Origin: Phormidium ambiguum IAM M-71
GTDB lineage: Bacteria > Cyanobacteriota > Cyanobacteriia > Cyanobacteriales > Aerosakkonemataceae
Length of the DNA stretch: 64,000 nucleotides
Assembly (NCBI RefSeq): GCF_001904725.1
Contig: NZ_MRCE01000026.1
Span: forward strand, 1-64,000
Direction: 5' to 3'
Numbering within the stretch: the first letter of the stretch is position 1; the number at the start of each line of letters is the position of its first letter. The translations under genes and the position numbers were made by a program. The notes beneath the pieces are model-generated. The model worked only from the letters and a program-made list of their open reading frames with translations, was not told where the DNA came from and searched no databases. Shown piece by piece: positions 1 through 64,000 of this stretch.

Positions 1-12
1 CCTTTGTTATGA

Positions 13-420
13 GCTTTGGGAGGGGGATGGATTGGGGTATCTCTGACGCACACCTCTTGGCAGTAGATAACTAAAACCGATAGATAGCTTTGGGAGGGGC
101 ATAGCTTGGGGCTATCTATGACAACATCCTATTGGAGATAGATAACTTAATTCCTTTGATAGCTTTGGGACTGGTATAGCTTGGTTTTGTCTGTGCCTCA
201 TCTCTAGGAGGGGGATAGCTCGGTTTGCTCTGTGCATTAACTTTGGGACTGGCATCAATTAGTTTTGTCTGTGCATTACTTATGGGAGTGGTATAGCTGG
301 GTAAAGGGACGGCTTCAGCTTTGGCGGCGAGATGACTGGCTAAACTGTAATTATTCTTAATTCATCTAGGTAACGAATAAGTATTCAACTCTATGATTGC
401 GGGTGCTTTGGGAGTGGGAT
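13..420. repeat. imperfect tandem repeats around a GCTTTGGGAGGGG core
   Basis: The core GCTTTGGGA(G/C) recurs at 13, 87 and 162, a period of 74-75 bp, each time followed by a version of GGATAGCTTGGGG and a CTATCT/TCTGTG tract. Shorter, more degenerate copies follow near 205, 241, 270 and 405. No convincing reading frame runs through it. It could be decayed iterons or a decayed satellite. Function unknown. Confidence 0.5.
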
Positions 421-460
421 AGAGGGATGTAGATGTAGGCGATCGCTTTTTTGCTCTGAT

Positions 461-560
461 ACTGGCAACTGCTCTGTGTGCCCTATGAACACAATTCTAA
501 CTGCTCTGGAACTGGCAACTGCTCTGTGTGCCCTGCGAACACAATTCTAACTGCTCTGGA
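461..560. repeat. 50-bp tandem duplication
   Basis: Positions 461-510 and 511-560 are the same 50-bp unit, beginning ACTGGCAACTGCTCTGTGTG, and differ at two adjacent bases (TA versus GC in CCCTATGAAC/CCCTGCGAAC). Short reading frames that start inside each copy are a by-product of the duplication. Confidence 0.85.
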
Positions 561-1012
561 ACCCTACTCCGTTCCCCGTTCCCGATTCAGAAACCACCAA
601 ACTATGAAATTAAGTGTAATAAAATTGCGTTTATGGGAAATTATCGGCATTTATGTGAATTTTTACCGACATTTAACTACCATGTTTCGCACATTTTCAC
701 ACTATCAAAAATTTGGCGGATAAAGAGTGATCTTTATGACTCTTTATCTGTCTTTATCTTCTGTTTTCCCAGACTATTCTTTGATAAACTTGGCTCAATT
801 TGACCGAAAAATTTCTTTTTAAGTTTTCCGGTAATGATTGACCTTAATTGGTAATCTTTGGTCATTAAATTCCGAAAAACCTGCTATTTATTGGGGTCAG
901 ATAGCAGCTTTTCTGCACAACTGGTATTAGCTGACAAAAGCTGCTAATTTATTCGAGAATTCCGGTAAATTATCTGAGGTTTTCCCTATTTGTAAACCCA
1001 AGCTAAGGTACA
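561..1012. other. non-coding AT-rich stretch
   Basis: About 450 bases between the 50-bp duplication and the Rep terminator. I see no reading frame with a ribosome binding site, no strong promoter and no long inverted repeat. Confidence 0.5.
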
Positions 1013-1043
1013 AAGAAATAGCCCCAATTGTCGGCTATTTCTT
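1013..1043 (-). terminator. hairpin downstream of the replication gene
   Basis: Perfect 11-bp arms AAGAAATAGCC (1013-1023) and GGCTATTTCTT (1033-1043) with a 9-base loop, just after the Rep stop codon. Only a short T-rich tail follows on the minus strand, so it is a moderate intrinsic terminator. Confidence 0.6.
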
Positions 1044-1049
1044 AATACT

Positions 1050-4000
1050 TTAATCAGGGATTAACTCAAGCAAATATTCGGAATTAACCCAGAACTTCTG
1101 CCCAATGCCATCAACCAAACGAACATAAGTAGCGTCCCAAATTGAGTGGTAGTAGCCATTACCTAGCAAAGTGTACTCACCCCAAAGGAAATACTTCTTA
1201 TCGTACCTATGAAAGTAATGCACCTCGCCAAAACCCTTAAGCTGCTCCGGCGCTGTGGTGTTGGTGGTGGTGGTACTGGCGGTGGTATTGGTAGCGGTGG
1301 TGGTGGTATTGGTAGCGGTGGTGGTGGTATTGGTAGCGGTGGTGGTGGTATTGGTAGCGGTGGTGGTGGTATTGGTAGCGGTGGTGGTGGTATTGGTAGC
1401 GGTGGTGGTGGTATTGGTAGCGGTGGTGGTGGTGTTGGTGGTGGTGTTGGTGGTGTTGGTGGTGTTGCTGGCGCTGGCTTCCTCCACTGGCTTTAACGAG
1501 TCAGCATAGACCTCTACCAAGCCGGAAGGAGAGTAAATAAGCTTAGACTCAGGAGAAAAGCCATCCCCCCCCGACCCCTGGCTTTGAGAGGTATTTTCCC
1601 CGCACCTTCCCCCAGTATTATTATATAAACTAATCGCGGAAGGTGCGGCGGCTGTATCCCTCTGCCCGCAAGGCTTTCCGGCTTCAAACTTCTCCAAAAT
1701 TTCAGCAAATTTTTTGACTTCAGTTTCACTCATTTTCTGGCTGACTCTGGTTGCTATACAGTCCAGCATGGTTGCTCTGATTAGATCGGTGTAAGGAGAT
1801 TCCTTTATCCTGTAGATCCTTTCCTTATCGCCTTCTGATTGCGTAGAAAAGCCTAGCGACCGCAGCAACCTACCTACAAACTCGCAAGGGGTCTGTTTAC
1901 CCACTTTCATTCCTAGCGCCCTGCTAACCTTTGCGCTTTTAGCCTTCTGCCAGATTGCTACAGTATCAGAATCTTGATTTGACCAGTAGAACTTACTCCC
2001 ATCAAAAAACTTGGTAATCCCTAGTTCTAAAAGAGTTTTTACTCTTAACCACTGTGACCTATAGGAAGTAGACAGCTTAAACGGTTTAGGATTTTCGTCA
2101 AACAAACTTTCTAGCGTCCAGTGCCACTTATTTCGTTGGAGTGTTTTAGCTATTTCTGGATTTTTCAAAAAGTACAAAGTTTCCAGATTTGAAATTAATC
2201 TCCGGTCTTCAAAGTAAATTAAATAAATTAATTCAGGATTGAAGATTGGATTTCCTGTGACCTCGTTAATTTTTTGTTCAATTCCAGGTAGCCTATCTAA
2301 AATTCTCCTTCTGACTGCTTTTAACTTTTCTTCGCGTGGTAGTTTTGGGTTTTTGAAAATTTCCTCAGCTTGTTCTGTGGTGACATCTAATGAGTCATGA
2401 ATTAATTCTGAGATATTTTCCTTAACCTCTTTCTCGCGTCGCTTTAAGAAGTCTTCTTGCTTGCACTCGCTGAACAGTGAAACACGATAACCTCGATTAA
2501 CTAAAGATTCGTGCAAGCAATCTCTGAGATTAAACCTTTCGTGATTGGCTATGCTCCTAAGTTCGCATTCAAACTTAAAAAACTCGCTGTTACTGGCTAT
2601 CTCGGTTAGCCTTGCAATGTGTTTCTCCAGTGCCTCCTTAAAGTCCAGTCCGTCAAAGGTTGCGTTAATGCAATCAGCTAAATAAGCCTTGGTAGCCGCT
2701 TCAATTTCGTCCGGGAATGGTGATGTAGAGACTGTGTTGGTGGGATTAGCCACTGTTCTGCAAAAGATGTGTATTAAAGCCTCACTATCCCTCACCCGCC
2801 GCAAAATCTGTAACTGTTCATCTGTTAATAAAACACCACAGAAGTAAGCATAGATGTTTTTAAAGTATCCAGGGATATTGATGTTACCCCCATTCTCAAG
2901 CGATGGAGATAGTAACAGGTAGTCTGGCTTATACTGCAATATCCACTCTTTTGGTGCATCGGCATCTTTTAAAAACTCCTTGACCTCTTCTGTATTGGTA
3001 GTAGAGCTATCGACTCTTAAACCAAACAAACCTTTTTGGATAAGCTGTGACTCTAGAGCCTCTAGGAATATTTGTGAATCTGCAACAACAACAAACGGAT
3101 CGTTTCCTGCATTTCCTAATAAATACCGCAGAAAAACCGACCGATTATTTTGCTTAAGCTCTCCTAACTCTTCAGCCCCAATATAGAACTTAACTTCATT
3201 GGAGGTTAAGGAGTTATCAAGATTTTTAATCTTAATAATCTTCTTATCGATGCCATATTTAACGAATAAGTCACCAACTAATTGTGCGCTTAAGTCTTTC
3301 AAATTCCCATCTAAGCAGATAATTAAGCTGCATCTTCTGAAGGCTTCTATTAGCAATTGCTTGGCTCTTTCTCGCCACTGAGCAATAGCAGTACTAGAAA
3401 ACAATAAATGCTTTATGGTTGACTCGAACTCATCAAGAATTAGACCTTTCCCATCAAAGTATTCTGGTTTAAAGTAGATAATCGAATCAATTGCACAGCA
3501 AATATTAGATTTTGGATCGGCTAACTTTGTTTCTACATCAATCAGGTGAAAGCCGTTTAAATTATTCCCATGCACCAAGTCGTCTTGCAGATGATAAAAA
3601 ATCTCTTCGCTGTGAGAAGATGCCTCACCGCAGAACTGCCGTAATAGTGTGTTTCTAGCGCCAAAAACAATCCAACCTATACCAGGATAGTGTTTGATGG
3701 TTTTGTACACTAAAGTAGTTTTCCCGCTACCCAATCCACCATTGATCATGGTGCAGTAATCGATTTTAGGTACTTCGATTGCATCGGAGATGTAGGGAAA
3801 ATCAATATTAACATCACCGCTAAACCCTTTTTTCTTCCTCCAGTTCTTCCAAGCTTTCTCACTGCGAATTACTTGCTGAACTTCTGGCTGTTTTGTAAGA
3901 TTAAGGAATTCGTAAACACTAATATCTTTAATCTGTGAATAGTCAGTTAACTCGTCAATATCTTGACCATTTTTTGTTACTTGTCCCCACCACTTAATAA

Positions 4001-4988
4001 CAATTCGATATCCCCACTTTCTTAATAAATTGAATGTGGCTGTCAACCTAGCCATCACACCATTATTAAGAATAGATCCGGCATCTGGGTAGACTTCTAT
4101 TGGTTCGTTGATTTCATAATTTACCGAACAATATTCGATAGCTTCTTTAAGCAGATCTGGACTAGCTGCCCACTGCCCACCAGCCGCACCAATCACAATT
4201 TTATTTAAGCGATTAGCCGCTAAGAAAGGCTTAACTCCAGTCCCCTCTACTATTGCAATTCCTGTTGGCTTTCCTATTGGTTTGTGAATTGCTAAAGGTA
4301 ATTGCTTGTTACCATCTGGGTAGACGTGCAGAGTATTTCCTCTTGATGATAGCCAGAGGTATCTGCTACCGTCTAAGGGATTTCTCAACCTGATCTGACA
4401 AGCAAGTATATAACCGTTAACGTCTTTGACTGGTATTAGATAACCTTCTCCAGAATTATACAGTTGCTTGCCTTGGGCGTTTAATCCTGGTAATTTTGGG
4501 TTAACTGCCTTATCTAAAGTGTGGTATTTAGTAACAGATTTGAAACCAGTTCGCTCTATTTCCTCTTCCGTCAGACCACGCCGCAATAAATCAGCCTTAT
4601 CATCAGGATGCAGTGTTAATTGTGCAAGCAATTCCCTGTAACTTTTATCTCTTTCCTCTATGCTTAAGCAGCATTCTTGCTTGGCTTTTTCTTCGTTAAT
4701 TTCTTGCTGCTTTCTAATCTCCCTCTGCCGTTCCCAATCCCGTCGCTTTTCTTCTGTCCACTCGGCTGAGTTATCAATTACCCAAGTTGATGCTGAATAG
4801 GATTTAGTTGGGTCATTTTCTTTAATACATTTATACCCATTAATCACACTTCCTTTTCTGGCATCAAGTTCGGTCATGCACAGGAGTAAATTTTTTCCTC
4901 CATCGTCTTTAGATCTACATTTACCAGATGTATCACCGCAGATTGGGCAAGGATTAATTTTTGAGGTGCGAATATATCCTTTACTCAT
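1050..4988 (-). CDS. plasmid replication protein, CyRepA1-like (zinc finger, DUF3854/TOPRIM-like, helicase)
   Basis: Probable replication initiator/helicase of the replicon, about 1,312 residues. An N-terminal zinc finger (CPICGDTSGKCR, then a Cys about 16 residues on) resembles those of primases. Next comes a TOPRIM-like DUF3854 region (IAIVEGTGVKPFLAA, VYPDAGS), then a P-loop ATPase with Walker A GGLGSGKTT near residue 425 and Walker B LILDEFES near 525. This layout matches the large Rep proteins of cyanobacterial plasmids. A Thr/Asn-rich tail of seven TTTTATN heptads near residue 1,210 precedes a small C-terminal domain. ATG at 4988 is chosen over 5003 because GGAGGTG lies a few bases upstream. 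The ATG overlaps the stop of the preceding gene (ATGA), so translation is probably coupled. Family assignment is by recognition, not search. Confidence 0.8.
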   Translation of the reverse strand: MSKGYIRTSKINPCPICGDTSGKCRSKDDGGKNLLLCMTELDARKGSVINGYKCIKENDPTKSYSASTWVIDNSAEWTEEKRRDWERQREIRKQQEINEEKAKQECCLSIEERDKSYRELLAQLTLHPDDKADLLRRGLTEEEIERTGFKSVTKYHTLDKAVNPKLPGLNAQGKQLYNSGEGYLIPVKDVNGYILACQIRLRNPLDGSRYLWLSSRGNTLHVYPDGNKQLPLAIHKPIGKPTGIAIVEGTGVKPFLAANRLNKIVIGAAGGQWAASPDLLKEAIEYCSVNYEINEPIEVYPDAGSILNNGVMARLTATFNLLRKWGYRIVIKWWGQVTKNGQDIDELTDYSQIKDISVYEFLNLTKQPEVQQVIRSEKAWKNWRKKKGFSGDVNIDFPYISDAIEVPKIDYCTMINGGLGSGKTTLVYKTIKHYPGIGWIVFGARNTLLRQFCGEASSHSEEIFYHLQDDLVHGNNLNGFHLIDVETKLADPKSNICCAIDSIIYFKPEYFDGKGLILDEFESTIKHLLFSSTAIAQWRERAKQLLIEAFRRCSLIICLDGNLKDLSAQLVGDLFVKYGIDKKIIKIKNLDNSLTSNEVKFYIGAEELGELKQNNRSVFLRYLLGNAGNDPFVVVADSQIFLEALESQLIQKGLFGLRVDSSTTNTEEVKEFLKDADAPKEWILQYKPDYLLLSPSLENGGNINIPGYFKNIYAYFCGVLLTDEQLQILRRVRDSEALIHIFCRTVANPTNTVSTSPFPDEIEAATKAYLADCINATFDGLDFKEALEKHIARLTEIASNSEFFKFECELRSIANHERFNLRDCLHESLVNRGYRVSLFSECKQEDFLKRREKEVKENISELIHDSLDVTTEQAEEIFKNPKLPREEKLKAVRRRILDRLPGIEQKINEVTGNPIFNPELIYLIYFEDRRLISNLETLYFLKNPEIAKTLQRNKWHWTLESLFDENPKPFKLSTSYRSQWLRVKTLLELGITKFFDGSKFYWSNQDSDTVAIWQKAKSAKVSRALGMKVGKQTPCEFVGRLLRSLGFSTQSEGDKERIYRIKESPYTDLIRATMLDCIATRVSQKMSETEVKKFAEILEKFEAGKPCGQRDTAAAPSAISLYNNTGGRCGENTSQSQGSGGDGFSPESKLIYSPSGLVEVYADSLKPVEEASASNTTNTTNTTTNTTTTATNTTTTATNTTTTATNTTTTATNTTTTATNTTTTATNTTTTATNTTASTTTTNTTAPEQLKGFGEVHYFHRYDKKYFLWGEYTLLGNGYYHSIWDATYVRLVDGIGQKFWVNSEYLLELIPD
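1283..1440. repeat. 21-bp minisatellite inside the replication gene
   Basis: Seven near-identical 21-bp units (GGTGGTGGTGGTATTGGTAGC on this strand, split here as GGTGGTGGTGGT plus ATTGGTAGC) encode TTTTATN heptads on the minus strand. Being in frame, copy number could change without breaking the gene. The linker is probably flexible. Confidence 0.85.
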
Positions 4989-5269
4989 TTTACACCTCCA
5001 CATAAATCGAGGTGTAATTTATTGGCACAATTTGAGCGACCGGATAAATGGCGATCGCAAATCGATTTTATCTGTCCAAAAATTGAATTATGGTAAAGAT
5101 TACCAAAAGTCTCGCTGTGCGTGTTATAGTTATGGAAGATCTTATTTCTTTTTGTCTCCATAATCACCTCTCTGGGTTTACGGAGCTTAGTATCACCAGA
5201 AATTTTTGGTTGACTTTTTTCGCTCCGACTTAGAGAGGAAATATTTTTTATTGGGGTGTATTTAACCAT
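4985..5269 (-). CDS. small Cys-containing protein of the replication operon (second gene)
   Basis: About 94 residues, family not recognised. It starts at ATG 5269 behind GGTGGAG (a GTG at 5278 is also open) and its stop overlaps the Rep start as ATGA. Its C-terminal third (ICDRHLSGRSNCANKL...LCGG) clearly resembles the end of the preceding small protein (ICDRHLRKCPNCNGWV...CCLGG), so the two look like diverged tandem paralogues. This copy has lost part of the CPNC motif, so metal binding is doubtful. The coupled layout suggests a role in regulating or helping replication; that is inference. Confidence 0.55.
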   Translation of the reverse strand: MVKYTPIKNISSLSRSEKSQPKISGDTKLRKPREVIMETKRNKIFHNYNTHSETFGNLYHNSIFGQIKSICDRHLSGRSNCANKLHLDLCGGVK

Positions 5270-5576
5270 TTTCTCCACCCCCTAAACAGCAGAATAAGAT
5301 GTCGGTCATCACCCAGCCGTTACAATTGGGGCATTTCCTGAGATGCCGATCGCAAATCGCCTCAAGCTTTCGCTTCTGTGGTAGTGATAACTTGCTCTGC
5401 CTTGCTATTGTTCTGAGAAAAATTTCTTCCCATCCCTTGACCTGTGGTAGTTTCAGTAGTTTCTCGCAAATCAACCGATGAGCCGAATCTCTACAAATTA
5501 TTACTGTAGATTTTGGCGCTCCTGGTACTCTCATGGATATTGCAAATCCAGAAGCCTTAGTAGAAAGGGACTCCAT
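5262..5576 (-). CDS. small zinc-finger-like protein of the replication operon (first gene)
   Basis: About 104 residues, family not recognised. ATG 5576 has AGGAG about nine bases upstream; a TTG at 5585 is also open. The C-terminus holds a Cys/His cluster, CDRHLRKCPNCNG, that could bind one zinc, and a late CC pair. The N-terminal part (TVIICRDSAHRLICEKLLKL) looks globular. It overlaps the start of the next gene, so all three genes to position 1050 form one operon. A DNA- or RNA-binding accessory of replication is plausible but unproven. Confidence 0.55.
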   Translation of the reverse strand: MESLSTKASGFAISMRVPGAPKSTVIICRDSAHRLICEKLLKLPQVKGWEEIFLRTIARQSKLSLPQKRKLEAICDRHLRKCPNCNGWVMTDILFCCLGGGENG

Positions 5577-5640
5577 CTTTTTCAACTCCTGTTTGAAGTT
5601 TTAACTGGTATTCCCCTCCGAAAGAATTTGCTTGGCTCAT
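5557..5640 (-). CDS. possible 27-residue leader peptide
   Basis: ATG at 5640 opens a 27-codon frame (MSQANSFGGEYQLKLQ...) ending at 5557, inside the start of the next gene in another frame. Its termination could affect initiation at 5576. There is no good ribosome binding site, so it may be chance. Confidence 0.2.
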   Translation of the reverse strand: MSQANSFGGEYQLKLQTGVEKDGVPFY

Positions 5641-5760
5641 AAATTCATTAAGCTGATAGTGTGTTATTTGTTTATCGCTCTTCGAGCGAGTTGAACCTTT
5701 TAGTAAGCTCGTTCGGAGGGTTTTTTGATTATTTTTTTTGTTTTTGACCTCACCTCCTGA

Positions 5761-5800
5761 AAAAAAAGCACAAAGCCCCGTCAGGACTCCCGACGGGGCT
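5761..5800 (-). terminator. strong intrinsic terminator or attenuator in the replication-operon leader
   Basis: Nine-bp perfect stem AGCCCCGTC (5774-5782) / GACGGGGCT (5792-5800). On the minus strand it is followed by TTGTGC and eight T residues (5761-5768). No minus-strand gene lies between here and 8639, but a minus-strand promoter sits only about 30 bases upstream. It therefore looks like an early terminator of the replication transcript. Confidence 0.75.
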
Positions 5801-5831
5801 AATGATTATGGAATTATTGCGTGTTCTATAT

Positions 5832-5862
5832 ATATTAGCTAATGCTTTTATTTAAATGTCAA
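5832..5862 (-). promoter_or_regulatory. promoter of the replication operon
   Basis: Perfect -35 TTGACA on the minus strand (5857-5862) and TAATAT (5832-5837) 19 bases away; GCTAAT at 17 bases is an alternative -10. Transcription would begin near 5825 and reach the 5761-5800 hairpin almost at once. The rest of 5641-5979 holds a second, weaker stem (GAGCGAG with CTCGTTC, about 5680-5715) and no gene. Confidence 0.6.
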
Positions 5863-5979
5863 GTCACACTTAATCAAACTAGCGACACAACAGCAAGCGT
5901 TTCTCTTGGATTAATCCACTCTGCTAATTGTGGGAAAATTAAGTAAATATTTTAGTTATATTATTTTTTCTCTAAAAAT

Positions 5980-6603
5980 ATGTCTGAGTTTTGGGATCAG
6001 CCAATTGAAAACGAAACTGATAAAGCTTTTGAATGGTTTTGTCACTACCGCGATTTGGGTGGGGAAAGAACCCTCGCCAAAGTAGCACAAAAGTATGGGA
6101 AAAACAGCACTTATGAACGGCAGTTACAAAAATGGAGCCGTCAACATCACTGGGTCGCCCGTACCTTAAGTTTTGATCAACACCGCCATCAGCTTTTACT
6201 TCAAGAGGAAGAAAAAGTAGGAAAAGAGCGAGCTAGACTATCCGCTCAACAATGGGATGAACGCAGAACAGAATTACGCACTAAACAATGGCAAATGAGT
6301 CAGTTGTTGCTCGCTAAAGCTGAAGAAATGCTGTCTTTTTCTTTAGCTGAAAGAAGATGGACTTTTCGCGACGCAACTTCGATGATTCAGCTAGGGGTAG
6401 ATTTAGCCAAAACTGCTACTGAAGTGCCGAGTTTTGATGTTTATGAAGCTATCCGAGTTTTAGCCAATTCTGATATGTTACCCAGTGAAGTTTGTGAGCG
6501 AGTTAAAGAACTTTTTGACGATGTTACTTTACAAATCCAAACCGCCTTTGTCCAGGGTTGCTTAGATTATCAAATGGAGGCAGAAAATACTGATAATCTT
6601 TAG
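5980..6603 (+). CDS. helix-turn-helix protein resembling a phage small terminase subunit
   Basis: 207 residues. The first 70 residues contain an HTH-like stretch (RTLAKVAQKYGKNSTYERQLQKWSRQHHW), the pattern of phage terminase small subunits and related 'insert-element HTH' proteins. This is followed by a long charged helix rich in Glu, Arg and Gln (about 70-115) that probably oligomerises. No large terminase or other phage structural gene is nearby, so a packaging role is unlikely here. A stand-alone DNA-binding protein of plasmid or prophage origin fits better. Transcribed away from the replication operon. Confidence 0.5.
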   Translation: MSEFWDQPIENETDKAFEWFCHYRDLGGERTLAKVAQKYGKNSTYERQLQKWSRQHHWVARTLSFDQHRHQLLLQEEEKVGKERARLSAQQWDERRTELRTKQWQMSQLLLAKAEEMLSFSLAERRWTFRDATSMIQLGVDLAKTATEVPSFDVYEAIRVLANSDMLPSEVCERVKELFDDVTLQIQTAFVQGCLDYQMEAENTDNL

Positions 6604-6756
6604 TTTCAATGTGGGAGTATGGAAGAAAAATTTAATAGTTAGATTTGGCTTGCTCCCAATTATTAGTAAGCTAAATATTGCCATTTGGCAGTATAATATG
6701 TTACATTAAATAGTAAGGAAAAGCCCTTTTCGCTACATACATCGGGCTAAAAAATT

Positions 6757-7581
6757 ATGCAATTTAAACATTTCTTCTCCAAGTTATTTGGTTCAATTTC
6801 TGCTGTCTGGAATCAAATGATTCAACCAGTTAATCAAACAGTCACTTGGATTGTACGAGCTACTATTAAAGATTACTTACTAGTTTTGATGTGGACTCTA
6901 AAAAATCTAGCGGCTCTGTTTGAGAAAGTGGGTAATCAGTTAGCTTTGGTAATTGAAGGTTTGTTAAAAGAAAACTTATCCTCACCAACAGAATTGATGC
7001 CTGATTTTCTCGTATTGGCTCATCAAAACATTATGAGTCAGATGGTAGAGAATCAACTGGAACTTCCTCACTTATTCATCGCCTTGGTCACAGGACAAGA
7101 AACTCTTGGTTATGTCGTTGAGCCTGTAAACTATGGGGTATTTCTTGATTCCTATCTTCGGGTTAAAGAATTTCAAAAAAGCCCAGAATGCTACTGGAAA
7201 ACTCAAAGCGGTTGGCTTAATTACTTCTACCCATTGCCGACGAACTCAGAAACCTTATCTTTAGCGATCGCTCAACCTCAAACAGGAAACGATTCAACAT
7301 CTGTTGACTCCAGTTCCGTTGACCATCAGGAGGTACTATTGGTTTCCACTCTGATTGTTACTGGTGAAGCCAATAGACAATGTAGCAGTTGGCTCTATAT
7401 CCAGCAAGTTTGTTGGAAAACTATCAACAATTTAGCTGCTGCTTTCTCTGCTATTAAAGCTAGTGAACTTAAACAAGTAGCTTCTTATCTGAAGATTAAA
7501 GGCTATCGAAAGATGCGAAAGCTGGAACTGTTCCTGACTCTGATGATGAACCTACCAGTTGATATGCAATTGATCAATTAA
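6757..7581 (+). CDS. unrecognised protein with a C-terminal Rho_N/SAP-like motif
   Basis: 274 residues, not recognised overall. The N-terminus is amphipathic with hydrophobic helices (about 15-55) but no clear signal peptide. The centre is a mixed domain with a Ser/Asp-rich linker near residue 190. The last 40 residues (ELKQVASYLKIKGYRKMRKLELFLTLM) match the pattern of the Rho N-terminal/SAP-type helix-extended loop-helix, a nucleic-acid-binding motif. A strong terminator follows directly. DNA or RNA binding is inference from that motif alone. Confidence 0.5.
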   Translation: MQFKHFFSKLFGSISAVWNQMIQPVNQTVTWIVRATIKDYLLVLMWTLKNLAALFEKVGNQLALVIEGLLKENLSSPTELMPDFLVLAHQNIMSQMVENQLELPHLFIALVTGQETLGYVVEPVNYGVFLDSYLRVKEFQKSPECYWKTQSGWLNYFYPLPTNSETLSLAIAQPQTGNDSTSVDSSSVDHQEVLLVSTLIVTGEANRQCSSWLYIQQVCWKTINNLAAAFSAIKASELKQVASYLKIKGYRKMRKLELFLTLMMNLPVDMQLIN

Positions 7582-7586
7582 TACTC

Positions 7587-7629
7587 ACCCCCGACAATCA
7601 AACTTAGATTGTGCGGGGGGTTTTGTTTT
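7587..7629 (+). terminator. intrinsic terminator
   Basis: Arms CCCCCGACAATC and GATTGTGCGGGGG pair through about 11 bp with one bulged position, followed by TTTTGTTTTG. It ends the gene at 6757-7581. Confidence 0.8.
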
Positions 7630-7812
7630 GCTCTTACGAATGGCGATCATTTTGGTGAAAGACGATCGCTTCCGCGTACTCTCTTGCATATCGCACTTTC
7701 CATCCCTAGTCCTGGACTACGCTTAACCCCAATCGCTTTTTATAGAGAATTAGCCGGATGTTCTGGGAATAATAATACTGGCAAACATCTTTGCAAAAGC
7801 TGAGAAAGGATT

Positions 7813-8181
7813 GTGAAATTTCAAACATTGATAGCTGGGCTAATAGCTACAACTACTGCCGGGATCTGCATCCCTATTGCTGCTGTTGTTGCCCAACATT
7901 CTTTCGGTAACGAAACTTCCCATTGTCGAGCCACCCTGATTGGTAACGAGCCAAACTCTCGCGTTACATTGCGTTCTGGGCCAGGGACGAATTATAAAAG
8001 TTTGGGTTATGGCTTAGTAGGAGATCGCGTTCTAGTTCTGACTGTAACTGCTCCAGAAGTCGATTATGAAAAAGATAACCAAGGAAAGGGTTGGTATAGA
8101 GTTGGCTTTCCCAGAAGCGGAGCCCAAGGGTGGATTCGCGAAGATTTTCTGCGTGTGCAATGTGCTCCCATCAATGATTAG
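7813..8181 (+). CDS. secreted SH3b-domain protein
   Basis: 122 residues, starting at GTG 7813 behind GAGAAAGGA. Residues 1-28 form a signal peptide ending in a run such as AAVVAQ. The rest is one bacterial SH3 (SH3b) domain: VTLRSGPGTNYKSLGYGLVGDRVLVL and GWYRVGFPRSGAQGWIREDFL are its typical beginning and end. Two Cys residues (near 37 and 118) could form a disulfide after export. Such domains usually bind cell-wall peptides. It is followed after 9 bases by a second small secreted protein, probably in the same transcript. Confidence 0.75.
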   Translation: MKFQTLIAGLIATTTAGICIPIAAVVAQHSFGNETSHCRATLIGNEPNSRVTLRSGPGTNYKSLGYGLVGDRVLVLTVTAPEVDYEKDNQGKGWYRVGFPRSGAQGWIREDFLRVQCAPIND

Positions 8182-8190
8182 TGAGGTTTT

Positions 8191-8553
8191 ATGTTCCGCA
8201 TTTCAATACTTAGTTTGTTAATTTTTACCGGGCTAGGAATTTCCGTTTTTGGCAACCCAGCCCGTGCTGATATTTATGATGCCACTGTTATTTGTAGAGT
8301 GCGGGGGCTACAACAGGGACAACTAGCCTTGCGTCCCCAACCCAACGGTAGACCCTTTGCAGGGTTGAATAATGGCAATACCGTCCAAGCCTTTGCAGGT
8401 ACAATCGACGAAAATAATGTCATTTGGGATGAAGTTAAAGTAATTAAAGGGCCTAACTCCCAACTTACAGGACGGGTCGGTTACGTTAATAGTAAATACT
8501 TATCTTGTAAGTGGTACGACGAACAGGGGAATTTTATCAGAGAAGACCCTTAG
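8191..8553 (+). CDS. secreted SH3-like small protein
   Basis: 120 residues. A signal peptide (1-27, ending PARA before DIYDA) is followed by an SH3b-like beta fold: LALRPQPNGRPFAGLNNGNTVQAF and GRVGYVNSKYLSC resemble the equivalent strands of the upstream protein, with Cys at similar places. The two are likely diverged paralogues acting in the periplasm or wall. A terminator follows at 8569. Confidence 0.65.
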   Translation: MFRISILSLLIFTGLGISVFGNPARADIYDATVICRVRGLQQGQLALRPQPNGRPFAGLNNGNTVQAFAGTIDENNVIWDEVKVIKGPNSQLTGRVGYVNSKYLSCKWYDEQGNFIREDP

Positions 8554-8568
8554 AGAGTTTTTCTAATC

Positions 8569-8615
8569 AGCCAGTTTCGGCAGAGTATATTTTTATTCTG
8601 TTGAAGCTGGCTTTT
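8569..8615 (+). terminator. intrinsic terminator
   Basis: AGCCAGTTTC (8569-8578) pairs with GAAGCTGGCT (8603-8612) with one G-U; an inner CAGAG/TTCTG stem extends it, and TTTT follows. It closes the two-gene secreted-protein unit. Confidence 0.7.
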
Positions 8616-8638
8616 ACAAGGATACTTGCAAACTTTTT

Positions 8639-9034
8639 TTATTTATTTCTAGTAATAGGCGGGTTTCTGCCATTTACGGGTTGATTAGAGACAGAATCAG
8701 TAGATTTAATCATAATAGTAATACCAACTCCTAAGATAAACCCTAATATCCCGGCAACGATCGCTACGCCAATTACAGATGCAACACATACAAGTAAACT
8801 TGGAGCTAGTATTGGTGGTTTTTCACTAAATTTTTCCGCTGTTCTTAACAGCCGATAAAGATGATTGAATTTAGCTACCTCTAGATCCGAATAACTATCT
8901 TTATTCACCAGTCCAGTTACGGTACACCAATCTTGCCAAGTTGTTGTTTTTTGGATGCCATACTCACTCATTAACTTACTTTTACTTGTGGTTTTCTCGG
9001 TTTCATTCAATATTTCATTCGCTGAAGTTTCCAT
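8639..9034 (-). CDS. single-span membrane protein, unrecognised
   Basis: 131 residues. The cytoplasmic-looking N-terminal part (TWQDWCTVTGLVNKDSYSDLEVAKFNHLYRLLRTAEKF) is followed by a long Gly/Ile/Val hydrophobic segment at about 77-112, enough for one or two close membrane passes, and a short polar tail. It lies 59 bases after hsdR on the same strand and may be the last gene of that transcript, but nothing ties it to restriction. Confidence 0.5.
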   Translation of the reverse strand: METSANEILNETEKTTSKSKLMSEYGIQKTTTWQDWCTVTGLVNKDSYSDLEVAKFNHLYRLLRTAEKFSEKPPILAPSLLVCVASVIGVAIVAGILGFILGVGITIMIKSTDSVSNQPVNGRNPPITRNK

Positions 9035-9093
9035 ATTTTAGCAATACACCCAAAAAGTATAAATTTGAAATATTCTCAGTAGTTATAGGCAGT

Positions 9094-12000
9094 TTAGCTA
9101 ACCACTGACTCGGTAAATAATTTCGCCTGCTCCAAAACTAATTCCGTTGCTAAAGCTTGCATATCGGGGGGATAACCATACTGACGTAACAGCCGTTTCA
9201 CTATTACTTTCATTTTGGCTCTGACATTTTCTTTCAAATTCCAATCAATTGACGCATTTTGGCGGATTCTTTGAACTAAAACGATCGCCAATTCCCGCAA
9301 CTGCTCCACTCCCATAACTTCCCTAGCACTTTCATTCTGAGCTAGTGCATCATAAAAAGCCACCTCATAAGGTTCTAAATTTAATTCCTCCCCTCGTTGG
9401 TCAGCCGCTCTAATTTCCTTAGCAATATTAATCAATTCATCGATAATTTCTCCGGCACCAATCACTCGGTTTTGATATTTCCGCAAAGTGCCTTCTAACA
9501 TCTCTGTTAACTTACGGCTTTGGACAAGATTAGTTTTTCTCCGCGTTCTAATCTCATCATTTAACAGTTTTTTCAAAAGCTCAACAGCCAGATTTTTATG
9601 CTCTAACCCTTTAACCTCTGCCATAAAACTATCAGATAATACCGAAATATCCGGCTTCTTAATTCCCGCCGCATCAAAGATATCAATTACCTGTTCCGAC
9701 ACTAAAGCTTGGTCAACAACTTGACGAATTGCCGTTCTAATCTCATCTCTACTCACACCAGAAGCAGAGGAATCAAACTTTTTCAATCGAGCTTGCACAG
9801 CTTGAAAAAATGAAACTTTTTCCGTGTTTATTTTCGCTTCTGGTGAAGAAGCACATAAAGCAAAAGCTTTAGCTAAAGCAGTTACTTCTCGGTTAAAGCG
9901 GTCTTTGCCATTTTCTAAACCCAAAATATAATCTTCAGCTTGCAAAATTATCCGCAGTTTTGCCACAGTATCAGCCGTAAAATAACCCTGATAAGCACAA
10001 CCTGACATTAACTGCTCTACCACTTCCAACTTAGTCAACATTAAATTAATCGCTTCCTCTTGGTCGAGAGTCGGTTTCCCTTTCCCGCCACTTTCAGCAT
10101 AAAAAGCCAGTGATTCTTTCAAGTCAGCAGCTATTCCTAAATAATCAACAATTAACCCCCCTGGTTTATCTAAATAAACTCGGTTAACCCTGGCTATTGC
10201 TTGCATTAAATTATGCCCTCTCATTGGTTTATCCACATAGAGAGTATGCAGACAAGGGGCATCAAAACCCGTTAACCACATATCTCTAACTATCACCAAT
10301 TCCAAGCTGTCTTGCGGGTCTTTAAAACGGTTAGCGAGTATCCGCCGTTCTCCTTTGCTGGTGTGGTGTTTCGCCATTTCCGGGCCATCTTTAGCAGCAG
10401 CGGTCATTACTACTTTAATTTTGCCTTTGTCCAAGTCTTCATGATGCCACTCTGGATGCAGTTTAATAATTTCGTTGTACAATTTCACCGCAACTTCCCG
10501 GCTGATACTAACAATTAAAGCTTTACCCACAAATATTTTTTGTCGGGTTTCAAAGTGTTGGACAATATCAAAAGCAATGTTTTTAACGCGGTCTGTTGCG
10601 CCAACAACTGCCTCTAACCTTGTCCGTTGACTTTTTTCCTGTTCGACAATTTCATCTTCTTCTAACCCTTCTAAATCTTCCTCTAATTCGGTTAAAAGTT
10701 TTCTGCCTTCTGCATCTAAATCAACTTTAACTAAGCGACTTTCATAATAAATTGGCACTGTCGCACCATCAGCAACCGCTTGGGCAATGTCGTAAATATC
10801 AATGTATTTCCCAAACACAGCCGGGGTGTTTTTATCGGTTTGTTCAACGGGTGTACCTGTAAAGCCAATAAAAGTGGCATTTGGTAAAGCATCTCGAATA
10901 TATTTAGCGAAACCATAGCTGGTTCTTTTACCAATAATATTTCCTGCTTTATCGGTGACATCAAATTCTTTGGATTTAAACCCATATTGACTGCGGTGGG
11001 CTTCATCTGCCAGCACAATAATATTATTCCGGGGGGAAAGTTCCGGGTACAAGGTTTCCCCCTCAGCCGGAGAGAATTTTTGCACTGTGGTAAAAATCAC
11101 TCCTCCTGAGTCCACATTTAAAAGTTCCCGCAGTTGTTGACGGTTTTCTGCTTGTTGGGGGTCTTGTCTGAGGAGTTGCCGACAACCGGAAAAAGTATCA
11201 AACAGTTGGTCGTCTAAGTCGTTGCGGTCAGTTAAAACTACGATAGTTGGGTTATCGAGTTTTAACACCAGTATTCCCGTTAAAAATACCATTGAAAGTG
11301 ACTTGCCGCTGCCTTGGGTATGCCAAACTACACCGCCTTTTCTATCGCTTTCTCTGGCAGTTAAAACACTTTCAACGGCTTTATTCACAGCATAGTATTG
11401 ATGGTAAGCAGCAATTTTTTTATCGGTTTTAATCGTGATAACTTTAGTTTTTGGGTTTTCCTGTGCGGTCTTTTCAAATACGGTAAAGTAGCGAATTAAA
11501 TTAAGCAGAGTTGGCGGGTTTAGCTGTTCTTTGATTAAGGATTCGATTTCCACATCTGGCTTTTGATTTGGTTGATTATTTTTCCAAGCCAGAAACCGAG
11601 AAAAGTCAGATGAGAGTGAACCTGTACGGGCTTCTAAACCATCGGAAATAATTAGTAAAGCATTGTAGGTAAACAGGCTGGGAATTTCGGCTTTATAAGT
11701 TTGTAATTGCTTATAGGCAGTTTCAATGGTTGCTTGTTCATCAGCCGGGTTTTTTAGTTCAATGACAACGAGAGGGAGTCCGTTAATAAATAGAATAATA
11801 TCGGGTCTACGGTCATGGTTATTTTCAATAACAGTAAATTGATTAACTGCTAAATATTCGTTATTTTCCGGGTGTTCAAAGTCAATTAACCAAACTTTAC
11901 CGCCTCTAGTTTCTCCATTTTTTTGGTATTCAATATCTATGCCTTCTGTGAGGTATTGATGGAAAATTTCATTGTTGTTTAGTAAGTCGGGGGAGTTAAT

Positions 12001-12228
12001 CGTGATAATTTGCCGGAATGCTTCTTCTCTGGCTTCTATTGGGATATCTGGGTTAAGAGTGTTAATTGCATTAATCAGGCGATTTTTTAGAATCACATCA
12101 TCATATTTTTCTCGTTCTGGTTGTTCGCCATCTGGGGCTAAAATACAACCGTGTCGGTAATCATAATCGATGTTTTCTAAATGTTCTAGGGCAAGTTCTT
12201 CTATTTTGGATTCTGTTAGTTTACCCAT
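9094..12228 (-). CDS. hsdR: type I restriction enzyme, endonuclease/translocase subunit
   Basis: 1,044 residues, normal length for HsdR. The N-terminal nuclease has the PD-(D/E)XK core (RRPDIIL near residue 141 and VVIELK near 155). The superfamily 2 motor has Walker A TQGSGKS (about 305), DEAH (about 406) and motif III GFTGTP, then the second RecA domain (VKVVMTAA..., LVIVRDMWLTGFDAP, QAIARVNR) and a helical C-terminal domain that docks to the methylase. The complex cuts unmodified DNA after ATP-driven translocation. It is the last core gene of the operon, 56 bases after hsdS. No frameshift seen. Confidence 0.93.
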   Translation of the reverse strand: MGKLTESKIEELALEHLENIDYDYRHGCILAPDGEQPEREKYDDVILKNRLINAINTLNPDIPIEAREEAFRQIITINSPDLLNNNEIFHQYLTEGIDIEYQKNGETRGGKVWLIDFEHPENNEYLAVNQFTVIENNHDRRPDIILFINGLPLVVIELKNPADEQATIETAYKQLQTYKAEIPSLFTYNALLIISDGLEARTGSLSSDFSRFLAWKNNQPNQKPDVEIESLIKEQLNPPTLLNLIRYFTVFEKTAQENPKTKVITIKTDKKIAAYHQYYAVNKAVESVLTARESDRKGGVVWHTQGSGKSLSMVFLTGILVLKLDNPTIVVLTDRNDLDDQLFDTFSGCRQLLRQDPQQAENRQQLRELLNVDSGGVIFTTVQKFSPAEGETLYPELSPRNNIIVLADEAHRSQYGFKSKEFDVTDKAGNIIGKRTSYGFAKYIRDALPNATFIGFTGTPVEQTDKNTPAVFGKYIDIYDIAQAVADGATVPIYYESRLVKVDLDAEGRKLLTELEEDLEGLEEDEIVEQEKSQRTRLEAVVGATDRVKNIAFDIVQHFETRQKIFVGKALIVSISREVAVKLYNEIIKLHPEWHHEDLDKGKIKVVMTAAAKDGPEMAKHHTSKGERRILANRFKDPQDSLELVIVRDMWLTGFDAPCLHTLYVDKPMRGHNLMQAIARVNRVYLDKPGGLIVDYLGIAADLKESLAFYAESGGKGKPTLDQEEAINLMLTKLEVVEQLMSGCAYQGYFTADTVAKLRIILQAEDYILGLENGKDRFNREVTALAKAFALCASSPEAKINTEKVSFFQAVQARLKKFDSSASGVSRDEIRTAIRQVVDQALVSEQVIDIFDAAGIKKPDISVLSDSFMAEVKGLEHKNLAVELLKKLLNDEIRTRRKTNLVQSRKLTEMLEGTLRKYQNRVIGAGEIIDELINIAKEIRAADQRGEELNLEPYEVAFYDALAQNESAREVMGVEQLRELAIVLVQRIRQNASIDWNLKENVRAKMKVIVKRLLRQYGYPPDMQALATELVLEQAKLFTESVVS

Positions 12229-12284
12229 TGTTTATTTTAATCACACTCCTGAATTAATAAAGTTGTAGTTTCTCAGTAATATTT

Positions 12285-13547
12285 CTAAGCTTCCTTAACC
12301 CTAATTTCTCCACTCATTAATTTAGGTAATAGGGTGTCACGGGTTTTAGTTAAGGTTTGGATTTGATTTTCGTTATTAATAATTTTCTTGTTTAAGCTGC
12401 TAGTTGTTGCTTCAAAATCAATTAATATACTGGAATTAGGTAATAATATATTAATTTCAGAAAAAGTTGATTTATTAATAATTGGCATTGTTGAGCCACC
12501 TAAAGCAATAATTCTGAGCCATTTATATTGATTTCTTAAATAACTAAAAATATATTCGTGAAAAGGGAACACTGAAAGTGGTATTAGCGAATTAATTTGT
12601 TGATTTGTTATACAAGAAATAGCTGTTTTTACTACTTTACCCATGTCAGAACCTATGCAAGTTACTACAATCGAATTTTCGGGAATAATATATTGTTTAA
12701 ATTTAGAAATTGCTGATTTAGAAATACTGCGTTCTGCATTTAGGATATATTTTCCGTAATTTTTAAAATCAGTTGGGGTGATGAAGTATAAGTCATTTCC
12801 CCATAGTTCAGAATTTTCTGTACTGGGAGTTTTTCCAGTAATAATTTTACCAATATCTCCCAACTTTCCAACACGCCAACCTTCGGGAATGTCGCCTAAC
12901 TCAGAAGCAACCATCGCACCACCGGATGATTTATAAGGTTTACCGTCATGGTTGGGAAATTCAAAGTCAATGAACCAATGCTTAAACAGTGTTTGTGCGA
13001 TTTTTTCTAGGGTTTCGTTTTGGCGACGGAGGTTGTCTATTTTGTCATCAAGAGACGAAAGTAGCTTTACAATACTTTCTTGCTCGTCAATTGGTGGTAT
13101 AGGAAGTTTAAACTCTACTATTTCCGTACATTTTAAGCTGTTAAATACAGCGCCAACATTGATAAATTTTTTTACTTCTTCCCACCAAGCTGGACTTCTA
13201 ACTAGCCATCTCAAAAAAGGTTGTAGAACAATTTTATTGTCGGAACGAAGCAACACTAAATTTTGTCCGAGTGCAAATTTCAATCCATCAGATACATAAG
13301 CACTTTCGCCCGGATTACAACGTCTGCTTACAACAACATCATGTGTTTGAGGCTTTGCTTTTCGAGTCCAAATTTCAAAGTCTTCTTCAGAGATTAAGCG
13401 TGCATCAGATAGAACGATACGACCATCTTTCAGTTGAGGAATTGTAACGTAAGGAAGACCATTATTAACAGCATCAGGAGTTTTATGATCACAATCTATT
13501 AAGATAATTCCAGCCTGCTTTAGGGTTAATCGTTTCCACTCACTCAT
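12285..13547 (-). CDS. hsdS: type I restriction enzyme, specificity subunit
   Basis: 420 residues. Two variable target-recognition domains (about 5-150 and 215-370) are each followed by a conserved helix: LLSSLDDKIDNLRRQNETLEKIAQTLFKHWFIDFEFP in the middle (about 163-200) and TSSLNKKIINNENQIQTLTKTRDTLLPKLMSGEIRV at the end. It sets the bipartite recognition sequence for both methylation and cleavage. The start is ATG 13547, three bases after the VapC-like stop. The sequence recognised cannot be read from the protein. Confidence 0.92.
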   Translation of the reverse strand: MSEWKRLTLKQAGIILIDCDHKTPDAVNNGLPYVTIPQLKDGRIVLSDARLISEEDFEIWTRKAKPQTHDVVVSRRCNPGESAYVSDGLKFALGQNLVLLRSDNKIVLQPFLRWLVRSPAWWEEVKKFINVGAVFNSLKCTEIVEFKLPIPPIDEQESIVKLLSSLDDKIDNLRRQNETLEKIAQTLFKHWFIDFEFPNHDGKPYKSSGGAMVASELGDIPEGWRVGKLGDIGKIITGKTPSTENSELWGNDLYFITPTDFKNYGKYILNAERSISKSAISKFKQYIIPENSIVVTCIGSDMGKVVKTAISCITNQQINSLIPLSVFPFHEYIFSYLRNQYKWLRIIALGGSTMPIINKSTFSEINILLPNSSILIDFEATTSSLNKKIINNENQIQTLTKTRDTLLPKLMSGEIRVKEA

Positions 13548-13550
13548 AAC

Positions 13551-13988
13551 TCAACTCTCACCCTCATTAATATCAAACCAATTTTCTATTTTCAAACCAT
13601 CAAAATCTTGAAAATCAGAAACATTATTAGTCACTAAAATCAAATCATTTGTAAACGCAATAGCAGCAATTTGACCATCACTAAAAGCAGTAACTTTCCC
13701 CACTTTCGATAACCTTGCCCTTTCCTGTGCGTGATATTCCGCCGCCTTTAAATCATAATCAAATAAAGGTAACTGCCCAATAATCACATTCCTAATATAA
13801 TCCTCTAAATCCCGCCGTTTTTTCGACTCGACAAGCCGTAAACAACCAAACAACAACTCATGAATCACTAAAGTAGCAGTAGCAATTTCCCCCTTACATA
13901 ACCTTAACTTTTCCATCACATTCTGATTCGGCTGCGGACGTTTAGCCTCAGATAAAATATTCGTATCTAATAAATACTTAACCGTCAT
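13551..13988 (-). CDS. vapC: PIN-domain toxin, VapC-like
   Basis: 145 residues, full length for a VapC. The PIN acidic residues are visible: D8 in YLLDTNIL, a Glu in [12 protein letters not shown]103-type in FSDGQIAA, and the late LVTNNVSDF. VapC proteins are Mg-dependent RNases, often cutting tRNA. Its ATG overlaps the stop of the antitoxin-like gene (ATGA). The pair sits inside the hsd operon between hsdM and hsdS. Confidence 0.85.
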
Positions 13989-14206
13989 AAATCAACCTCT
14001 CTCCCAGGTGATTTATCCCGTAAATTCTCAAAAGTATCATCATCAATACTTTCTAAATCAACCCTTTCTCTAAAATCCTGTAAAGCCGACCAAAAATCAT
14101 TAACCCCCCTAATTTCTACCAAAACCTCTTGATTATCGGGAAAATCCACCTCCTCCAATAACTCAATAATTTTGCCTCTTTTTATCCCCTTAACAAACAT
14201 CACCAA
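13985..14206 (-). CDS. antitoxin-like partner of the PIN toxin
   Basis: 73 residues. The N-terminal [29 protein letters not shown] is like the small beta domain of DUF104-type and similar cyanobacterial antitoxins. The acidic C-terminus ([25 protein letters not shown]) should thread into the toxin. Translation is coupled to the toxin by an ATGA overlap. Called by position and shape; a DNA-binding role is not obvious. Confidence 0.7.
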
Positions 14207-14251
14207 AACCCCCTTTCCCTAAAAAACAATTGACTAAAATTGCCGAGTCAC

Positions 14252-15862
14252 TCATAACTCAAAACCCACCTTAGCCAACTGTAACCTAATTTCCTGATCT
14301 AAAATCTCAGCTTCCCGCATTTGTTGGGATAACTCAGCCGTCAAAAACTCCATCTTTTCCTCAAACGTTATCTCCTCCTCCACCTCATCAGGAATCCCCA
14401 CATAACGCCCTGGAGTCAAAACAAACTTATGCTTTTCAATCTCCTCTAAAGTTGCAGACTTACAAAACCCCTTAATATCCCGATAACTCCCATTTTTCCG
14501 CTTCCATTCATGGTAAGTACCAGCAATTTTATTAATATCCTCATCCCGCAAAGTCCGGTTTCTGCGGTTAATCATTTCTCCCTGTTCGGAAGCATCAATA
14601 AATAACACTTCCCCTTGACGAACGCGATTTTTATTCCCATTCTTATAACGACTCAAAAACCATAAACAAGCCGGAATTCCCGTATTATAAAATAACTGAG
14701 TTGGTAACATCACAATACAATCAACCAAATCCTCTTGCACCAACCTCTGCCTAATTTCTCCCTCACCCCCCGTATTAGAAGAAAGCGAACCATTAGACAA
14801 CACAAACCCTGCACTTCCAGTCGGGGCTAAATGATAAATAAAATGCTGTACCCAAGCAAAATTAGCATTACCCGTTGGCGGTGTTCCATACTTCCAACGT
14901 CCATCAGTTCTTAACAGTTCCCCACTCCAATCACTATCATTAAACGGAGGATTAGCCAAAATAAAATCCGCCTTCAAATCCGGGTGGGCATCATTTAAAA
15001 AAGACCCCTCATTATTCCATTTAATATTAGAAGAATCAATCCCCCTGATTGCCAAATTCATCTTACATAACTTAAAAGTCGTTTCGTTACTCTCCTGTCC
15101 ATAAATAGAAATATCATCCAACCGCCCTTGATGATTAGCGACAAACTTTTCACTTTGAACAAACATTCCCCCAGAACCACAACAAGGGTCAAAAACCCGC
15201 CCATTGTAAGGTTCTAACATCTCCACTAACAACTTAACAATACATTCCGGCGTGTAAAACTGTCCGCCTTTCCGTCCTTCCTCCAAAGCAAATTGTCCTA
15301 AAAAATATTCATAAACCCGCCCCAAAACATCAGCTTGCTGTAACTTTTTCGCATTCTGTTCTAAATCTAACTCTAACTGTTCAGCCGCCCCTTTTTGGTC
15401 GCTAACTAACTTAAAACTACCAATTAAATCAATCAATCCCCCCAAAGAAGCCTTATCTAAATTTTGTTTAGCGTAAACCTTCGATAAAATCCCTTTGAGA
15501 ATCGGGTTTTCTTGTTCAATAGCAATCATCGCCTCATCAACATATTTCCCAATTTCCGGCTGTCTCGCCCTAGCTTGTAAATATGACCATCGCGCAGTTT
15601 CCGGGACAAAAAACACATTTTCGGCTAAATATTCCTCTTTATCTTCTGCATCTCCCCCAGCATATTCCCCCTCGCCATCAATTAACTTTTGATGCAACTC
15701 TTCAAAAGCATCTGAAATATATTTAAGAAAAATTAACCCTAAAACAATGTGCTTATATTCTGCTGCATCCATATTTTTTCGCAGCTTATCAGCAGATTTC
15801 CAAAGCTTTTGTTCTAAAGATTCGCCGTTATCTTGGCTTTTTTGATTACTACTTTTCGCCAT
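14252..15862 (-). CDS. hsdM: type I restriction enzyme, methyltransferase subunit
   Basis: About 536 residues from ATG 15862 (MAKSSNQKSQ...); an upstream TTG adds 17 hydrophobic residues that do not fit the family. HsdM_N helical domain (LEQKLWKSADKLRKNMDAAEYKHIVLGLIFLKYISD) is followed by the N6-adenine methylase: SAM motif I FDPCCGSGGMF near residue 222 and catalytic motif IV NPPF near 304. It methylates adenine within the HsdS-defined site. First gene of the minus-strand operon hsdM-antitoxin-toxin-hsdS-hsdR. The 196 bases upstream should hold its promoter. Confidence 0.94.
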   Translation of the reverse strand: MAKSSNQKSQDNGESLEQKLWKSADKLRKNMDAAEYKHIVLGLIFLKYISDAFEELHQKLIDGEGEYAGGDAEDKEEYLAENVFFVPETARWSYLQARARQPEIGKYVDEAMIAIEQENPILKGILSKVYAKQNLDKASLGGLIDLIGSFKLVSDQKGAAEQLELDLEQNAKKLQQADVLGRVYEYFLGQFALEEGRKGGQFYTPECIVKLLVEMLEPYNGRVFDPCCGSGGMFVQSEKFVANHQGRLDDISIYGQESNETTFKLCKMNLAIRGIDSSNIKWNNEGSFLNDAHPDLKADFILANPPFNDSDWSGELLRTDGRWKYGTPPTGNANFAWVQHFIYHLAPTGSAGFVLSNGSLSSNTGGEGEIRQRLVQEDLVDCIVMLPTQLFYNTGIPACLWFLSRYKNGNKNRVRQGEVLFIDASEQGEMINRRNRTLRDEDINKIAGTYHEWKRKNGSYRDIKGFCKSATLEEIEKHKFVLTPGRYVGIPDEVEEEITFEEKMEFLTAELSQQMREAEILDQEIRLQLAKVGFEL

Positions 15863-16109
15863 AATTAAGTTAAAGAAGATAAACAGGGGACAAACAGAAC
15901 ATAGTATTACCAAGAGTACATCCAGTCTAGTAGGCTCAAATTTACCCCTTAAATCCCAAGATATGCCAAGGAATTACAGATAACAAACTGTAGATTTACT
16001 GATATTGGAAACATTTAAAGCTCACACCGCTATCCGGCTTGTGCTAATCTGAGCAGTAGTCAAGACCCTACAGACTCAAGTGTAATAGTGAGATTGCATT
16101 TTCACTCCC

Positions 16110-17561
16110 TTAATTGAAAACACAATCCACATCAACCACCTGAAAATCACTCTTATAAGACTGGGGAGTAAGAGTATCGATAATATCATCATGTTTCAAC
16201 AGTTCCCCCCTCCCATGACCTAATATTTGCGCCAAATAAAGCTCATTATCAGTATCATTATTATTAAAAACTTGGTTGCAAACATGGGAATAAACCGCCC
16301 TTAAACCCTTATAAGTAAAGAAATCATGGGTAATATTCCATCGCTTCTTTAATATCTTCATAAAATCACTCAAATCCCCACTATAACGCCTGTGTGCTGC
16401 ATCTCCTTTGTTCCTTAACTCAATTTTCACCCTCTCTTCACTCTTAAAACGCCCGTCTTTCTTATCAAAATCAGCTACAGTTTTCCCGTTATCCTTTAAC
16501 CATTGATGAGCTTTTACTATTAAATTTGCCTCAATTAACACCGGAATTAAATACATAGGATATTCTGCAAAGTACTCATCAGCATCCCCCTTAGCTTTTA
16601 ATTGTCCAGTAAACTTAACGTGACTTTTTTTAATAAACTCCTCACTAAATCTTGCTTGTAAGTTCTGCAATGACTCTTTCACAAACTCGCCATACTCACC
16701 ATTTAAAATTAACTCAATATCCCTATCTGTAATTACCTCAAACATAGTAGCACTGCGATGGATTTCTGCTAACCTTCTCCCCGTAACTATTGCCAATGCT
16801 ACTGATACCCGTTTCCAGTCTCTAGCTTTATATTCATCAATTCTATTCAAAGTGGTAACAGCAAAATCATATAATTGTTTAAAGCTAATAATTTCCTTTT
16901 GTTTCTTACGTTGTGCTATCCGCCTTTCCTGTAACCCTTTCTTTTGCTCAGAAACATCAGCTAATTGAATTTTAACCTGACGCTTCAACATTACCAAACA
17001 AGACGATAACTTATCAGCATAAAATGAACCCTGGTCACGTTCATTTTCGATAAATTCAGCGATTAAATTAATAATATGGGTACGGTAACGCAGTTTAGTC
17101 AAAAAGCTTAATTGTTGGTTTTGTTGATTGCCATCATAATTATTCAAGTAGTGAACTATGCGATAAGCAAAGCCAGCGATATCACCATAAACTGAATCAT
17201 CCCATTTACCATCTTTTTGCTGTTTCGATTCAATCCAAGCGTGTAATTCCTGATAGAATTTATGCGTCCACTCCACTAACTTTTCATTACCTAAATTCTC
17301 TGCCCTTTCATTCAATAACTCATCATCAATAGAAATCACTTCTAACGGAACGTTTGGAATTACATTAACCAAAACTCTCTCAGCTTTGGTAGACTCCAGT
17401 AACTCGTTTATCAGTTCGGTTTTACGCTTCCTAGTGGCATTGGGAATAACACCATTACTTAGCTTTTGTAATGCCTTTAATGTGAGATCTTCTAAATCTT
17501 CCTTTGAATATTGGGCTATCTTTTCTCTTTGCTTGGCTTGTTCGCTGGCTGGTAAACTCAT
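16110..17561 (-). CDS. telomere resolvase (protelomerase) candidate
   Basis: About 483 residues from ATG 17561, which follows CAGGTAG (GTG 17573 is also open). The catalytic half reads like phage N15 TelN/TelK-type protelomerases rather than ordinary integrases: SVALAIVTGRRLAEI (Arg 262/263), HVKFTGQLKAKGD (Lys 322 or 324, in the 'FxGQxK' beta-hairpin), FFTYKGLRAVYSHV (Arg 421), LAQILGHG (His 449) and LTPQSYKSDFQV (Tyr 469, presumed nucleophile). These enzymes cut replicated telomere dimers at a palindrome and rejoin strands into covalently closed hairpins. The N-terminal half is helical and unassigned, as in that family. Divergent from the gene at 17749. An unusual tyrosine recombinase is the alternative. 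Recognition is by motif memory. Confidence 0.78.
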   Translation of the reverse strand: MSLPASEQAKQREKIAQYSKEDLEDLTLKALQKLSNGVIPNATRKRKTELINELLESTKAERVLVNVIPNVPLEVISIDDELLNERAENLGNEKLVEWTHKFYQELHAWIESKQQKDGKWDDSVYGDIAGFAYRIVHYLNNYDGNQQNQQLSFLTKLRYRTHIINLIAEFIENERDQGSFYADKLSSCLVMLKRQVKIQLADVSEQKKGLQERRIAQRKKQKEIISFKQLYDFAVTTLNRIDEYKARDWKRVSVALAIVTGRRLAEIHRSATMFEVITDRDIELILNGEYGEFVKESLQNLQARFSEEFIKKSHVKFTGQLKAKGDADEYFAEYPMYLIPVLIEANLIVKAHQWLKDNGKTVADFDKKDGRFKSEERVKIELRNKGDAAHRRYSGDLSDFMKILKKRWNITHDFFTYKGLRAVYSHVCNQVFNNNDTDNELYLAQILGHGRGELLKHDDIIDTLTPQSYKSDFQVVDVDCVFN

Positions 17562-17748
17562 AACTACCTGCACTTAGTTCCTAAACTAAAATTAATCTAA
17601 CCTATAATACCTGCATTTTGTACCTATATTAGTGCTTTTTATAGTACAGAACTGAACTATACCCGTTGCTTATCTGTTGCTTATAGCTCTTGCAGTTATA
17701 TAAGTTAAGAGTTAATGTAAGTACATAAGCTAAGGGAGAGAGACAATC

Positions 17749-18651
17749 ATGATTACACCGACAGAACTTGTCCAAGAATTAAAAAGCGTATCAGACGAAA
17801 AAATTATTAAAGAAATTTGTGCTGAAGTCATGGATCATATATATGAAAAAATATCGGAACCTGATAAGCGAAAAAACAAGTTAGACGGATTTAAAAATCG
17901 GATTAGGAAAGACTTTCCTAGTACGCCCGAACAAGAATTTGATTACCAATATTTCACAAAAAGCGGTAAAGGTAGCGTTCCGAGATGGCAACATTTAGCC
18001 TTAAAATATTTAACACTTTCTGAACCGGACTGGGATGAATTGGGAGACGAAAATCGTCAGCAATGGAAAGCAGAACAAGCTAATATTAAGACTGAATCTC
18101 AATCGGAAATTGAATCAGAATCAAATATGACAATTACTTTAAATTTAGATAGTCAAACCCAATCAATTCTAAATGAAGCAGTGAAGAATTCTGGGTTAAC
18201 TACTACTGATTATATTTTAAAAGCTATTGAGGTATACGCCAAAACTGTAAATAGAAAGAGCAAAAGACAGGATGAAGATTTAAGCACTGTCAGCACTGAG
18301 GAATTGCTAAATGATGGTTTTTACTCTACGCATCCAAACAGGGCAGAGGAACTAGTTAAAAGGGCGATTAGGGCTATCAAAAAGTACAATGGTGAAGTGG
18401 CTACTGAGTCTAAACAACGATGGATTATTACGCAATCTTTGCTGGTGGAATTGACGAAAAGTAGGACGCAATCGGTAGTTGATGCCATGAGTAAGTTTCA
18501 GTCTGATATTGATAACTACAACTATTCAAGAGAAGAGTTTCTTAATAAAGAAGATGGCACACTTAACAAGTATGTGAACCGGAAGAAAGGTGTTGATGCT
18601 AGGGAGGAGATTAATTTGGCTCTCCTTGTACCTAGTGGGATTGATGAGTGA
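17749..18651 (+). CDS. DNA-binding-like protein with a ribbon-helix-helix-like segment
   Basis: 300 residues, ATG behind AAGGGAGAGA. Three parts can be seen. Residues 1-115 are charged and unrecognised. Residues about 126-165 (MTITLNLDSQTQSILNEAVKNSGLTTTDYILKAIEVYAK, quoted in part) have a strand followed by two helices as in CopG/Arc ribbon-helix-helix proteins. A C-terminal domain follows (RAIRAIKKYN..., RWIITQSLLVELTKSRTQSVVDAM), a pattern I associate with cyanobacterial mobile-element proteins. It is transcribed divergently from the telomere-resolvase candidate over 187 bases. It may regulate that gene or bind the same sites; that is inference. Confidence 0.5.
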   Translation: MITPTELVQELKSVSDEKIIKEICAEVMDHIYEKISEPDKRKNKLDGFKNRIRKDFPSTPEQEFDYQYFTKSGKGSVPRWQHLALKYLTLSEPDWDELGDENRQQWKAEQANIKTESQSEIESESNMTITLNLDSQTQSILNEAVKNSGLTTTDYILKAIEVYAKTVNRKSKRQDEDLSTVSTEELLNDGFYSTHPNRAEELVKRAIRAIKKYNGEVATESKQRWIITQSLLVELTKSRTQSVVDAMSKFQSDIDNYNYSREEFLNKEDGTLNKYVNRKKGVDAREEINLALLVPSGIDE

Positions 18652-18817
18652 GGGAAAGGGGCGATCGATCGCCTTTTGGTGCAGATCGCCTAAGTATCAC
18701 ATTGTCCGCAGCATTGAGGTGAAAAGATTTATCAATGTAGAGGTTTGAATTTCTTAACTAGCACTTCAAGATGCTGTCACTTCTTCTCCATTGGCGCAGA
18801 TTAGAACTGCGATCGCT

Positions 18818-18848
18818 CTCTCCGCTGTAAACTGTTTACACGGGAGAG
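18818..18848. promoter_or_regulatory. 31-bp imperfect palindrome centred on GTAAAC-T-GTTTAC
   Basis: The 15-base arms CTCTCCGCTGTAAAC and GTTTACACGGGAGAG match at 13 of 15 positions around a central T at 18833. The two mismatches are adjacent (GC against CG). Could be an operator, or in this setting a resolvase target; see findings. Confidence 0.6.
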
Positions 18849-19004
18849 GCGTTCTGATTACTGGGGGCAATCGGTTACGCCAGAGCGAAAGCGATCGCAT
18901 TAGTTGCCTTATTTCTTAAATGGATATCGGCAAGTGTACGTTCTTTGCTCCTCACTCAGTAAACTATTTACAGGGAGATGTACTCTAATTACTGAGGGTA
19001 ATCA
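18827..19004. repeat. two diverged 47-bp direct repeats in a 430-bp gene-free region
   Basis: 18827-18873 and 18959-19004 share the order GTAAACT(G/A)TTTACA, GGGAGA, TCT(G/A)ATTACTG(G/A)GGG and AATC, offset by 132 bp. The first copy includes half of the 31-bp palindrome. The rest of 18652-19083 carries HIP1 octamers and no gene. Confidence 0.6.
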
Positions 19005-19083
19005 CTCGATTGCCATTTAAGTTTAGCCCTTTAATGCTTTTTTATAAAAAAGCTTTGGATTTTGTTTAAGAGGATAATATAAG

Positions 19084-19824
19084 ATGAATAGTCAACAAAG
19101 TGAGTGGATAAAGACCATATTAGCGCTAGTAACTTTTAGCCTTCTGTGGCTATTATATTATGTTTTTCAAAATGTAAAAACCCCGTTTTCTTTTCTGGTT
19201 CAAATGCTTCCTGATTTAGGGGCCGGGCTAATTGTTATAATTGTAGTATACTTCATTTTTACGAGACCAGGAATAATTAATAACGAACAAAATAGTGTTT
19301 TGAATAAAAAAATTAATAATATAAGCAATAAGTTAGATAGCCTCTCAAAAGAAGTATCTTTTATAACTAAAAATATTGGCTGTATTGAAACTGTTCAAGA
19401 TGCGTATTATGAATTTGATTGGTCTAAATTAATAGAACCTGCCGAACAGCAAATAGATATTGTTGTCTATTATTATGATTCCTGGTTTAAAGAGAATCAA
19501 GTTTCATTAGCGAAATTCTTTAGTAAGCCAAATACTAAATTAAGAATAATCTTGAGTAATCCAGATAAGAACAACAATATAGATACTATTAAAAGGTTCT
19601 TTCCAGAGCATAGTGAAACAGCCTTAAAAGAAAAAATAAAAAATACACGAGATAGAGCAGTAGCAACCCTTAATAAAGCTGGTGTACCTCCATCATGCCT
19701 AGAAGTTTATTTATATCCCTATCCTATTAAGAACAATAGCAAAAACCTCAGCCATTTAGCTGAGGCTCTCCTATTTGCAGCAATTAGTTTGGTGTACCAA
19801 AGCGATCGCTCAAGGCTTGGATAA
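19084..19824 (+). pseudogene. membrane protein with phospholipase-D-like domain, C-terminally truncated
   Basis: 246 codons. Two membrane helices (about 10-28 and 40-60), a coiled linker (NNISNKLDSLSKEV) and the start of a PLD-like sensor domain follow (IDIVVYYYDSWFKENQVSLAKFFS, LRIILSNP). After LEVYLYPYPI the family would continue with the second half of the domain. Instead the frame runs on through the parA-operon terminator (19741-19765) and into the antisense of the next gene. The gene was therefore probably cut off near 19730 by a rearrangement. Such proteins often accompany membrane-linked defence, but this copy is unlikely to be intact. Confidence 0.55.
19741..19765 (-). terminator. 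terminator of the parA operon
   Basis: CCTCAGC (19746-19752) and GCTGAGG (19759-19765) form a 7-bp stem, followed on the minus strand by TTTTTGC (19741-19745). It lies 19 bases past the stop of the ribbon-helix-helix gene. Confidence 0.8.
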
Positions 19825-20059
19825 TCACTTCGGTCATTGTCACCCCCTGACGTTTGGACTCTGCTGCCCAGTGCCGCCGTAGGGACTGCGGCACCTTCAC
19901 ACAAAGGTTAACTTCTTTTTCCTTCACTATTTCGGTTTCTGGTGTTTCATCTATCTGGTTTTCTGGCTCTTTGGTTATCTGGTTTTCTGGTTCTCTGGCT
20001 TTCTGGATTAGTGCGCCATACTTTCCTTTAGTTTCAGGTTGCTTACCTTTTTCACTCAT
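19784..20059 (-). CDS. partition partner of ParA, ribbon-helix-helix protein
   Basis: 91 residues. A disordered N-terminus contains repeated EPENQI units (REPENQITKEPENQIDETPETE) and the C-terminal 40 residues are a ribbon-helix-helix: VNLCVKVPQSLRRHWAAESKRQGVTMTEVIIQAL. This is the design of small centromere-binding proteins (ParG/ParB-type of class Ib partition loci), in which the flexible N-terminus stimulates ParA ATPase. Its ATG overlaps the end of parA by 8 bases. The DNA for the EPENQI repeats reads CTGGTTxTCTGG, matching the repeats upstream of parA. Confidence 0.75.
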   Translation of the reverse strand: MSEKGKQPETKGKYGALIQKAREPENQITKEPENQIDETPETEIVKEKEVNLCVKVPQSLRRHWAAESKRQGVTMTEVIIQALSDRFGTPN

Positions 20060-20654
20060 CAGCTAAAACCTCCATAATTTCCTTACCTAAAGCCTGATAA
20101 TCTAGCCAAGCCACACGCGAGCGAGAATCAGAAACATCCCGAATCGGCACACCTTCAAACGCTGCTTTTTGGAACCCAACCGACCTGCGAATCATGGTCT
20201 GAAAAACCGGGATGCCATTGTCCATCAGTTCTTGTCTAATCGCCGCACCTTCCTTGCTGGGTGCAGGCGGGACAATTGCCACTAAAGCCTTATAGTTTGC
20301 CTCCCCTAAATCATTCGCTGTTTTGAGCATCGGTTCTAAGCTAATCACGTCTGGGGTTGTGGGCAGAATCAGTAAATCACAACCCTTTGCCAACTCCTTC
20401 ATGTCGTCGGAATCAGGACGGGCTGGAGTGTCAATCACCACAAAATCCTGTCCCGATATCATCTTCATGGCTTGCCGTTCATCAGCTACCTGGAAAGGGA
20501 ACCGACCTCGTTGTGACCAAGATAGAGCAGTACGATTCGGGTCGCTGTCTACCAAAATTGTTTTGCCTTTGTCACTGAAGTAGGTGGAAATGTGAATCGC
20601 TGTGGTAGATTTCCCCACCCCTCCCTTATAGCCAGTCACAGTTACAATTTTCAT
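20052..20654 (-). CDS. parA: ParA-family partition ATPase
   Basis: 200 residues, the short class Ib form without an N-terminal HTH. Deviant Walker A GYKGGVGKSTTA (residues 8-19), Walker A' ILVDSDPNRTAL (33-44) and Walker B FVVIDTPARP (about 71-80) are intact. It drives plasmid segregation by forming dynamic gradients on the nucleoid together with its centromere-binding partner. It overlaps that partner gene at its 3' end, and repeats that could be the centromere lie just upstream of its start. Confidence 0.92.
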   Translation of the reverse strand: MKIVTVTGYKGGVGKSTTAIHISTYFSDKGKTILVDSDPNRTALSWSQRGRFPFQVADERQAMKMISGQDFVVIDTPARPDSDDMKELAKGCDLLILPTTPDVISLEPMLKTANDLGEANYKALVAIVPPAPSKEGAAIRQELMDNGIPVFQTMIRRSVGFQKAAFEGVPIRDVSDSRSRVAWLDYQALGKEIMEVLADE

Positions 20655-20725
20655 CTGGTTATCTGGTTTTCTTTATTTCTGGTTAACAAGCTTTCTGGCT
20701 ATCTGTAAAACCAGATAGTTGATAT
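20655..20725. promoter_or_regulatory. centromere/operator-like repeats upstream of parA
   Basis: Five copies of the motif (T/A)TCTGG(T/C)T in about 70 bp (TCTGGTTATCTGGTTTTC, TTTCTGGTTAAC, TTTCTGGCTATCTG, then ACCAGATAG inverted). Class Ib loci carry such short repeats at this site for the ribbon-helix-helix partner. The same motif recurs inside the partner gene (about 19945-20010). Confidence 0.55.
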
Positions 20726-20831
20726 TTACCCTGAATTCGTTCTCAAAGCAAGCTTATTCATCTGTATCAATGTTGAGTAATCCCTCTTTTGTTACTCTCG
20801 GTAGAGAGTTTTCTGGCACTCTTGATTTGTC

Positions 20832-20901
20832 AGGCTTTCGCCTTGCGACACCAGCAATTATTGAGAATGCCTAAAATCTAGACGGCGCAGGGCGAAAGCC
20901 T
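20832..20901. repeat. 16-bp inverted repeat with long loop
   Basis: AGGCTTTCGCCTTGCG (20832-20847) and CGCAGGGCGAAAGCCT (20886-20901) match at 15 of 16 positions across a 38-base gap, followed by TTTTCTC. It may act as a rightward terminator between parA and the CHAT gene. Otherwise 20726-21023 shows no gene. Confidence 0.6.
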
Positions 20902-21023
20902 TTTTCTCTACCTAAAGCAACAGAAAAGGGGTAATATCAATTCCTTAAATACATAGATCACCGTGTCACCGCGATCGATCGCATCTGCATAGAGCTAAAT
21001 TGTTTAGTTATTCTATAGGTAAT

Positions 21024-23273
21024 ATGACAGCGCAGAAAACAATTTTACTTTTAACTGCAAATCCAAAGAGTACAACAATCTTACGGTTGCAAGAAGAAGA
21101 ACGGGAAATCAAAGAGCGTTTAAGACAAGCAGGATATGGCAAAGTACCTATCAACTCGATGGGTGCAACTCGTGCTAGGGATATTCAACAAGCAATGTTA
21201 GACTTTAATCCTCAAATTGTGCATTTCAGTGGGCATGGAGCAGGTCAAGAAGGATTAGTTTTTGAAGACATAACTGGACAACCAAAGTTAGTTAGTTCAG
21301 AAGCATTAGCAGACTTATTTAAGCTTTTCTCTAATCTTGTAGAGTGCGTTCTTTTGAACGCTTGCTATTCTAAAGAGCAGGCTGAGGCAATTCGACAACA
21401 TATAAATTATGTTATCGGAATGAATGAAAAAATTGGAGATCAGGCAGCAATTGAATTTGCAATTGGCTTTTACACTGCGCTCGGTGCTGGTAAAGATTTT
21501 GAATTTGCTTATGAATTAGGGCGTAATGCTATTCGTATGACAGGACTTTCAGAACATTTAATTCCACAATTATTCAAAAAGAAAGGTAGAAAAAACAAAA
21601 AAACAACTTGCACTGCATCTGTTGAAGGTGTAGAAATGGCAGAAAATGCCTTGATAAGGCTAGGATATAAGTCAAAAACTAAATTCGCTGAATCACAACG
21701 TTTATCTCCTCGTACAGTCACAATGTTTTTTAATAGACAACCACTTCAGATTAATTCATTTAGAAGAGTATGTGAATCACTACAATTAAATTGGGAAGTT
21801 ATTCAATATACAGAGAGAACCTCGGAAGCAACTAGCCCCGCTCTAGAAATTATGAGCCGTCAAGTTGTTGTAGTTGACAAACATAATGAAGAAATAAAAG
21901 CTGAGATTATTTTAGAAGGTGATATTGATTCAGTTCACAATGATTTGTTATTTTGGCAAGATTATTTTTCTCGTAAATATCATAACAGTATTATAAAAAT
22001 AATAGCTGTAAAACCTAAACCTAGAGATCCAAACAGACAGGTGATGGCGATCGGACTTCCTGAATTACAGCAATGGGTATTAGAAATAGAAGCATCCCAG
22101 AAAGATATCAATATGCTTTCATCTAATTTTGAGACAAGAGAATTAGTCAACATAAATGGTTTTCCTGTTCAGGATATTCTAATATTTAGCGAAAGCGACG
22201 AAAAGTGGTGTTTAGTAGAAAAAATTCGTAGTTTTCAAGTAAATAGGGGTAACTACATTGACTTGAGCGGCGTTGACTTGAGCGATGCTTATTTGAGTAA
22301 AGTGTATATCTCACACGCAAAGTTAAGGAATGCAGATTTAAGTAATTGCGATCTCAGCAGTGCCAACCTGAGTTATGCCAACCTGAGCGGTGCTAACTTG
22401 AGCGGTGCTGACTTGAGCGGTGCTAACTTGAGCGGTGCTGACTTGAGCGGTGCTGACTTGAGTGATGCCAACCTGATTGATGCCAACCTGATTAGTGCCA
22501 ACCTCCGTGCTGTAGTTATTGACGAGCGGACAAAATTCAATGATAAATGGCGTTTAGTTTGGGAAATTATTAATCAGGGAACAGAAAATCGAAACCTGCG
22601 CGGTGCTGACTTGAGTAGTGCTGACTTGAGTAGTGCTGACTTGAGCAGTGCTGACCTGAGCAATACCAACTTAAGCTTTGCCAACCTAAGAAATGCCAAC
22701 CTGAGAAATGCCAACCTGAGCGGTGCTGACTTGAGCGGTGCTAACTTGAGCGGTGCTGACTTGAGCGGTGCTGACTTGAGTGATGCCAACCTGATTGGTG
22801 CCAACCTGATTGGTGCCAACCTCCGTGCTGTAGTTATTGACGAGCGGACAAAATTCAATGATAAATGGCGTTTAGTTTGGGAAATTATTAATCAGGGAAC
22901 AGAAAATCGAAACCTGCGCGGTGCTGACTTGAGTAGTGCTGACTTGAGCAGTGCTGACCTGAGCAATACCAACTTAAGCTTTGCCAACCTAAGAAATGCC
23001 AACCTGAGAAATGCCAACCTGAGCAGTGCTGACTTGAGCTTTGCTGACTTGAGCAGTGCTGACCTAAGTAATGCCAACCTAAGCAGTGCTGACTTGAGCA
23101 GTGCCAACCTGAGAAATGCCAACCTAAGCAGTGCTGACTTGAGCTTTGCTGACTTGAGCTTTGCCGACCTAATTGCCGCAAAAGTTGAAAAAGCTCAATT
23201 CGGCAATAACGAAGGAATTTACGAAGAAATGAAGCAAGATCTTAAAAAAAGAGGCGCAAAGTTTGAGGATTAA
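21024..23273 (+). CDS. CHAT-protease / HTH-like / pentapeptide-repeat protein
   Basis: About 749 residues from ATG 21024 (AGG upstream; a TTG at 21000 is also open). A CHAT caspase-like protease comes first, with catalytic His 71 (HFSGHG) and Cys 114 (LLNACYS). About residues 195-265 form an HTH-like domain ([35 protein letters not shown]) like those in NACHT/vWA conflict proteins. Then comes a linker domain of unknown type ([14 protein letters not shown]..., about 280-380). From about 405 there are pentapeptide repeats (A(D/N)LSx) that fold as a right-handed beta helix and are interrupted by a VIDERTKF...GTENRNLRG insert. A 318-bp block is duplicated in tandem. CHAT proteases are often defence or cell-suicide effectors; the substrate is unknown. 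Confidence 0.8.
22503..23138. repeat. 318-bp in-frame tandem duplication in the pentapeptide region
   Basis: The block starting CTCCGTGCTGTAGTTATTG at 22503 begins again at 22821. Identity is near complete through the VIDERTKF...ENRNLRG insert and then fades into the generic pentapeptide code. It adds 106 residues, about one insert plus several beta-helix coils. Confidence 0.85.
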
Positions 23274-23524
23274 ACGTAATGATTTAGATGACTATGTTAG
23301 TAATTTATTTTGACGATATCGAAAATTTAGAACAGTTAAATTATTCCCGATGAATATACCATCATCCTTAGCAGCAACTATATCTAATAATTTATTCAAT
23401 AAATCATTGTACTTTTCTATTAATTCTGAGAGCGTCTATATTTTTAAGCTGGTTTACCCAGTGCCACTACTCGAATAACATTAGATTACTTTCCAATATC
23501 TCTTTCGACAATGCCCCATTAAAA

Positions 23525-24139
23525 ATGAAGATTGACAGGCACGGCAAAGCTAAAATCCTCACCCAGTCTGAAATCCAGCTATTGTTTACCCAAGGGTTAC
23601 AGTCAGACCATGACCGTGCTTTATTTGGCATTTGTTTATTTTCAGCCTGTCGAATCATGGAAGCTTGCACCCTGCTGACTCTCGATGTTTATGACCATAG
23701 TGGCAGAGTCAGACCCACCATGATTATTCGGAAAGCCAATACAAAAGGTAAGCTGGCAACTCGCACCATTCATATAATTGATGACCTGCGACGGTTATTA
23801 GTTAATTACAAACCGAGTCCCGGTCAGCATTACTTATTTCCAGGTCGGTTCAAGGGACACATTGACTCTGACTCAGCCAGTCGCATACTGCGGAAAGCTT
23901 GCTTTAGAGTAGGAATAGAGGGAAGTAGTACCCATAGTTTCAGACGAACTGCTCTAACTATGATGAGTGATTCTGGGATACCGCTAAGAGTAATTCAGGA
24001 GATATCAGGACATAGAAATTTAGAGCAATTGCAGGAATATTTAGAAGTAAGAGACGAACAAGTAAGGGGAGCATTATCAACATTATCGATGCTTTCACCT
24101 GTGCCAGAAGCCGGGAAATATGAGATAAACCTCCTGTAG
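23525..24139 (+). CDS. short tyrosine recombinase (catalytic domain only)
   Basis: 204 residues against about 300 for XerC/D: the N-terminal SAM-like core-binding domain is absent. The catalytic set is present: Arg 43 (SACRIMEA), Lys near 75, HSFR (His 137, Arg 140), His 163 (SGHRNLEQ) and Tyr 172 (EYLEV). It may act in dimer resolution or element integration, with DNA binding supplied otherwise, or be a decayed remnant. Its stop codon lies exactly where a headless gene begins, so the region has been rearranged. The 250 bases upstream contain no clear gene. Confidence 0.75.
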   Translation: MKIDRHGKAKILTQSEIQLLFTQGLQSDHDRALFGICLFSACRIMEACTLLTLDVYDHSGRVRPTMIIRKANTKGKLATRTIHIIDDLRRLLVNYKPSPGQHYLFPGRFKGHIDSDSASRILRKACFRVGIEGSSTHSFRRTALTMMSDSGIPLRVIQEISGHRNLEQLQEYLEVRDEQVRGALSTLSMLSPVPEAGKYEINLL

Positions 24140-25692
24140 ATTTTTCGACTGACCGTTCTAATGTAATAGGATCGATTAATCAGGGATCTAACGATATCGG
24201 TAGCGGCAAGAATGGTATTAATTTTGATTGGGGTAATGGTCTTCCTAAAAATAAAGACAATAATATTGACGACCGCTTACCCGGTGACTATTTTGCCATC
24301 AGTAGCCATACCAAAGCCCATTTTGATGCAGGTAAGAAGTACCGCTTTACAGTGAGAGGAGACGACGGATTCAAACTGCTTGCTAAAAACTGGGATTTAC
24401 CAGACAGCGATCCTAATAAGTGGGTTTATATTACGCCCAAGGATCAATGGCAGCAATCTTACGGAGAAACAGTTTATGAGTTTACATTGCCTCAGAATGC
24501 CCCGACTGGCTGGTACGACTTCCACTTCCATTTCTATGAACAAGGTGGAGATGCGAACTTCAACCTTTCTTGGGAAGCGGTTCCTTCAAATGGCGGTGGA
24601 ATTCCTCCTGGAGGCAGTTACTATCCAGAACTATCAACACTAACTGACGCTCAATGGGATGAATATAGTGGTGACAATACTCGCTTTGACGGTATTGTAT
24701 GGCCTGGATATGAATTCGAGGATGAGAGATACAAAACACCAGTCTCCATTGCACAGATATACACCAATCTTACAGAAGCAGTTTTTGGCAGTCGTTATCC
24801 AATGAGCGCTGGGTACTTGCACGATCCTAGTTACTACAACGGAAGATTCGGTCCGAACGGTATAAAAGTTTGGCATCCTGCCATCGATATTATGGGTACA
24901 GGTGGCAAGGAAGTCAAAGCTTTAATTGGAGGGACTGTGACCTATGTAAGTGTTACTGGTAAGCCAAATGGCTATATCACAGGCATTAAGGCTGATGATG
25001 GCAATCTCTGGCTTTATACTCACATAAACACTGCTGTTACACCTGGGCAAAGGATAGAACCGGGAAATACAGTTGGTTATGTAACTCAAGCAGATGGTCA
25101 CTTACACCTTGAAGTACAGAAGGGACATACTTATCAACAGACTTGGAATAGAGGTAATGATTTTGATTTTGTAAAAGAAGCAACAATCAGTCCACTTCAA
25201 GCATTTTGGGACTGGAAGAATAGCAATTCGCAAGGAGAAACCACGAATCCTGGTTCGTCAGATGGCAGTGGTGGTGTTGCCGTACCCTTTGCTGAAGATG
25301 ATGTAGACATCCTCGCCAGAACTATTTATGGAGAAGCAAGGAGTGAAAGTCTTGAAGGCAAGATTGCAGTGGCATGGGTTGTCAAAAACCGCGCCCTAAA
25401 ATCCCCGAATTATGGATGGCCAAACGATATCGGCGATGTTGCTCAACAACCTTGGCAGTTTTCTGCATGGAACTATAACGATCCCAATAAAGCAATTATG
25501 CAAGCTCTTAATGGACAAGTGCTGGAAGACTACAAAAAAATTGCCAGAGATGTTCTTGAAGGTGGTATCCCTGACCCAACATTGGGAGCAGATCACTATT
25601 ACAACCCTAGTGCTGCAAGTCCAGACTGGCAGTATGCTGGTGTGCAAACAACAGTTATTGGTAATCACGTATTCCGTAAGTTGGTGAGTTAG
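24124..25692 (+). pseudogene. 5'-truncated secreted PA14 - M23 peptidase - SleB hydrolase
   Basis: The frame is open from 24124, in the integrase tail, but has no start codon until an internal GTG at 24352. The residues before that (INFDWGNG..., DYFAISSHTKAHFDAGKKYRFTVRGDDG) are clearly PA14 domain, so the gene has lost its 5' end and signal peptide. Next comes an M23 metallopeptidase with HPAID and HLHLE zinc ligands and WLYTHI. A cell-wall hydrolase of the SleB/Hydrolase_2 type ends it (ILARTIYGEARSESLEGKIAVAWVVKNR). An intact relative would bind carbohydrate and cut peptidoglycan outside the cell. Expression here is doubtful. Confidence 0.65.
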
Positions 25693-25822
25693 CTACTAGA
25701 GTATGAGTGCGATCGCCCTTTTTGTGATGTAAGTGATGGTTTGTATGAAAGTGCGATCGCTACTCGTTCTTATATTTTCTAATCTGGCAATTTCGGTGAT
25801 TTAAGGACAATCAGATAAAACA

Positions 25823-26998
25823 TTAACAGTACCGCTGCATTAAAGCTTGGACACTTTGACGGTGAAATTCCACTAACTCAGGTGGTGAAATAACTTGTGC
25901 ATTATTTAAATGTCGAAAAACCCAAAGGTTAAATTCTGACAAAGAACGTGGGGGTAGTTGAATTTTATAGGTAACATAAGCTAATTGTCCAGTTTTACTA
26001 TCTTTTGGCCCCGGTATTATTTTTTGGTTAACATGACGACGTTCGCCTTCTAAAATAAAGGTGATAACTGGGGGAAAAAAACGTACTTCTATTGGTATTA
26101 AAGTTAATTTTCCTGCTAATTCTGCCTGTTGTTCTTCAAATTCGCCTAAGTTAAGTCCCCAACCATTTTCTAATAATTTATGAGCTTTGGCTAAACTTTT
26201 TTGTTGCAATTCTATGCCTCTACCAGTGGGATTAATAATTACACAGTAGTTTTTAAAACGGTTGATTCGTCCGATCGCTAAATGTCCATTACTACAATAC
26301 TCAAATATTAAATACCAAGCAATGTCTACATAAATTAATTGTAAAGGAAATACTTGTATAATGCCAGTATTTCGTTTTTGATAGGGGTCGGTAGCACGAT
26401 AAATTTTGATCGCTTGTCCAGAATTAATCGCTTCTTCGACTAAATCAAGTTGGTGAAATAAGTTATGGCGATTTTTCCCTTTTCTAATCATTTCTTCTGG
26501 ATCGGTATAATCAACAGCGCGGTTTAAGTGCTGTCTCACTGGATAAAAAAATTGTCCTTTCAGTTCTAAATTTAAGCCGCGTAATCGTTTCTCTAATGTA
26601 TGATAAATGCGTCTAGCTTGGGGATTTCCTTGGTATTTAGCGGAGGATACTAAGGCATGAAAGGCAACTTGCAGTTCTTCTCGACTCATGGCTCCAGTTC
26701 CTAAATAATAACCGGAACAGTATTTGCGTCGATCGAGAATTTGGTAATTTCTTAAGGTTTCTAAGTCTTTGCGAAGGGTGGGAAGAGAAACGTTAGTCAG
26801 TTCAATGTGCAACTCTTGAGCGAGTTTTTTTAAGTAAGTTTGCACTTGTTCTAAACTATTATGTCCTCGTTCTGTTAGTGAGTCTTCTGTTTCTAAACAG
26901 CCAACTCCGGGATACTTGACTAAGGTTGCAATCAGCAACATTAATCGGGCAAATGCTTGTTGGTCGGCGTGGGGGTGTAAGGTTGGTTTTTTAGCCAT
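25823..26998 (-). CDS. WYL-domain transcriptional regulator of the CRISPR island
   Basis: 391 residues. The N-terminal HTH region (LPTLRKDLETLRNYQILDRR) precedes a helical segment shared with the kinase-WYL protein at 42693 (GYYLGTGAMSREELQVAF against GYFAGTGIFSRYELQKVF). The central WYL domain is IQVFPLQLIYVDIAWYLIFEY, followed by a C-terminal WCX-like extension. WYL proteins sense ligands, probably nucleotides or nucleic acid, and often repress CRISPR operons in cyanobacteria. It is divergent from the CARF-HEPN gene at 27277 across 278 bases, where its operator should be. Regulation of locus A is inferred from position. Confidence 0.85.
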   Translation of the reverse strand: MAKKPTLHPHADQQAFARLMLLIATLVKYPGVGCLETEDSLTERGHNSLEQVQTYLKKLAQELHIELTNVSLPTLRKDLETLRNYQILDRRKYCSGYYLGTGAMSREELQVAFHALVSSAKYQGNPQARRIYHTLEKRLRGLNLELKGQFFYPVRQHLNRAVDYTDPEEMIRKGKNRHNLFHQLDLVEEAINSGQAIKIYRATDPYQKRNTGIIQVFPLQLIYVDIAWYLIFEYCSNGHLAIGRINRFKNYCVIINPTGRGIELQQKSLAKAHKLLENGWGLNLGEFEEQQAELAGKLTLIPIEVRFFPPVITFILEGERRHVNQKIIPGPKDSKTGQLAYVTYKIQLPPRSLSEFNLWVFRHLNNAQVISPPELVEFHRQSVQALMQRYC

Positions 26999-27276
26999 GA
27001 TTTGCGATTTTTTAGCATAGTCAAGTGGGTCAGAAACTTAAATCTTGATGCTGTCTATCGCATTTCCGATCTGACACACCCTACTACTTAGTATTCCCAG
27101 CAATGTCAAGAAAAAAACAATATTCGGAAAAATTATCAAGTTAGTTTTCTTTCCCTTGTTTCTAGGATTTCTCAGCTTGGGAAAGTAATTTGATAAATAT
27201 TTTTAAATTCGAGCGGGTTCAGCAAAGCTTTTGTTAAGTTGAATACAGCTAAGTAAGGTGCAGTGAGATTGATTGC

Positions 27277-28836
27277 ATGAAAGGGCAAGTAGAAGTTAAT
27301 CGGGTGGATACTTTAATTATTACGGTGGGGACTCGTCAGGTGGGATGGCGATCGCCCGATCGCATTATCCGCTGTTTTGGTGCAGATGGCGATCGGGGAT
27401 ATCCGCCCCATATTGATGATTTGTATCGAGAATTGAATATTGAACGGGGTTGTTATGAAGATACTAAACACCAACCTTTGTGGAGTGTGCGAGATTTAGG
27501 GGAACGTTATTATCAGCATTGTGCGGAATGGTTGGGGGATGATTTTAGTGCGATCGAGTTATTGTTGGATGAGAAAATTATTGCTGATAGTGTTAATAAA
27601 GGTTTAAAACATATTGTTTTAATCGCTACTAATCAACCGGAAACTGTTTCTTGGGGGTATCGGCGGGCGGATACTTTTTGGTTAGCTGAGTTGATGAAGA
27701 AAAAGATTACTTCGGTTTGGAAACAGGTAAAGGTTGATGTTTTAGCTTTGATGGTTAATGCTAATCATCGGGAGGCGATTCGGCAAGAGTTGGAAAGTAT
27801 AATTTTACCAATTTCTTTGGAGTCAATGCAAGCGGAAGAACCGGAAGAATTTGTCTTATTGATTGAAAATAAAGGTGCGGTTCCGGCAATCGCAGAAGGT
27901 TTAGAAATTTGTGCTGCTGCTTTAGTGCGTCAATGCCAAGTTTTTAATATTAATCCCATTGAACCACAACCTAGTTTTTTACAAGAAGCTAACGGTTATT
28001 TTACGGCGCGAAAAGCTGAAGAGTACGAACTGATTCCGGTTAGCGAGTATTTTTGGCCTTTGGAAAGATTGCGGGTAATTTCTGCTTGGGAAAGGGGAGA
28101 TTTTCAGGAGGCGAAACTTTGGTTACAAGCTCATCAAACTCGGCATAAAACTTTGTACCAATTGGCGGGATATTTGGCTTTATCTACTAATTGGGAAATT
28201 GTTAAGTTGATTAACGACCAGAATTTTATTCGGGGTTGGTTACGTTCTAAAGCTTTAAGCAGTTTGGCGAGTGAGGCACAAGTTAATCGTTGGTATGAAC
28301 AGACAATTAAGTTACAAAAAAATGACTTTGCTCAAGCTTGGGAAAGTGTTTTTTTAATGGAGTTAGCTTTGCAAAAGGAAAATTATACAGCGGCTTTTAT
28401 GCAGTTTAGTCAAACTTTGGAAAGGTTGCTTTATTTACGTTGTCTGGAAGAAGATTGGATCGGGAAAGGATGGATTCAAATGGGAAGTGACCCAGACCCA
28501 AGTTTTAATAACTTAATATATGCTTGGTTACTGTTAAATCAGGTTTCTAAGTCTGATAATTTGTGGAAGTTATTTACTGCGATTCGCAAGAAACGTAATC
28601 GAATTATCCACAAAGCGGAACCTGTAACATTATTGGATTTAAGAGATATGTGGACAAGCAATAATTTTCCGGTGAAAATACCCTTTGATGCGGCACAAGT
28701 TTCCTTGTTAATGGGGGGAATTTTACAGCAAGTTTGTCGTTCCTCTTGGCAAATCCCTGAAACAACTTTATTGCGTTCTCTTTATCAATGGGGTTTAGAA
28801 GTTTTGCAAAGTGAAGTAGCTTTTAATCAGACATAA
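27277..28836 (+). CDS. CARF-HEPN ribonuclease, Csx1/Csm6-like
   Basis: 519 residues. The N-terminal CARF Rossmann-like domain (VDTLIITVGTRQVGW; later HIVLIATNQPETVSWGY and ENKGAVPAIAEGLEICA) should bind cyclic oligoadenylate. The C-terminal HEPN domain has the R-x4-H RNase motif RNRIIH (Arg 440, His 445). Once activated by the Cas10 signal it would cut RNA indiscriminately. It stands upstream of the csx18A-cas1A cluster, separated by a repeat-filled 412-bp gap, and is divergent from the WYL regulator. It is clearly different from the Csm6-like pair at 40875 and 57264. Confidence 0.85.
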   Translation: MKGQVEVNRVDTLIITVGTRQVGWRSPDRIIRCFGADGDRGYPPHIDDLYRELNIERGCYEDTKHQPLWSVRDLGERYYQHCAEWLGDDFSAIELLLDEKIIADSVNKGLKHIVLIATNQPETVSWGYRRADTFWLAELMKKKITSVWKQVKVDVLALMVNANHREAIRQELESIILPISLESMQAEEPEEFVLLIENKGAVPAIAEGLEICAAALVRQCQVFNINPIEPQPSFLQEANGYFTARKAEEYELIPVSEYFWPLERLRVISAWERGDFQEAKLWLQAHQTRHKTLYQLAGYLALSTNWEIVKLINDQNFIRGWLRSKALSSLASEAQVNRWYEQTIKLQKNDFAQAWESVFLMELALQKENYTAAFMQFSQTLERLLYLRCLEEDWIGKGWIQMGSDPDPSFNNLIYAWLLLNQVSKSDNLWKLFTAIRKKRNRIIHKAEPVTLLDLRDMWTSNNFPVKIPFDAAQVSLLMGGILQQVCRSSWQIPETTLLRSLYQWGLEVLQSEVAFNQT

Positions 28837-29248
28837 GTAGGATGACTGAAGTCACCACAACAAACCGTTTGTTGTAGCGACTTCAGTCGTACTCATAGGG
28901 TGTATCAGATTCTAAATTTCAGCAAAAAGATCAAAGGTTGTAGGGTGCGTCAGACCCTAAATCTGAATGACAAAATCAGGCTTTGAGCTTCTGACGCACC
29001 CTACTAATTGTGCTAAATTTCAGTTCAAACAATGAAATGGTGCGTTACGTTAGCACTTTTCTTGAATGCCGTAGGCTATACGCACCCTACAAATAGATAT
29101 TGTCTGCTTCAAGTCCCCCTTATTAAGGGGGATTTAGGGGGATCTCCAATTAGTTGCATTCATTTTTGGATTAGTCCGCGTAGGCGGACTTGGTTTGTGT
29201 AGACGCGGTTGAAACCGCAGAGTTTTCTAAGATAATTGAGGCAAAATT
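28837..29248. repeat. intergenic region packed with cyanobacterial interspersed repeats
   Basis: No gene. 28843-28889 is a hairpin: TGACTGAAGTC and ACAACAAAC face TTTGTTGT and GACTTCAGTCG. Then follow a GTGCGTCAGACC / CTGACGCACCC pair, a second GCACCCTAC unit, a CCCCCTTATTAAGGGGGA palindrome (about 29116) and, at 29173-29222, one copy of the AGTCCGCG...GACGCGG element also found at 61374 and 63684. Confidence 0.75.
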
Positions 29249-29527
29249 ATGTATTTCTCTTCTCGTAGTGCATTTGTGAGAAATGTTGCTGTGGCGATGA
29301 TTAATGGTGCGGTGACTTTAGTGATTTTATTGATTGCGCCTTTAGGTTTAGCAACGGTAATTACTAATACTTTGTTAGTAGTAATCGGCAGTTTTATTAC
29401 AGCGACGGTTGCGGATCGAGTGGTAAAATTTTTACAACCAAATACGATGGATGCGGAAGTTTTACCTCGTTCTCGTGGTGCTTCAATTCGTCAGCAAGAA
29501 AATCGGGATGATTTAGATAGAAGATAA
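29249..29527 (+). CDS. csx18: Csx18 membrane protein (locus A)
   Basis: 92 residues with two membrane helices (about 10-32 and 36-58: VTLVILLIAPLGLATVITNTLLVVIGSFITATVADRVVKF in part) and a polar tail. This is the Csx18 family found next to cas1 in cyanobacterial type III loci; its function is unknown. The stop overlaps the cas1 start region by one base (TAATG). A close paralogue sits in the same place in locus B (46166). A membrane anchor for the adaptation module is one possibility. Confidence 0.75.
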   Translation: MYFSSRSAFVRNVAVAMINGAVTLVILLIAPLGLATVITNTLLVVIGSFITATVADRVVKFLQPNTMDAEVLPRSRGASIRQQENRDDLDRR

Positions 29528-30519
29528 TGGCAACTCTTTACGTTTCTCGCCAGGGTTGTTATGTGATTTTAGACCAGGAAATGTTGGTAGTTAAGCAGGG
29601 GGAAACTGTATTTGGCGAGGTGCAGTTACCTTTGTTGGAACAAGTGTTAATTTTTGGGAAATCTCAGGTGACAACTCAGGCGATTCGAGCTTGTTTATGG
29701 CGGAATATTCCTATTGCTTATCTGTCGCGGATGGGTTATTGTTATGGGCGAATTTTGCCCATCGAACGAGGTTATCGTCAGCTGTCTCGCTACCAACAAC
29801 AGTTGACTAATCTGGAACGTTTATTAGTGGCGCAAAAAATTGTTGAAGCGAAGTTGAAAAATTGTCGGGTGATTTTACAACGACAACAGCGACGACAAAG
29901 TTCTCCGACAGTTGGTTTTGCGGTGGAAAATTTAGAGTATTTAATTGGAAAGGCGGGAAATGCAGATACTATTGAGCGATTAATGGGTTTTGAAGGGGCG
30001 GGGGCGGCGCAGTATTTTTCGGCTTTTGGGGAGTGTATTAATAATAGTGAGTTTGTGTTTGCGGGGCGTTCTCGTCGTCCTCCAGGTAATCCCATTAATG
30101 CGATGTTAAGTTTTGGTTATCAGGTGGTTTGGAATCATTTGTTGAGTTTAATTGAGTTACAAGGTTTAGATCCTTATTCGGGTTGTTTGCATCAGGGAAA
30201 CGAACGTCATGCGGCGTTAGCTTCGGATTTAATTGAGGAGTTTCGTGCGCCTTTGGTTGATGCTTTGGTTTTGTATTTGGTTAATCGGCGGATGGTGAGT
30301 GTAAATCAAGATTTTGTTTATCATGATGGGGGGTGTTTTTTGAATGATTCGGGGCGGGGAAAGTTTTTGCAAGCGTTTGTACAACGGATGGAGGAAAGGG
30401 TGGAATCTGTGACGGGGGAAAAGCAACCTAAATGGGATTTGTTAACTCAACAGGTGAAGTTTTTTAAGCAGTTTGTTTACAATTCCAGTTTGGGTTATCG
30501 TCCTTATCAAATCCGTTAG
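29527..30519 (+). CDS. cas1: Cas1 integrase (locus A)
   Basis: 330 residues, standard length. All catalytic metal ligands are present: Glu 156 (LMGFEGAGAAQYF), His 222 (GCLHQGNERH) and Glu 237 (SDLIEEFRAP). With Cas2 it inserts new spacers at the leader end of the array. It is translationally coupled to csx18 in front and separated from cas2 by 3 bases. No reverse-transcriptase fusion. Strongly similar to Cas1 of locus B and far from the Cas1 at 62528. Confidence 0.96.
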   Translation: MATLYVSRQGCYVILDQEMLVVKQGETVFGEVQLPLLEQVLIFGKSQVTTQAIRACLWRNIPIAYLSRMGYCYGRILPIERGYRQLSRYQQQLTNLERLLVAQKIVEAKLKNCRVILQRQQRRQSSPTVGFAVENLEYLIGKAGNADTIERLMGFEGAGAAQYFSAFGECINNSEFVFAGRSRRPPGNPINAMLSFGYQVVWNHLLSLIELQGLDPYSGCLHQGNERHAALASDLIEEFRAPLVDALVLYLVNRRMVSVNQDFVYHDGGCFLNDSGRGKFLQAFVQRMEERVESVTGEKQPKWDLLTQQVKFFKQFVYNSSLGYRPYQIR

Positions 30520-30522
30520 TTT

Positions 30523-30804
30523 ATGTTGTTTTATGTGGTGGTTTATGATGTTCCTTGCGATAAGCGACGGAAGAAGGTGGCTGATTTGTTGGAAGGTTAT
30601 GGGAGGCGGGTGCAGTTGAGTGTTTTTGAATGTGTGTTGAATGCTAGTCAATATGATGAGTTACGAAAACGTTTGCAAAAGCGGGTGAAGTTGGCGGAGG
30701 ATAGCGTGCGGTTTTATCCTTTGTCTGGTCATACTTTATCACAGGTGGAAACTTGGGGTGTGGGGCCAGCAATTACGGTGTTTCCTCAGTCGGTGATTAT
30801 TTGA
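30523..30804 (+). CDS. cas2: Cas2 (locus A)
   Basis: 93 residues. MLFYVVVYDVPCDKRRKKVADLLEGYGRRVQLSVFEC (quoted in part: YDVPCDKRRKKVADLL) is the ferredoxin-like Cas2 fold with the conserved first-strand Asp. SVRFYPLSGHT ends the core. It forms the Cas1-Cas2 integration complex. The array leader starts right after the stop. Confidence 0.95.
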   Translation: MLFYVVVYDVPCDKRRKKVADLLEGYGRRVQLSVFECVLNASQYDELRKRLQKRVKLAEDSVRFYPLSGHTLSQVETWGVGPAITVFPQSVII

Positions 30805-30987
30805 TGGTGGCGAGGGTGAGGGAAAATGGCGGAAATGACGCTGTTACGTTGTGAGCCTCGGTGCTTTGCTGGGTAAGGATTTGGGCGTTTTTTTCTTGGT
30901 CTGTTTGTGGCTGGAGGGGTGTTATAATTGGGGAGCCTCGCAAATGACCTCTGAATCGCTTGTCTGTTCTGGGTTTTGGCAGTGGCT
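30805..30987 (+). promoter_or_regulatory. leader of CRISPR array 1
   Basis: 183 bases between cas2 and the first repeat. An extended -10, TGTTATAAT (30920-30928), places the start near 30935, about 50 bases before the first repeat; the -35 is weak. The motif GAGCCTCG occurs twice (about 30852 and 30932). The leader end is assigned here because the far terminal repeat is the degenerate one. Confidence 0.65.
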
Positions 30988-32912
30988 CTCCCTATTTGTT
31001 AGGGAAATTAGTTGAATGGAAACTATCATGTTTACCTGCTATTTGTAGACCATTAGTAATATTGGCTCCCTATTTGTTAGGGAAATTAGTTGAATGGAAA
31101 CACCACCTTTATTAGCAAATACCATTCTGGTGGTTTCTCCTTCTCCCTATTTGTTAGGGAAATTAGTTGAATGGAAACACAAACTTTGGTGTATTCGATC
31201 ATGACGATCTAGCTGATGCTCTCCCTATTTGTTAGGGAAATTAGTTGAATGGAAACGCTGATTATGGAATAGGACAATAATATACTTTTCATGCTCCCTA
31301 TTTGTTAGGGAAATTAGTTGAATGGAAACTTTAAATCAAAAATTACGCCTTTAAAGTCAAACTTACACTCCCTATTTGTTAGGGAAATTAGTTGAATGGA
31401 AACCAGTATTTAATGGGCGGATTGCTAACGCCAGCCAAGCTCCCTATTTGTTAGGGAAATTAGTTGAATGGAAACGTTTGGTTTAAACACTGTAAGATCT
31501 TGTTTCTCTAAACTCCCTATTTGTTAGGGAAATTAGTTGAATGGAAACTTTTGAAAAACAGCGAAATGCCATAGCCATCGGATTGCTCCCTATTTGTTAG
31601 GGAAATTAGTTGAATGGAAACACCTCTTTTCTGTAGTTTGATGGGCTGTCTTTTACTATCGTTCTCCCTATTTGTTAGGGAAATTAGTTGAATGGAAACG
31701 CCATCATACGCCACTCTAAGCAATCATCAGACTCAAGCTCCCTATTTGTTAGGGAAATTAGTTAAATGGAAACAAATCTGCTGAACTTTCAACGCCAAAC
31801 ATTTCTTTGACTCCCTATTTGTTAGGGAAATTAGTTGAATGGAAACTTTCAATGTGTTCCATTACTTGTGATACCTCATTGGATCTCCCTATTTGTTAGG
31901 GAAATTAGTTGAATGGAAACAACCGTAATTTCCGTGCCGCAACGAGCAAGGGCGATCGCCTCCCTATTTGTTAGGGAAATTAGTTGAATGGAAACGATTA
32001 AATGTATTACATTCAAACACAGCTCCTTTGTGGACTCCTCCCTATTTGTTAGGGAAATTAGTTGAATGGAAACGTTCTAAAAGATTTAATTCATGGTAAT
32101 TCTCTAAGTTGCTCCCTATTTGTTAGGGAAATTAGTTGAATGGAAACAAGTAGTTGATGGAGATTTTCATTTTCAAATGCAACTTTCTCCCTATTTGTTA
32201 GGGAAATTAGTTGAATGGAAACAGTTGATCCTGAGTCTTGGAAGTGGCAAGATTTGACTCCCTATTTGTTAGGGAAATTAGTTGAATGGAAACCACCCCT
32301 AATTAATAGAGCTTTATTGAACACTATTCCCAGTGTTCTCCCTATTTGTTAGGGAAATTAGTTGAATGGAAACATTTGATTGGAATGCCGTTTGAATATT
32401 CCCAAGTTTCCTCCCTATTTGTTAGGGAAATTAGTTGAATGGAAACTTAATCCCCACCCCCAATAGGTGATTCCCCATCGGGCTCCCTATTTGTTAGGGA
32501 AATTAGTTGAATGGAAACTATCTGAGTAGAGGTTCCCTCTGATAAAGGCAATTATCCTCCCTATTTGTTAGGGAAATTAGTTGAATGGAAACAGGTTTGG
32601 ACTTCCTGGTTTAAGTTTAATCCTACTAACATCTGCTCCCTATTTGTTAGGGAAATTAGTTGAATGGAAACTCAAAGTGCAAGGAAAATCCCTCGATTCC
32701 TTGACCTGTAAATTTATTCTCCCTATTTGTTAGGGAAATTAGTTGAATGGAAACAACTTTGTAGTAATGGCGACGGTATTTAACCAATCCTACTCCCTAT
32801 TTGTTAGGGAAATTAGTTGAATGGAAACTTCTCTTAATAGCTTTAATGCTTCACTTAGTTCTATGCCTCCCTATTTGTTAGGGAAATTAGTTGAATGGAA
32901 AGATCATTATCT
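30988..32912 (+). CRISPR. CRISPR array 1 (locus A): 26 repeats, 25 spacers
   Basis: Repeat of 36 bp: starts CTCCCTATTTGTTAGGGA (CCCTA/TAGGG stem) and ends AATTAGTTGAATGGAAAC. Repeats start at 30988, 31066, 31143 and on to 32877, with spacers of about 35-48 bp. Repeat 11 (31738) has one G-to-A change (GTTAAATGG), and the last repeat ends in G instead of C. Transcription is rightward, so each crRNA would carry a 5' tag ending GGAAAC, as usual for type III. Spacer 13 contains a GCGATCGC octamer, which suggests a target with cyanobacterial-style DNA. No repeated spacer was seen here. Confidence 0.97.
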
Positions 32913-33286
32913 TCAACATACCGAAAGCCGCAGCTAGAACACCAATTAAGTAATCCCAGAAACCGGGTTTCTTTGGCTTGGGATAACAAAATATCGACTG
33001 CGCTAGGGAAAGAAACCCAGTTTCTCATCCCCGACTACAATACTGAATCGGCGTTCTAGCCCTCCCTACTACCAAAAAACCGATCGCCCACCCCACACAC
33101 AACAAACTCAAATTGTCAAGCAAAAAAAAATAATAATCTCAACAACAACCCAAAGCCAGAAATCCTTAGTAAAACTCAACTTCAGACTTTCTTATCAAAA
33201 AAATCCCAATATTGGTAATTCCTAGCACAACAGAGGGAATCCTAGATAAAGTGCAGTAAAGATAGACACATCAGGGGACAAAAACC
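32913..33286. repeat. gene-free region between array 1 and cas10A with palindromic repeats
   Basis: Holds AGAAACCGGGTTTCTT (about 32957) and its near-inverse AAGAAACCCAGTTTCT (about 33006), the palindromic element that also occurs twice around 37407-37472. The rest is AT-rich and should include the promoter of the cas10A operon; I cannot place it confidently. Confidence 0.6.
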
Positions 33287-37422
<4,136 letters not shown>

Positions 37423-37507
37423 AAGAGTTTGATTTCAGCGCAATTAATTTTATTCAGAAACCCGGTTTCTTGGTAGAGTTGTGGATTTCTTATTAGGAGA
37501 AATGAAA

Positions 37508-38404
37508 ATGAAAGACTTTCGCATTGGTTATCTTTACAGTCTCGCACCGATTCATTGTGGTGGCGAAGGCGATTTAGGAAACATTTTAGAAATTGCCCGT
37601 GAAGTACACACAAATTTCCCTTATGTGCCCGGTTCTTCCCTGCGAGGTAGCTTACGAGATGAAGTGAAATTACTCGATCCAGAAGCAGCAGATACTTTAT
37701 TCGGCAAAGAGTTAGATAATAATGGTCAAATGGGAGTGCATCAAGTTTGGTTTGGGGATGCCCGTTTGTTATGGATTCCTATGCGAACCATGTCTTTAAG
37801 AGGTGGTGCAGATATTTTCACTTGGGTAAGTTGCCACTCTTTAATTAGAGATCATGCGATCGCATCTAACAAACCATTTGTTACTTTTCCCGATCGACCT
37901 GTGGGAACTCGTGCAGGTACTTACATAGTAGCAGATGCACAGATTGAAGTATCGGCTATGGAGAACAAACAAAAAGAAGCGATCGCCCTTGCTGGCAGTT
38001 GGCCTTCTTCCTTAGATTCAGTCAACCAAACTTGGGAACAAAATCGAATTATCTTACCAGATGCCGATTTCCAAGTATTAATGGAACATTCACTTTGGAC
38101 GCAAGTTCGCAACAAAATTCAGGAAGAAACAAAAGGATCGAATCAAGCGGGATCTGCGGAAGTATTTTGGACAGATGTTTGCATTCCCAGAGATAGCTTT
38201 TTGTATTTTACTTGGGGATACCGCTTACTCAAAGAAAAACCTGTTACAACTGTTGAACACGATTTAATGATCGAAGTTCTCCAAGGATTATTGCAAGTTG
38301 GCGGACAAGCAAATGTTGGCAGAGGTTGGGTACAAAGTTGGGTAAGCAATAACACTTTTCAATTTTCTGTAAATGAACCAGTTGCTACATCTGTAGGAGT
38401 TTAA
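37508..38404 (+). CDS. cmr4: Cmr4 (Cas7-group backbone) of locus A
   Basis: About 299 residues from ATG 37508 (TTAGGAG upstream; ATG 37502 and an upstream GTG are also open). RAMP signatures: PIHCGGEGDLGN, PYVPGSSLRGSLRDEVK and a late GGQANVGRGW. Cmr4 subunits stack along the crRNA and normally cut target RNA with an Asp in a DLPIQRE motif. Here the aligned text is ILEIARE, with Ile 26 at the Asp position. Asp 22 or Glu 20, a few residues earlier, might substitute. RNA cutting by this subunit is therefore uncertain. Confidence 0.92.
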   Translation: MKDFRIGYLYSLAPIHCGGEGDLGNILEIAREVHTNFPYVPGSSLRGSLRDEVKLLDPEAADTLFGKELDNNGQMGVHQVWFGDARLLWIPMRTMSLRGGADIFTWVSCHSLIRDHAIASNKPFVTFPDRPVGTRAGTYIVADAQIEVSAMENKQKEAIALAGSWPSSLDSVNQTWEQNRIILPDADFQVLMEHSLWTQVRNKIQEETKGSNQAGSAEVFWTDVCIPRDSFLYFTWGYRLLKEKPVTTVEHDLMIEVLQGLLQVGGQANVGRGWVQSWVSNNTFQFSVNEPVATSVGV

Positions 38405-38406
38405 TT

Positions 38407-38991
38407 ATGTCTAAAAAACAAAAGCACAAATCATCTCAATTTCCTCCCTCTGGATCGAATCCTGCCAAGCAAACATTATCTGTGCCAAATGCTGCTAATT
38501 CTACTGAGTCTAATACTATGGGTGAATTTGCGATTCCCGCAGGTGTTGAACCTAGCAGAATAAAACCAGAACAAATCAGCTTAGATGCCCATCGCCAAAT
38601 TCAAAAATATCTGAAAATTAGCGGCAAATCTAACATAGATAAAAACGATTTGAATGCAGTTCTCCGATTATCGCAACACTTGCGAATATTCGGCTTAGTT
38701 TCAGCAGTAGGCTACGTCAATCAATCCAATGCACAGGAAAATAACGAAACTCGCAAAAGAACCGTTCCCGTATGGCGAGTGCTGTTAGGGCAAATGATTG
38801 ATGAGATTAATCCGCCCGGTACTCGCAAACTCATGGAAATCAAAGATCTCAATGAAATGGCGAGAGAGTTAATGAATGAAGTAGTCAGGATGGCTAATCA
38901 ACGACCACCTGAATATATGGCAACCTGGCGCAAATCTATCAATTTATCAAATCACTGGAATTTTTGGGCAAGAGCCTATCAGGAGGATTAA
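38407..38991 (+). CDS. cmr5: Cmr5 of locus A
   Basis: 194 residues, longer than common Cmr5 (about 130-150) because of a polar N-terminal extension (1-60). The helical core includes LRIFGLVSAVGYVNQSN and EVVRMANQRPPEYMATWRKSINLSNHWNFWARA, the usual end of small type III-B subunits. It lines the complex opposite the Cmr4 backbone. Start follows the cmr4 stop by 2 bases; the stop overlaps the next ATG. Confidence 0.88.
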   Translation: MSKKQKHKSSQFPPSGSNPAKQTLSVPNAANSTESNTMGEFAIPAGVEPSRIKPEQISLDAHRQIQKYLKISGKSNIDKNDLNAVLRLSQHLRIFGLVSAVGYVNQSNAQENNETRKRTVPVWRVLLGQMIDEINPPGTRKLMEIKDLNEMARELMNEVVRMANQRPPEYMATWRKSINLSNHWNFWARAYQED

Positions 38992-40706
38992 TGTACTCAG
39001 GAAATAGATTAGTCGAACTATTAGAGAAACAGCACGAAAAGCGATCGCAACAATCAGAAAAATACCAAGGCTTGTTCAAAAAAGGTACATTTACCCTTCA
39101 ATGGCGAGCCAAAGTTGGTTCTTTCCCCCATCCCGATGCAGAAACGATCGTCTCTGCGGGAGAACCTTGCGGTGCTTGGAAAGTAAGTAACGGAAGACCA
39201 GAAGATAAACGTAATGTGGGTGAGAACTTGAATTTATTATCAATCCTACCACTAAACGGATATATTCCAGGGTCTTCTATTAGAGGATTGGTGAGAAATT
39301 GGGCGAAACAAAGACCAGAAATTAAACCTAAAATGTTAAAAATTTTAGGCTTTCAAGATAGCGAAAACATCACCCCCGGAAAGATTGAATTTTTAGACGC
39401 TTGGCCTGAAGAAGCAACCCAATTAACATTAGATATTGTCAATCCCCAAGAGCCTTTTCAAGTTTATCACCAAGGACAAAGCAAACCCCTATCTTTTTAC
39501 ACATTAGGTAATGGTGAAGAACCTATAAATGTAACTGTTGCTATTAGAGGTATTCCCGGTAAAGCTACAGAAGCAGAGGTTCAAGAAGTATGGGAATGGG
39601 TGCAACAAGCACTTAATTTATATGGAGTTGGTAGTCGTACTGCTTCCGGTTATGGTGCGATTAAAACTAAAGATAAACTCAAAGTTAATCCCGATCCTGA
39701 TTCTACTAGCAAAAGATTTGATTTCACTCTTTACAGTCAAGGATCTTATGGAGTAGATCCGCAACAAGACCTCGATCTACGTCCTTCTCACTGGCGAGGG
39801 TGGTTACGTTCTTGGATATTGCGATTTTTATTAGGAGTAATGTCTGAAGATCATGCCAAATTAACATTAGCAGAATTAATGGGAATTTTGGAACCCAATA
39901 GTCGGAAGGGCTGTGTGCGATCGGAAATGATTAAAACTCAGAAAGTAAAAGTATCAGAAAATTCACCCTCTTTTTACGTTTGGAAAGGTAAGCTTACTTT
40001 AAGCGCACCTAACGAAATCTTAAATGAAATCATCCTACCAATTGTCAAATTTGCCGTTACTGTTGGAGGCGTAGGAAGAGGTTGGCGACGACCGTTGCAT
40101 ATTTTTAGAAACGATCGCAACTTTGAGGCTGCCAGGGGTACTCATCTAATCTTAACTCAAAAACTTAAAAAGAAAGGTACAGATGAGTTGAAAGACGTTC
40201 CTTATCATTTGTCGCCATCGAATGATTGGAAAAAGACTTATGAAGATTGGCGAAATGCTGTGCAAAAGCGTTGGTCGAATCGAGTTATTTCCGGTTACAA
40301 CAATCCAATAGCAGAGGTTTTTTCTCCAGAAAGTTGTGCCGTTTATGCGGTTCCTGGGCCTAATGATGAACCTCTTGAGTTGATCGATATTGAATGGCAA
40401 GAAACTAATCCCTTAAATACTCGCGGAGATGGAGTTGATCTAATTTATCAACCAACTTATAAACGAAAAATTGATGTAGGAGGAAATGCTGCTGGTGGTG
40501 GTAATGCACATTGTTCTTGGGTAAGTATTAAGCGGGTGAATATTCCTAATCAACAAGAAAACACAAATTGCCAAGAAATAGTTTGCTTGTTTATGGGTGG
40601 ACAAAGACCGGGATCTACTCATTTACGATCGCAATTTCTTAATGATTTAGCTCAAATTTCTGGTGCTGTTCACTTATTTGGAATGCAACCAACAGAACAG
40701 GAATAG
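38991..40706 (+). CDS. Cmr6-Cmr1 fusion of locus A
   Basis: 571 residues from ATG 38991 behind AGGAGG. The first half is a Cmr6-like RAMP: IPGSSIRGLVRNWAK (about 94-108) and GVGSRTASGYGAIK (about 215). The second half, from about 245, is Cmr1-like: LRPSHWRGWLRSWILRFLLG and GGVGRGWRRPLH (about 360). Together they form the end of the Cmr complex that recognises the 3' part of the crRNA and target. Separate cmr1 and cmr6 genes are absent. As I recall, this is a mark of cyanobacterial subtype III-Bv. Locus B has the same fusion with an extra N-terminal region. Confidence 0.85.
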   Translation: MYSGNRLVELLEKQHEKRSQQSEKYQGLFKKGTFTLQWRAKVGSFPHPDAETIVSAGEPCGAWKVSNGRPEDKRNVGENLNLLSILPLNGYIPGSSIRGLVRNWAKQRPEIKPKMLKILGFQDSENITPGKIEFLDAWPEEATQLTLDIVNPQEPFQVYHQGQSKPLSFYTLGNGEEPINVTVAIRGIPGKATEAEVQEVWEWVQQALNLYGVGSRTASGYGAIKTKDKLKVNPDPDSTSKRFDFTLYSQGSYGVDPQQDLDLRPSHWRGWLRSWILRFLLGVMSEDHAKLTLAELMGILEPNSRKGCVRSEMIKTQKVKVSENSPSFYVWKGKLTLSAPNEILNEIILPIVKFAVTVGGVGRGWRRPLHIFRNDRNFEAARGTHLILTQKLKKKGTDELKDVPYHLSPSNDWKKTYEDWRNAVQKRWSNRVISGYNNPIAEVFSPESCAVYAVPGPNDEPLELIDIEWQETNPLNTRGDGVDLIYQPTYKRKIDVGGNAAGGGNAHCSWVSIKRVNIPNQQENTNCQEIVCLFMGGQRPGSTHLRSQFLNDLAQISGAVHLFGMQPTEQE

Positions 40707-40874
40707 TAGTGAGATAATGCTACGCATCGTTACGCGATCGCACTTCCTCTCAAAGCTACATCTAAGTTCTGATTCAGTCAACCATCAACGTATTTGTCAT
40801 TCGCATGAAAACCCTATGATGAACGACAAATATGTTCCATCATGTAAATAATTAACCAGGACATAAGAGACTAT

Positions 40875-42575
40875 ATGACGATTCTAATTACCAATATTGG
40901 GACTTCTGATTTAGCTGTAAAAATCAATGGCTTAGACTATTATGTACCAATTTTTGAACGGGATGAACCAAATGAAGAAAAGTCTAGCCTAACTCCTGAA
41001 CAATTAAAGGTTTGGGAACAAAGAAATAAATATATTGCTGAAGGAATTTGTCAGGAACTCAATGTTGCTGTTACAGAAAAGGATAATAAGGGGAAAAAAT
41101 ATTTCGATTTTTCATTTAGAGAGTTAACTGATAAATTACGATCGGCTTACCAAGAAAACCCCGAACTATGGCATTCCCGCATTTGTCCGAGTCGGATTGG
41201 GGGTGCGATCGCACAAGCAAAACAACAGTTTGCTGTTCAACAAGTACATATCTTCGTCACTAATCAAAAACCCCTACATAAGGATGATACCATTTATTTA
41301 TTTGATATCTTAAAAGATTGGTTTCAGAGGGAAATACCAGATATTAAATTAATTTGCGAACAAATACCAGCAGAAATGCCCGCGATCGATCAAGATAAAT
41401 TGTTGGATTATTTCTATCATTTCTTCCAACAAAACATTAGCTATGATTCAACCTTACTAGTTAACATCAAAGGCGGTACGCCTCAGATGCAAACAGCTTT
41501 AAAAATGCAAGCGATTTCTTACCCTACACAGCATTTAATGTTTATCGATCCTCAATTTTCCATCGGTCAAACATTCGCAGGGAAGTTTTCCACTTGCAAA
41601 CGTAATCCTTATTGGCGATATATGCGAGTTCAAAAATATCAGACTGTACAACAATTGTTGGAACGCTGGGATTTTGAAGCAGCAAAACAAATCCTCAATC
41701 AATGGTTGGAAACTTTAGAATATTTTAGCAAGTTCGATATTCTGGATATTGCTGAAAGTCAAAAAACTATTGAAGTAGTTATTCAAGCTTTAGAAATAGC
41801 TATTTGTTATTTCAATTTGGATGATGTTGGCGCAAGAAAAATAATTTTTAGCAATCCTCAACTGGATTCATTCAAGCAGTTTGCTACTAACTATGACAAG
41901 TTACTGAATTTATATACTCAGTGTCGTATTTACTGGGAATTAAACCAAGTGGCTAATTTTTTATCGCGGATGAGTTCATTCTGTGAAGAAACTCTTCATT
42001 ATTTGATTAATAAACTGGGAGGATTAAAATATTTCGATCGGGTCAATTATCCTAATGATTGGTACTTAGATAAAGGCAAAGTAGAAACTCCGCTTTGGAG
42101 ATATTTCGCTAAAAATGAAGAACAGGATAATGAAAAGTTCAAAGATTGGGATTTCCAACGGAAACCAAAATATCGTTTACCGGGACGCTTCAGCAAATGG
42201 AATTTTGTCGATGCGATGATTAGTTTTCGCGATCGCCCTAAAGAAATCCGTTCTTGGGAAGCAATTAGTAATTCTTTAAATCTGTTAGATTATTGGGTAG
42301 ATAAAAGAAACGAGTTAATTCATAGTGCTTCGGGAGTTTCCAAGCAAAGCATGGCAGAATTTTTGGCGAAAGACCGGGAAAATGAGGAGGAACTTATTAC
42401 TTGCGATCGCGATAATATCCTCACAGAAATCACTAACATCGGTCGCCAAACTTCACAACTATTAAATCAAGCAAAAAGTCCCTACATTGGTTTAGATTCA
42501 AATGTAAGATATTATATCTATTCTGATGTCAGAGAGTGGGCGATCGAACGCTTGAAAAAAGATGGATTGCAATAG
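40875..42575 (+). CDS. Csm6-like CARF-HEPN ribonuclease (locus A)
   Basis: 566 residues. CARF domain at the N-terminus (MTILITNIGTSDLAVKING; VHIFVTNQKPLHKDDTIYLF; VNIKGGTPQMQTALKMQA) and a C-terminal HEPN domain with R-x4-H as RNELIH (Arg 478, His 483). Predicted to be switched on by cyclic oligoadenylate and to degrade RNA. It lies 168 bases after cmr6-1A, so it may have its own promoter. Clear paralogue of the protein at 57264. Its stop codon lies in the end of a 71-bp inverted-repeat element. Confidence 0.87.
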   Translation: MTILITNIGTSDLAVKINGLDYYVPIFERDEPNEEKSSLTPEQLKVWEQRNKYIAEGICQELNVAVTEKDNKGKKYFDFSFRELTDKLRSAYQENPELWHSRICPSRIGGAIAQAKQQFAVQQVHIFVTNQKPLHKDDTIYLFDILKDWFQREIPDIKLICEQIPAEMPAIDQDKLLDYFYHFFQQNISYDSTLLVNIKGGTPQMQTALKMQAISYPTQHLMFIDPQFSIGQTFAGKFSTCKRNPYWRYMRVQKYQTVQQLLERWDFEAAKQILNQWLETLEYFSKFDILDIAESQKTIEVVIQALEIAICYFNLDDVGARKIIFSNPQLDSFKQFATNYDKLLNLYTQCRIYWELNQVANFLSRMSSFCEETLHYLINKLGGLKYFDRVNYPNDWYLDKGKVETPLWRYFAKNEEQDNEKFKDWDFQRKPKYRLPGRFSKWNFVDAMISFRDRPKEIRSWEAISNSLNLLDYWVDKRNELIHSASGVSKQSMAEFLAKDRENEEELITCDRDNILTEITNIGRQTSQLLNQAKSPYIGLDSNVRYYIYSDVREWAIERLKKDGLQ

Positions 42576-42643
42576 ACCTCTCCAATAAATCTTGTAGGGT
42601 AGGCATCCTGCCTGCCTTTAAGATTCCTTTTTGGAGAAGTCTA
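42573..42643. mobile_element. 71-bp MITE-like element
   Basis: Terminal inverted repeats TAGACCTCTCCAA (42573-42585) and TTGGAGAAGTCTA (42631-42643) match at 12 of 13 positions, enclosing the common cyanobacterial filler GTAGGGTAGGCATCCTGCC. The left end supplies the TAG stop of the preceding gene. No transposase inside, so it would be non-autonomous. Confidence 0.6.
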
Positions 42644-42692
42644 ATAGTACGATCGCTAATTTAAATCTATCACCCCTTCACCGCCAAAGACA

Positions 42693-44771
42693 ATGCACAC
42701 ACCCCTAATCTGTCACATTTTAATTGGGCCACCGGGTAGCGGTAAATCTACTTTTGCTGCACAACTCGCCCAACTGGGAAACTATCAAATTGTTTCTACC
42801 GATGCTATTCGTCAACAACTTTACGGCGATGAAATCATTCAGGGGAAATGGTCGGAGGTGGAAGCAAGAGTTTTGGGGGAAATTGAAAGGGCGATCGCTT
42901 CTAGTTGCGCGATCGTTTATGATGCTACAAATGCCAAACGTCCTTACCGCATGGCATTACTAATGCAGCTGAAAAACCTATCAGAAAATATGCAATGGAT
43001 TGGTTGGCATATTAACACTTCCCTCGCCACTTGTAAAGCATGGAACCAAAACCGTTCACGTCAAGTTCCCGAAACAGTAATTGAGGAAATGTTCTCAGCT
43101 TTACAAAAATTTCCTCCAGTAGTAGCAGAGGGATTTACTGCGATTAACTCCATTGATTTTACCGATCCTAAATTCACTTGGCAAACAGTCACCGCCAAAA
43201 TCAATTCCCTCTCACGCAGGCAAATCAATCGCAACAATCGCACCAAACATTCTCAAATCAAATTACACAGTTATTCGCGCTTACTAGACTTTGAAAGATT
43301 GCTGCATCTAATTGCTTTAATTATTCAATATCCCACATTAGGAAACTTACAACACACTAACCCAAACTTACTAGAAAAAATTTTGGGCGAACCAAGTAAT
43401 TTTTCCTCTTCTTTAGCAGAGATTACTGCTATAATGTCTAAATTAAAAGATCCTATTTATGCCGATTCTCAAGCACTAACTAAAGATTTACAATGGTTAA
43501 AGACTCAAGGATTTATTAGCAGGGGAAAGTTACCCATTTATTCTCAACTCCCAGAGATTCAACTGGAGAAAGTAGAAGATTCAAACCTAGTAACCCATAG
43601 TTACTCAGACTTAGAACCATTTCTGCGTCTGATAAAAACAATTCGGTTTATTCTACATCATCCTTTTCTACCAAATACAGGCGAAGGACATTTAAAAACC
43701 TTAGTTACTGCATTACGAGAAAACCAGATTATCAATTATAACTATTTAGATACAGTGCGAAAAGATATGGAAAAAGTTTTAAAATCTTATCAAATATTGC
43801 CCGACTTTCCTTTAAGAAATGGCTATTTTGCTGGGACGGGTATCTTCTCCCGATATGAACTGCAAAAAGTATTTACTGTGATTCAATCTCAAGCACAAAA
43901 TTTAGAAGACCCTGTAGCTTTAGCTAGTTATGAAACCTTTAAAGAACGGATTGCTTTAAGTAATTTAGGTATTACCGACACCTATCCAGTTCGCACTATT
44001 GGCACTCATTGTATAATTGATTCTGCATTTGTTCAGGATTCTGCATTAGCAAAAAACTTAGAAAAGTTAGAAGCAGCTATTTTGCGAGGTGAATTATTAG
44101 AACTTAATCGCATTTCTGGTTGTGCTACTTTTCCCGGAGATGAACATTGTTTCTTTTTAGCATGGCCTTTACAAATTGTGTTTCATAATTTAGGCTGGTA
44201 TTTAGGTTTTGAATGTGCCAGTGGGAAACATCTTGGTTTGTTTCGCTTTGAACGTTTAGATAGATTGTTTCTTGGTAAACCACAAAACCAAGTTCGAGAA
44301 CGAGAAATTCAATTAAAGTCTTTGCAGAAGTTAGAGAAATTATATACAGCTAGTGCGGGAATTTTCTTGGGTAATAGTGCTCAGATGCAGCAACAGTTTC
44401 TTAGCAGCGAACCGGGGGAAAAAGCTAATGTTGAGGTGATGGTTGAACTTTGGTTTAATGATGATAAATTTCGCTTTATTAGTGAAGGTACAAAACGATT
44501 TCCCAGCAGTCAAATGAAGATGTCTCCTCCACTGGGAGGTAGTAAGTTAAATTATCCTAAATCAATATTTTGTTTAGCGAAAACTAAAGATTTTCAGTTT
44601 CCTAATCGATTTCGAGTTAAGTTACCAATGTGGTCGCTAAATGATGTGGATTTGTTGCGCTGGATTGTTGGTTTTGCTGGTAATGTTAAGGTGAAGCAAC
44701 CTGTTGAATTAATTAATAAAATTAAGGAAATTGGCATAGCAATTACTCAGGTTTATTCGGATTTGGTGTAA
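42693..44771 (+). CDS. polynucleotide-kinase-like P-loop domain fused to a WYL regulator
   Basis: 692 residues. Residues 1-165 form a kinase of the T4 Pnkp/zeta type: ILIGPPGSGKST (12-20), IVSTDAIRQQLYGD, IVYDATNAKRPYR and a lid-like NQNRSRQVPE. From about 320 the protein parallels the WYL regulator at 25823: YLDTVRKDMEKVLKSYQILP, GYFAGTGIFSRYELQKVF, then WYL core WPLQIVFHNLGWYLGFEC near 500 and a C-terminal WCX-like region. It may phosphorylate a nucleic acid or nucleotide and sense one with the WYL domain, or be a regulator whose kinase part measures ligand. It sits at the end of locus A behind the MITE; no strong ribosome binding site. Confidence 0.75.
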   Translation: MHTPLICHILIGPPGSGKSTFAAQLAQLGNYQIVSTDAIRQQLYGDEIIQGKWSEVEARVLGEIERAIASSCAIVYDATNAKRPYRMALLMQLKNLSENMQWIGWHINTSLATCKAWNQNRSRQVPETVIEEMFSALQKFPPVVAEGFTAINSIDFTDPKFTWQTVTAKINSLSRRQINRNNRTKHSQIKLHSYSRLLDFERLLHLIALIIQYPTLGNLQHTNPNLLEKILGEPSNFSSSLAEITAIMSKLKDPIYADSQALTKDLQWLKTQGFISRGKLPIYSQLPEIQLEKVEDSNLVTHSYSDLEPFLRLIKTIRFILHHPFLPNTGEGHLKTLVTALRENQIINYNYLDTVRKDMEKVLKSYQILPDFPLRNGYFAGTGIFSRYELQKVFTVIQSQAQNLEDPVALASYETFKERIALSNLGITDTYPVRTIGTHCIIDSAFVQDSALAKNLEKLEAAILRGELLELNRISGCATFPGDEHCFFLAWPLQIVFHNLGWYLGFECASGKHLGLFRFERLDRLFLGKPQNQVREREIQLKSLQKLEKLYTASAGIFLGNSAQMQQQFLSSEPGEKANVEVMVELWFNDDKFRFISEGTKRFPSSQMKMSPPLGGSKLNYPKSIFCLAKTKDFQFPNRFRVKLPMWSLNDVDLLRWIVGFAGNVKVKQPVELINKIKEIGIAITQVYSDLV

Positions 44772-44807
44772 TATTTGTTCGTGGCAATAGTAATTCGGAA
44801 AATTAAG

Positions 44808-44840
44808 AAAGGTCGAGTGTTGAACACTTGACCTTTTCTG
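44808..44840 (+). terminator. intrinsic terminator of locus A
   Basis: AAAGGTC-G-AGTGT and ACACT-T-GACCTTTT form a 12-bp stem with one mismatch and a 3-base loop, ending in TTTTCTGTTT. It follows the kinase-WYL gene. Confidence 0.75.
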
Positions 44841-44878
44841 TTTAGGGGATTTATTGATTCCACCGAGTATTCTGGACA

Positions 44879-44919
44879 GAAAATGGACAATTCCAGAATC
44901 TTTGTGGAATTGTCCATTT
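44879..44919 (-). terminator. 16-bp perfect hairpin at the left end of array 2
   Basis: AAAATGGACAATTCCA and TGGAATTGTCCATTTT flank a 9-base loop directly against the first repeat at 44921. On the minus strand the stem ends in TTTTCTG. It should terminate the leftward transcript of array 2 and perhaps also rightward read-through. Confidence 0.75.
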
Positions 44920-44920
44920 T

Positions 44921-45858
44921 GTTTCCATTAATTCCACTTCCTAAAAAGGAAGCGATAAGACCTGGTATTTTGTAAATCGCCTTGAATCAATACAGTTTCC
45001 ATTAATTCCACTTCCTAAAAAGGAAGCGATAGAGAAAAGAGAAGAAGTAATAAGAAAAGGGATACTAGTTTCCATTAATTCCACTTCCTAAAAAGGAAGC
45101 GATAGAGAAAAGAGAAGAAGTAATAAGAAAAGGGATACTAGTTTCCATTAATTCCACTTCCTAAAAAGGAAGCGATCATTGTTTAAGTTGGTGGATTATG
45201 GTTTAGCTATTCGCGTTTCCATTAATTCCACTTCCTAAAAAGGAAGCGATTGTTCGTCAATTAATTGATTCTATCAATAGTCAAATTGAAGTTTCCATTA
45301 ATTCCACTTCCTAAAAAGGAAGCGATAACCGATTAGAGATTACGAATTCCACTCAGACGAAGATTGTTTCCATTAATTCCACTTCCTAAAAAGGAAGCGA
45401 TTGGAATGGTCAAGTTAGGGTAATACAAGATAAACGATGGCCTGTTTCCATTAATTCCACTTCCTAAAAAGGAAGCGATTGCACATATTGCTTCTTAGGT
45501 TCTAGTAGTTTATTAAGGTCAAGTTTCCATTAATTCCACTTCCTAAAAAGGAAGCGATAAGATATAGACAAGGAAATTAACAAGCTTTTGGCTAGTTTCC
45601 ATTAATTCCACTTCCTAAAAAGGAAGCGATCGATGCAATACACCGATAGTTCCCATCGCTAAAAGTAGGAACGTTTCCATTAATTCCACTTCCTAAAAAG
45701 GAAGCGATACCACTGTCAGCAACACCATCAGGGTTGTAGGTGTTGGTTTCCATTAATTCCACTTCCTAAAAAGGAAGCGATATCGGTGGTGGAGAAATCG
45801 GCGGAAGATTAACCAACAGATCGTTTCCATTAATTCCACTTCCTAAAAAGGAAGCGAT
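44921..45858 (-). CRISPR. CRISPR array 2 (locus B): 13 repeats, 12 spacers
   Basis: Repeat of 36 bp, on this strand GTTTCCATTAATTCCACT then TCCTAAAAAGGAAGCGAT. Starts are 44921, 44995, 45068, 45141, 45215, 45291, 45366, 45444, 45523, 45595, 45673, 45746 and 45823. Transcription is taken as leftward because the reverse complement ends ATTAATGGAAAC, like the crRNA tag of array 1, and because a promoter lies on the right and a hairpin on the left. The stem is TTCCT/AGGAA. Spacers 2 and 3 (45031-45067 and 45104-45140) are identical over 37 bases, a duplicated repeat-spacer unit. Confidence 0.96.
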
Positions 45859-46165
45859 ACATACCTATTAGACACCAAACACAGTCAGATGTCTAGACCT
45901 CCTTTTCGACAGGGTAGCATAACTGAGCTTTTTTACCAAGCTCAACGGGAGTTGTAAAACGCTGAAAGCCTTTGCTGGCAGGACATCGACCGGGTTGACG
46001 AAAGTATGAGCAATTGCGGGTGTTTGCCTACCCTGTCGCACTGAGTTCGGGGTAAATAAAAATTCGTCATTCGCACGAAAAAGGTGGTAGATAGGGAAAA
46101 TACATTTTAGGCTAAGTGCAGATGGAGAAAAAACCATAAGTTGTTTACTAAAACATAAAACACAG
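45859..46165 (-). promoter_or_regulatory. leader of array 2 and divergent csx18B promoter region
   Basis: 307 gene-free bases. On the minus strand -35 TTGAGC (45940-45945), 18 bases, and -10 TATGCT (45916-45921) would start transcription about 50 bases before the array. An 11-bp inverted repeat, CGACAGGGTAG (45907-45917) and CTACCCTGTCG (46028-46038), brackets this promoter; its left arm touches the -10. The region must also drive csx18B-cas1B rightwards. Confidence 0.6.
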
Positions 46166-46447
46166 ATGTATATTACTCAACGTGCTGCTTTTGTTCGTAA
46201 TTTAGGAATAGCTGGAATTAATGGGGCAATTACTTTAATTATCTTACTAATTGCGCCTTTAGGATTAGCGGCTGTCTTAACTAATACTTTGTTAGTTACT
46301 GTTGCCAGCTTTATTAATGCTACTGTAGCCGATCGCATTATCCAATTCTTGCAACCTTCGCAAATCGAAACATTACAAGCAACACTCGATCCAAAAAAGT
46401 CGTCTTCGCCAGTTCGCCGCACTGATAGTAATGATTTGAGTCGATAA
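46166..46447 (+). CDS. csx18: Csx18 membrane protein (locus B)
   Basis: 93 residues, close to the locus A copy across the two membrane helices (AFVRNLGIAGINGAITLIILLIAPLGLAAV in part, then NTLLVTVASFINATVADRIIQFL), with a different polar tail. Same position in front of cas1. Function unknown; conservation in both loci argues it is needed by this kind of adaptation module. Confidence 0.75.
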   Translation: MYITQRAAFVRNLGIAGINGAITLIILLIAPLGLAAVLTNTLLVTVASFINATVADRIIQFLQPSQIETLQATLDPKKSSSPVRRTDSNDLSR

Positions 46448-46473
46448 ACTAAAGTTACTAATTGTTAATTTGC

Positions 46474-47466
46474 ATGACTACTCTTTACGTTTCTAAGCAA
46501 GGTTGTTACGTTTTTCGTCAGCAAGAAACTCTGGTAATTAAACAAAAAGAAACTATTCTTGGTGAAGTGCAACTGCCACATTTGGAACAGGTGTTAATTT
46601 TTGGAAAATCCCAAGTTACTACTGATGCAATTCGGGCTTGTTTGGCGAGAAATATTCCTATTGCTTATCTTTCTCGGATGGGATATTGTTACGGACGAAT
46701 TATGCCAATAGAACGAGGATATCGCCAACTTTCTCGCTATCAAAAACAACTAACAGCTATTGAAAGGTTACAAGTTGCCCGCTTAATTGTCCAAGCTAAA
46801 TTAAAAAATAGTCGAGTTTTCTTAATGCGACAACAACGCCGAAAACCATCAGAAGTTATCGGTTTAGCAATTCAAAGTTTAGAACATTTTATCCAACAGG
46901 CAGGAGAAGCAAATGCAATTCAACAATTAATGGGATATGAAGGTGCTGGCGCTGCTCAATATTTTTCTGCCTTTGGTGAATGTATTACTAATTCCCATTT
47001 TGTTTTTATTGCCCGTTCCCGTTGTCCCCCTGGTAATCCGGTTAATGCTATGCTCAGTTTTGGTTATCAATTATTATGGAATCACCTGTTAGCTTTAATT
47101 GAATTACAAGGGTTAGATCCCTATCATGCTTGTCTGCATCAAGGCACTGAACGCCATGCTGCCCTTGCTTCAGATTTAATTGAAGAATTTCGCGCTCCGT
47201 TAATTGATTCTTTAGTATTATGGTTGGTGAATACTAAAGTAATGGATGCCGAAACGGATTTCGATTATTACGATAGTGGTTGTTATCTCAATAATTTGGG
47301 AAGACCTAAGTATATTAAATTTTTCTTGCAACGTTTGGAGGAAGATAAAGTTACGGAATCAGGGGAAAAACAACCTCGCTGGGAGTTATTGATGCAGCAA
47401 GTTAAAGCTTTTAAAGAGTTCGTTTATCACCCAGTAAAAGTTTATCAACCTTATCAAATTCGTTAA
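46474..47466 (+). CDS. cas1: Cas1 integrase (locus B)
   Basis: 330 residues from ATG 46474, which aligns with the start of Cas1 of locus A; a TTG 12 bases upstream is also open. Catalytic Glu (LMGYEGAGAAQYF), His (ACLHQGTERH) and Glu (SDLIEEFRAP) are all present. Expected to add spacers to array 2 with the Cas2 that follows after 3 bases. Confidence 0.96.
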   Translation: MTTLYVSKQGCYVFRQQETLVIKQKETILGEVQLPHLEQVLIFGKSQVTTDAIRACLARNIPIAYLSRMGYCYGRIMPIERGYRQLSRYQKQLTAIERLQVARLIVQAKLKNSRVFLMRQQRRKPSEVIGLAIQSLEHFIQQAGEANAIQQLMGYEGAGAAQYFSAFGECITNSHFVFIARSRCPPGNPVNAMLSFGYQLLWNHLLALIELQGLDPYHACLHQGTERHAALASDLIEEFRAPLIDSLVLWLVNTKVMDAETDFDYYDSGCYLNNLGRPKYIKFFLQRLEEDKVTESGEKQPRWELLMQQVKAFKEFVYHPVKVYQPYQIR

Positions 47467-47469
47467 AGG

Positions 47470-47748
47470 ATGTTATTTTACGTGATTGTCTACGATATTC
47501 CTGATGATAAACGTCGCCAAAAAGTTGCCAATTTATTAGAGGGGTATGGGAAAAGAGTTCAATATAGCGTTTTTGAATGTATTCTGACGGCTGAAAAATA
47601 TAAGGAACTGGGGCAAAGGTTACGCAAACGAGTCAAAATTTCGGAAGATAGTGTACGTTTTTATCCTCTCTCTGGTCATACTTTAAACCAGATCGAAACT
47701 TGGGGCGGTTGCCCTATAACTCAGCCTCCGAGTTCAACAGTGATTTGA
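47470..47748 (+). CDS. cas2: Cas2 (locus B)
   Basis: 92 residues. YDIPDDKRRQKVANLLEGYG and SVRFYPLSGHTLNQIETWGG match Cas2 of locus A nearly position by position. Forms the integration complex with Cas1 just upstream. Unlike locus A, the array is on the far side of cas1 rather than after cas2. Confidence 0.95.
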   Translation: MLFYVIVYDIPDDKRRQKVANLLEGYGKRVQYSVFECILTAEKYKELGQRLRKRVKISEDSVRFYPLSGHTLNQIETWGGCPITQPPSSTVI

Positions 47749-47864
47749 AATTAGTTGAAACGTCGCTATCCCGCCTAAACATCTATGTGTAAAAAGTTAT
47801 ATCAAAGGTTAGGTAGTGACTTAAGTACGTGGTAAGGTCAAAATATCTTATTAGAGTGGTGTCA

Positions 47865-53547
<5,683 letters not shown>

Positions 53548-53549
53548 AT

Positions 53550-55514
53550 ATGAACATACCAGATGAAATTTGGCAGAAGTTTGTAGCAGCAAAAGTTAGC
53601 AGTAATTCAGAATTAGGTGAAATTCTAAATTCTTCTAAATTTGAAGAATATTCAAACGAAATCCTTCAAATCTCTTTTTTAGATAAAATATCATGGGAGA
53701 AAGTGCAGGAGAAACACAATAGCATCCTAAAACAACTAAAAAAAGATTACAAGTTGACTTGTAAGAAGATAGAATTTATTCCCCCTCCTGAATTGTCTCA
53801 TCTATCGGCAACTTCAAAGCTTGTTAACATTCCGGCAGGTATAAAGAATCCTTTACAAACTATCTACTGGACTAACCGCTTTCTGCCTAGCACTAAAGAG
53901 GAAAAACCTCGAATGAAAATTTTAGAAGCAGCAGAAGAAGCTGAACAAACTTGCCAGCCAATTTATCGAATACTGAACCAACGTACTCGCGAGTTAGCAG
54001 GAGATGAAAAAAACATTCTTACTGTTGAATTTGATTGGCGTGTTAGGGTAGGCGGTAATCGTGGCTTTCGGGAGTTATTGTTACCCGTATTTCATCCGGT
54101 GTTTGGAATTCCTTATATTCCTGCTTCTAGCCTCAAAGGTGCAGCACGAGCTTGGGCAAAAAATAACGGTGCGTGTCAACAAGTAAAAGATTTATTGGGA
54201 ATGTTAGATGGTCAAGAAGCTAGTGCTGCTAAAGTAGAATTTTTAGATGCTTTCCCAACTCATCCTTGTTTGAGTATTGATATTGCTACTCCCCAGTGGA
54301 GTTGGGAAGGAGAACGGGTAGTAAAATATCAACCAGAACCTCATCCGTTATTAAGTTTAGAAAAAGCACAGTTTGTAATTGGTTTGTGTGCTACCGCTAG
54401 AGGAAATCAAAATGATGTAAATATAGTAAAATCTTGGCTGGATAAAGCACTTGATTTAGGAATTGGTTCTCGCGTCAGTAGCGGCTACGGAATTCGGAAA
54501 TTTGAACAGAATCAACAGCAAAATTCAGGCAATGTGAGAAGTTACGATTTTAAATTGTGGACACAAGGAATGTACGGTGTCAATCCACCAACAAGAGATA
54601 ATTACTATGTAGGCACTGTAGAATTCCGTCCTACAGCTGTTAGAGGTATATTAAGATATTGGTTTAGATCTGTTGCTTTAGGTCTATATTCCCCTGCTAA
54701 ATGTAAGGAGATAGAAGCAGATTTATTTGGTACTATTGAACCACAAGCAAAAGCTGGCAGTATTCTTATTCAAGTCAAGTTAGTAAATGAAGAACATTTA
54801 GAAAATCGTCCTCATTATTATGAAGGAACAATTATTATTAAAGCAGTTTCTAGTTTACACCTTGATTTAGCTGGAAAACTACTGATCTTGGCATCTCATT
54901 TGGGGGGAATAGGTAGGGGTTTTCGACGACCTTTACACTGGAATAACCCTCTCGGTTTACGTGGCTGCTATTGGGAACTAGCCGATGAGTTTCGTTTACC
55001 TTTTCATCCGAGAGAAACACAACAACCTGAATGGTTAGAATTTTTTGAACAATTAAAGAAAAGTTTTGCAAAAATATCTTCTTTTAATACTCCAGGTAGA
55101 GGGAGTCCCGGAACTGTTAAACCTCGCTATCAAGATGTGTTAAATACTAATGCCAGAATTTATCTAGTACCTTGTGCAAATTTGCGCCATCCAAGCGATC
55201 GCAAAATCAATTGGTTAAAAGATGGAGTTAAAACAGAAGTACGAGGTGAAGCTTTAGGAGTACTTTATGCAAATAATAATTATAAAGGAGAGACAGAAGA
55301 TAGAAATGGCAATATTACTGGCGGTAATAGAATGGTAGGTGGTAAAAGAGAAGTTCCATCTTATGTGCTAATAAAATCTAACTACTACAAGTCGCAAAAC
55401 TATCAAGTGGCTACAATTTTTGGTGTAGACGAAGTGAACGACCGCCAACTATTTGGAAATAGTTTACCAAATGCTATTGAAGTCTGGAACTCTTTTTTGC
55501 AAACCTCTTCTTAA
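53550..55514 (+). CDS. Cmr6-Cmr1 fusion of locus B
   Basis: 654 residues. After about 150 N-terminal residues without a counterpart in the locus A protein come the Cmr6-like RAMP (IPYIPASSLKGAARAWAK, about 188-204; GIGSRVSSGYGIRK, about 303) and the Cmr1-like RAMP (FRPTAVRGILRYWFRSVALG, about 359; GGIGRGFRRPLHW, about 451). It begins 2 bases after cmr5B. It should cap the crRNA 3' end of the complex. The extra N-terminal part is helical and may be a new contact surface. Confidence 0.85.
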   Translation: MNIPDEIWQKFVAAKVSSNSELGEILNSSKFEEYSNEILQISFLDKISWEKVQEKHNSILKQLKKDYKLTCKKIEFIPPPELSHLSATSKLVNIPAGIKNPLQTIYWTNRFLPSTKEEKPRMKILEAAEEAEQTCQPIYRILNQRTRELAGDEKNILTVEFDWRVRVGGNRGFRELLLPVFHPVFGIPYIPASSLKGAARAWAKNNGACQQVKDLLGMLDGQEASAAKVEFLDAFPTHPCLSIDIATPQWSWEGERVVKYQPEPHPLLSLEKAQFVIGLCATARGNQNDVNIVKSWLDKALDLGIGSRVSSGYGIRKFEQNQQQNSGNVRSYDFKLWTQGMYGVNPPTRDNYYVGTVEFRPTAVRGILRYWFRSVALGLYSPAKCKEIEADLFGTIEPQAKAGSILIQVKLVNEEHLENRPHYYEGTIIIKAVSSLHLDLAGKLLILASHLGGIGRGFRRPLHWNNPLGLRGCYWELADEFRLPFHPRETQQPEWLEFFEQLKKSFAKISSFNTPGRGSPGTVKPRYQDVLNTNARIYLVPCANLRHPSDRKINWLKDGVKTEVRGEALGVLYANNNYKGETEDRNGNITGGNRMVGGKREVPSYVLIKSNYYKSQNYQVATIFGVDEVNDRQLFGNSLPNAIEVWNSFLQTSS

Positions 55515-55537
55515 AAAATCAATTCGAGGTAAGAAAA

Positions 55538-57244
55538 GTGAATTTCGATCGAGTAACTGTAGATCCAAAAACATCATTTATCTATTTCGTTTATCCGTTT
55601 CTATTTGATACAGGAGAGTTTGAAGCACGAGTAAAGGCAATTGATACGGCACAATTACCGGGGCGCGATCGCACTCATAAAATCTGGGAACCACAAAAAT
55701 TTTCGGAAACTGATTTATTACTGCACGTCGCTAATTACTTGAATGCTGAGATTAATCCTACTGCTCGATTTTGGAGACTTAGTGATGCGGTACGCGATAC
55801 TTTTGGGTTTCGCGGGGGAAAAACTGATTGGTATTTATCAACGCCACAAGGGAAGATTCAGTTTTGCTTTGGTGAAGAACAGGGGAAAGGGAATAAAGTT
55901 GTAGAATTGGTGCTATTTAAAGTTGGTGTTGGGTTTGTGATTGTGCGATCGCAACCTACATCCAATCAAGTCAATGATTGGCTCAACTTTATCCATTATT
56001 TTCGTTTTAGCAGCAAACGCCAAAATGTTAAAGTAAAGGCTGAAAAACGCCACAGAAACCAGGAAACTCAACAAACCGAACTATGTCCTTTTTTCCCGGA
56101 GTTAGCAGGTGGGATTCAACAGCATCCTGATGGTAGCGGCGAACTATACGAAATATTGAAGGTGTTACTGAATACTGCGTTAGAACCAGTCCCCCTATTT
56201 TGGCAGTTAAAGAAATTTATACCTGATTTCGAGCGCCGAAATTTAAGTCTCAAACCTCAATTATGGTTAACTTTTTGGAAATATAATAAATTGTGGTTAA
56301 CTCTGAAGTTAGGAAATCTCAGCCAAAAATCATTACCTCAATTATGCAGTAATTTCTTAGCTATCTGGGAATCATCTCCCTGGTGGAAAGAGGTATTTGT
56401 ACCCGGACAAATGCTTTCTTTTACAGCATTGTTTGTAAATAATTGCTCGGAAAATGATATCCCGTACTTACTCTATAAGTTGCATAACTTTTTCCCGATC
56501 GGTGAACTAGGTGATAATCCTGCACTTGGGGATTTAGAGATCGATCGCTCAACCAGAATATGTTATGGAAAAGAACAATGGTTTAATTTTTCTTTGGAAG
56601 GCAGTAGCTTTTTAGCGGTTGATGCTCCCAAAAGTAAATTTTACCAGCAAAATTTACCCGCTCATTTGCGCGATCGCTATTTTTTATTATTCCTTTTAGC
56701 ATTGCATCAGCGATTTACTTTAATGATGCTATCGGCAAAAGTGGCAGATAATTGGGTTGTTGATGAAGATGCGAAAATAGATGCCAAACGGCAAAAACTT
56801 TTTGAAGAAATCCGTAATCAATTATTAGTATTTACCGCAAGGGGTTACTACACCCAAGCTATGCAGCGAGAACAACATCATCGCTGTTATCAGAAATGGC
56901 ATGAAGTTTTTGACTTAGAAAGATTGTATCAAGAAGTGAGTGATGAAGTGCGGGAAATGCACGAATATTCGCTAATGCGACAGACACGACGGTTAGAAAG
57001 AACTATCCAAATTATCGGTGTGGCTGCGGGAACTGGTGGTATTGTTGCTTCGAGTACTTCTGCTTACATTAAGGAACCTTTAAAGTTGAATTTCTCTGGA
57101 AAATTAGACACCATTCATCCGGGAGTTTCGGCTTTGATGTTGAGTTTGTTGCTTGGTGTAATCGCAGGTGGTTTGACTTGGTTAGGTACGGGTGGCTGGA
57201 ATTGGTTATTAACTAACATTAAGCAATCTTTTTTTAAAAATTAG
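55538..57244 (+). CDS. CRISPR-associated CorA-like membrane protein, candidate effector
   Basis: 568 residues, GTG start behind GAGGTAAG. Residues 1-370 are a large soluble region I do not recognise. About 370-485 is helical and coiled, as in the stalk of CorA channels (YFLLFLLALHQRFTLMMLSAKVAD; EVREMHEYSLMRQTRRLERTIQ). Two membrane helices close the protein: about 487-510 (IIGVAAGTGGIVASSTSAYI) and 529-560. The GMN loop of true CorA Mg channels is not there. CorA-like proteins are known effectors of type III-B systems, where a nucleotide signal is thought to trigger membrane damage. Here it lies between the Cmr complex and a CARF nuclease in one operon. Function inferred from shape and place. 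Confidence 0.6.
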   Translation: MNFDRVTVDPKTSFIYFVYPFLFDTGEFEARVKAIDTAQLPGRDRTHKIWEPQKFSETDLLLHVANYLNAEINPTARFWRLSDAVRDTFGFRGGKTDWYLSTPQGKIQFCFGEEQGKGNKVVELVLFKVGVGFVIVRSQPTSNQVNDWLNFIHYFRFSSKRQNVKVKAEKRHRNQETQQTELCPFFPELAGGIQQHPDGSGELYEILKVLLNTALEPVPLFWQLKKFIPDFERRNLSLKPQLWLTFWKYNKLWLTLKLGNLSQKSLPQLCSNFLAIWESSPWWKEVFVPGQMLSFTALFVNNCSENDIPYLLYKLHNFFPIGELGDNPALGDLEIDRSTRICYGKEQWFNFSLEGSSFLAVDAPKSKFYQQNLPAHLRDRYFLLFLLALHQRFTLMMLSAKVADNWVVDEDAKIDAKRQKLFEEIRNQLLVFTARGYYTQAMQREQHHRCYQKWHEVFDLERLYQEVSDEVREMHEYSLMRQTRRLERTIQIIGVAAGTGGIVASSTSAYIKEPLKLNFSGKLDTIHPGVSALMLSLLLGVIAGGLTWLGTGGWNWLLTNIKQSFFKN

Positions 57245-57263
57245 TAACGGGAGTGAATCAATT

Positions 57264-58976
57264 ATGGCAATTTTATTGGCAAATATCGGTACTTCTGATT
57301 TGGCGGTACAAATACCGATTAATGGGGAAAATTATTATCTGCCGATCGACTATTTACAAGCTGAAGCTAATATTAGCAGAAAAATAGCTCTATTACGGTC
57401 AGAACTTCAGGAGTTATGGGACTACAAAAAACAACGCAGCTATATTGAAACTATACTTTACAATGAGCTAGGTTTTCGTGCTAATGAAAAACAAACCAGC
57501 AGATATTTAACGGAGGTTTTGCTTAAGGAATATCAAAGTAAGCCGGATTATTGGTATCCCAGGATTAAACCTGTAAGAATTTTGGGTAGTATTGAAAAAG
57601 CAATGTCTTTCGGAGCGAAAACGGGCTATATTTTTGTTACTAACCAGCAAACAGAAGTAAAGCCTGATGGAGAGGAAAAAGATACATTTTATTTGTTTAA
57701 AATTTTGGAAAAATGGCTGCAAGATGCTAAGTTAGATTTTCATGTTGAGCCTGTGCTTTTAGATGGGAATGTCAATGCTAATGAGCTTGAGTCGATGTTG
57801 AAGTGCTATTACGAAGCAATTAGTAAAATTAGCAAAGCGGAAAAGTTAAATCAAGTTAAGGATGACAATGAATTAGTTTTAGTTAGCATTAAAGGTGGTA
57901 CGGAAGCGATGAAAACGGCGTTGCAGATTCAAGCGATCGATGCTGGTTTCAAAAAGCTAGTTTTTCTCGATCCAGAATTATCGTTAGAACGAATTTTATA
58001 TGGACAAGCTTCCGAATGTAGGCTAACTTTATACTGGCGGCATTTACAAAGCCAAAAATATCGGACTGTTGGACAGTTACTCGATCGCTGGGATTTTGAT
58101 GGTGCGATTCAAGTTCTTACTGATTGGCAAAGTACTCTCACTTCTTTACCAACAGGGATTGTTGATGATTGTGATATTTCCCAAAGCCAAGATGTAATTA
58201 AATCTGTGATTCAATTACTGGAAATTGGTTCTTGTTTGTTTAATTTAGATACGGAAAGGGCTAAGATTTTTATTACAGAAGGTAGTTGGACGAAGATTGA
58301 AAATGATATAAATTATCCTCAATATAAATGGCTGAATTTATATACTTTATGCCGCATTCATTGGCAACTTAATCAAGTAGCAACTTTTCTGCCCCGACTG
58401 AGTTCGTTTGTTGAGGAACTGTTAAATTACTTGATGCTTCAATTAAGTGAAGGTAAATATTTCTTGAAAAACGAAGATTTCAAGCTAGATGTAAATCAAT
58501 TAGAACCAGAATTATTTAATGTGTTTGCTAAATTAGAAGGACAGAAAAAAATTGAAGAATACACGGAAAATTTTACCGAGCCATACTGGTTAAGATACAT
58601 TTATAATAAACTACACTTTGTAGAAGCTTTGGTTAAGTTTCAAGCTAGAGATTTGGAAGTTTGGAAACCTATTAAAAGTTCTGTAAAGAAACTAAACTAT
58701 TGGATAGAAATTAGAAATGATATAATTCATCGCGCTACGGGTGTATCGAAAGATGGAATGGTTGAATTGCGATCGAAAGACTGTCAAGACGGAAAAAAAA
58801 TAGCGATCGCAGCTTGCGCTCCAGAAGATATAACCGCTGAAATAGCTAATCTTATTGATTGCGTTTCTACTTTTTTAAATGAGCCTACAAAGCCTTGCGT
58901 TGGTGAAAATAGTCAGTATTATATCTATTCAGAGATTAGAGATTCTGTACTCACTAAATTGAACGAAAATCTTTGA
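57264..58976 (+). CDS. Csm6-like CARF-HEPN ribonuclease (locus B)
   Basis: 570 residues, paralogue of the protein at 40875. CARF: MAILLANIGTSDLAVQI, TGYIFVTNQQTEV, LVSIKGGTEAMKTALQIQA. HEPN: RNDIIH (Arg 484, His 489), an intact R-x4-H. It would be activated by the locus B Cas10 signal and cut RNA. It begins 19 bases after the CorA-like gene and ends the operon; a terminator follows at 59031. Confidence 0.87.
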   Translation: MAILLANIGTSDLAVQIPINGENYYLPIDYLQAEANISRKIALLRSELQELWDYKKQRSYIETILYNELGFRANEKQTSRYLTEVLLKEYQSKPDYWYPRIKPVRILGSIEKAMSFGAKTGYIFVTNQQTEVKPDGEEKDTFYLFKILEKWLQDAKLDFHVEPVLLDGNVNANELESMLKCYYEAISKISKAEKLNQVKDDNELVLVSIKGGTEAMKTALQIQAIDAGFKKLVFLDPELSLERILYGQASECRLTLYWRHLQSQKYRTVGQLLDRWDFDGAIQVLTDWQSTLTSLPTGIVDDCDISQSQDVIKSVIQLLEIGSCLFNLDTERAKIFITEGSWTKIENDINYPQYKWLNLYTLCRIHWQLNQVATFLPRLSSFVEELLNYLMLQLSEGKYFLKNEDFKLDVNQLEPELFNVFAKLEGQKKIEEYTENFTEPYWLRYIYNKLHFVEALVKFQARDLEVWKPIKSSVKKLNYWIEIRNDIIHRATGVSKDGMVELRSKDCQDGKKIAIAACAPEDITAEIANLIDCVSTFLNEPTKPCVGENSQYYIYSEIRDSVLTKLNENL

Positions 58977-59030
58977 ACATAAAAAGCTGTTGGTAATGTT
59001 GCCAACGACTAAATCATATTGCAATAAATT

Positions 59031-59062
59031 AATGCCACTTTATTTGTAAAGTGGCATTTTTA
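59031..59062. terminator. bidirectional terminator between locus B and array 3
   Basis: Perfect 12-bp stem AATGCCACTTTA (59031-59042) / TAAAGTGGCATT (59047-59058), loop TTTG, followed by TTTT. It ends the rightward operon and should also stop the leftward array 3 transcript, whose last repeat begins 2 bases further on. Confidence 0.85.
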
Positions 59063-59063
59063 C

Positions 59064-60336
59064 ATTTCCATTAATTCAACTTCCGAAGAAGCCTAAAGGT
59101 TATTTTATTCTAGGAGTCTGTTATGGCTTACGATGATAAGTTTCCATTAATTCAACTTCCGAAGAAGCCTAAAGTCCAAATGATTCAACGTTTGCGTGTG
59201 ACGGATCTACTGCGTTTCCATTAATTCAACTTCCGAAGAAGCCTAAAGTAGAAGCTTAACCCAACCTCTCGTTGTTTTTACATTGTTTCCATTAATTCAA
59301 CTTCCGAAGAAGCCTAAAGATGTTAACGGCAGGAAATCTAAAGTCCATGTTCCTAAGGTTTCCATTAATTCAACTTCCGAAGAAGCCTAAAGAGTTGACT
59401 GGAAAGAAGGTTACACCCAAGATGGTGTATGTTTCCATTAATTCAACTTCCGAAGAAGCCTAAAGCGGTACTTGGTATCGGTTCCAGCCGGACATACCCG
59501 AACGTTTCCATTAATTCAACTTCCGAAGAAGCCTAAAGTTGATCTGCCAAAGTTTCCATTTGAAAGTATAGAGTTTCCATTAATTCAACTTCCGAAGAAG
59601 CCTAAAGAACACCAATTACTGGAGTGACCCTTGAAGGCACTCCCAAGTTTCCATTAATTCAACTTCCGAAGAAGCCTAAAGTAGCAATGTTGGAATGCCT
59701 GTGCAAGTCAACATGGTTTCCATTAATTCAACTTCCGAAGAAGCCTAAAGTGTTTTTGTTTAAATATTCCCTGATGACTCTGGCCGAACAGTTTCCATTA
59801 ATTCAACTTCCGAAGAAGCCTAAAGTTTCAGATGATATTTACAAGCGAAACTACACTCAAAGTTTCCATTAATTCAACTTCCGAAGAAGCCTAAAGGTAT
59901 TGGATGTTCAATACGATAGTATTGTAACAAATGTTTCCATTAATTCAACTTCCGAAGAAGCCTAAAGCCCCAACATCTCAAATTGCCCCTTGGTAATTTG
60001 AGCTGACTGTTTCCATTAATTCAACTTCCGAAGAAGCCTAAAGCAGTTTACTTTGGATTTAAGCACCCGCTTTGATCCAAGTGTTTCCATTAATTCAACT
60101 TCCGAAGAAGCCTAAAGCTTTGTCGGTTCCAAGCGGGCCAGATCCACTCTTGAAAGAGTTTCCATTAATTCAACTTCCGAAGAAGCCTAAAGGTCAAAAA
60201 GATGGTTTCGGTAACGAAGTTGACGTAAGGTTTCCATTAATTCAACTTCCGAAGAAGCCTAAAGCAACACCAGTTACAGTTCCTATGCAACCAGTTGGAG
60301 AATTTCCATTAATTCAACTTCCGAAGAAGCCTAAAG
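59064..60336 (-). CRISPR. CRISPR array 3: 18 repeats, 17 spacers
   Basis: Repeat of 35 bp, on this strand GTTTCCATTAATTCAAC then TTCCGAAGAAGCCTAAAG. Starts include 59064, 59140, 59214, 59285 and on to 60230 and 60302. Both terminal repeats have A instead of the first G. The reverse complement ends ATTAATGGAAAC, like array 2, so transcription is leftward. A sigma-70 promoter lies just to the right (60367-60395) and a terminator to the left. Spacers are about 34-42 bp. The stem would be the short GCTTC/GAAGC type. Reading frames through the array (FPLIQLPKKPK repeats) are artefacts. Confidence 0.95.
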
Positions 60337-60713
60337 GCTAGACTCTAAAAGCCTTGCCCAGACTTAATTGTACAGCGAATTTTCGTGGGGGTCAAATTTA
60401 ACTCGGAACAGTTGCCACTAGTTCTCAATAACTACCCAGATCGCGGACTTATAACCCATATCCAGAGAGCGATTCAGGGGGGTCAACGATAGAATGCGGG
60501 TTTCAGGCTTCACTTTACCCCCCCGAAAATCCTACGACAGAAATTAAATAAAAGCCGCTGGTGGTGTAGTCAACGGCTGAGATTAAGGGCTTTGGGCCGA
60601 TCGCCAGCACCAGTTTTCAGCATTGAGCCATAACTCGCACTCAAACAGATGCTAGATAAATTTGACAGTTTACGTAACTTGGTGTTTCCATTAATTCGAC
60701 TTACGAAGAAGCC
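60337..60713 (-). promoter_or_regulatory. leader of array 3 with promoter
   Basis: No gene. On the minus strand -35 TTGACC (60390-60395), exactly 17 bases, and -10 TACAAT (60367-60372) place the start about 25 bases before the array. Further right a minus-strand terminator (60541-60578) shields it from upstream transcription, and a lone degenerate repeat sits at 60684. Confidence 0.75.
60541..60578 (-). terminator. intrinsic terminator upstream of the array 3 leader
   Basis: On the minus strand AGCCGTTG pairs with CAGCGGCT (one G-U) around ACTACACCA, followed by TTTTATTTAATTT. It would end transcripts from the small genes and cas1C-cas2C on the right. Confidence 0.7.
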
Positions 60714-60716
60714 TTA
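60684..60716 (-). repeat. orphan degenerate CRISPR repeat
   Basis: GTTTCCATTAATTCGAC followed by TTACGAAGAAGCCTTA matches the array 3 repeat apart from a few changes, 348 bases outside the array on its leader side. It abuts the stop of the small gene at 60714. Confidence 0.8.
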
Positions 60717-60908
60717 TTTTTTCGACAAATTACCGTCCGTTTGAGCGTCAAAAACTATCTCGAAAGAGGCATTTTTAACTAATTGTTTTAACACCTGTAA
60801 ATGAGCGATCGCATCATTTCGTCGCCGAAACCGAGCCACAATTAAATGTTGAGCATTAGGAAGTCGGCGCAGAATACACCAAGGAGACAATCGTTCAGAA
60901 TAAGGCAT
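60714..60908 (-). CDS. small cyanobacterial conserved-type protein, unrecognised function
   Basis: About 64 residues from ATG 60908, which has GAGGTG upstream; an upstream ATG (60968) adds 20 poorly fitting residues. MPYSERLSPWCILRRLPNAQ and HLIVARFRRRNDAIAHLQVLKQL look like a small alpha/beta protein type seen widely in cyanobacteria. Its last codons run into the orphan CRISPR repeat. No function can be given. Confidence 0.55.
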   Translation of the reverse strand: MPYSERLSPWCILRRLPNAQHLIVARFRRRNDAIAHLQVLKQLVKNASFEIVFDAQTDGNLSKK

Positions 60909-61017
60909 AACCATCACCTCAAAATGACAGGAAATCTTGTCTGTTATTAGACTAATTGAGCCAACCATAATTAAAAAAGGTCATGGTGATATTGACAACA
61001 CAATAAATTTGTGATTA

Positions 61018-61326
61018 TCACTCTTTATCCGGGTGGAAAGAACATAATAAAATTCGCAAATCTGGAGGAATTTCTTCAAAATGCTCCAACAAAAAATCCA
61101 TTAATGCTAGATGACGTAAATCTGTGGGAGTTGGATAACGGCGATCGGTCCCTCGTTTAAACCAGCGACGTACCGTAGAACTAGAACGACAACAAATCAT
61201 CGCTATTTGTTCATAAGTCACCTCCCATTTGTGATAAAATTGTTTTGGACTCATGCCTAACTGACAATGGCTATAAACTTGAATCAAACTTAATTCCCGT
61301 TGCTGCAAAGTTCGAGGTTGTTTCAT
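61018..61326 (-). CDS. small helix-turn-helix protein
   Basis: 102 residues. The central HTH is YEQIAMICCRSSSTVRRWFKRG, and the tail PTPTDLRHLALMDFLLEHFEEIPPDLRILLC is a type common in cyanobacterial small regulators. Probably DNA binding. It lies between cas2C and array 3 on the minus strand, but nothing shows that it regulates them. Confidence 0.65.
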   Translation of the reverse strand: MKQPRTLQQRELSLIQVYSHCQLGMSPKQFYHKWEVTYEQIAMICCRSSSTVRRWFKRGTDRRYPTPTDLRHLALMDFLLEHFEEIPPDLRILLCSFHPDKE

Positions 61327-61373
61327 ATTACAAGTTGGGAAATTTTTCAGAGTGATAGGAATGCGTTATTCTT

Positions 61374-61424
61374 TAGTCCGCATAGGCGGACTTTGTTTGT
61401 GTAGACGCGGTTTCAACCGCCGAG
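61374..61424. repeat. interspersed repeat copy
   Basis: AGTCCGCATAGGCGGACTTT, then GTTTGTGTAGACGCGGTTTC and AACCGCCGAG: the same element as at 29173 and 63684. It contains two short hairpins. It fills most of the 225-bp gap between two small genes. Confidence 0.8.
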
Positions 61425-61551
61425 TCTTATCTATGACAGGAATGGTTGAAAAGGGCGGGTTTTGAACAAAAATTATCTGTGAAATGCCTAATTTCTTGGC
61501 TAAACCCGCCCCTACAGCTGTAATTACCTGTGTAAATTCTGTTTGAATTTA

Positions 61552-61842
61552 TCATTTTGGTAAACGATCTAAATCCTCTTCCCAAGCTGTATCAATTTGA
61601 CACCAACTGGCACTTTCAGAGTTAACATCCAGCCACAAAATGTAACACCATTGCCATTGGCGGGAATGAGGAGCATAGTTGTAAAATCTGCCTATTACCA
61701 CCCCGAAATCTGCATCGCTTTCTGTTTCACACCAACGTAAGCGATCGCCTTCTGCAAACCGAGGTGGCTGTGCTTCACTTATATTTGGTATTTGATCCTC
61801 GACTTCTTGGAGAGGTAGGGGATCTGAAGATAAATTGAGCAT
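61552..61842 (-). CDS. small hypothetical protein (cyanobacterial)
   Basis: 96 residues. After a variable N-terminus comes a compact, Trp-rich beta domain: RFAEGDRLRWCETESDADFGVVIGRFY and WQWCYILWLDVNSESASWCQIDTAWEEDL. It looks like an SH3-type barrel. I know no function. Normal composition and its own start make it a likely real gene. Confidence 0.55.
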   Translation of the reverse strand: MLNLSSDPLPLQEVEDQIPNISEAQPPRFAEGDRLRWCETESDADFGVVIGRFYNYAPHSRQWQWCYILWLDVNSESASWCQIDTAWEEDLDRLPK

Positions 61843-61902
61843 CTACTTTACTCCTTTTTAACTAAAGAAATATCAGCATCAGCACTAAAGCAAAGCAAAT
61901 AA

Positions 61903-62172
61903 TTAATGAGAATCGATCGCTATTACCAGAATCGTTTTTTCTCCTTGGTATTCCCAGTAAAATCGCAAAGCCATTGAAGCAGAAGAACTCCAAGTTTCAG
62001 TATTTTTGCATTTATAACGGTGGGTTCTTAAACTTCGGTAACTTGGCCCTTCTCCGCTCATTAATTGAAATGCTTTATCGTATTGTTTCTGTACTGGGAG
62101 AGGAAGTTGTTTGAGTTCTTTGCTTACTTTAGCGGTGAAAACAAGGCGAAATTTTACAGGTTGATGTGGCAT
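61903..62172 (-). CDS. RelE/ParE-superfamily toxin-like protein
   Basis: 89 residues. FRLVFTAKVSKELKQLPLPVQKQYDKAFQLMS is the RelE helix-strand start, and YRSLRTHRYKCKNTETWSSSASMALRFYWEYQGEKTILVIAIDSH (quoted in part: ALRFYWEYQGEKTILVIAI) its beta sheet with the usual Arg. Such proteins usually cut mRNA on the ribosome together with an antitoxin. I see no antitoxin gene beside it, so it may be an orphan or a tamed relative. Confidence 0.7.
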   Translation of the reverse strand: MPHQPVKFRLVFTAKVSKELKQLPLPVQKQYDKAFQLMSGEGPSYRSLRTHRYKCKNTETWSSSASMALRFYWEYQGEKTILVIAIDSH

Positions 62173-62191
62173 AAAATTTGTTCCACATCTG

Positions 62192-62219
62192 GTAGAGACG
62201 TTATATATAACGTCTCTAC
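62192..62219. repeat. 28-bp perfect palindrome
   Basis: GTAGAGACGTTATA and its exact complement TATAACGTCTCTAC meet without a loop. It follows the cas2C stop and could act as its terminator. It resembles the widespread cyanobacterial GTAGAGACGTT...AACGTCTCTAC repeat. Confidence 0.85.
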
Positions 62220-62242
62220 ATTAGGAAAATGGTTAATGTTTA

Positions 62243-62524
62243 CTAAACAATGAAAGCGGCATCATCGACGACAAATTCTGGTTGAGTTCCCAATACCAAA
62301 ACTTTGTCTCGACAGTGAGCAGATAAAGGATAAAATCGGATTTGGTCTTCTCGTTTATTTAACAGTTTCATCAACCGTTTTTGCAAACCTTCCTGTTGTT
62401 TTTCATCCAATACACACTCAAAAACTGACTTTTGCACTCGCAAACCGTAAGCTTCCAGTAATTTAGCTACTTTGGTACGGCGGCGATCACTTACAATGTC
62501 GTAACAGATGAGGTAAAACATCAA
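62243..62524 (-). CDS. cas2: Cas2 (third module)
   Basis: 93 residues. MMFYLICYDIVSDRRRTKVAKLLEAYG (in part), VQKSVFECVLDEKQQEGLQKRL and IRFYPLSAHCRDKV give the full Cas2 core with its Asp. Follows the third cas1 after 3 bases. It would pair with a Cas1 that seems catalytically dead, so its job in array 3 is open. Confidence 0.93.
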   Translation of the reverse strand: MMFYLICYDIVSDRRRTKVAKLLEAYGLRVQKSVFECVLDEKQQEGLQKRLMKLLNKREDQIRFYPLSAHCRDKVLVLGTQPEFVVDDAAFIV

Positions 62525-62527
62525 AGA

Positions 62528-63598
62528 TTACCGCTTCACTAAATAAAGCTGTTTAGTTTCCGGCTTTTCGGTTGATTGCACATTAGCTGGAACTGAGTCA
62601 ACTTGTAACAGCAAAGGACGATAGCGATCGCTATTTCCCAGCAAAAAATTGATATATTCTTTGATTTGTAATTGCAAGCAGTGGCGATAACTTACCGTTC
62701 CGGCGTAGGGGTGAACAATTTGGGTTTGCAATTGATTTTCCCAATGTTGAAAAAATACCTTTAATATCCCTGGATGCAAAGATACTTCGTTGGGTTTTTC
62801 CGTTGGGAGAAAATCACTGGGAGTAATAATTTCTGAAATTGCTAAAAAAGCGACTAATTCATCAATTATTGGGGCGCGAAATTCTGCCATTAAGTCACAA
62901 GCTAAGGGCGATTGATGGCGAGAATTAGTGTAAAGATTTCCCCAGTCGGGATGCAAACCTAATTCTTCTAAGAACATTTCAATGATTTGGTGTAGCAGCG
63001 TGTAACCCAAGTTCAGCAAGCAATTAATTCCATCAGTGGGAGGTTGTTTTCTGCGACCTTTGCAATGAAATCCTTTGGGCAATAATGAGGCTAATGCCGG
63101 ATAATAAAAACTAGCGGCAATTGCTACATACTCCCGCATTTCTTCTAGGGAATTAGCCATTGCTAGGTCATCAATTAACAGCAAGAGAAATTCCGAGGCG
63201 ATTTGAAGAATTGGCGTAAATTTACTGTTCTGTAAGCGTTGCAAAACGATGTAGCAGTTGTGTAGTTTGGCGCGAATGATACTTTCAGCAATTGCCAGGA
63301 CAAATTCGTTGTCTAAGGAGCGTCGTTTTTGGTATTTTAAGCATAAAGGTTGCCGTTTGTGAGAGTGTTGCAATCGTCCTAAGTCTTCTCCTCGATCGCC
63401 AATAAATAAAATGGGAATCTTCCGAAATGTAGCTAAAGATGCCGCTTCACGGGATAGGTAACAGCGACCCCAAAGGATGATTTGACTGACGTTGTTAATC
63501 AGAAATTTTTGCCGCACTTCTTGGCGATCGCACAGAAGTAAATAAGGTGATTTGACTTTGACTTTGATTTGGGTTTCAGTGATGTAAATTGTTGACAT
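62528..63598 (-). CDS. cas1: Cas1 homologue with lost catalytic residues (third module)
   Basis: 356 residues with the Cas1 fold: beta start IYITETQIKVKVKSPYLLLC, central helices, and SPLACDLMAEFRAPIIDEL. A gapless alignment with the locus A Cas1 puts Val 158 (MREYVAIAASFYY) in place of catalytic Glu 156, and Tyr 223 (GNLYTNSRHQ) in place of His 222; only the last acidic ligand (Glu 239) remains. Integration activity is therefore doubtful. It could still bind DNA or Cas2, or act with another Cas1. It is the nearest adaptation gene to array 3. The C-terminus has a 25-residue tail (SVPANVQSTEKPETKQLY). Confidence 0.9.
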   Translation of the reverse strand: MSTIYITETQIKVKVKSPYLLLCDRQEVRQKFLINNVSQIILWGRCYLSREAASLATFRKIPILFIGDRGEDLGRLQHSHKRQPLCLKYQKRRSLDNEFVLAIAESIIRAKLHNCYIVLQRLQNSKFTPILQIASEFLLLLIDDLAMANSLEEMREYVAIAASFYYPALASLLPKGFHCKGRRKQPPTDGINCLLNLGYTLLHQIIEMFLEELGLHPDWGNLYTNSRHQSPLACDLMAEFRAPIIDELVAFLAISEIITPSDFLPTEKPNEVSLHPGILKVFFQHWENQLQTQIVHPYAGTVSYRHCLQLQIKEYINFLLGNSDRYRPLLLQVDSVPANVQSTEKPETKQLYLVKR

Positions 63599-64000
63599 AG
63601 TTTGTTTTCAGTTGTAAGGAATTTACCAGAAACAACCAAAATTTTTCGCTCGAAATTATCCTAAATCCGTGTTAAAACTCTTCAGTCCGCGTAGGGGGAC
63701 TTTGTTTGTGTAGACGCGGTTTCAACCGCCAACTCGGATTTAGTATTAGCTTAATCTTTTTGGTTGATTTACCTGATATTTCTATGTTCTCAGTGGGGTA
63801 TATAACTTTGTGTATGACTAAATAATGCAGCTATATAACTTTGTATATAAGTTGCAAATTTATTGGGGAAATGCGTTGGCGTAGCCTGCGCGTAGCGCGT
63901 ATCGCTCTTTTTCTTTGTTGGGCGATCGTAAAATCTGATTTGTAGGGTATGTTATGCACGGGCAATAAATTCAGTATTTCAACCCATAAGTAAATTCCCG
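63599..64000. repeat. gene-free end of the window with an interspersed repeat
   Basis: 63684-63735 is a third copy of the CAGTCCGCGTAGGGGGACTT / GTAGACGCGGTTTCAACCGC element. Around 63800-63855 TATATAACTTTGT(G)TAT occurs twice. 63890-63910 has the common GCGTAGCCTGCGCGTAGCGC palindromic text. No gene seen. Confidence 0.6.

Follow-up and report, generated by a model that had tools for sequence, protein, structure and literature searches.

A divergent protelomerase gene on a Phormidium ambiguum plasmid contig, and the probable hairpin ends of its replicon

Results

Gene content of the locus

The window analysed here is a 64,000-nucleotide stretch, bases 1–64000 of the 86,033-base contig C26, from the genome of Phormidium ambiguum IAM M-71 (7.4 Mb, 90 contigs). 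The features that concern us are listed below by position in the window; A1 is a 16-member family alignment and A2 the alignment that defines the insertions.

1..562, no strand: degenerate tandem repeats, non-coding, at the contig end (sequence of the C26 left end)
1050..5003, minus strand: CyRepA1-family plasmid replication protein, 1317 aa (NCBIfam NF042913, 277.8 bits, cut-off 200)
16110..17573, minus strand: protelomerase (telomere resolvase) gene (PF16684 match, PDB profile matches, catalytic-domain model)
16155..16157, minus strand: nucleophile Tyr469 in SYKSDF (nearly invariant in A1; aligns with SLSYMTY of TelA)
16215..16217, minus strand: catalytic His449 in LGH (aligns with ILGH of TelA)
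16299..16310, minus strand: Lys418-Gly-Leu-Arg421, with Arg421 as the second catalytic Arg (Arg421 invariant in A1; PDB alignment)
16404..16475, minus strand: private in-frame insertion 2, residues about 363–386 (A2; absent from the Argonema orthologue)
16596..16598, minus strand: catalytic Lys322 in the beta-hairpin GQLK (invariant in A1; aligns with GQAK of TelA)
16641..16739, minus strand: private in-frame insertion 1, 33 residues, 275–307 (A2; absent from the Argonema orthologue)
16773..16775, minus strand: catalytic Arg263, at the position of TelA R255 (invariant in A1)
17749..18651, plus strand: 300-aa divergent neighbour of the protelomerase (adjoins it in Argonema too, 44% identity)
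19784..20059, minus strand: small protein, 91 aa, overlapping the end of parA (position)
20052..20654, minus strand: ParA-type partition ATPase (CbiA/ParA, E 1e-12; NF041546 ParA_partition, 88.8 bits, below the cut-off of 180)

The protelomerase open reading frame spans 16110–17573 when read from a GTG start, and the ATG at 17561 gives a protein of 483 aa. The replication protein belongs to CyRepA1 by the NF042913 cut-off, and its closest relatives are encoded on protelomerase carriers such as Nostoc pNPM10, Fischerella p4, p6 and p7, Tolypothrix unnamed12 and Calothrix p8, as well as on the enzyme-free Crinalium p04. CyRepA1 and ParA are thus both encoded on C26, so the plasmid context that a sequence-only reading of this DNA had drawn from a Rep protein and parA was right. 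The 91-aa protein, for which Pfam returned no match, is presumed from its position to be the partition partner of ParA, and the product of 17749..18651, with a weak match to the repressor family PHROG 876, is possibly a DNA-binding regulator. The cumulative GC skew of C26 is lowest at 17,664, a position that separates the protelomerase gene from this divergent neighbour, which would fit an internal origin; this reading is only suggestive because gene orientation switches at the same point.

The C26 plasmid carries a heavy load of defence genes, among them those of a type I restriction system and of two type III-B CRISPR loci, together with a reverse transcriptase-Cas1 and a DruE helicase of the Druantia type. 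The defence span covers 29527–58976 and 62528–63598 of the window and runs on to 84053 of the contig. Several Cas1 genes accompany the two type III-B (Cmr) loci, and the RT-Cas1 fusion lies at 65873–67882, a CARF-HEPN effector at 40875–42575 and the DruE-type helicase at 73058–79399. Among the subset of C26 open reading frames scanned, no housekeeping gene and no capsid, tail or terminase gene was found.

Identity of the enzyme

The proposal of a telomere resolvase had been based on a set of motifs (ALAIVTGRRLAEI, FTGQLKAKGD, YKGLRAVYSHV, LAQILGHG and SYKSDF), all of which are present, and the profile score places them beyond chance. Pfam analysis revealed a match to PF16684 (ResT-TelK_cat) of 85.4 bits (E 4.5e-24) against a curated cut-off of 27, and no match to the tyrosine integrase family PF00589 at E up to 1. 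When a profile built from A1, with the C26 protelomerase at its head, was compared with the PDB, only protelomerases were returned (TelA 4.8e-33, TelK 1.1e-28, ResT 1e-12). Structure comparison agreed: the catalytic-domain model (mean pLDDT 67) gave significant fold matches only to TelA (4e0z, 5.7e-5; 4e10, 1.4e-4), with the next-best match at 1.6 and no ordinary integrase. The full-length model, built from 3 sequences (pLDDT 56), was of low confidence, and its fold search was uninformative.

The catalytic set of these enzymes, Arg, Lys, (Lys/His/Tyr)-x-x-Arg, His and Tyr, is present as R263, K322, K418-x-x-R421, H449 and Y469, and all of these residues are also kept in the orthologue from Argonema antarcticum. 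The residue changed in PDB 4e0j, the R255A variant of TelA (PMC3558466), corresponds to Arg263, and Lys418 occupies the position of Tyr363 described in TelA (PMC3558466). The two private insertions, both inside the catalytic domain, could impair the enzyme; a search of the host genome found no second copy of either. The C26 protein is almost certainly a protelomerase. It is a divergent new member of a cyanobacterial family that is itself already in RefSeq, where many of these proteins bear the name 'protelomerase family protein', and its score against the TelA equivalog NF052462 (22.4 bits, cut-off 800) places it outside that equivalog. Two PHROG families with unnamed function, 5272 and 26709, match the C26 protelomerase, Fischerella p8 (L034:17657-19075) and Fischerella p6 (L111:2240-3382), and can likely be named as protelomerase families.

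Relatives and distribution

The only close relative found is encoded on the Argonema antarcticum contig NZ_JAIQZN010000092 (57–64% identity); beyond Argonema, the viral and genome collections yielded none. A second Argonema antarcticum relative, on G074:C188, is frame-broken. In a tree of 49 cyanobacterial members, the C26 and Argonema proteins group with Fischerella p6, the Fischerella p8/Tolypothrix pair and the C70 group (support 0.73–0.97). The enzymes of Tolypothrix unnamed12, of contig C70 in the host genome (G000) and of contigs C31 and C81 in the sister genome G125 are all part of this grouping. All tree groups around the C26 protein contain replicons with fold-back or inverted-repeat ends.

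The enzyme class had been called very rare, which is wrong for cyanobacteria: about a quarter of the sampled genomes of class Cyanobacteriia (99/390) contain a family match, and the host genome alone gives 7 PF16684 hits. These 7 hits represent about six genes, because those on contigs C74 and C62 appear to be two parts of a single gene broken by the contig boundaries, and the host perhaps holds one copy per linear replicon. The outer ends of C74 and C62 match each other in inverted orientation (97% over 81 bases), with the protelomerase gene split across the inner ends, and the two are probably a single linear plasmid of about 44 kb.

Ends of related replicons

In the host genome, C70 (16,002 bases) has perfect 54-base palindromes at both tips together with a 681-base terminal inverted repeat. 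In the sister genome, the tips of C31 (85,325 bases) are palindromes of 68 bases, and its inverted repeat measures 4,928 bases. C81 shares the core of C31 in a palindromic tip of 126 bases, and the 72-base tip of C337 has a different core. Only 2 of the 62 readable contig ends examined in the host genome are palindromic, both of them in C70, and the background rate is low (of 20,000 positions drawn at random from C26, 2 begin a palindrome of at least 16 bases). The ends of C89 and C90, which also looked palindromic, were rejected as masked Ns. Assemblers are commonly run with k settings of 55 and 127, for which k-1 is 54 and 126; tips of 54 and 126 bases are therefore expected where an assembler walks round a hairpin.

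Similar ends were found in other cyanobacterial protelomerase replicons. Gloeocapsa PCC 7428 pGLO7428.02 (G102:C5; 201,822 bases) was deposited as linear, and it shares with G067:C6 (270,008 bases) a common telomere core and inverted repeats of 1.3–1.4 kb. Around this core the palindrome measures 36 bases in one of the two assemblies but 126 in the other; a fixed palindrome would not vary with the assembly in this way, whereas a hairpin would be expected to. Plasmids 4, 6, 7 and 8 of Fischerella NIES-4106, all deposited as circular, have exact terminal inverted repeats of 2828, 2213, 1491 and 186 bases, and a fold-back palindrome of 8.25 kb is present in Tolypothrix PCC 7712 unnamed12, likewise deposited as circular. 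The tip at which Nostoc C052 pC052_H folds back is nearly identical in sequence to that of the published hairpin plasmid pNPM10, and an inverted repeat of 1.1 kb occurs in Chondrocystis plasmid 5. The replicons with matching ends range from 16 to 270 kb in size. In pANACY.06, a further protelomerase carrier deposited as circular, a 438-base stretch close to the start of the record is flanked by inverted arms of about 0.4 and 0.22 kb. Most of the circular-deposited records with such ends (Fischerella p4, p6, p7 and p8, unnamed12 and pANACY.06) are probably linear.

Neither fold-backs nor terminal repeats were found in four plasmids that lack the gene and come from these strains or related ones (Fischerella p3 and p5, Nostoc pNPM6 and Crinalium p04). 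Terminal repeats are also absent from the carriers G135:C3, G175:C2, Calothrix p8, a 13.8-kb Gloeothece plasmid and others, which may be trimmed, circular or integrated. Two larger contigs have long inverted structures. In the 1.55-Mb contig G664:C1, both arms of a perfect palindrome around position 916522 are 9.5 kb or longer, and each contains a protelomerase gene; the palindrome stops short of the contig end and could be the telomere fold-back of a very large linear replicon. The protelomerase carrier G793:C1 (497,759 bases) is flanked at its two ends by inverted repeats no shorter than 5.9 kb and is likely a half-megabase linear replicon.

Ends of contig C26

The sequence-only reading had also proposed that the replicon may be linear with hairpin ends; such a form is well supported for relatives, by their palindromes and inverted repeats, but was not observed on C26. 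The ends of C26 carry no terminal palindrome, no terminal inverted repeat and no direct (circular) overlap, and the telomere patterns of relatives, searched for in the host genome, gave none belonging to C26. The tandem repeats at its left end, of which the host genome holds no other copy, resemble the repeated subtelomeres of relatives and may, by analogy, have a comparable role. The right end stops in a 55-base repeat edge common to the right end of contig C38, which looks chromosomal (it carries leuS). C26 thus stops short of any telomere, and the contig is therefore incomplete.

Two candidates for its telomeres were discarded. The 55-mer common to the right ends of C26 and C38 was dropped as a terminal inverted repeat, since C38, with leuS, is chromosome-like. 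Perfect, near-identical internal palindromes at 64087–64118 and 62192–62219 (GTAGAGACGTT...AACGTCTCTAC) were rejected as telomeres, being two similar copies of what is probably a dispersed repeat.

Discussion

Interpretation and alternatives

The explanation that we consider likely is that the gene encodes an active protelomerase and that its replicon is a linear plasmid, 86 kb or more in length, whose covalently closed hairpin ends are resolved by its own enzyme. This explanation rests on relatives: they occupy linear hairpin-ended plasmids, and therefore the C26 plasmid is probably linear too, mainly because the replicons of its tree neighbours have fold-back or inverted-repeat ends. By analogy with them we infer that the C26 enzyme is active and has a cognate telomere, and that its replicon is linear. 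On this model, CyRepA1 would start replication within the molecule and the forks would travel round the hairpins to form a circular head-to-head dimer, in which each joined telomere would be a perfect palindrome. Two protelomerase molecules would cut both strands there via Tyr469, and the cut strands would be refolded and resealed to yield two unit-length linear plasmids with hairpin ends, which ParA would then segregate.

It is unlikely, though it deserves weighing, that the protein is a true protelomerase relative whose present copy is a relic, or whose plasmid is circular or integrated into the chromosome, so that the gene no longer maintains telomeres. The bare ends of C26, the repeat edge that its right end shares with chromosome-like C38, the two private insertions in the catalytic domain, the frame-broken second Argonema copy and the relatives on contigs without terminal repeats all point this way. 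Against it, the frame is open and every catalytic residue is kept, CyRepA1 and ParA lie on the contig, the scanned open reading frames include no housekeeping genes, and the sister replicons are linear.

An N15-like plasmid prophage, which would make virions and have hairpin ends only in the prophage state, is very improbable. N15-type elements combine a protelomerase with a large replication protein. CyRepA1 and the C26 protelomerase match phage families (PHROG 4913 and 5272), and a phage origin has been suggested for the Nostoc linear plasmids (PMC5987646). Against this stand the lack of capsid, tail or terminase genes among the scanned subset of C26 open reading frames, a cargo of restriction-modification, CRISPR and other defence genes, and the near absence of relatives in viral contigs. 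That the protein is instead an integrase or dimer resolvase of the ordinary tyrosine recombinase type, serving a circular plasmid, is scarcely credible. Such enzymes share their active site with protelomerases, and plasmid-borne integrases are common (a real one, with PF00589, lies at 23525–24139 in the window), but this reading is already contradicted by the presence of PF16684 instead of PF00589 in the C26 protein and by PDB sequence and fold matches to protelomerases only.

Implications

Hairpin telomeres are usually regarded as peculiar to Borrelia, Agrobacterium and a small number of phages. The occurrence of the family in 99 of 390 genomes and the matching ends of replicons of 16–270 kb suggest that they are a routine form of cyanobacterial plasmid, and that some plasmids that databases label as circular are linear. 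We would give even chances to a broader picture, in which the host genome is Borrelia-like, with several linear plasmids that each have a protelomerase specific to their own telomere, and in which such replicons are common across cyanobacteria and in many cases filed as circular. Varied enzyme-telomere pairs would help in work on the evolution of specificity and in the production of hairpin-capped DNA. Cyanobacteria were already mentioned among hairpin-telomere hosts (PMC3558466), hairpin-ended plasmids had been inferred in one Nostoc (PMC5987646) and RefSeq had named many of the proteins; less known, in the open-access literature, are the presence of the family in about a quarter of sampled cyanobacterial genomes and the roughly six copies in this host.

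Comparison with known systems

Plasmids pNPM8-10 of Nostoc sp. N6 have terminal inverted repeats, with hairpins inferred from reads in a paper that does not name a telomere resolvase (PMC5987646). Like C26, they carry a RefSeq 'protelomerase family protein' and a related replication protein; unlike in C26, the Nostoc enzyme belongs to another subfamily, and the Nostoc telomere tip is AAATTAACRGAC. For the linear element of Anabaena variabilis (NC_014000), no hairpin evidence was reported (PMC4148955). The Argonema antarcticum contig has a close orthologue beside the same divergent neighbour, differs in that its enzyme has neither insertion, and also lacks its own ends.

TelA of Agrobacterium (PDB 4dwp, 4e0z and others) shares the catalytic domain and residue set with the C26 enzyme and is its best sequence and fold match, whereas the C26 enzyme has Lys418 at the Tyr363 position, a different N-terminal half and a plasmid location, TelA being chromosomal. 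TelK and TelN of phages phiKO2 and N15 resemble it in the profile match to TelK (2v6e) and in the pairing of a protelomerase with a large replication protein; unlike them, C26 has no virion genes among the scanned open reading frames and no close phage relatives. ResT of Borrelia has the same Pfam domain and serves a genome with several linear replicons, which the P. ambiguum genome may also have. Borrelia uses one telomere resolvase, whereas the genome of P. ambiguum encodes about six protelomerases.
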